33,769 nucleotides of DNA from Thermodesulfobacteriota bacterium. GTDB lineage: Bacteria > Desulfobacterota > Dissulfuribacteria > Dissulfuribacterales > QOAL01. Below the pieces are notes generated by a model. It did not search any database and was not told the DNA's origin. It worked only from the letters and a program-made list of their open reading frames with translations. Both the position numbers and the translations under genes were made by a program. This document shows positions 1 to 33,769 of the stretch, piece after piece; positions within the stretch are counted from its first letter, which is position 1; each line of letters begins with the position of its first letter. Where the stretch lies: assembly GCA_013154175.1 (NCBI GenBank), contig JAADCZ010000014.1:1-33769 (forward strand), read 5' to 3'.

Positions 1-1616
1 TAATGATTGAACCTCTTGCCACGTATGGTGAGAACGAGCCTGCCAAGATTGAGCTTATCCAACCGTAACCCCTTGGTTTTAAAGGAGGAATCTATCTTCG
101 AATTGGAAAGCCCCTCTAGATCGATGGCCCCTTTCAAAGAGTCGACCTCGTAGCCTGAAAGCCTAAGGGAGCTTCCATCGAGCCTTGCCTTGAGGTTCGG
201 CTCCTTTCTGGTGCCCCTTATAACCCCGCTTATGTCGACTCTTCCCCCAGCATCCGGGTAGAGCTGGGAGATGTCAGGGCTTTTTAGGGCAAAATCCACG
301 TCTTGCCCCCGTTCATCGAGCCATCCTGTCACATCGAGCTTGCTGGACCCGACCCTGAGGGAAAGGGCCTTGAGCCCTAGTCTTTTGCCCCCATAGGTCA
401 TCTCCCCATTAAGAAGTGCCTTTTTACCATTTACTTTCCCAAAGATTTCCCTGATTGCCACACTTACAAGCTCTGGCTCGCTGCCCTTTAGACGGCCATG
501 TATGTTGAGGCTTCCAGAAAGCTTTCCACTTATCTTTTTTGGAATATTGGAAGGCCAGATATCCACGAGACCAATATCGAAGTCGAAGTCCTTTCCCCAA
601 AAAAGGCGCCCCTTGCCAGAAACAGAGCCACCCCAGAGGTGCAAGACAGCCTTTTTCATGAAAAGCCGGCTCTTATCCATGGCAAGATCAAACCTGAACG
701 ACTCAAGTGGGATGATTTTTGAATCAAATGAACCCTCAATCGTTGCAGTGGCATCGGCCCCTGCCCCAGAGGCCTTGGATTTAAGCCTCAAGACCCCTCG
801 GGGCGCATCACTTAAAAGTTTTTTAACCCGCAGGCCCTGGGCCCTGAGACTGCACGTCCAAAGGGGAGTTTGGTCGAGTATTCCCTTTACTTCGCCGTCA
901 AAAAAGAGTTGGCCATCACCCTTGAGGCTGCCTGAGACGAGAAGGTCATCGAGTGTACCTCGAAGGTTTGAATCAAGGACCCATCTGCCCCTGGCCTCGA
1001 AGTTTCCATCAGCGCCAAGCCTGAGATCTAGGCCGATCCCTTGATCTGTCTGGCGAATCCTTCCCCCAAGGGAAAAGGCAAGGTGATAATCGCTCAGCGT
1101 ACCCTCAAGCTTCTTGAGGGTGAGCTCACCCCCTGAAAAGGCCCCAGACAGGGCCAACTGGTTGATTTGGGTGACGAGATTGCCCTTTTCATCCTTGAGC
1201 TCGAGGGTATCTATTTGGGCACTCGAAACTCTTATGGCAACAGGAAGAAGGGGAATAGATGGAGGCGAGTTTTCCTTCTTCTCTTCCCCCTTTTTCAACT
1301 GAACCTCCAGTTTTTTGATTCTAAGCCCTGAAATCCCAATGGTTGGCTGCCCAAGGACGTCCAGGGACAGCTGGCCCTCAAGCCCCGTTACATCAATTAC
1401 TGCATCATCGAGGAGAATTCTGAGCTCCTCTATGGAAAACCCCCTAAGGAGCGAGCCTGAAATGCCCCGTGCTGAAACTCGACCAGAGCTTGCCTTGTGG
1501 ACCCCGTCAAAAAGGAGCTCGAGGCCACTGTCTGTTGAAACAACGAAGCCTACCAAAACCAGACAGAGAAGGAGCAGCAGGAATATGAAAATTGCTATAC
1601 CCTTTGCAATCTTCAT
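1..1616 (-). CDS. tamB: TamB-like translocation/assembly module (DUF490 family), C-terminus cut by window start
   Basis: My reverse-strand translation is open from ATG at 1616 (MKIAKGIAIFIFLLLLLCLVLVGFVVSTDSGLELLFDGVHKASSGRVSARGISGSLLRGFSIEELRI...) to base 1. N-terminal TM anchor followed by repetitive beta-rich sequence. Its start shares one nt with the tamA stop. Not in the ORF track because its stop lies outside the window. Confidence 0.85.
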   Translation of the reverse strand, partial: MKIAKGIAIFIFLLLLLCLVLVGFVVSTDSGLELLFDGVHKASSGRVSARGISGSLLRGFSIEELRILLDDAVIDVTGLEGQLSLDVLGQPTIGISGLRIKKLEVQLKKGEEKKENSPPSIPLLPVAIRVSSAQIDTLELKDEKGNLVTQINQLALSGAFSGGELTLKKLEGTLSDYHLAFSLGGRIRQTDQGIGLDLRLGADGNFEARGRWVLDSNLRGTLDDLLVSGSLKGDGQLFFDGEVKGILDQTPLWTCSLRAQGLRVKKLLSDAPRGVLRLKSKASGAGADATATIEGSFDSKIIPLESFRFDLAMDKSRLFMKKAVLHLWGGSVSGKGRLFWGKDFDFDIGLVDIWPSNIPKKISGKLSGSLNIHGRLKGSEPELVSVAIREIFGKVNGKKALLNGEMTYGGKRLGLKALSLRVGSSKLDVTGWLDERGQDVDFALKSPDISQLYPDAGGRVDISGVIRGTRKEPNLKARLDGSSLRLSGYEVDSLKGAIDLEGLSNSKIDSSFKTKGLRLDKLNLGRLVLTIRGKRFNH

Positions 1617-3373
1617 CAGAAATCTGGCCCCACACTCAAATAGAACTTAAAGGGAACCGGGTTTTCACTCACGCCAAAGCCAAAATCCAGCCTTATAGGC
1701 CCAAGAGGGGTTCGAAGCCTGAGACCAAAGCCGGTTCCCACCTCCAGTCGATTTTTATAGTCCGGGTCAAAGCTGTTCCCTGCATCGACAAATATGGCTC
1801 CGCTGAACATCTTGTAAATATGCCGCTCAAGTTCCAGGGAACCCACAGCCAGGTATCTGCCCCCTGTTACATGACCAGTCTTGGGATTTACTGGCCCAAG
1901 CTCCTCCAGGGAATAACCGCGGATGCTGTTTTGCCCGCCCGCGTAGAACCTTGCAGAGGATGGAATGCCGTCTATGTCCTTGGAAGCTATGACGCCTGCA
2001 TCCATTCGGGCTATTATCCTGTAATCCCTGGCAAACCTCCTAATGATCTTGGTGTTCATGAGTGAGCTTAGGTAAGACTGATTGGCAAAGAAGCCGCCTA
2101 CTTCTCCGCTAAGGGAGAAACGCACGGAATAACCCCTGTTTGCATAGAGCACGTTGTCTGCCTTGGACTTATACCAGGAAACGAAGGGAACGAGCTCCTT
2201 GCTGTCATCATCCTCGCCGCCTGCACGGTAATTTTCATAGCCAAAGTTGATACCGGCATTTCTCCTCCAGCCAGAGCCCGTGGCCTTTGAGTATGTTAGG
2301 GCAACGTTGTATTTCCAGCCGTTTCGTGCATCGGTGTCATAATGCTCGATGAAGGGCTTGATGGAAAAATAGTCACTGTAGGGCTTTGACAGGGGCACAA
2401 AATATTCGCCAGACCAAAGGGTATCCTCTGGAGAGAACTGAAACTTCAGCCTGAAGTGATGGCCCCATCTGCCAATGTAGCGCCTTTTCCACTCGAGGGT
2501 CACCCGTGGGCCAACATCAGAGACATACCCTAGCCCAAGCCTGAATACATTGGGCTTTTTCATGGGAAGTGTAACATCAATGGGAATGGCATTTTCCTTG
2601 TCAGCCGCATCTGTCGAGTAGTCGATTTTTACATCTTGAAAGTAATCGGTATCAAGAAGCCTCGATCGAAACCTGCCAAGCCTGGTGACATCCAGGGGTT
2701 CACCATATTTGAAATCTGCAAAACGGCGAAGGAATATTGGGGATAATGTTGCCTGCCTGAACCTAAGAGGGCCAAAGCGATAGTGGGGGCCACTATCAAG
2801 ATGGAGACAAATATCTGCTGTGTGGTTCTGTGGGTCGACGGCAATCCTGTGGCATGTAAGCCTTGCGCCAAGATAGCCATTGGAACGTGCAGTCTCTAGG
2901 AGTTTTTCCTTGAATTTCTCATAGAGCTTTTGTTTGAACCTGTCTCCCACTTTGAAAGGGGGCGTAAGCGCAAGGTTTTTATCCTGGGCCCCTTCCCCTT
3001 CTATTTTAATGTCCAGTTGCCTTATCCTGACAGGAACTCCCTTTCTTACCCTGTAAAGGGCATGCCAATCTCCATTATGCCCCTCGGAAAGCTTGCCTCT
3101 TATCTTAGGGGTGAAATATCCAAAGGGCTCGAGGGCGCGCCTGATGTCCTTAAAACCCTTGTGAAACAGTTGACGAACCCGCGCTTCAGACACATCCTTT
3201 TCGTTTCTCTCCCTGTATATTTCCAAAAGGGCATAAATGTTTTCTTTTAAGACACCTTTTACCCCCTTTACCTCCACTTTTATCAAACAGAATCCCTGCG
3301 ACGATGTTAATAACAAGACAAGAAGGGCAACTGTAGCCATCAAATTTTTTCGCAAAAGGATTGTTATACCCAC
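1616..3373 (-). CDS. tamA: TamA-like outer membrane assembly protein (POTRA domains + Omp85/BamA barrel)
   Basis: 585 aa with signal peptide and POTRA-like N-terminus. C-terminal barrel features: FYAGGQNSIRGY, GAIFVDAGNSF, GFGLRLRTPLGPIRLDFGFG. Adjacent to tamB. Confidence 0.9.
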   Translation of the reverse strand: MGITILLRKNLMATVALLVLLLTSSQGFCLIKVEVKGVKGVLKENIYALLEIYRERNEKDVSEARVRQLFHKGFKDIRRALEPFGYFTPKIRGKLSEGHNGDWHALYRVRKGVPVRIRQLDIKIEGEGAQDKNLALTPPFKVGDRFKQKLYEKFKEKLLETARSNGYLGARLTCHRIAVDPQNHTADICLHLDSGPHYRFGPLRFRQATLSPIFLRRFADFKYGEPLDVTRLGRFRSRLLDTDYFQDVKIDYSTDAADKENAIPIDVTLPMKKPNVFRLGLGYVSDVGPRVTLEWKRRYIGRWGHHFRLKFQFSPEDTLWSGEYFVPLSKPYSDYFSIKPFIEHYDTDARNGWKYNVALTYSKATGSGWRRNAGINFGYENYRAGGEDDDSKELVPFVSWYKSKADNVLYANRGYSVRFSLSGEVGGFFANQSYLSSLMNTKIIRRFARDYRIIARMDAGVIASKDIDGIPSSARFYAGGQNSIRGYSLEELGPVNPKTGHVTGGRYLAVGSLELERHIYKMFSGAIFVDAGNSFDPDYKNRLEVGTGFGLRLRTPLGPIRLDFGFGVSENPVPFKFYLSVGPDF

Positions 3374-3397
3374 AATAATAAAATTTTAAAAAATAAC

Positions 3398-3426
3398 TTG
3401 CTGTAAAACTTAAGGCTACTTATTAT
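3398..3426 (+). promoter_or_regulatory. Candidate sigma70-type promoter upstream of the tolC-like gene
   Basis: TTGCTG (3398-3403), 17-nt spacer, TATTAT (3421-3426) in an AT-rich divergent intergenic region. A second TATAAT lies at 3465-3470 with no clear -35. Confidence 0.35.
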
Positions 3427-3529
3427 CATGTTTAAAAAAGAAACAGGGATTACAAATAAGATGGTATAATGCTTGCAAACAATTTCAACAAAAAATACGC
3501 AATAAGTAAACCTAATTACAACTAAAAAT

Positions 3530-4891
3530 ATGAACTTTAAAATCTATTGTACAATCGAAGCGTTGACCTTGTTACTATTGGTTCTGATATCTCCTGTTGG
3601 ATATTGTTTCGAATACGACACCGTTTGGAGCCTTTATCAACAAGCAGTCAAAAAGGACCCTCTTATCAAGGCGGCTGAAGCACGGCTCAAGGCTTCCCAC
3701 CAGGAAAAGCCCCTTGCCCGTTCTCAGCTCATGCCACACCTTCAGGCCGAAATAGGTCAAGGCTACTATGCAAAGAATATAACCGGCATGGGGCCAGAGG
3801 GCATCAAAAAGGATTACTGGGGTGACAATTACGGGGTGCGTCTCGTCCAGCCAATCTTCAATGGCCAGGCGTGCGTGAGTCTCAAAATGGCCAAAAGTAT
3901 CATCAGTGCCCAGAAGGCCCAGTACATTTTTGCCAAGCAGGAATTGATAAAAAGGCTTTCCATTGCCTATCTGGACTTGCTGGATGCAAAATCGGCTCTA
4001 CAGGTTGCACGAGACAGGGTGAAACTGGATGAAAGGATACTGGAAAGGGCCAAGACCTTCTTGAGGGTTGGCACCGGAGACATCGTCTCTGTCAAGGAGG
4101 CAGAGGCGAGACTAGATGCTGCAAAGGCCGGAGTCATAAATGCCAAGAATCTGGTTTCCATAAAGAAGAGTGACCTTTCCATCGTCGCCCACACGAATGT
4201 AAATGAGATACTCGACATAAGGGAGTTCACCCCCAGACTTCCAGACCCGAACAACCCCGATGCCTGGATAAAGGCAGCCCTTGACAACCGCCCCATCCTC
4301 AAGGAGGCAGGCCATAAACTCGTCCTGGCCAACCAGAAGATAGAGCATGCCAGACGTGCCAGGTGGCCCAGGGTGGATTTCGAGGCTGCAGCCAGTTATG
4401 CAAATGGGCTATTCTTGCCCGATGTGATATATCGGGAGGCCCACGGGGTATTCAAGCTCACCTTCCCCTTCTATCTGGGTGGAGCGATCACCGCAAATAC
4501 CAGAAAGGCCCAGCAGGAGGCCCTGGCAGCAGAGCACAACCTAAGACACCTGGAGGATGTGGTGACCCTCGAGACCAAAAGTGCCTATCTCACCCTGAAG
4601 GACAGCGTGGCCCTGATAGATGCGGCATCGAAGGCACTGGAGTCTGCAAGGGTTTCCATGGAGGCTACAACCAAGGGTTATGAGGTTGGAACAAGAAATA
4701 TTATTGACGTTCTCGATATTACGGACAAATATCTTGTGAGGAGACAGCAATATCTACATTCCCTATACAATCATCTTAAGGCGCGAATTCTACTCAAAAA
4801 GGCGACTGGCACCTTGGGAGAGGCCGATCTTAAGGCACTCGAGGGGCTGTTGATGAGAAATACTGGCAGAAAGGACCCGGGTAATGGCTAA
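3530..4891 (+). CDS. TolC-family outer membrane efflux protein
   Basis: 453 aa with signal peptide and the duplicated helical pattern of OEP proteins. Followed directly by an HlyD-type adaptor gene. Confidence 0.88.
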   Translation: MNFKIYCTIEALTLLLLVLISPVGYCFEYDTVWSLYQQAVKKDPLIKAAEARLKASHQEKPLARSQLMPHLQAEIGQGYYAKNITGMGPEGIKKDYWGDNYGVRLVQPIFNGQACVSLKMAKSIISAQKAQYIFAKQELIKRLSIAYLDLLDAKSALQVARDRVKLDERILERAKTFLRVGTGDIVSVKEAEARLDAAKAGVINAKNLVSIKKSDLSIVAHTNVNEILDIREFTPRLPDPNNPDAWIKAALDNRPILKEAGHKLVLANQKIEHARRARWPRVDFEAAASYANGLFLPDVIYREAHGVFKLTFPFYLGGAITANTRKAQQEALAAEHNLRHLEDVVTLETKSAYLTLKDSVALIDAASKALESARVSMEATTKGYEVGTRNIIDVLDITDKYLVRRQQYLHSLYNHLKARILLKKATGTLGEADLKALEGLLMRNTGRKDPGNG

Positions 4892-5939
4892 AAGTAAAAT
4901 CATAACGGCTTTCATAATCATTTTGCTTGTGATGGCCGGGGCCTATTTTTATTACCAAAAAGAGGAAGGCCAAAAAAAAGAGGGCCAGCTCACCATATAC
5001 GGCAACATCGACATCAGACAGGTTCAGCTTGCATTTTATGGGGAGGGGCGAATCAAAGACCTTTTGGTTGACGAGGGGGCGTCGGTCCATGCCGGAGAAC
5101 TTCTTGGGCAACTGGACGACAGCCGCCTTCGGGCATCTGTTGAAAAACTAGAGGCAGATGTGGCAGCACAGCAGCAGGTTGTAAACCGCATGCATGCTGG
5201 CTCCCGCCCCCAGGAGATCAAAGCGGCAAAGGCAAGGGTTCAAAAGGCAAAGGCCGCCTTGACCGATGCCCGTATCACCTACAACAGGCTAAAGAAACTT
5301 TCCAAGACAAAGTTCATCTCCCGCCAGCAACTGGATGATGCCAGGGCGCGGCTGGATATGGCAATTGCCGCCCTCAAGGAGGCCCAGGAGCTTTATTCCC
5401 TGGTGATGGAAGGGCCAAGGAAGGAAGATGTACTTGCTGCTGAGGCAAGGCTCGATGCACTGGAAAAGGCCCTCGAGCTTGCCAGACAAAAACTTAAGGA
5501 TGCAAAACTCTATGCACCCTCTGACGGTATCATCCGAGACAGGGTCCTTCAGCCAGGAGACATGGCCTTTCCTGAACGCCCTGTTTTCACCCTGGCACTT
5601 ACCAATCCCCTATGGGTGAGGGCCTACATACCAGAGCCTGACCTTGGAAAAATTGCCCTTGGCATGAAGGCCAAGATACAGGTGGACAGCTTTCCAGACG
5701 AAGAGTTTCAGGGCTGGGTGGGTTACATATCCCCAACAGCGGAATTTACCCCGAGAAACGTGGAAACCCCCGATCTTCGAACAAGACTGGTCTATCAGGT
5801 GAGGGTCTATGTTTGTAACCCCCAGAACAAATTGAGGCTGGGGATGCCTGCCACAGTCACCATAGACACGAAAGGACCAAAACACAAAGGGCCATACAGG
5901 CCGTCTGAGATCTGCCAACAAGAAGACACCAGGCCTTAA
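4884..5939 (+). CDS. HlyD/YbhG-like periplasmic adaptor (membrane fusion protein)
   Basis: 351 aa with N-terminal TM, lipoyl-like halves and coiled-coil (GRIKDLLVDEGASVHAGELLGQLDD; LYAPSDGIIRDRVLQPGD). Overlaps the end of the upstream gene by 8 nt. Confidence 0.88.
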   Translation: MAKSKIITAFIIILLVMAGAYFYYQKEEGQKKEGQLTIYGNIDIRQVQLAFYGEGRIKDLLVDEGASVHAGELLGQLDDSRLRASVEKLEADVAAQQQVVNRMHAGSRPQEIKAAKARVQKAKAALTDARITYNRLKKLSKTKFISRQQLDDARARLDMAIAALKEAQELYSLVMEGPRKEDVLAAEARLDALEKALELARQKLKDAKLYAPSDGIIRDRVLQPGDMAFPERPVFTLALTNPLWVRAYIPEPDLGKIALGMKAKIQVDSFPDEEFQGWVGYISPTAEFTPRNVETPDLRTRLVYQVRVYVCNPQNKLRLGMPATVTIDTKGPKHKGPYRPSEICQQEDTRP

Positions 5940-5948
5940 GGCGGGAAT

Positions 5949-7715
5949 ATGGACCAGGCCCAGTCATGGCAAGACGATTTCTGTATCGAGGTCTCCGGGC
6001 TTACCAAGACCTTTGGCTCCGACGATAAGATTATCACCGCCCTCGATAACTGCTCCTTCAAGGTCAAAAGCGGCATGGTCACTGGCCTAATAGGGCCGGA
6101 TGGAGCAGGAAAAACCACCTTCATGAGGTTGTGCGCCGGGCTGCTCGTGCCAGATGAGGGTGAAATCAAGGTGCTGGGCATGGATGCTGTCAGGGACTTT
6201 CTCAAGGTCCAGTCAAACATAAGATACATGCCCCAAAGGTTTGGCCTCTACGAAGACCTCACTGTGCAGGAAAATCTCGATCTCTATTCAGACCTTCTCG
6301 GCATCCCCAAGGAGAGGCGCCAGGAACGCTATGAAATCCTAATGCGCATGACAGGCCTCGCCCCATTCAAACAGAGGCTCGCTGGCAGACTCTCAGGAGG
6401 AATGAAACAAAAACTGGGGCTTGCCTGCACCCTCATCAAACCCCCTCGCCTCCTCATCCTCGATGAACCAACCGTTGGCGTTGACCCTGTCTCCAGGCGG
6501 GAGCTCTGGGAAATTGTCTACTCCCAGGTGGAGGAAGAGGGAATGAGCGTGCTACTCAGCACCGCCTATCTCGACGAGGCGGAAAGATGCCAGGAAGTCA
6601 TACTTATGCACGAGGGGCACACCCTTGGCCAGGGGGTACCTTCGGAATTCAGCCAGAAACTCGACGGCCACTGTTTCATGCTGGATCCAGGCAGTATTCC
6701 CAAAAGAAGCCTTCAAAGGGAGCTTGCAAACAGGGATGAAGTGATTGACTGCATAATCCTTGGTGAAAAAATAAGGCTCGTCACCATAGACACCCTCGAT
6801 TCCAGCCAGGTAAAGCAAATCTTCCAGCTTCCAGACGAGGTGGAAGTGGCCCATGCACCACCTAGATTCGAAGACGCCTTCATATGGCTCTTGAAGGAAC
6901 GCCTCATTAGCCTTGGAAGAGACGTCAAACTAAAGGTCATTACCCACAAGAAGATATCCGACTTGCCAGATGAAGACATCATAGTGGTAAAGAACCTGAA
7001 GAGGCGTTTTGGAAACTTTTACGCAGTAAACGGCATATCCTTTACAGTAAAGAGGGGCGAAGTCTTTGGCCTCTTGGGAGCTAACGGAGCGGGAAAGACA
7101 ACCACCTTTCGCATGTTGTGCGGCCTTCTTCCTGCATCCGAAGGGGAGCTCTATGTCGCTGGGGAAAATCTCAGAAAGGCACGGGCCAAGGCAAGGGAGA
7201 GAATCGGCTATATGGCCCAGAAGTTTTCCCTCTACGTAGACTTAACTGTCATCCAGAATCTCAATTTCTTTTCGAGTGCCTATGGACTCTACGGAAAAAA
7301 ACAGAGGGAAAGGGTGGAATGGGCCCTGGATGCCTTTGATCTCAGGCAGGAGGCCAACACCCTGAGCCGCGACCTTCCCCTTGGCTTCAAGCAGCGCCTT
7401 GCCCTTGCAGCAGCCCTCATGCACGAGCCAGACATCCTCTTCCTCGATGAGCCGACCTCGGGGGTTGACCCTCTGGCAAGGCGCCAGTTCTGGGCCCATA
7501 TCAATTCCCTTGCCGATGCTGGGGTTACCATCATGGTCACCACTCACTTCATGGAAGAGGCGGAATATTGTGATAGAATCGTAATCATGAAAAGGGGCAA
7601 GATACTCGCCGAGGGTACACCTGAAGAACTCAAGAAAAAATATCATCCACCAGGTGTGGACAACCCCACCATGGAGGACACGTTCATCACCTTGATAGAG
7701 ATGAAGGAGACCTGA
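5949..7715 (+). CDS. ABC transporter ATP-binding protein with two fused NBDs (YbhF-like)
   Basis: Two Walker A motifs (GPDGAGKTT, GANGAGKTT), two Walker B motifs (LLILDEPTVGVDP, ILFLDEPTSGVDP). Signature LSGGMKQ in NBD1, degenerate LPLGFKQ in NBD2. Confidence 0.93.
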   Translation: MDQAQSWQDDFCIEVSGLTKTFGSDDKIITALDNCSFKVKSGMVTGLIGPDGAGKTTFMRLCAGLLVPDEGEIKVLGMDAVRDFLKVQSNIRYMPQRFGLYEDLTVQENLDLYSDLLGIPKERRQERYEILMRMTGLAPFKQRLAGRLSGGMKQKLGLACTLIKPPRLLILDEPTVGVDPVSRRELWEIVYSQVEEEGMSVLLSTAYLDEAERCQEVILMHEGHTLGQGVPSEFSQKLDGHCFMLDPGSIPKRSLQRELANRDEVIDCIILGEKIRLVTIDTLDSSQVKQIFQLPDEVEVAHAPPRFEDAFIWLLKERLISLGRDVKLKVITHKKISDLPDEDIIVVKNLKRRFGNFYAVNGISFTVKRGEVFGLLGANGAGKTTTFRMLCGLLPASEGELYVAGENLRKARAKARERIGYMAQKFSLYVDLTVIQNLNFFSSAYGLYGKKQRERVEWALDAFDLRQEANTLSRDLPLGFKQRLALAAALMHEPDILFLDEPTSGVDPLARRQFWAHINSLADAGVTIMVTTHFMEEAEYCDRIVIMKRGKILAEGTPEELKKKYHPPGVDNPTMEDTFITLIEMKET

Positions 7716-7718
7716 TAG

Positions 7719-8858
7719 ATGGGAAGAACCTCTGAAACTAGGCTTTCCTTTATGCGCTTGAAGGGGCTTATCTGGAAGGAAACCAAGCAGATAGTCAGGG
7801 ACCCTTCCAGCATAGGAATAGCCTTTTTTCTTCCTGTGGCCCTCCTTCTCATCTTCGGCTACGGCGTATCTCTGGATGCAGAACACGTACCCATTGGCAT
7901 CGTAATAGAACAGCCAGGGCCAGAAGCCAACGACTTTGCTGCTGGGTTCAGGGATTCCGACTTTTTCGACCCGGTATTCTATGAGTCGGTCCAGGATGCA
8001 GAAAAGGACCTCATTGAACGAAAAATCATGGGCCTCGTCTGGACACGAAGCGACTTTGCAAGGACCCTTCTCAGCGGAACGACCGCGCCCATAGGGGTCA
8101 TCGTAAATGGTGTGGATGCCAACCAGGCACGAATAGTAGAGGGCTATATCACTGGGGTCTGGATAAAATGGCTTTCATCCTACGCCCTTTCCCACGGCAA
8201 ACCCCTTTCCCTCCCTGTAAACATCAAGCATCGGATATGGTTCAATTCAGCGGTCAGGAGCAGGAACTTTCTGGTTCCAGGGCTTGTTGCAGTAATCATG
8301 ACCCTCATTGGAGGAATGCTCACCTCCATGGTCGTCGCAAGGGAGTGGGAGAGGGGCACAATGGAGGCACTTCTCGTTACACCTGTAAGGATAAGGGAGA
8401 TAATACTCAGCAAGGTCATTCCCTACTTCATCTTGGGCATGGGGGGCATGCTGCTCTCGGTCTATATCTCAATCGTGGTATTCGACGTGCCCTTCAGGGG
8501 CTCCTATCTGGCCCTTGGCTTTGCCTCTGCCCTTTTCATGCTTACGGCAATAGCCCTTGGACTGATTATATCGACGGCAGCAGGCAACCAGTTTGTGGCC
8601 GGACAGATTGCCATCGTCATTACCTTCCTTCCTGCCTTTATGCTCTCGGGCTTCGTCTTCGACATCAATTCGATGCCCGTACCCATTCAGGTCATAACCT
8701 ACACCGTCTCTGCAAGATACTTCGTAAGTATCCTGCAGACCCTGTTCCTGGCAGGAGACATATGGCCAATCTACCTGGTCAATTGCCTGTGGCTGGCCAT
8801 AATGGCCTTCATATTCTTCCTGATTATCAAAAAGAAATCTCATAAGAGGCTCATCTAG
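7719..8858 (+). CDS. ABC-2 type transporter permease (YbhS-like)
   Basis: 379 aa with N-terminal TM, large periplasmic loop and C-terminal TM cluster (ERGTMEALLVTPV...). Directly downstream of the NBD gene. Confidence 0.9.
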   Translation: MGRTSETRLSFMRLKGLIWKETKQIVRDPSSIGIAFFLPVALLLIFGYGVSLDAEHVPIGIVIEQPGPEANDFAAGFRDSDFFDPVFYESVQDAEKDLIERKIMGLVWTRSDFARTLLSGTTAPIGVIVNGVDANQARIVEGYITGVWIKWLSSYALSHGKPLSLPVNIKHRIWFNSAVRSRNFLVPGLVAVIMTLIGGMLTSMVVAREWERGTMEALLVTPVRIREIILSKVIPYFILGMGGMLLSVYISIVVFDVPFRGSYLALGFASALFMLTAIALGLIISTAAGNQFVAGQIAIVITFLPAFMLSGFVFDINSMPVPIQVITYTVSARYFVSILQTLFLAGDIWPIYLVNCLWLAIMAFIFFLIIKKKSHKRLI

Positions 8859-8867
8859 GGGGCAACC

Positions 8868-9977
8868 TTGTTTAGAAGAATATTGGCACTGACAATCAAG
8901 GAATTCATCGGAATGCTCAAGAACAAAAAGAGCAGGATGGTCCTCATCCTGCCACCCATAGCCCAGATCATCGTATTTGGCTATGCTGCCACATTCGACC
9001 TCAGGGATGTGCCTGTGGCCATCTATAACGAGGATCAGGGAGATATCTCCCGGGATGTCATTGCACGCTTCGAGGGCTCTAGGGCCTTTAGGATCATCGA
9101 CAATCTCGATTCCGACGACGAAATTGCCCCTGTAATCAACCTGCAAAAGGCACTGGTCGTCCTGCACTTTCACAGGGAGTTTTCCAAGAACATGCTTAGC
9201 GGCCGCCCAGGGGAGCTTCAGGTCATTCTGGATGGTCGAAACTCCAACACGGCACTCATCGCCCTGAACTATGTGCAGACCATAATTGCCGACTTCAACA
9301 GACAGTGGGCCGCGGACCACTCCATGCCCAGTGCACCTGCAAGGCTGGTTGTACGTTCATGGTTCAACAGGATGCTTGATTCCCACTGGTTCATAATTCC
9401 AGGCATCGTGGCCCTGCTTACAATAGTGGTGACCCTGGAGGTTACTGCACTTTCTGTGGCAAAGGAAAGGGAGGCAGGCACCTTCGACCAACTACTCGTC
9501 ACCCCCATGACGCCCTTTGAAATCCTCGTGGGCAAATCCCTTCCCGGCATGATAATCGGCCTGATAGAGGGTACGTTCATCATATTTGTCACCTGCTTCT
9601 GGTTCGACATTCCGCTCAGGGGAAGCCTCCTGGTGTTGTACTCCGGCCTTTTCACCTTCCTTCTTTCCGCTATTGGAATAGGTCTCATGATATCATCCAT
9701 ATCCCTCACCCAGCAGCAGGGCCTCATGGGGGCATTCATGTTTCTAGTGCCCTCGGTTGTGCTCTCTGGCTTTGCAACCCCCATTGCCAACATGCCAAAG
9801 TTCGTCCAGGATCTCACCCTTCTAAATCCTATGAGATACATCCTCGTGATTGTACGCTCTGTCTTTCTCCAGGGTGCGGGCTTCGAACTTCTCTGGACCC
9901 AATATATCCCCATGGCCGTTATTGGTATCGTCTCCCTTGCAGTTGCTGCAATGTTGTTTAAAAGAAGACTCTATTAG
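8868..9977 (+). CDS. ABC-2 type transporter permease (YbhR-like), TTG start
   Basis: 369 aa paralogue of the preceding permease (KEREAGTFDQLLVTPMTPFEILVGKSLPG). Start codon is TTG at 8868. Confidence 0.9.
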   Translation: MFRRILALTIKEFIGMLKNKKSRMVLILPPIAQIIVFGYAATFDLRDVPVAIYNEDQGDISRDVIARFEGSRAFRIIDNLDSDDEIAPVINLQKALVVLHFHREFSKNMLSGRPGELQVILDGRNSNTALIALNYVQTIIADFNRQWAADHSMPSAPARLVVRSWFNRMLDSHWFIIPGIVALLTIVVTLEVTALSVAKEREAGTFDQLLVTPMTPFEILVGKSLPGMIIGLIEGTFIIFVTCFWFDIPLRGSLLVLYSGLFTFLLSAIGIGLMISSISLTQQQGLMGAFMFLVPSVVLSGFATPIANMPKFVQDLTLLNPMRYILVIVRSVFLQGAGFELLWTQYIPMAVIGIVSLAVAAMLFKRRLY

Positions 9978-10051
9978 CCCTGGGTGTCTGGCAGTCAGAA
10001 ATCTTCATGGGGAAACAGGCCTTTTAAACCACTCCCCTAAAGGGACTTATT

Positions 10052-10399
10052 ATGGCAAGGATGCGAGATACGAGGCGAAGACCAGGCAAACTTCCAAGAC
10101 GTGCCAAGATTCTTACAACCCTCGCCTGCATATTTGCCATTGTCTGTATTGGCCTAAGCATATTCTTCAAGGAATCGCCAAGGCTCAAAGACCAGGAGGT
10201 GGTTGAATTCTTTGAGCCCATGCCCTGGTCCTGGCTATATGACCAGACCAACCCATTGGCCCTGGACCCAGAGACACTAACGGACAAGGATCTTGCCGTA
10301 CAACTGGTAACACCCGACCCCTGGGTCGCGGCCACTGAAGAGTGTGAACACATTTGCGGGGCACGGAATCTTGCTGCCCTGGCAACTGATAGTGAGTGA
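10052..10399 (+). CDS. Small single-TM protein of unknown function
   Basis: 115 aa. Basic N-terminus, one TM segment (ILTTLACIFAIVCIGLSIFF), acidic C-terminus. Same strand as the ABC operon and its stop overlaps the next ORF in the track. Confidence 0.55.
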   Translation: MARMRDTRRRPGKLPRRAKILTTLACIFAIVCIGLSIFFKESPRLKDQEVVEFFEPMPWSWLYDQTNPLALDPETLTDKDLAVQLVTPDPWVAATEECEHICGARNLAALATDSE

Positions 10400-10422
10400 T
10401 GAATCAGGAGGTAGTTAACCCA

Positions 10423-10923
10423 ATGAAACACAGAGCTCTATTATTCCTCGCTCTAGTAGCTGCCCTCATGCCCCTTGTAACCGGAGTTAGCGCTTCATTT
10501 GCAATGGACAAGGAAGACAAGAGGGCAAGAGAGATACTTGAAAGGCTCATGACCCTTCGAAACTGGCAACTCATGGAGGAATTCCACATAAAGGGGGAAA
10601 AGGCCCAGAAGGTCTTTGAGATTTTGTCCAAATATGACAAGGAGCGGGAGTCGCTCATACTAAAGCGTAGGCACCTTATGAACTGCCTGAAAGATGCTGT
10701 CTCCGATGAATCCACACCTGAAAAGGAGCTGTCACAGCTCATGAATCAGGTCCTAGATGTCAACATTCAGATTGCAACCATTCCCAAAAAGGAAATCCAG
10801 GGGCTAAAACAGGTGTTCGACACGAGACAGTGCGCCAAATATCTGCTTTTTTCCCAGAAGTTTGCTAGGGAGATAAGGGCCATTGTACTACGCCCTTCTG
10901 GCAAGAAGGGCCTTGCCCAATAG
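10423..10923 (+). CDS. Secreted helical protein, possibly Spy/CpxP-like
   Basis: The track ORF starts at 10396, but AGGAGGT at 10406-10412 fits the ATG at 10423 (MKHRALLFLALVAALMPLVTGVSASFA, a signal peptide). Charged helical mature part. Confidence 0.65.
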   Translation: MKHRALLFLALVAALMPLVTGVSASFAMDKEDKRAREILERLMTLRNWQLMEEFHIKGEKAQKVFEILSKYDKERESLILKRRHLMNCLKDAVSDESTPEKELSQLMNQVLDVNIQIATIPKKEIQGLKQVFDTRQCAKYLLFSQKFAREIRAIVLRPSGKKGLAQ

Positions 10924-10951
10924 AGGGGGCCCCGGAAACTTCAGCCTTTCA

Positions 10952-12238
10952 TCAGTCGCATCCTGAGCCGTGACCTTTTTTTGACCAAAGAAGATTGCCA
11001 CCCCACCCCCAAAGGGAAAGACTGAGGCCAAGGGCAACGAGGGCGCAGCCAAAAAGGGTTTCCCTTATTCCAAAGGCGGATGCAAGCTTTCCCTGAATGA
11101 GGCTTCCAAAGGGAAACAGCCCCATGAAGGATGTGGTGAAGAGCCCCATTATCCTGCCCCTGAGCTCATTGCTGGAATGTATTTGCAAAAGGCTTATGGC
11201 ACTCGTGGAGCAGATAACCATGACAAATCCGCTAAGCAGAAGTAGGAGGCAGGCATCCCAGAAGCTTCTAGAAAAGGCCACTCCCATCAGAGAAAGAGGG
11301 AACAAAATGGCACCTAGCCTCCACCACTTCATCCTGTTGCCAGTGTGGCCGAACTGTGCCACAAAGCCTGCCCCAATAAGGGCCCCAAGGCCATTTGCAG
11401 CACACATAAGTCCGTAATACTTGGCATTTAGCCCCAATACATCCCTGCCAAGGGATGGAAGCAGGATGGAATAAGGCAAAAGCAATATGCCAAAGCCCAT
11501 GATGTTCAAAAGAATGAGAAAGAGGAGACGCTTTTCCATTATGAAGGAGGCGAGCTCCCGAATATCAGACAAGGGGGAGGCCTCGGCGGCCTGCCTCAAG
11601 GGGCGGTTGAACTGTGGGAAGCGTCTTTTCACATAATAGAGGCACCAGATTATGCCAATGGCAGAAAGGGCCTTGAAATAAAAACATTCTGCCATCATGC
11701 CTGCCTGCATCAGAAGCCCCGCTATTGCAGGCCCGCCGAACCTGGCAAGATTGAAGGCCATGGAGTGCATCGCTATGCCATTGGTAATGTCTTCCTTGCC
11801 AACGAGGTCGTAGACAAGGGACTGCCTGGCCGGGACTTCGAAGGCCATTCCAATGCCAAGTACCAGGGCAAGGCCAAGAATGGCACCAAGTGATATGAGA
11901 TTGTAATCAATCAAGACGCCAAAAATTATGGCCTGGATCATGATGAGGGTTTGAATGGCTATGAGAAAGGAAACCTTGGGTATGCGGTCTGCGAGGATAC
12001 CGCCGGCAAGGGAGAAAAACAGAAGGGGCAGACCGGCGACTGCACCAAGGAGGCCCACATAGAATGGGTCCCCTGTGAGCTCGAGTACGAGCCACCTCTG
12101 GGCAGTTCCCTGGACCCAGGTACCCAGCAGGGCCAGGGCCTGACCTGGTAGAAAAACCCTGTAACCCGGGTGTCTGAAACTGGCCAGGACCCGCGGCCAG
12201 GTAAAACTAGACCGAGGCCTTTGCAAAGTCCTTTGCAA
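10952..12238 (-). CDS. MFS transporter (EntS-like/DHA3-type)
   Basis: 428 aa with about 12 TM segments and motif [10 protein letters not shown]. Start overlaps the 3' end of hemB. Confidence 0.85.
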
Positions 12239-13205
12239 AGTAGGTTATGATGATGTCGGCTCCTGCCCTCCTGAAGGCAATCAGGGACTCATGGACCACT
12301 GCATCCTCAGTTAGCCAGCCATTTTGGGCAGCAGCCTTTATCATGGAATATTCGCCGCTTACCTGATAGGCGGCTATGGGCAGTGTGAACTCCTGCCTCA
12401 AGAGACTTATGATGTCCAAGTAGGGCATGCCGGGTTTGACCATTAATATGTCTGCGCCCTCTTCCATATCGAGGGTGGCCTCCCTCAGGGCCTCTCGCCT
12501 GTTGGCAATGTCCATCTGGTAGGAACGCCTGTCTCCAAACTGGGGTGCACATTCGGCAGCATCCCTAAATGGCCCGTAGAAACTTGAAGCATACTTGACT
12601 GCATAGGACATGATTGGCACGTGCTCAAAGCCGTTGTCATCGAGGATCTCCCTGATGGCCCCTACCCTTCCATCCATCATGTCAGAGGGGGCTACCATGT
12701 CGGCCCCTGCCCTTGCATGGGACAAGGCTGCCTTTTGCAAAAGCTCGAGGGTCGCATCATTGTCTATCTGGAAGACCCCTTTCTTTTCCTTGACGACAAT
12801 GCCGCAGTGCCCGTGGGAGGTGTATTCACACAGGCAGACGTCAGTAACTACCAAGAGGTCTGGTACTGCCTTTTTCACTGCCTCAACGGCCCTTTGGACT
12901 ATGCCGCTCTTGATCCAGGCATGGGAGCCCTTTGAATCCTTCTTTTCAGGGATGCCAAAGAGCAAGATGGCTGGCAAGCCAAGGTCGAACACCTCCTTGG
13001 CCTCCTCCACAATATTGTCCACCGACATTTGAAAAACACCAGGCATGGAACCAATGGGCTCTTTCACCTTCTTGCCAGGTACGGCAAACAAGGGGTAGAT
13101 GAGATTATCCTTGGAAACGGTTGTCTCCCTAACCAAAGCACGAAATTTCTCGGTCTGCCTAAGCCTTCTTGGTCTATACTCTGGGAACATCATAGTGCCA
13201 GCCAC
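12207..13205 (-). CDS. hemB: Delta-aminolevulinic acid dehydratase (porphobilinogen synthase)
   Basis: 332 aa. Zn-site motif [14 protein letters not shown], active-site region [19 protein letters not shown] and [12 protein letters not shown]. Confidence 0.97.
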
Positions 13206-13570
13206 TCCTTCAATTTTGAGATTACGATATCTACCTCGTCCAGGTCCTTGATGCAGTCATTGCAACCTGCGTCCTGAAACTTCTCCTCATCATCAGGGGA
13301 ATAATCAGGACAGATGACAAGAATTGGAATTTTTTCCGTGTTGGGCGACTGTTTCAGCAATACGCTGACAGACTGGGCGTTGAGAATGGGGACATTCTTT
13401 CTAATGACAATGAGGTCTGGTTCGTGCTCCCTGGCCAGATCAAATCCCTCCTGTCCATCCTCTGCCACTAGCAGATCGAAAGGAAATTCCTCAGCAATCT
13501 GTGAAAAAATTTTCTTACCCTCGGGCCTGTCGTCCACCAGAAGTACAACCGGCTTGTTACCACTTCCCAT
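13190..13570 (-). CDS. Stand-alone degenerate response-regulator receiver domain
   Basis: 126 aa receiver-like ([15 protein letters not shown]...). The expected phospho-Asp position reads LIVIRKNVP instead of LIxxDxxMP. Overlaps hemB start. Confidence 0.8.
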
Positions 13571-13581
13571 AAATGGTTCTC

Positions 13582-15588
13582 CTAACTGTTGGATTCGTAA
13601 CAGATACGGATGAGACGGTTTATAAAAAGCTCGGGATTTTCCACGGCGTCAGACGGAATGTTGAATTCCGACTGCCCCGTGCGTTCCCGGATTAGGGTGA
13701 GACCATATTCTAGAATGCTGGTTAAGCGTTCACACTGGGTGTACAAACTGGCAGGATCCAACTTGCATGCCTCAAGTATCTTGTCCACTGCCGCGTCGTC
13801 AAAGGTGATCTCTATTTCACATCTGTTGTAAAAGGAGGCCTCGTAACTCTTGATTTGCTGTATCCAGAAAAGGACGTTGGAGGCTGCTTCATCGATAGTA
13901 AGGTCATCCTTGAGGCAAAGATGGGCAATAAGTTCCTTCCGGTGGTCATTCAATAAAACACCCTGCTCTTTCCAGGCCGGGAGCTGCTCGATGTCCAGAC
14001 CCTTTACAATCTGCTGCTTCTCATCGTGTATGATTGCCTCATACTGCCTTATCCGCTCTGGCCTGTTAGGCTCCCTTAACAGCTCTTCAAGGGCCCCTTC
14101 AGGGTCGGCCACGAGACTCTTGGTCACCACGAGAAAGTCTATATCCGTGGAGGGAAGAGCCTTTTCAAAGGGCATGAGGGCCCTTTCCAGCACGCTCACA
14201 AGTGCCCTGGCGCCGGTCCTTTCCTGATATGCCTGGGCAGCCAGGAGTCTCAAGGCATCCTCTTCAAACTTCAGATCGATCCCATAGGCACGAAAGTCCT
14301 GTTTTTTGCTGACGATAACCGGACTCTTGGGGTTCTTCAAAATCTCAAAGAGGTCTTCCTCCGTTAGCTCCTCAAGGACAGCTATGACAGGAAGACGGCC
14401 GATAAACTCATTTTCGAAACCAAATTCAACCAGATCCTGGGGCTTGACCTGTTTCAGCCAGTCCTGCTCGTCCTGCAGGTCCAGGTCAGCACCGAAACCG
14501 ATTCCCTGCTTGGTCAGTCTGCGTTTTATGATGTCGGAGAGTCCAGAGAATGCACCGCTTACGATGAAGAGGATGTTCTTCGTATTGATGGTCTTCTTCA
14601 TCCTCTTGCCGGTCTTTCGAAAATGCTCTATGGCCTCTAGCTGGGAGATGGGATCGTGGGGGGTCTTGAGATCCACATCTGTCTCTTCCAGGGGCTTCAG
14701 AAGCGCCCTTTGCACTCCTGACCTCGACACATCTGGCCCCCTCAGGCCTTCAGTGGAGGCAATTTTGTCAATTTCGTCTATGTAGATGATGCCATACTGG
14801 GCCTTTTCAATGTCCCCATCTGCCTCCTTGACCAGATCCCTGACCAAATCCTCGACGTCGCCGCCCACGTAACCTGTTTCACTGAACTTTGTGGCATCCC
14901 CCTTGACGAAGGGTACACCAAGTTTGGCAGCTATGAGTTTTATGAGATAGGTCTTGCCCACTCCTGTGGGGCCAATGAGAATGATGTTGTTTTTGATATT
15001 TCCAACCGGCTGCTTCTTCTTGCTCTTTTTTTCCAGATAGGCGATCTTGTTGAAGTGGGTGCATATCTTGGTGGCGAGAACCGCCTTTGCTTCATCCTGT
15101 TTGACAACGTATTCGTTGAGGTATTCCTCTAGCTCCTTGGGTTTGATGTTGAAATTGACTATACCGTCTTTTTTCTTCACCTGTTCTTCGGTATGGTCCG
15201 TTTCATCAACCTTGGTTTGTCCAGGGAAGACCATTTGGGAAATCACCTTGACCCTTCCGCCATACTTCTTTGCCAGATACTCGCTTATTTCCTTTTCAAG
15301 GGCCTTCTGAGATGGAAAGGGCCTGTCCCCTTCATCCTCCGCCCTTTCTCTGGCATCATTGGCGAGGTCATCTGTGCAGTGGGAGCCACCGTCGAGGCAG
15401 CCACTGCAACCTCCCTGACAACCTTGGCCTATATCGGAGGAACCCTTTTGGGGTTCCTGTTCCTTGGATTCCTGGGGCATCTGTCTGTCAAAATCGGCCT
15501 TGCCTGGCCCCTTACTATTTTCATCCATACAAGGCACCTTACCACAGTCAAATTTTCTTCTCAACTTTATGCACTTTTTATTTTCCAT
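13582..15588 (-). CDS. ClpX-like AAA+ ATPase with Cys-rich N-terminus and C-terminal extension (alternative start 15528)
   Basis: Walker A GPTGVGKT, Walker B IIYIDEIDKI, IGF-type loop GIGFGADL, sensor region FIGRLPVIAVLEELTEEDL, sensor II RTGARAL. N-terminal CQGGCSGCLDGGSHC. AAGGTG precedes the ATG at 15528. Confidence 0.88.
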   Translation of the reverse strand: MENKKCIKLRRKFDCGKVPCMDENSKGPGKADFDRQMPQESKEQEPQKGSSDIGQGCQGGCSGCLDGGSHCTDDLANDARERAEDEGDRPFPSQKALEKEISEYLAKKYGGRVKVISQMVFPGQTKVDETDHTEEQVKKKDGIVNFNIKPKELEEYLNEYVVKQDEAKAVLATKICTHFNKIAYLEKKSKKKQPVGNIKNNIILIGPTGVGKTYLIKLIAAKLGVPFVKGDATKFSETGYVGGDVEDLVRDLVKEADGDIEKAQYGIIYIDEIDKIASTEGLRGPDVSRSGVQRALLKPLEETDVDLKTPHDPISQLEAIEHFRKTGKRMKKTINTKNILFIVSGAFSGLSDIIKRRLTKQGIGFGADLDLQDEQDWLKQVKPQDLVEFGFENEFIGRLPVIAVLEELTEEDLFEILKNPKSPVIVSKKQDFRAYGIDLKFEEDALRLLAAQAYQERTGARALVSVLERALMPFEKALPSTDIDFLVVTKSLVADPEGALEELLREPNRPERIRQYEAIIHDEKQQIVKGLDIEQLPAWKEQGVLLNDHRKELIAHLCLKDDLTIDEAASNVLFWIQQIKSYEASFYNRCEIEITFDDAAVDKILEACKLDPASLYTQCERLTSILEYGLTLIRERTGQSEFNIPSDAVENPELFINRLIRICYESNS

Positions 15589-15668
15589 GATTTCAGTTAC
15601 TATTCTTTCCGTCCAAGGGTTCTAAAATTTAACAATCACAAGTAAAAATTTAATGATTTGAGGTAGTT

Positions 15669-17222
15669 ATGCAAACAGCGACCAAACAAAAAATACTTGT
15701 CCTAGATTTTGGCTCCCAGACCACCCAGCTTATCGCAAGAAGGGTCAGAGAGGCCAAAGTCTACTGTGAAATACACCCATTTAATATAAGTATTAATGAA
15801 ATCAAGGCAATGGAGCCCAAGGGCATCATCCTTTCAGGTGGGCCCTCGAGTGTCTACGATGAAGATGCCCCAAAGATTGGCAAGGAAATCTTTGACCTGG
15901 GCCTTCCAGTGCTGGGAATATGTTATGGAATGCAGCTCATCAGCCTTCTCTTTGGCGGTGTTGTGGAAAGAAGCGATCACAGGGAATATGGCCATGCAAG
16001 GCTCATCATCGATGATCCAGATGAAATCTTTTATGGACTTTCCACAGGGGAGCCAGGCCATCAGGTATGGATGAGCCACGGGGACAAGGTGGAAAGACTT
16101 CCCAATGGCTTCAAAACATTGGCACATAGCTCTTCCTGCCCAATCGCCGCTATGGCAAACAAGGAAAAGGCCATCTATGGGGTCCAGTTCCACCCCGAGG
16201 TTGTCCACACTGAAATTGGCATGGATGTGCTTTCAAACTTCCTCTTTCGCGTCTGCAAGTGCGAGCCCAACTGGACAATGGAGTCCTTCGTTGCCACCAC
16301 AGTAAATGAGATAAAGGAAAAGGTTGGAGATGGCAGGGTCATTTGTGCCCTTTCCGGTGGGGTAGACTCCACCGTGACGGCCCTTCTCATTCACAAGGCA
16401 ATTGGCCACAGGCTGGTGTGCGTCTTTGTAAACAACGGACTTCTTAGAAAAAATGAGCCTGAGACGGTCCTTGCCTTTCTGAAACAGTTCGATTTGAACG
16501 TTGTCTATGTGGATGCTGAAGAGCGCTTCTTGAAAAAGCTTGCCGGCGTCGAGGACCCTGAGAAGAAAAGAAAAATCATTGGAAACGAATTCATAAAGAT
16601 ATTTGAGGAAGAGGCTTCACGCATCGGCCAGGTGGATTTTCTCGCCCAGGGAACCCTCTATCCAGATGTTATTGAAAGCGTCTCCTTCAAGGGGCCCTCT
16701 GCCACCATCAAGAGCCATCACAACGTGGGTGGCCTGCCAGAGGTGATGAAGCTCGACCTTATTGAACCCCTTCGTGAGCTCTTCAAAGACGAGGTAAGAA
16801 AGGTGGCAAAGGAGCTTGGCATGCCCTATGAGCTCATAAATCGTCACCCATTCCCAGGCCCAGGCCTTGCCATAAGAATCCTTGGAGAGGTCACAAAGGA
16901 GCGTCTCGACATCCTCCGGGAGGCAGACAGTATCGTCCTTGAGGAGATGAAGGCATCTGACTGGTACTGGAAGGTGTGGCAGTCCTTTGCTGTGCTCCTT
17001 CCCATAAAGACCGTGGGTGTCATGGGGGATGAGCGCACCTATGACCATGTGGTTGCAATCCGGGTGGTGGACAGCCTCGATGCCATGACTGCCGACTGGA
17101 CAAAGCTTCCCTACGATATAATGGCAAGGATGTCCAATCGAATCATCAATGAAGTAAGGGGCGTAAACAGGGTCTGTTACGACATAAGTTCCAAACCACC
17201 TGCAACCATCGAATGGGAATAG
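15669..17222 (+). CDS. guaA: GMP synthase (glutamine-hydrolysing)
   Basis: 517 aa. GATase motifs GICYGMQL and [17 protein letters not shown]-PPase motif [11 protein letters not shown]-terminus [17 protein letters not shown]. Confidence 0.98.
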
Positions 17223-17256
17223 AGTTAGCTAAAGCCTGACAGACAGGGACGCATAC

Positions 17257-20200
17257 ATGGCCGAGACAAGTTTTACCCATCTTCACCTTCATACAGAATT
17301 CAGCCTCCTCGATGGGGCCATTAGGCTAAAGGACCTGTTTCCCAGGGCCAAGGAATATGGCTACGACTCCGTGGCAATCACTGACCACGGAAACATGTAT
17401 GGTGTGCTGAAATTCTACCAGGGTGCACAAAAGGCCGGCATCAAGCCAATTATCGGCTGTGAGGTGTATGTTGCCCCTGGAAGCAGGCATGACAGGAGCG
17501 CCAAGAGCCAGTCGGAAGCAGCCTATCATCTAGTGCTCCTTGCCATGAACCAGACTGGCTACAAAAACCTCATGAAGCTCGTCACCCTGGCAAACTTTGA
17601 AGGCTTCTACTACAAGCCCAGGGTGGACAAGGAAATACTCCAGCAGTTCAATGAGGGGCTCATTGCCCTTTCTGCATGTCTCCACGGGGAAGTAAGCCAC
17701 GCCCTTCTTCTGGGCAACGAGAAAAAGGCACAGGCCCTTGCAGAGACCTATGCGAGCATCTTCAAAGACAGGTTCTATCTCGAGCTTCAGGAAAATTCCA
17801 TTCCTGAACAAACTAATGTCAACCAGGGCCTGGTGGAGCTATCGAGAAAGCTTGGCATTCCCCTTGTGGCCACCAATGACTGCCACTACCTCAACAGGGA
17901 GGATGCCGATGCCCACGACGTGCTCCTCTGCATCCAGACAGGCAAGACGGTCAACGATTCAAAACGCATGAAATTCTCCACGGACACCCTCTTTTTCACC
18001 CCGCCAGAGGAGATGGAAAAGAGGTTTCAGTGGTGCCCCGAGGCCCTGGCTGCAACAAAGGAGATAGCAGAAAGATGCAATGTGGAGATAGAGACTGGCA
18101 AGCACCACTTCCCCCTGTTCCAGATCGACCCTGGCACCACCTATGAGGAGGAATTTGAAAGACAGGCAAGGAAAGGCTTCGAGAAGAGAAAGAAACAGCT
18201 CGACCTTGGCCCGGAAGAATTAAAGGTCTATGAGAGCAGGCTCGAGGAAGAGCTTGAAATCATAAAGGACAAGGGCTTTGCCTCCTACTTCTTGATTGTT
18301 GCCGACTTCATCAACTGGGCCAAGGACCACGGAATCCCCGTGGGTCCAGGAAGGGGGTCGGCTGCAGGCTCCCTGGTTGCCTACTCCATGGGAATCACCG
18401 ACATTGATCCTGTGCGCTATGGCCTCTTTTTTGAGCGTTTCCTCAATGTGGAAAGGGTCTCCCTTCCAGATATCGATGTCGACTTCTGCATGGCAAAAAG
18501 GGACGAGGTCATAAGGTATGTCACTGAAAAATATGGCGGCGAGGACTTTGTTGCCCAGATAATCACCTTTGGCCAGATGAAGGCCAAGGCTGTAATCAGG
18601 GACGTTGGCCGGGGCCTTGGAATGACCTACCAGGATGTGGACAAGATTGCAAAGCTCGTCCCTGACAAGCTCAACATTAGCCTTGAAGAGGCAATAAAAC
18701 TCGAACCAAAGCTCAAGGAACTTTCCCAGAAGGATGAGCAGATCAAGCGTCTACTAACTGTTGCCAGGGCCCTAGAGGGGCTGCCGAGGCATTCATCCAC
18801 CCATGCCGCAGGGGTTGTAATCTCAGACAAGCCCATGGTGGAATACCTTCCTCTCACCAAGGGTCAGGAAGGCGAGACTGTAACCCAGTTCGACATGAAG
18901 GATGTCGAGAAGGTGGGCCTTATAAAGTTTGACTTTCTTGGCCTAAAGACCCTCACCGTCCTAGATACTGCAGTCAAACTCGTAAAGAAACACTATGGCG
19001 AGGACATCGACCTTTCCTCCATCCCCCTAGATGATCCGAAGACCTTTGAGCTCCTCCAGAAGGGCGATACAACCGGGGTGTTCCAGCTTGAAAGTAGCGG
19101 CATGAAAAACCTCATAAGGCAGCTCAAGCCAACCACCTTCACTGATCTCATCGCCCTTGTGGCCCTTTACAGGCCAGGTCCGCTGGAAAGCGGAATGGTT
19201 AGCGACTTCGTAAAGAGAAAGCATGGCCAGGTGGAGGTAAAATATCTTCTTCCCCAGCTTGAGCCCATCCTCAAGGAGACCTACGGGGTAATCGTGTACC
19301 AGGAGCAGGTCATGAAGATTGCCCAGGAGCTTGCAGGCTACAGCCTGGGAGAGGGTGACCTTCTTAGGCGTGCAATGGGAAAGAAGATTCCCGAGGTCAT
19401 GGAGGCCCAGAAGGACCGCTTCATGAAGGGGGCCCTAGAGAAGGGAATCGACAAGGAAAAGGCAGAGACAATCTTTGACCTCATGGCAAAGTTTGCAGGC
19501 TACGGCTTCAATAAGAGCCATTCTGCAGCCTATGCCCTCATCTCCTACCAGACTGCATGGCTAAAGGCACACTACAGAATCCCCTATATGACTTCCCTTC
19601 TTTCCAACGAGCTTGGGAACACAGACGGGGTCGTAAAGTTCCTTGCCGAGTGCCGCTCGAGCTCCATCGAGGTGCTTCCTCCAGACATCAACAAGAGCGA
19701 GGAGGACTTCAGCATAGAGGATGAAAAGATTCGCTTTGGCCTCGCTGCAGTAAAAAATGTGGGTACGAGTGCCATCCGCGTCATCATCAGGGAGAGGGAG
19801 GAACACGGCCCATTCAAGGACTTCATGGACTTCGTCTCCAGGGTGGACCTTAAAAAGGTGAACAAGAGGGTTCTTGAAAGCCTTATAAAATCCGGGGCAC
19901 TCGACTGCTTTGGCCTCAAGCGTGCGCAGCTCTTTGAATCGATTGACGCGGCCCTTGACTATGGGCATAAAAAGCAGAGGGAGAAGAGCCTTGGACAAAA
20001 ATCCCTTTTCGACTGCGCACCCCTTGCCGGCGAGGCAACAGCAGCCTTCAAGATCCCTGATGTGGAGGAGTGGGATGAACTCGAACGGCTTTCCAAGGAA
20101 AAGGAGGCCCTGGGCTTTTACATAAGTGGGCACCCTCTCGATACCTTCCGGGATGATCTTGCGCGCCTTTCCACCCTGGATACCGATAGGCTTCCTGGTG

Positions 20201-20751
20201 TGCCAGAGGGCTCCAGGGTCTATGTGGCAGGCATCGTGCGGAGCAAGAAGGACAAGCTCACCAAGAAGGGGACCAAGATGTCCTTTCTCGTCCTGGAAGA
20301 CCTTACAGGGTCCATCGAGGTAATCTGCTTTCCAGAGGTCTACTCCAGGTGCAAGGAGATAATCGAGGGTGACAGGCCGATCTTCGTGGAAGGTCTCCTC
20401 AAAAAGGAAGGAGAGGACCAGGAAGAGCTTTCATGCAAGATTATCGCTGAAAAAATCGACTACCTACAGGATATCTGCACAAGAAGGACATGCGGTGTCA
20501 TCATCGAGCTCAAGGAGGAACAGGTTGGCAGGGCGGCTGTTGGCCAGCTAAGGGACGTTCTGAAACAAAACCCCGGAGAGCTTCCTGTGACACTCACTGT
20601 ACGCATCAACAACAAGGGGGTCGTACACCTGTCCCTTCCAGATGAATTCAATGTCAGGATGGATGAGGCCCTGGCCGATGGTGTCCAGCAGGTGCTGGGC
20701 TACCCTGCCCTGCGGGCAGAGTACGACACCCAGGACATGGTGCACGAGTAG
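17257..20751 (+). CDS. dnaE: DNA polymerase III alpha subunit
   Basis: 1164 aa. PHP start (FTHLHLHTEFSLLDGA), catalytic PDIDVDFC, GPGRGSAAGSLVAY, FNKSHSAAYALISYQTAWLKAHY, OB-fold near the C-terminus. Confidence 0.98.
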   Translation: MAETSFTHLHLHTEFSLLDGAIRLKDLFPRAKEYGYDSVAITDHGNMYGVLKFYQGAQKAGIKPIIGCEVYVAPGSRHDRSAKSQSEAAYHLVLLAMNQTGYKNLMKLVTLANFEGFYYKPRVDKEILQQFNEGLIALSACLHGEVSHALLLGNEKKAQALAETYASIFKDRFYLELQENSIPEQTNVNQGLVELSRKLGIPLVATNDCHYLNREDADAHDVLLCIQTGKTVNDSKRMKFSTDTLFFTPPEEMEKRFQWCPEALAATKEIAERCNVEIETGKHHFPLFQIDPGTTYEEEFERQARKGFEKRKKQLDLGPEELKVYESRLEEELEIIKDKGFASYFLIVADFINWAKDHGIPVGPGRGSAAGSLVAYSMGITDIDPVRYGLFFERFLNVERVSLPDIDVDFCMAKRDEVIRYVTEKYGGEDFVAQIITFGQMKAKAVIRDVGRGLGMTYQDVDKIAKLVPDKLNISLEEAIKLEPKLKELSQKDEQIKRLLTVARALEGLPRHSSTHAAGVVISDKPMVEYLPLTKGQEGETVTQFDMKDVEKVGLIKFDFLGLKTLTVLDTAVKLVKKHYGEDIDLSSIPLDDPKTFELLQKGDTTGVFQLESSGMKNLIRQLKPTTFTDLIALVALYRPGPLESGMVSDFVKRKHGQVEVKYLLPQLEPILKETYGVIVYQEQVMKIAQELAGYSLGEGDLLRRAMGKKIPEVMEAQKDRFMKGALEKGIDKEKAETIFDLMAKFAGYGFNKSHSAAYALISYQTAWLKAHYRIPYMTSLLSNELGNTDGVVKFLAECRSSSIEVLPPDINKSEEDFSIEDEKIRFGLAAVKNVGTSAIRVIIREREEHGPFKDFMDFVSRVDLKKVNKRVLESLIKSGALDCFGLKRAQLFESIDAALDYGHKKQREKSLGQKSLFDCAPLAGEATAAFKIPDVEEWDELERLSKEKEALGFYISGHPLDTFRDDLARLSTLDTDRLPGVPEGSRVYVAGIVRSKKDKLTKKGTKMSFLVLEDLTGSIEVICFPEVYSRCKEIIEGDRPIFVEGLLKKEGEDQEELSCKIIAEKIDYLQDICTRRTCGVIIELKEEQVGRAAVGQLRDVLKQNPGELPVTLTVRINNKGVVHLSLPDEFNVRMDEALADGVQQVLGYPALRAEYDTQDMVHE

Positions 20752-20836
20752 GAAGGTGGCCAAGCCTCGGGCCCTTTGATGCTTCCGTGTCGTCTGTAAA
20801 AAAACAATCTGAAAATACCCAGGGCCGCTTCTGGTC

Positions 20837-21523
20837 TTAGTCTGCTGCAAAACGGTAGCCCACCCCTGCATGGGTAAGGATATAGGTGGGGTTTGCAGGG
20901 TCTGGCTCTATCTTCTTTCTTAGCCTTCTTACATGGACGTCAAGGGCCCGTGACCAGGGATACACCTCCTTCTTGTTCCAGAGGTGACTGCTCAGAAACT
21001 CCCTGCTGAGCACCTGCCCCCTATTTTCGAGAAAAAGGTTCAAGAGCTCATATTCCTTTTTGGTAAGATTCACGCTCTTGCCGTTGACCTCTATCATGCG
21101 TTTCTTTCTGAACACCTTGAGACTTCCAAGATCCAGCGGGTCCTGGTTTGCCACAGACTTTCTGCGCCTTAGACACGCTCGGATCCGTGCCTCGAGCTCG
21201 AGGTATTCGAAGGGCTTTGTCACATAGTCGTCTGCACCGAGCTCTAGCCCCCGAATCTTATCTGGAAGGGAATCCCTGGCGCTTACTATTATTATGGGCA
21301 CATCGGATCTCTTTCGTATCTCCTGACACACCACGAGGCCATCTATGTCTGGCAGCTTGAGGTCTAGGATTATTAGATCCGGTGCCAGCACATTGTAGCC
21401 TTCGAGAACCTCCGTCCCGGTAGAGGCCCCTACTGTTTCAAACCCATCGAGTTTTAGCTGATCCATCAGAACGGTTCTGATGTCGTCGTCATCCTCCACA
21501 ACTAAAATTTTGGGATTAGCCAT
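20837..21523 (-). CDS. OmpR/PhoB-family response regulator (track ORF runs to 21544)
   Basis: Receiver with canonical phospho-Asp (LIILDLKLPDIDG) and winged-helix output domain. The MANPKILVVEDD start at 21523 is more plausible than the track start at 21544. Confidence 0.93.
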   Translation of the reverse strand: MANPKILVVEDDDDIRTVLMDQLKLDGFETVGASTGTEVLEGYNVLAPDLIILDLKLPDIDGLVVCQEIRKRSDVPIIIVSARDSLPDKIRGLELGADDYVTKPFEYLELEARIRACLRRRKSVANQDPLDLGSLKVFRKKRMIEVNGKSVNLTKKEYELLNLFLENRGQVLSREFLSSHLWNKKEVYPWSRALDVHVRRLRKKIEPDPANPTYILTHAGVGYRFAAD

Positions 21524-23075
21524 TTTCCTGACCCTTTTTTTCATCCTCTAGGCAAGGAATAAGAAAAAAGAAACAACTGCCACCTTTCCCATGCTTTCTA
21601 TCCGTAACCCCAATGATGCCTCTATGGGCCTTGATTATTCCCTTGGCAATTGCAAGCCCAAGGCCCATACCTGAATCAGACTTTGAATCCGTCCTTTGAA
21701 AAAACTTGTTAAAGATGCGCTCTCTATCCTTAGGGGGGATGCCAGGGCCATTGTCTTCGATGGTCACCTTCCAGTAGTCCCCTTCCCTGAAGAGCCTGAT
21801 TTCAATTGTATCCCTTTCTGGTGAAAATTTAATGGCATTGGAGAGAAGATTGATGATGACCTGCTCGAGACGTTTCTTGTCCATGCTCGCAAGGCAGGGT
21901 TCATCTGGCATGTGATAGTCGAGGTGAATCTTCTTTCGCCAGGCAAGTGGCATGGCAAGAAGGATGGCATCCTCCAACACCTCTGCCAGATCCGCCACTT
22001 CCTTGTGAAGGGCAAGCTCCCCACTTTCGAGCCTCGAACAATCAAGAAGGTCCTGGACCATGGAGGAAAGTTTCTGAACATTTCTCTGCAAAATGTTGAG
22101 ATAGGGCTCCTGGTCCCTGGAGCACTTTCTCTCAAGAATCGTTACGGCACCTTTAATGGCCGTAATGGGAGTTTTGAGATCATGGGTGATGTTGGTGAAA
22201 AAGTCTGATTTATACTTTTCGATCTTCTTTAGCTCATCATATGCAAGCTTCAGGCGTTCGAGTGCGGTGTCCGCCTCTTCCCTTAGTGCGCTTTGCCTCT
22301 TGGCCAAGGCAGAGACCATGTTGTTGAAGTTGTCTCCGACATTTTTCCATTCAAGACTCTGATCCAGATGCACCCGAACATCCAGATTCCCCTTTCTTAC
22401 CTCCTCTGCTGCATGGCTAAGCTCCTTCAGGGGATTTAGCACGTAGCTTCGAAGCATGAACCATAACAGGGTAAGGATAAGCAATATGCCGCTTATCATG
22501 TATATCGCATAATGAACGATATCCCTTTCCAGGGCAGTGAAGAAGTTGTTTGCATCCACCCCAATGGATATACAGCCTAGGACCTTGACCACCGGCTTTC
22601 TGGCATGGCAGCTCTGACACTCGTTTTCGAACACCAGGGGCCCCGCATATCTGAATCGATAGCTGCCTCCCTGATACTCGAGCTTCCAAACTTCGCGCTT
22701 TTTGCCAGAGACCATTTCATGAATGGCCTGCGCCTCGAATCTGTCTGGCATATGGGCGGGATTCTTTGTCTTCAAGACAGCTATCTTCAGGGAGAAGGGG
22801 CCCTTCATTCCCGATATGGCAGCGAGCTCCCCTGTAAAGGCCGAAGGGGTCTTCCTGACGAATTTGTCCCCTTCCTTCACGTAGATACCGTGCCACTTTG
22901 AAATGAGTTGCCTGGAAAACACAACAAAATGGTATATGCCCCTTGCCTGTTGAAGCAGTTGGGATAGTCCGGCCTGCTTGTACTGCTTACCCTGCCAGAC
23001 AAGAAAGATCGAGCCGAAGAGGCCAAAGATTACTATGAACCAGAAAAGGATTTTCTGGCCGAGCTTGGGAAACAT
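21516..23075 (-). CDS. Membrane sensor histidine kinase with periplasmic Tll0287/DUF3365-like domain bearing a CxxCH haem motif
   Basis: 519 aa. N-terminal TM, periplasmic segment with FENECQSCHARKP, second TM, HAMP, H-box FFTNITHDLKTPITAI, N/G boxes INLLSNAIKF and DNGPGIPP. Confidence 0.92.
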   Translation of the reverse strand: MFPKLGQKILFWFIVIFGLFGSIFLVWQGKQYKQAGLSQLLQQARGIYHFVVFSRQLISKWHGIYVKEGDKFVRKTPSAFTGELAAISGMKGPFSLKIAVLKTKNPAHMPDRFEAQAIHEMVSGKKREVWKLEYQGGSYRFRYAGPLVFENECQSCHARKPVVKVLGCISIGVDANNFFTALERDIVHYAIYMISGILLILTLLWFMLRSYVLNPLKELSHAAEEVRKGNLDVRVHLDQSLEWKNVGDNFNNMVSALAKRQSALREEADTALERLKLAYDELKKIEKYKSDFFTNITHDLKTPITAIKGAVTILERKCSRDQEPYLNILQRNVQKLSSMVQDLLDCSRLESGELALHKEVADLAEVLEDAILLAMPLAWRKKIHLDYHMPDEPCLASMDKKRLEQVIINLLSNAIKFSPERDTIEIRLFREGDYWKVTIEDNGPGIPPKDRERIFNKFFQRTDSKSDSGMGLGLAIAKGIIKAHRGIIGVTDRKHGKGGSCFFFLIPCLEDEKKGQENG

Positions 23076-23080
23076 TCGTG

Positions 23081-23422
23081 TTAAAAAAGTGGTGGACTAT
23101 GGACAATGAACAGCTTCAGCTTGCTATCCTTTCCATTTCTGACGCCGTGTTCCTCTTTGGCCGGCACAAGACAATAATCACCCGGGCCTAGGGGCTGCCA
23201 CGAGCCTGAGACGAAGATCTCCCCCTGCCCTTCAAGGCAATAAATTGAGTCGACGCTTTCATCATGGGTATGAACGGGAATTTCTATACCTGGCTCCAAG
23301 AGTAAAATGGACACCCCGAGGGATGCACCCTGGTCCTTTCCTGCAAGTTTTGCTATACTAACACCATTGAACTTTGGATGAGGCTCAAACTCAACCGCAT
23401 TGTTTCGTACGAAGATCGCCAT
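23081..23422 (-). CDS. Small cupin-domain protein
   Basis: 113 aa with cupin motifs PGIEIPVHTHDESVDSIYCLEGQGEI and LGPGDYCLVPAKEEHGVRN. Ends 5 nt before the kinase start. Confidence 0.88.
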   Translation of the reverse strand: MAIFVRNNAVEFEPHPKFNGVSIAKLAGKDQGASLGVSILLLEPGIEIPVHTHDESVDSIYCLEGQGEIFVSGSWQPLGPGDYCLVPAKEEHGVRNGKDSKLKLFIVHSPPLF

Positions 23423-23456
23423 AATTCACCTCCGCGTATCTATGTGTTTAAGGTGG

Positions 23457-23548
23457 GTAACAACCAACAAATTCAAGTAGAGTTAACAGGCCCTAACCAG
23501 CAATTTGATTTGTAACATCTTAGTAACATATTTAACCACACAGTAACA
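23457..23548. promoter_or_regulatory. TAAC-core repeat array, candidate multi-site regulator binding region
   Basis: NTAAC[A/C] cores start at 23457 (GTAACA), 23483 (TTAACA), 23493 (CTAACC), 23512 (GTAACA), 23523 (GTAACA), 23532 (TTAACC) and 23543 (GTAACA). Local spacings include 10, 11, 9 and 11 nt. Confidence 0.6.
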
Positions 23549-23568
23549 GAAAAATTCGCTAAAATTAA

Positions 23569-23587
23569 GATGGAAAAATTTTCCATC
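23569..23587. promoter_or_regulatory. Perfect 19-bp inverted repeat GATGGAAAA-A-TTTTCCATC upstream of the cytochrome cluster
   Basis: Two 9-bp arms with a 1-nt centre, just downstream of a -10-like TAAAAT (23560-23565) and 30 nt before the likely start codon at 23618. Confidence 0.6.
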
Positions 23588-23617
23588 CTTCAAACTTCAG
23601 TGACCAGGAGGGTTTCA

Positions 23618-24178
23618 ATGAGGATTATCAAAGATAATGGGGGGGCGGTAGTCGTTGCATGTATTATTGCCTTCCTTGTGGCCCTTGTTGTGGCATTTTT
23701 CGCTGCAAAACAGGTCCAATCTACCAGCACAGTGGAGTTTTGCAATTCATGCCACGAAATGCACCCGTTTTACAAGACCTGGGCTGCAGGTAAACACGGT
23801 ACAGATGCCAAGGGAGTGATAAGGGCCAGGTGCGTTGACTGCCACCTACCCCATGACAGTCTTGCCAATTACCTAAAGACCAAGGCCTTGGCAGGCCTCC
23901 ACGACATCAAGGCCCACTGGATGGGCAAGAAGACAGATTGGCTCAAACTCTGGGAAGAGAGGGGGCCATACGTGCATTCCGCCTACAACTCAGGATGTAT
24001 GGAATGTCACAAGGAACTGGTGGCTCCTGGCATTCCCCTAAAGGCCTACACCGCACACAAGGCATTTCTCGTTGGGCAGACCAAGAAGACATGCCTGGAC
24101 TGCCACCATGAGGTGGGCCATGGAGACATCGTCAGCGAGTTCAGGGAGCTAGCCAAGAGGTCCCAACGCAAGGAATGA
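23618..24178 (+). CDS. napC: NapC/NrfH-family membrane-anchored tetraheme cytochrome c, candidate quinol dehydrogenase
   Basis: One TM anchor plus four CxxCH motifs: CNSCHEM (CxxCHxM as in NrfH haem 1), CVDCH, CMECH, CLDCH. The track ORF starts at 23570, but AGGAGG at 23606-23611 fits the ATG at 23618. Confidence 0.9.
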   Translation: MRIIKDNGGAVVVACIIAFLVALVVAFFAAKQVQSTSTVEFCNSCHEMHPFYKTWAAGKHGTDAKGVIRARCVDCHLPHDSLANYLKTKALAGLHDIKAHWMGKKTDWLKLWEERGPYVHSAYNSGCMECHKELVAPGIPLKAYTAHKAFLVGQTKKTCLDCHHEVGHGDIVSEFRELAKRSQRKE

Positions 24179-24224
24179 TTTGCTTAGGTTTTATAAAAAT
24201 TCAAAATAAATAAGGAGGGTTAAC

Positions 24225-25589
24225 ATGAAAGAGTTATTAACCAAAATGGGCACATTGTTATTGGCCGTCATCTTTTTGGGGCTGATAACAGGTGCGGCAC
24301 TTGCCGAAGAGTACTCTGGCAACGCCACGCCCAAGCTCTTCAAGGAGCTAGTTATAAAACGTGGCATGTCTCCAGAGGCCGCAAAGTGCATCGAATGTCA
24401 CTCAAAGAAGACTCCTGGAATCGTGGAGTCGTGGAAAAAGGGAAAGATGGCCCACGCCTCTGTATCCTGCTTCGACTGCCACGTGGTGGAAAAGAGCTCA
24501 CCAATGGCAAGCCAGTGTTCTGGAATCAAGGGGTCGAACATCTACATCTCCCCAATGGTTTCTTCAAAGACATGCTCCCGCTGCCATCCACAGGAGGTTG
24601 AGCAGTTTCTGAAAAGTGGCCATGCAAAGCTGGCCAGCTACCCTGTTGTGGAAAAGAAAAAGACCCTGAACCTGATTTATCACCTGGAGGGTGCCGAATT
24701 TATTGGTAACTCCAGGTCCAATTCCAGCAACTGGGCCTCGAGAGAGGCAGGATGCCAGATGTGCCACGGTGGTCAGGTAGAGCTTGGCCCAGACCACAAG
24801 CCAATCAAGAACACCTGGCCAGGTGGTGTTGGAACCAGGTACCCCGATGGTTCTGTTGGAACTTGTACAGTCTGCCACACAAGGCATCAGTTCTCTATCG
24901 AAGAGGCAAGGAAGCCCGAGGCATGTGCAAGCTGCCACCTTGGCCCTGACCATCCAGACATTGAAATCTACATGGAGAGCAAGCACGGACAGATCTTCGC
25001 CACCCAGGGCGAAACATGGGAATGGGACAGCGCTCCTGATGCATGGCAGCCAGGTGACTACACCGCTCCCACATGCGCCACTTGCCATATGAGTGGAATT
25101 GGCGATCTGACCACCACCCACAACATCAATGAAAGGCTCAAGTGGGATCTGGTTCACCCCAAGAGCGTTATCCGCTCTGGCGAAAGGGGTGACGGTGAAA
25201 AGGGTGCAAAGCTCATGAGACAGGTTTGCGCCAACTGCCACGGCCCAACCCAGATACAGAAGGAAATCAATACCCTGGACGACGCAGTCGCCCTTTACAA
25301 CTTCTACTGGGATGGTGCTGTGAAGATGAAGAAGGAGCTGGAGGCCAAGGGACTTCTGGGCAAGGATCCATGGTCTGACGGATTCCAGGAAATCATGTAC
25401 TACCTGTGGCACCATGCAGGAAGGCGTGCACGTCAGGGTGCTGCAATGAACGGACCCGACTATGCACACTGGCATGGATTCTTCCAGCTCTTCCAGATGT
25501 ATAAGGATCTGCAGCAGATCTACAACTACCGTATGAAGAACAACAAGATCGAGGATCTCAGCACTGTTATGAGCACAGGTCCCCTTTAA
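24225..25589 (+). CDS. Octaheme cytochrome c of the hydroxylamine oxidoreductase (HAO) family
   Basis: 454 aa with signal peptide and eight CxxCH motifs (CIECH, CFDCH, CSRCH, CQMCH, CTVCH, CASCH, CATCH, CANCH). C-terminal [25 protein letters not shown] resembles HAO/epsilon-HAO proteins. RBS AGGAGGG upstream. Confidence 0.87.
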
Positions 25590-25624
25590 TAGGTAAGCTC
25601 TCTAGGAGCATAAACAACTGAATA

Positions 25625-25668
25625 AAGGCTGTGGTTTGTAGGGAGCCACAGCCTTGTTACATTTTTAA
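25625..25668 (+). terminator. Terminator-like hairpin after the octaheme gene
   Basis: AAGGCTGTGG (25625-25634), 11-nt loop, CCACAGCCTT (25646-25655), followed by GTTACATTTTT. Confidence 0.65.
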
Positions 25669-25691
25669 AACAAAAAAAGGAGGGATTAGTA

Positions 25692-27131
25692 ATGAAAAGA
25701 CCGATTTTGGCACTAATTTTTGCCATGCTGTTCCTTACAGCAGGCAGTGCGCTGGCGTACAAGGTCAGTGACAACGCCTATATCAAGTTCAAGGAAGAGA
25801 TCAGGTACGAAAACTGGGCTACCTTTGAAACGCCAACCACAGTCGATGATCAGTATGACTTTGTCTCAAGCAAGATGCGTCTGGGCTTTGGATTCAACTC
25901 CAGGAACATAGATGCATACAGTGAGTTGAACTGGACCCAGTTCTTTGGTCTTCCAAGGCATGCCTCCTACGGAACCGGCGCCCTTTACTATGGCCAGAAC
26001 AATGGTGCAAGGGACGTTGGAAAGGTAGGAATCGACCAGTTGTGGCTCAGGGGACGCATGCCTGGAACCCCTAACCTCAGCGCAACCATAGGTCGTTTCA
26101 AATACAACAGCGGCCTCGAGTACAACACCAAGCCCAAAAACAAGAGGCTTCAGTGGCTGAGGAAACTTCGCATCTCCCAGAGGCTCATCGGTGGTTTCGA
26201 GTGGTCCCGTGTTGGCCGTTCCTTCGACGGTTTTCAGGTTGCCTGGAATGACAAGGACTACAACTTCACAGTGGCTGGCTTCCAGCCTACCCAGGGTGGA
26301 TTCTATCTCGATTACATGGAGAACAAGGTCAATGGATACAAAATCCATGACATCGATATCCTTACAGCTGTATTCACCTTGAAGGACACTGTCATTCCCG
26401 GGCTGGATTCACAGCTCTTCTACTACTACTACAATGACGACCGCGGTCTTCCAGACCAGGATCCTGAAATCAACAACATCGGTGGACACATCATTTACGT
26501 AACTCCAAAGATGGGCCCCGGTAGCTTTGACTTCCTGGTATGGGGTGTGTACCAGAGCGGTGTATGGGGCAATGATGACCAGAGTGCCTATGCAGTTGCC
26601 CTCGAAGGTGGTTATAAGTTCGAAGACATCAACTGGCAGCCCTGGATCAGGGGTGGTTACTTCCAGAGCTCTGGTGACGACGATCCCAACGACAATGACA
26701 GGGACACCTTCTTCCAGATGATGCCCACCTTGCGCATCTACGCCATGACCCCTTGGTTCAACCTCATGAACACCACCTACTGCTTTGGCCAGCTCATGGT
26801 CAAACCTATGCCAAACGTTCTCGTACGTACCGACGTCACAAGGCTTTGGCTCACAGAGAAAGAGGATGCCTGGTACCAGGGTTCTGGTGCAACCAGGGCA
26901 GACCTTTTCGGCTACAAGGCACTCAGGCCAGCTGATGGTTTCACGGATGACGACCTTGGAACCATGTGGGATATCTCCATCTTCATCAAGGACATCTACA
27001 AGGCTTATGGAGTAACCATGGGCCTGGATCTCTACTACAGCCACGTATGGGGCGACGACGTAGTGGAACAGATATTCACCAAGGATGAGGATCTGGATTT
27101 CTTCTACGCAGAATTCAGATTTACATTCTAA
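25692..27131 (+). CDS. Outer membrane beta-barrel porin (alginate-export-like overall character)
   Basis: 479 aa with signal peptide (MKRPILALIFAMLFLTAGSALA), alternating aromatic beta-strand pattern and terminal Phe (FFYAEFRFTF). RBS AGGAGGG upstream. Confidence 0.78.
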   Translation: MKRPILALIFAMLFLTAGSALAYKVSDNAYIKFKEEIRYENWATFETPTTVDDQYDFVSSKMRLGFGFNSRNIDAYSELNWTQFFGLPRHASYGTGALYYGQNNGARDVGKVGIDQLWLRGRMPGTPNLSATIGRFKYNSGLEYNTKPKNKRLQWLRKLRISQRLIGGFEWSRVGRSFDGFQVAWNDKDYNFTVAGFQPTQGGFYLDYMENKVNGYKIHDIDILTAVFTLKDTVIPGLDSQLFYYYYNDDRGLPDQDPEINNIGGHIIYVTPKMGPGSFDFLVWGVYQSGVWGNDDQSAYAVALEGGYKFEDINWQPWIRGGYFQSSGDDDPNDNDRDTFFQMMPTLRIYAMTPWFNLMNTTYCFGQLMVKPMPNVLVRTDVTRLWLTEKEDAWYQGSGATRADLFGYKALRPADGFTDDDLGTMWDISIFIKDIYKAYGVTMGLDLYYSHVWGDDVVEQIFTKDEDLDFFYAEFRFTF

Positions 27132-27147
27132 CAAAGTCTTTCACACA

Positions 27148-27176
27148 GGGCCGGTTTATCCGGCCCTTCTTGTTTA
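27148..27176 (+). terminator. Terminator-like hairpin after the porin gene
   Basis: AGGGCCGG-TTTAT-CCGGCCCT followed by TCTTGTTT. Confidence 0.7.
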
Positions 27177-27187
27177 GGAGGTGAACA

Positions 27188-27535
27188 GTGAAGAGACAAC
27201 TTTTAAAACTTTCCATGCTGGTAATAGCCTTCATTATGGTAACTGCCGGCGCTGCCATTGCGGCTCATCCGGAGCTTACAGAGCAGGAAAAACTGACCCC
27301 TTGCAGCCAGTGCCACAAGGAGGTCACTCCAGAGATTTACAAAGATTGGTACAACTCGGTGCATGGCCTCGATAATGTCAAATGCTTCCAGTGCCACGGC
27401 ACCTATGAAAACCTTAAGGCATCTCCAGACGAGACAAACTGTGCCGCATGCCACAACGCACAGTACATGAAGCGCCCAAAGGGCAAGAAATGCTGGGATT
27501 GCCACCCTGCCCATCACTTTTTTATCCACAAGTAA
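27188..27535 (+). CDS. napM: Small periplasmic tetraheme cytochrome c (NapM-like), GTG start
   Basis: 115 aa with signal peptide and four CxxCH motifs (CSQCH, CFQCH, CAACH, CWDCH). Directly upstream of napA, as in the napCMADGH organisation. Confidence 0.8.
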   Translation: MKRQLLKLSMLVIAFIMVTAGAAIAAHPELTEQEKLTPCSQCHKEVTPEIYKDWYNSVHGLDNVKCFQCHGTYENLKASPDETNCAACHNAQYMKRPKGKKCWDCHPAHHFFIHK

Positions 27536-27550
27536 AAGGAGGAAAATCAT

Positions 27551-29959
27551 ATGGGGCTTTCAAGAAGAGAATTCATTAAGAGAACCGCCGCCCTTACGGC
27601 TGCATCATATGTTGGAATGAACCTTCCTTTTACAAACGAGGACACTGCCCACGCATCAGATGCAGATAGCTGGCACAAGGGAACCTGCCGTCTTTGTGGC
27701 TCTGGATGCAGGCTAGAGCTTGGGGTAAAGAACGGTAAGGCAGTGGCCCTGAGGGGTATCCCCCAGTCGAGAACCAACATGGGTTACCTTTGCATGAAGG
27801 GGATGCTCTTCTACAAGCTCATGGGCACAAACCACCCAGAGAGATTCAAGAAACCCCTCTATCGGGCAAGGAAGACCGACCCCTTCAAGGAGATTTCCTG
27901 GGACGAGGCCCTTGATATTGCAGCCAGGGAGTTTGCAAATGCAATCAAGAAATATGGCAACAACTCAGTGGCATATTACGGCTCAGGCCAGTCCCTTACC
28001 GAAGAGACTTACATCTTTCAAAAGGTGATGAGGGGCGGGCTCAAGACCAACAATGTCGAAGGAAACCCCCGCCTCTGCATGGCAAGTGCAGTTGGCGGAT
28101 ATATCACATCCTTTGGTGCCGACGAGCCCATTGGAAGCTACTCGAACTTTGAAAGGGCCTCATGTTTCTTCATCATTGGAAGTAACACCGCTGAGGCACA
28201 CCCAGTGCTCTTCAGGCGCATCATGCGCAGAAAACTTGACAACAGGGACACAGTAAAGGTCATAAATGCCGATCCAAGGGTTTCACCAACCTCCAGGATT
28301 GCAGACCTTCACCTTCAGTTCGAGCCTGGAACCGACCTTGCCCTGCTAAATGCAATGGCCCACGTCATCGTAAAGGAAGGATACTACGATGAGGATTTTC
28401 TGAATAACTATGCAGTATTCAGAATGGGCAAGGACAAGAAGCAGGTTGGGTTCGAAGAATATAAAAAATTCCTTGAAGACTACACCCCTGAAAAGGTTGC
28501 CAGGCTCTGTAAGGGTAACATCACCCCAGAGAAGATAAGAAAGGCAGCCAACTGGTTTGCAAAATCCGAAGGCACCATGAGCCTTTGGACAATGGGAATC
28601 AATCAGAGGTCCCGGGGTGTGTGGGCCAATAACCTCATCCACAACCTGCACATCCTTACAGGGCAGTTGTGCAGGCCAGGGGCCGACAGCTTCTCCCTAA
28701 CTGGCCAGCCAAATGCATGCGGAGGCGTCCGTGAAGGTGGCGGACTCTGCCACATCCTTCCTGCCCACAGGCCTGTCAAGATAGACAAACTGAGACACGA
28801 GGTTGAAAGGCTCTGGGGCATTCCAGAGGGCAGGATTCCACCTAAGCCTGGCTACCATACCATTGCCATGTTCGAGGCAGTAAACCAGGGAAAGATCAAG
28901 GCCATCTGGATCAACTGCACAAGCCCTGCCCAGTCGCTTCCAAACTGCGACAAGTACAGGAAGGGAATGAAGAGGGAAGATGTCTTCATGATCGTCACAG
29001 ACATCTTTCCCACAAAGACCACAGAGCTTGCCAATCTCATACTGCCAACTGCCTTTCACTTTGAAAAGACAGGTGTCTATGGGTGCACGGAAAGGCGCTC
29101 CCAGCTCACTGTCAAGGCAGTGGATGCACCAGGTGATGCAATGCCTGAGGTGTGGATTGTTAGGGAGTGGGCACTTAGGCTCGCAAAGGAGCTGAAGGAC
29201 CCGGTAATAAAGAAGTGTGTGGAGCCATTCCTAGGAAAAGAGCCCGACTATGAGCTTCCAAAGGCAATATGGGACGAGTACACCCAGAAGCTCACAAAGG
29301 GCCGGGATAACGACCTGAGGGGAGCCACCTATGAGGTCCTTGAAAAGCTCCCGGATGGCGTTCAGTGGCCTGCACCAACAAAGGAGTGGGCACTCAAGGG
29401 CGGCACTGACATAAAGTTCGTCCGGGGCCTCGACCCACTTGCTGACAAACACGCAAAGAATGACCTACCATATCAGTTCTACGGCCCTGCCCACAAGGAC
29501 AGGAAGCTGTGGGTCTGGTTGAGGCCAATGAAGGGCCCAGAAGAGATGCCAGACAGCGAATATCCATTTTATCTGTCAACAGGCAGAATCATCGACCACT
29601 GGCACACGAGCAGCATGACTGGCCGAATAAAGGAGCTCATGCGCGCCAACCCCTACGCCTATGTGGAGGTGAACCCCAAGGATGCTGAAAAGCTCGGCAT
29701 AAAGCCAGGTGACATGGTCGAGGTGGTATCGAGGCGGGGTAAGAACATACTGCCTGCAAAGGTGTATGTGGGCCCGTGCGAAGGCATGGTATTCGTCTAC
29801 TGGCATGACCAGGATGAGGACAGGATGATAAACAGGGTCACAAAGGATGCCTTCGACCCAGGTTCAAAGGAGCCTGAGTTCAAGATATGCGCCTGTCGCA
29901 TAAGGAAGGTATCTGGACCAAAGCCCCTTAAGCCCTTCCTGGTTCACATGAAGTCGTAA
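27551..29959 (+). CDS. napA: Periplasmic nitrate reductase catalytic subunit NapA (Mo-bisMGD, 4Fe-4S, Tat signal)
   Basis: 802 aa. Tat motif SRREFIK, N-terminal CRLCGSGC...CMKG cluster, NPRLCMASAVGGYITSFGADEP (candidate Mo-Cys), INQRSRGVWANNLIHNLHILTGQLCRPG, SLTGQPNACGGVRE. napD/G/H follow. Confidence 0.92.
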   Translation: MGLSRREFIKRTAALTAASYVGMNLPFTNEDTAHASDADSWHKGTCRLCGSGCRLELGVKNGKAVALRGIPQSRTNMGYLCMKGMLFYKLMGTNHPERFKKPLYRARKTDPFKEISWDEALDIAAREFANAIKKYGNNSVAYYGSGQSLTEETYIFQKVMRGGLKTNNVEGNPRLCMASAVGGYITSFGADEPIGSYSNFERASCFFIIGSNTAEAHPVLFRRIMRRKLDNRDTVKVINADPRVSPTSRIADLHLQFEPGTDLALLNAMAHVIVKEGYYDEDFLNNYAVFRMGKDKKQVGFEEYKKFLEDYTPEKVARLCKGNITPEKIRKAANWFAKSEGTMSLWTMGINQRSRGVWANNLIHNLHILTGQLCRPGADSFSLTGQPNACGGVREGGGLCHILPAHRPVKIDKLRHEVERLWGIPEGRIPPKPGYHTIAMFEAVNQGKIKAIWINCTSPAQSLPNCDKYRKGMKREDVFMIVTDIFPTKTTELANLILPTAFHFEKTGVYGCTERRSQLTVKAVDAPGDAMPEVWIVREWALRLAKELKDPVIKKCVEPFLGKEPDYELPKAIWDEYTQKLTKGRDNDLRGATYEVLEKLPDGVQWPAPTKEWALKGGTDIKFVRGLDPLADKHAKNDLPYQFYGPAHKDRKLWVWLRPMKGPEEMPDSEYPFYLSTGRIIDHWHTSSMTGRIKELMRANPYAYVEVNPKDAEKLGIKPGDMVEVVSRRGKNILPAKVYVGPCEGMVFVYWHDQDEDRMINRVTKDAFDPGSKEPEFKICACRIRKVSGPKPLKPFLVHMKS

Positions 29960-29978
29960 AAAGGTAAAAATAAATAAA

Positions 29979-30001
29979 GGGCCGGCTGCTTGGGCCGGCC
30001 C
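29979..30001 (+). terminator. Strong GC hairpin after napA without a clear U-tract
   Basis: GGGCCGGC (29979-29986), 7-nt loop TGCTTGG, GCCGGCCC (29994-30001). Confidence 0.5.
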
Positions 30002-30037
30002 ATGACTGTTCAATTTTAAAATTTAACAAATCTGCCT

Positions 30038-30718
30038 ATGAATCTGCCCATGAAGAGAATCATCTTTTACCTATTGTTACTTCTTATTTTCGTTTCCACT
30101 TTCGTTCATGCATCACAGGAAGAGTCAATCTTTCACTACAGTCACACCAAGGGGGCCGAGTGTGCCCAAAACTGGCAGATAATGGAGGAGATCCTCGACA
30201 AAAACGGCCTTAGATGCAAGGAGGTCGTAAAAGTCAAAGGCTTTCCTTATCTTAGGGGAACTCCGGAAATATTGAGGCTTGCATCAAAGATTTCCACCAA
30301 GTACGCAGGCCACAAGTGGCTTGAACTTCTTAGAAGAATCGACCTTCAGGCCCGCTATGCAGAGCTTTCTGCCCTTCCACCAAAGGAGCTTGAAACCTTT
30401 TGCAAGGCCGCTGGCATAAACTGCATCCAGGGCCGCATAAGGGCCTATGTTGCAAGATGCTCTGCCATCATGATGGGGGATGAAAAGACTAACCACGACT
30501 TTATGAAGGTCCTGAAGGAGGCTGCCCTAGAGTCTGCATCCAAGGGGCAGAAGAAGGGTGTGCGCTGCTTTGAAAACCCGCGCACCCTAGATGGCATTGC
30601 AGGAGAAGACACCATCTCTTCCATCTTCAAACCACCAGTCAAGTCAGGGGGATTTTCAAACATCCTTCAAAACAGAATCAGGACCCAACAAAAACTTAAA
30701 AACTACAAGCCCTATTAG
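30038..30718 (+). CDS. Secreted/periplasmic protein of unknown function inside the nap cluster (alternative start 30050)
   Basis: 226 aa with N-terminal hydrophobic signal-like segment and several Cys residues but no CxxCH. No family recognised. Lies between napA and napD. Confidence 0.7.
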   Translation: MNLPMKRIIFYLLLLLIFVSTFVHASQEESIFHYSHTKGAECAQNWQIMEEILDKNGLRCKEVVKVKGFPYLRGTPEILRLASKISTKYAGHKWLELLRRIDLQARYAELSALPPKELETFCKAAGINCIQGRIRAYVARCSAIMMGDEKTNHDFMKVLKEAALESASKGQKKGVRCFENPRTLDGIAGEDTISSIFKPPVKSGGFSNILQNRIRTQQKLKNYKPY

Positions 30719-30738
30719 TTAGAGGAGGTCAGGAAGAG

Positions 30739-30978
30739 ATGCCTGTTGGAGGATTTGTCATAAATGTGGACCCCGACAAGATCCATGAAACCCTGAATTT
30801 AATCGGGGAAATAGACGGGGTTGAAATCCACGGATCAGACGAAAAGGGAAACGTGGTTGCGGTTCTCGAATCTGATACCTCCAAGGAGATGGAGGAAAAG
30901 GTTGAAGACATCATGAAAATAGACACTGTCTTAAGTGTCGGGCTTACATACTTTAATGCCGAAGATGAAGTTTCATAA
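30739..30978 (+). CDS. napD: NapD-like chaperone
   Basis: 79 aa ferredoxin-like small protein (VGGFVINVDPDKIHETLNLIGEIDGVEIHGSDEKGNVVAVLES). RBS GAGGAGGT upstream, napG follows. Confidence 0.85.
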   Translation: MPVGGFVINVDPDKIHETLNLIGEIDGVEIHGSDEKGNVVAVLESDTSKEMEEKVEDIMKIDTVLSVGLTYFNAEDEVS

Positions 30979-31624
30979 GAAGTTTCAAAAAGAAAAAAAG
31001 GCCCATTCCCAAAAAGGGGACGTGTCCATTTCGAGAAGATTCTTTCTCATGGCCTCAGCAATGGCAGGCGCCATGTTTGCACTTCCTAGGCCGGCAAGGG
31101 CCATAAAATTTTTCAAATCCCCAGTAACCACAAATGTTCTAAGGCCCCCTGGAGCGGTGCCAGAGGAAATTTTTCCGTCAAAGTGCATTAGATGCGGAAG
31201 GTGTGTCGAGGTCTGCCCCTACAAGGCCATAAGACCCCTCGATATTAGGGAGGGAATCTACGCAGGGACCCCGCTCATCTTTGTGGAAGAGATTCCGTGC
31301 TATCTTTGCATGAAGTGCGTCGAGGTCTGCCCTACTGGCACACTTAGGCCAATTCAGCAAAAGGAAACCAGGATGGGCCTTGCGGTTATTGACAAACATG
31401 CATGCATGACATGGAACGAGGAGCTTGCCCTTTGCCGCACATGCTACAACGTCTGCCCCTTCAAGGAAAAGGCAATAAAACTAAATGAGCTTCGGCCAGT
31501 GGTCATTGATGACTACTGCACAGGCTGCGGCCTTTGTGTGCACGGCTGCCCTGTTACCAGAAAGGATGGGAAGAAGGCCATAAACGTCGAGCCCATCTAT
31601 GCCTCGCGACCAGTCAAGTGGTAA
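30965..31624 (+). CDS. napG: NapG-like ferredoxin-type protein with Tat signal and four 4Fe-4S motifs
   Basis: SISRRFFLMASAMAGAMF Tat signal, then CIRCGRCVEVCP, CYLCMKCVEVCP, CRTCYNVCP, CTGCGLCVHGCP. The track start is 30935; the ATG at 30965 is the likelier start. Confidence 0.9.
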   Translation: MKFHKKFQKEKKAHSQKGDVSISRRFFLMASAMAGAMFALPRPARAIKFFKSPVTTNVLRPPGAVPEEIFPSKCIRCGRCVEVCPYKAIRPLDIREGIYAGTPLIFVEEIPCYLCMKCVEVCPTGTLRPIQQKETRMGLAVIDKHACMTWNEELALCRTCYNVCPFKEKAIKLNELRPVVIDDYCTGCGLCVHGCPVTRKDGKKAINVEPIYASRPVKW

Positions 31625-31630
31625 TGAACC

Positions 31631-32437
31631 ATGAGCAAAAAGAAACGAAACAAATACACCACCTTGCGCCTTGTTACCCTTTCTTTGGCCTTTTTGTTGA
31701 TACTTGTTACCCCTTATCTGAACCTCCACTACCAGTTTAACTTCGTCCAGGGATGGTTCCAGAGCCTCAGCATAGGAAATCTCTGGTTTGTCTCCCCCCT
31801 TGAGGGCATCGAGAGCATACTCACCTCCCGCATGATATATGCCCCCTTGCTCGTTGGAATGCTGGTGCCAGTGCTTCTTGCTGCACTTCTTGGCAGGGTA
31901 TTTTGCAGCTGGATATGCCCCATAAGCTTTTTTTCAGAATTGATCGATAGGTTTCTCTCCCTATTTTCAAAAAGGAAACTTAGGCCCCAGGGTATCAGGC
32001 TTTCAAAGAGGCTCATCTGGTTCGCCCTAATGGGAGAGCTTCTTCTGGCCCTGGTAATCGGCGCCCCTATCTTTGTTTTTCTCTCCCCTCCAGGCCTCGT
32101 TGGCAGGGAGATCATGATGGCAACCCTTTTTAAGACCCTTGCCATAGAGGGTGTGGTGGTGTTGGTGGTGCTTTTTCTGCACATTGTGTCAAACAGGATG
32201 TTTTGCCGCTACTTTTGCCCCCTTGGAGGCCTTCTTGCCCTAATAGGCATCAAGAGGAGGCTCGTCATAGAAAGAAGTGATGAAGAGTGCATAAACTGCG
32301 GTATTTGCAAGAGGGCCTGCCCCCTTGGTCTTGACCCAGAAGAGGACGAGGCCAAGTCTGCCTACTGCTGGAACTGCGGCAAGTGTGTTGAAAACTGCAA
32401 GGTTTCAGCACTAAAATTTCGCTGGAAGGACATCTAG
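31631..32437 (+). CDS. napH: NapH-like membrane ferredoxin-type quinol dehydrogenase component
   Basis: 268 aa, multiple TM segments, CSWICPISFFSELID and CRYFCPLGG motifs, C-terminal CINCGICKRACP and CWNCGKCVENC. Confidence 0.92.
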   Translation: MSKKKRNKYTTLRLVTLSLAFLLILVTPYLNLHYQFNFVQGWFQSLSIGNLWFVSPLEGIESILTSRMIYAPLLVGMLVPVLLAALLGRVFCSWICPISFFSELIDRFLSLFSKRKLRPQGIRLSKRLIWFALMGELLLALVIGAPIFVFLSPPGLVGREIMMATLFKTLAIEGVVVLVVLFLHIVSNRMFCRYFCPLGGLLALIGIKRRLVIERSDEECINCGICKRACPLGLDPEEDEAKSAYCWNCGKCVENCKVSALKFRWKDI

Positions 32438-32515
32438 CACTCTTTGATCTAGCCCCTTTCTTATGAGGCGTAATTTTAATGGAAATCTTTTTCAAAAACC
32501 TTTAATCTGTTCTGC

Positions 32516-33187
32516 ATGGCCAAAAGAAAGAAGAAAAAGGGCAAAACCCAAGGGGCACTCGTAAAGGTTTCCCGTGTACACTTTCCAGAAGAGGCATCTC
32601 TACCCTGGCTTCCGATGCTCCTCGATGCCTACTACATAGCAGATAAGGGAATTGCCCTCGAGATTTCAAAGAGACTAAAGGCAGGGCAGACCCTGGCCTG
32701 TAAAAAGGGGTGTTCCAGTTGTTGCGCCACCCACACCACCATTCCAGTTTACCCTCTGGAGGTGGTTGGCATCTACTGGTATGTGATCGAAAAACTCGTT
32801 GGCCCAGAAAGGGAAAGGGTGAAGAATCAGCTTGCCAATTTTGGCGAAGGAAAGCCCTGCCCTTTCCTGGTGGATGGTGCATGTATCATCCACCCAGTGC
32901 GGCCCCTGGCCTGCCGCCATTTCAACGTGTTCAACAAGCCGTGTGAACCTGGGGAAGACCCTTATTACACAAGACGCCAAGACGTGCTGAACCCCAATGA
33001 ACGATACAAGGAGCGGGCACTTGCTGCCATGCTCCCATTTCACGGAATAAGGGAGCCTTCAGAGAAAAAGAGAATGGCTAAGGCAGGGGCCCTAAATTCA
33101 ATGGTTAAAAACCTGCACGAGATAGACTGGCAAAACCTTGCCAAAAGGATGGACGGCCAAATCGTTGAAAAGCGATCTGTAGGCTAG
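32516..33187 (+). CDS. YkgJ-family cysteine cluster protein
   Basis: 223 aa with CKKGCSSCC and CPFLVDGACIIHPVRPLACRHFNVFNKPC. Confidence 0.85.
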   Translation: MAKRKKKKGKTQGALVKVSRVHFPEEASLPWLPMLLDAYYIADKGIALEISKRLKAGQTLACKKGCSSCCATHTTIPVYPLEVVGIYWYVIEKLVGPERERVKNQLANFGEGKPCPFLVDGACIIHPVRPLACRHFNVFNKPCEPGEDPYYTRRQDVLNPNERYKERALAAMLPFHGIREPSEKKRMAKAGALNSMVKNLHEIDWQNLAKRMDGQIVEKRSVG

Positions 33188-33435
33188 GCCTCCTCCTTGT
33201 CCTTTTGGCTCCTGCCGGCAAGTGGCTCGATGTGGAAAAATTTATTTAGTATCACTGCCATTGGGCAAAAACCGGTTAGCGCAAAGACAATCATGTTGAA
33301 TCCTGCAAGCATTGGAAGGATGAACCAATACTTGCTCACAGTAAGCCCCAGGGTAATTCCTCCCAAAACCACAATTCCTGCAATGAGCCATATTATGCGC
33401 TCAAGATACCAATGATCAGTTGGTGCCCTGTACAT
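33184..33435 (-). CDS. DUF2892-type (YgaP TM-like) small inner membrane protein
   Basis: 83 aa with two TM segments and FNMIVFALTGFCPMAVILNKFF. Confidence 0.75.
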   Translation of the reverse strand: MYRAPTDHWYLERIIWLIAGIVVLGGITLGLTVSKYWFILPMLAGFNMIVFALTGFCPMAVILNKFFHIEPLAGRSQKDKEEA

Positions 33436-33464
33436 ATTTGGAAACTCCTTTTAAATTTTGAAAT

Positions 33465-33769
33465 TTATATTTCGTAGAGATCCACGGAATGTCCTGCCAT
33501 TTCCAGGACCTTCTGGACCCCGCTCTTTGTTCCCAGTGCAATAATGACATCACCTGGCTCAAGTGGCTCATCTGGCGAAAGCTGGAGGCTCATGGTGCCG
33601 CCCTTCTTCTTTATGGCGAGTACCGTGACACCTGTTCGCTCCCGCAAGGAAATTTCCTTTAGCGCCTTGCCATCCAGCTCAGAGCCAGGCAGAATCTCTA
33701 TCTGCTCAATATCGAGGTCGAAGCCGACACTGTGGCTTGCCAGGTCTAGAAACTCTGTAAGGGTGGGTT
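33465..33769 (-). CDS. TrkA-C/RCK C-terminal domain of a K+ channel or transporter regulator; N-terminus outside window
   Basis: Reverse-strand frame stays open past the track start to the window edge: PTLTEFLDLASHSVGFDLDIEQIEILPGSELDGKALKEISLRERTGVTVLAIKKKGGTMSLQLSPDEPLEPGDVIIALGT. Confidence 0.8.
   Translation of the reverse strand, partial: PTLTEFLDLASHSVGFDLDIEQIEILPGSELDGKALKEISLRERTGVTVLAIKKKGGTMSLQLSPDEPLEPGDVIIALGTKSGVQKVLEMAGHSVDLYEI

Follow-up and report, generated by a model that had tools for sequence, protein, structure and literature searches.

HAO-family octaheme cytochromes have been found across 65 phyla, most commonly in Desulfobacterota; clades I and II are reported to be mostly of unknown function, and a sulfur role has been proposed for one group (PMC9213671). 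In Thermosulfurimonas dismutans and Dissulfuribacter thermophilus, which carry an 11-gene napMADGH cluster and neither nrfA nor NapC, nitrate is converted to ammonium in culture (PMC5276818). The same conversion was described for Deferribacter autotrophicus, which has a 9-gene nap-hao cluster and in which nrfA was reported absent (PMC6896113); NrfA-like cytochromes in Deferribacter were the subject of a later report (PMC11896075). The first-pass annotation of the present locus took HAO use in ammonifiers that lack NrfA to have been proposed before; the combination of an HAO beside nap without nrfA is already published (PMC5276818, PMC6896113). In the epsilon-Hao systems of Nautilia and Campylobacter, a NapC/CycB-type donor, a tyrosine-less Hao, and Nap occur together without nrfA (PMC3701875).

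Here, a related locus was analyzed in a 33,769-nucleotide stretch of DNA from a Thermodesulfobacteriota bacterium (contig JAADCZ010000014.1; the window). On the plus strand, a gene for a NapC/NrfH-type tetraheme (napC) is followed by those for an octaheme cytochrome c (OCC), a porin, NapM, NapA, a protein of no assigned family, NapD, NapG, and NapH (Table 1), and every gene named in the first-pass annotation was recovered on that strand. We consider it likely that the locus is a two-module periplasmic nitrate-ammonification cassette with an NO-responsive switch, in which OCC takes the place of NrfHA.

Table 1. Features of the nap-OCC locus and its divergent regulatory genes (positions in the window)
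Feature	Position	Strand	Evidence and remarks
OmpR/PhoB-type response regulator	20837..21544	-	PF00072 + PF00486; divergent from cluster
Sensor histidine kinase	21516..23075	-	PF11845 (Tll0287, c-heme Cache, periplasmic), HAMP, HisKA, HATPase_c; CQSCH at aa 153
Small cupin protein	23081..23422	-	PF07883; synteny
Candidate response-regulator operator	23510..23551	+	GTAACA x3 + TTAACC, 10-11 bp phasing
NapC/NrfH-type tetraheme, putative quinol dehydrogenase	23618..24178	+	PF03264; longest ORF from 23570
Octaheme cytochrome c (OCC), HAO superfamily	24225..25589	+	8 CxxCH; PF13447 (7.7e-33); Sec-type signal peptide
13-bp hairpin with T-rich tail, OCC/porin gap	25625..25655	+	Terminator- or attenuator-like
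Outer-membrane porin, Alginate_exp family	25692..27131	+	PF13372 (1.6e-21)
8-bp GC-rich hairpin, porin/napM gap	27147..27167	+	T-rich tail
NapM-like tetraheme cytochrome	27188..27535	+	4 CxxCH; PF02085
NapA periplasmic nitrate reductase	27551..29959	+	NF010055 (8.7e-198, under the family cut-off), PF00384; Tat signal SRREFIK
Secreted alpha-helical protein, no assigned family	30038..30718	+	No Pfam or NCBIfam match
NapD chaperone	30739..30978	+	PF03927 (1.5e-18)
NapG ferredoxin	30935..31624	+	NF007012 (5.5e-38); Tat signal; overlaps napD
NapH membrane quinol dehydrogenase	31631..32437	+	TIGR02163 (5.9e-36)

The full gene order was found again in the majority of genomes belonging to the window's family, with OCC identities of 76 to 92%, and thus is not a product of chance. 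For napC, the ATG at 23618 is most likely the start, as first annotated, because a Shine-Dalgarno sequence (AGGAGGG) and this ATG are both kept across the genus. The napMADGH order of the Desulfovibrio-type operon is present with one inserted gene, and the NapM-like gene adjoins napA in nearly all nap loci examined; NapC adjoins napM in the Desulfovibrio-type operon, whereas OCC and the porin lie between them here. The inserted gene encodes a 226-aa protein with orthologues in the clusters of the family (34 to 63% identical); its AF2 model (pLDDT 87) matched no PDB fold at an E value of ≤0.001. The divergent kinase, response regulator, and cupin genes (20837 to 23422, minus strand) and the direct repeats upstream of napC did not appear in the first-pass annotation.

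As in T. dismutans and D. thermophilus, the locus combines napMADGH, the lack of nrfA, and an HAO-superfamily octaheme encoded a few genes 5' of napM. Four clusters resembling that of T. dismutans (L134, L135, L144, and L145) have the same type of kinase and regulator, and two of them (L134 and L135) have the same repeat motif. However, the octahemes in these look-alikes are 541 to 558 aa long, are 28 to 30% identical to the 454-aa OCC, and are accompanied by NrfD, an FeS protein, and a different tetraheme without NapC, whereas OCC has a NapC/NrfH-type partner; no NrfD or FeS protein beside the octaheme, as in L134 and L135, was found in the window's cluster. The Deferribacter autotrophicus cluster likewise unites napMADGH with an octaheme Hao but, unlike the present one, includes hcp and a decaheme cytochrome and lacks NapC. 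With the epsilon-Hao systems, the locus shares the NapC/NrfH/CycB-type partner, the absence of the cross-linking tyrosine, the presence of Nap, and the lack of nrfA; in Nautilia, however, hao (NAMH_1280) lies apart from cycB and nap (0553 to 0559) as judged by locus tag, and the gene order, porin, and regulator differ.

By sequence, OCC is an octaheme of the HAO superfamily. Its PDB matches were 4qo5 (IhOCC), 6h5l, 4fas, and 6hif, HAO and HDH homologues included, with IhOCC of Ignicoccus hospitalis the best in the profile search (E value of 1.2e-51). A split with support of 99.9/100 separated the HAO/HOX/HDH clade from OCC, the T. dismutans-type octahemes, and IhOCC in the second of two trees, which included partial PDB sequences and from which an eight-heme, non-HAO-like protein of genome G015 had been left out. 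Placement in the HAO superfamily was thus borne out, but not placement inside the HAO/HOX/HDH clade. In sequence alignments, His415 of OCC occupies the position of the cross-linking Tyr467 of NeHAO, where the wider OCC group mostly has His or Trp, and the distal Asp-His pair of HAO is retained as Asp242-His243; the missing tyrosine together with the retained pair is as expected for a reductive enzyme. IhOCC also lies outside the HAO/HDH clade but has Asp-Val instead of Asp-His, forms a separate branch, and belongs to an archaeal setting. A role for OCC as a true hydroxylamine dehydrogenase was rejected on account of the absent tyrosine and the position in the tree. With eight CxxCH motifs, no CxxCK, and no reported PF02335 match, OCC is not of the NrfA type, and with neither CxxCK nor an NCBIfam TIGR04315 match, it is not of the ONR/OTR type. 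The heme-free AlphaFold model of OCC had a pLDDT of 43.

Six-frame searches, on which all gene-absence statements here rest, did not detect nrfA in the window's family (19 genomes); the window genome is 92% complete. A functional nrfA elsewhere, which would have spoken against the NrfA-independent nitrate ammonification first suggested, was thus not found, and that suggestion is strengthened by the position of the OCC module in the nrfHA slot of the nap locus (see below). In the window genome (G000), no match to OTR exceeded the cut-off. No Cu-NIR match exceeded it either, and no cd1-NIR was found by a search that also gave no match in any control genome. Two further HAO-like octahemes are encoded in the window genome (C5 and C57). 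It also encodes a prismane protein of the size of a full-length Hcp (a frame of 551 aa on C145). This protein is relevant to the reverse-HURM scheme proposed for Nautilia profundicola, in which NapC-OCC would end at hydroxylamine and a cytoplasmic Hcp would complete the conversion to ammonium; the proposed module, NapC/CycB with a tyrosine-less Hao, is exactly the one seen here (PMC3701875). However, hcp lies outside the locus, and the presence of Hcp does not discriminate because prismane-family proteins are nearly universal in the order (45 of 46 genomes) whatever the nitrite module, nrfA included. We regard this scheme as possible but doubtful.

The regulatory genes tie the locus to other nitrite modules. 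The kinase fuses a PF11845 (Tll0287) domain with CxxCH to HAMP-HisKA-HATPase and thus resembles the sCache_heme histidine kinases, a class characterized as NO sensors (PMC12889525); it is probably an NO sensor as well. As far as we found, that source links no target operon to these kinases, whereas we propose both a particular operon and its operator. CxxCH is kept in all full-length kinase orthologues beside every module type, and response regulator orthologues (53 to 60% identical) stand beside OCC-, nrfHA-, and T. dismutans-type modules; the cupin gene between kinase and napC is kept in the genus and some sister genera. The direct repeats, located 67 bp 5' of the napC ATG in a conserved block, are a candidate operator for the OmpR-type regulator. 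A position weight matrix built from the family sites scored 11.8 to 22 before nrfH and T. dismutans-type clusters of other families, compared with a maximum of -2.5 in shuffled sequence; the motif is nearly unique, with about one site per genome, and averaged 0.17 in shuffles of the window. This motif precedes OCC, T. dismutans-type, and nrfHA modules alike. The expectation that novelty would lie in regulation is thus upheld by the CxxCH kinase and the motif common to all three.

Both spacers around the porin gene contain strong hairpins with T-rich tails, which puts a single transcript across OCC, the porin, and napM in question. A loose match to the repeat pattern at 25645 was rejected as an operator since it belongs to the terminator-like hairpin. 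Porin homologues occupy the same position in T. dismutans-type clusters. NapC, OCC, and the porin might instead serve nitrite or NO detoxification or outward electron transfer, given the predicted NO-sensing kinase, the resemblance of a porin with multiheme cytochromes to porin-cytochrome conduits, and the possibility that nap-less OCC genomes meet only external nitrite or NO. Yet OCC retains HAO-type catalytic residues, the quinol-linked NapC partner speaks for respiration, and the porin belongs to the Alginate_exp family and had no homologue at most OCC loci outside the window's family, which makes this reading unlikely.

Respiratory nitrite reduction by OCC is supported by comparison of nap loci. 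In two genomes of the same order (G028 and G024), nrfH-nrfA lies directly 5' of napM-napA-napD-napG-napH, that is, in the OCC slot and with the same motif, and in G028 with the same regulator. NrfHA likewise pairs an NrfH-type quinol dehydrogenase with a catalytic multiheme cytochrome, the role proposed for OCC. Of 44 genomes in the phylum that carry Nap, 22 had OCC, 15 had NrfA, and 1 had both (Fisher P = 6e-5), although the exclusion was not significant when counted per family (P = 0.13). This avoidance, the slot swap, and the common two-component system all point to nitrite as the substrate. OCC and NapA lay within 7 kb in 19 of the 22 phylum-sample genomes carrying both. OCC might instead reduce a sulfur compound (sulfite, tetrathionate, or polysulfide), with nap merely a neighbor. 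Speth et al. hypothesized a sulfur substrate for a Desulfobacterota clade I HAO protein (PMC9213671); many OCC carriers are sulfur or sulfate organisms, and most napC-OCC loci lack nap. Indeed, OCC may not act on Nap-made nitrite in every case because many Desulfobacterota carry OCC without nap. Nevertheless, the recurrent linkage to napMADGH in differing arrangements (L080, L082, L090, L104, L114, and the window's family), and nrfHA in the same slot with kinase and motif in common, render a sulfur substrate quite improbable.

The first-pass annotation had one NapC possibly feeding both reductases. This was rejected: of 80 loci in relatives, 75 have napC immediately 5' of OCC, mostly with no nap nearby (at the other five, OCC starts no more than 101 bp from the end of a contig), and the napMADGH clusters of G022, G030, G413, and G343 have no napC. 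Because napC tracks OCC and napMADGH does without it, napC is best read as encoding a quinol dehydrogenase dedicated to OCC, while NapA is served by NapGH and NapM. The tetraheme scored better against NrfH (TIGR03153, 5.2e-23) than against NapC/NirT (3.9e-12), both under the cut-off. A Desulfovibrio desulfuricans-type napCMADGH in which NapC serves NapA and OCC and the porin are passengers would match the gene content, and a true napC-napM-napA run does exist elsewhere in the genome (C131, L151), but the same pairing of napC with OCC and the napC-free napMADGH clusters, including those of PMC5276818, make it very improbable.

In the favored two-module cassette, nitrate and nitrite would probably enter through the porin. 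NapGH would oxidize quinol, and NapM and NapA would reduce nitrate to nitrite. The separate NapC/NrfH-type tetraheme and OCC would oxidize quinol and reduce the Nap-made nitrite in place of NrfHA, with ammonium, or in part hydroxylamine, as the most likely product. NO arising in nitrite reduction would probably be sensed by the c-heme Cache kinase, and the OmpR-type regulator would switch on the operon at the direct repeats.

More broadly, we lean slightly toward an order-wide NO-responsive two-component regulon with three interchangeable nitrite-to-ammonium modules (NrfHA, the T. dismutans-type octaheme with NrfD/FeS, and NapC-OCC). From this interchange under one regulon, the Desulfobacterota OCC clade would be a quinol-linked nitrite reductase replacing NrfHA. 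As far as we found, the nrfHA/OCC swap and the common regulatory signature are new, and the exchange of these modules at a single locus, with the kinase and motif in common, constitutes direct comparative evidence for nitrite. The kinase would gain a defined target operon, which as far as we found has been missing for this NO-sensor family. The nitrite question is testable in cultured OCC carriers, namely, Desulfuromusa kysingii, Desulfoluna, and Halodesulfovibrio. If the proposal is true, nrfA-based surveys underestimate how much nitrate anoxic sediments and vents retain as ammonium.

The 2.33-Mb draft genome carrying this locus is 92% complete. On the plus strand, genes for a NapC/NrfH-type tetraheme cytochrome (napC), an HAO-superfamily octaheme cytochrome c (OCC), a porin, NapM, NapA, a secreted uncharacterized protein, NapD, NapG, and NapH follow one another, which bears out the gene list of the first-pass annotation for the napC-to-napH cluster; napD is a 79-aa open reading frame overlapping napG. 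A cupin, a histidine kinase, and an OmpR-type regulator are encoded in the opposite direction. Across the genus, the order kinase/regulator/cupin-napC-OCC-porin-napMA-unknown gene-napDGH was unbroken wherever contigs were of sufficient length. Sister genera kept the napC-to-napH order with small losses, such as that of the porin in G010, and in one genome (G013) napC-OCC alone remained. OCC identity within the family was 76 to 92%. A strong hairpin with a T-rich tail, which may be an attenuator or a processing site, lies between OCC and porin and another between porin and napM, so that co-transcription of these genes is only possible. The secreted protein is alpha-helical, has invariant cysteines, and is present in the family's nap clusters; it gave a good AlphaFold model, and a PDB fold search returned zero matches.

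Coordinates of the features discussed
Feature	Location	Strand	Position
napC	window	+	23618-24178
OCC	window	+	24225-25589
Candidate operator upstream of napC	window		23510-23551
Hairpin, OCC/porin	window		25625-25655
Hairpin, porin/napM	window		27147-27167
Secreted alpha-helical protein	window		30038-30718
Second octaheme, own genome	L153 (contig C5)		7813-9201
Third octaheme, own genome	L152 (contig C57)		36-1277
Second napC	L151 (contig C131)		16
Second napM	L151 (contig C131)		606
Second napA, running off contig end	L151 (contig C131)		1061
IhOCC-like octaheme	L149 (G149)		1471

OCC contains eight CxxCH motifs and matches PF13447. Its top PDB match was the Ignicoccus hospitalis octaheme (IhOCC), followed by HAO-family proteins from Kuenenia and Nitrosomonas. 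OCC retains the distal Asp-His pair of HAO (D242-H243), whereas IhOCC has Asp-Val, and His415 aligned in sequence with the cross-link residue Tyr467 of Nitrosomonas HAO. An unrooted tree that included partial PDB sequences showed OCC as monophyletic (100/100) and split from the HAO/HOX/HDH/KsNiR clade (99.9/100), with the IhOCC branch falling between. Assignment to NrfA, ONR, or OTR was ruled out, as CxxCK is absent and PF02335 and TIGR04315 were unmatched. In G149, an octaheme clustering with IhOCC (100/100) lies about 5 kb from a napC-OCC pair.

Two more HAO-superfamily octahemes of the own genome were placed on the HAO/HDH side of the tree, with similar proteins throughout the order; the cross-link position is Tyr in the C5 protein (PDYAYWYG) and not Tyr in the C57 protein. 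A 3.07-kb contig holds a second, incomplete napC-napM-napA set in the Desulfovibrio desulfuricans order, its NapA 58 to 66% identical to that of the window; the set could represent a genuine additional nitrate reductase, or the contig could be a stray. Five genomes of the same order (G042, G032, G024, G028, and G033; L171-L175) carry octaheme tetrathionate reductase genes (TIGR04315), each with a single in-frame TGA (L171 residue 62, NNFUVS) that probably encodes selenocysteine.

The genome search for nrfA called for by the first-pass annotation found none in the 19 family genomes; the lone weak match in the own genome (25 bits) lies inside a 13-haem protein. Two genomes of the same order, G028 and G024, have nrfH-nrfA directly before napM-napA-napD-napG-napH. 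Among 395 genomes sampled across the phylum, 22 carried an OCC homologue at E ≤ 1e-60 together with a strong NapA at E ≤ 1e-140, and the two lay within 7 kb of each other in 19; 7 of these were from the window's family and the others from six further families. OCC occurred in 22 of the 44 Nap genomes, NrfA in 15, and both in 1 (P = 6e-5); counted by family (both, 1; OCC only, 7; NrfA only, 5; neither, 4), the pattern was not significant (P = 0.13). Eight Nap genomes had neither gene, and four of them carried the octaheme of the Thermosulfurimonas dismutans-type cluster.

OCC relatives numbered 395 in a search of 84,980 species genomes. The best 80 of these (64 to 92% identity) were chiefly from Desulfobacterota, with records titled Acidobacteria, Nitrospirota, Verrucomicrobia, and Kiritimatiellia. 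Among these best 80, a napC-type gene lay immediately 5' of OCC at 75 loci, the remaining five OCC genes starting no more than 101 bp from the end of a contig, and nap was missing from most. Conversely, napMADGH occurred without napC in G022, G030, G413, and G343, and T. dismutans and Dissulfuribacter thermophilus lack NapC yet grow on nitrate and produce ammonium (PMC5276818). By profile, the napC product was nearer NrfH (5.2e-23) than NapC/NirT (3.9e-12), under the cut-off for both. Because napC tracks OCC, napMADGH occurs without napC, and the napC product is nearer NrfH by profile, we read napC-OCC as a single quinol-linked reductase, comparable as a pair to NrfHA or to reverse-HURM, with NapGH/NapM supplying NapA with electrons.

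The periplasmic domain of the kinase is of the Tll0287 type and carries CQSCH at residue 153. Direct repeats spaced 10 to 11 bp are the pattern expected of OmpR/PhoB-type regulators, and GTAACA repeats with this spacing lie upstream of napC, where sequence conservation in the intergenic region is highest. A weight matrix built solely from the ten sites of the window's family scored 18.0 (G028) and 11.8 (G024) before nrfH, 14.7 (G022) and 22.1 (G030) before T. dismutans-type clusters, and, in other families, 5 to 19 before napC-OCC and 3 to 9 before separate napM/porin operons; the maximum in shuffled 16-kb blocks was -2.5. A 25-mer (≤2 mismatches, 47 genomes) had 31 matches among those listed, with 1 in the own genome, and its reversed control 1; most listed matches lie upstream of OCC, T. 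dismutans-type, or nrfHA modules. Kinase orthologues that have the CxxCH motif adjoin T. dismutans-type clusters, OCC modules whether or not nap is present, and, in G028, the nrfHA cluster. Proximity and co-conservation suggest that the OmpR-type regulator binds the candidate operator. The operator motif was absent from G388, G413, G343, and the more distant OCC group, so the regulon is limited to part of the group. At L206 and L207 (G019 and G029, without an OCC orthologue), an operator-like motif lies near a c554-like tetraheme cytochrome adjoining a HAMP sensor protein that has a single CxxCH. According to a preprint, Tll0287 domains are Cache domains that bind c-heme covalently, and fusions to signalling modules have NO-sensor properties, measured on one such protein (PMC12889525).

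HAO-type ammonification encoded next to nap, with nrfA absent, has been reported previously (PMC5276818, PMC6896113), and NapC-Hao pairing is described for Nautilia (PMC3701875). As far as we found, the NapC-OCC version at a nap locus, the exchange of nrfHA and NapC-OCC in one slot, and a heme-Cache kinase and candidate operator common to three module types are new. Many sulfate reducers carry OCC and lack nap, which makes a role in detoxification or on another substrate possible; a sulfur substrate, proposed for a related clade (PMC9213671), is less likely. We favor a role of OCC in nitrite reduction. The porin would let anions enter, nitrate would be reduced to nitrite by NapA with electrons from NapGH/NapM, and the kinase may sense NO. 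Prismane-family proteins, which almost every genome of the order encodes, have no power to decide between the two outcomes envisaged for nitrite: OCC, supplied via NapC, would reduce it to ammonium or, alternatively, to hydroxylamine, with Hcp finishing the reaction.
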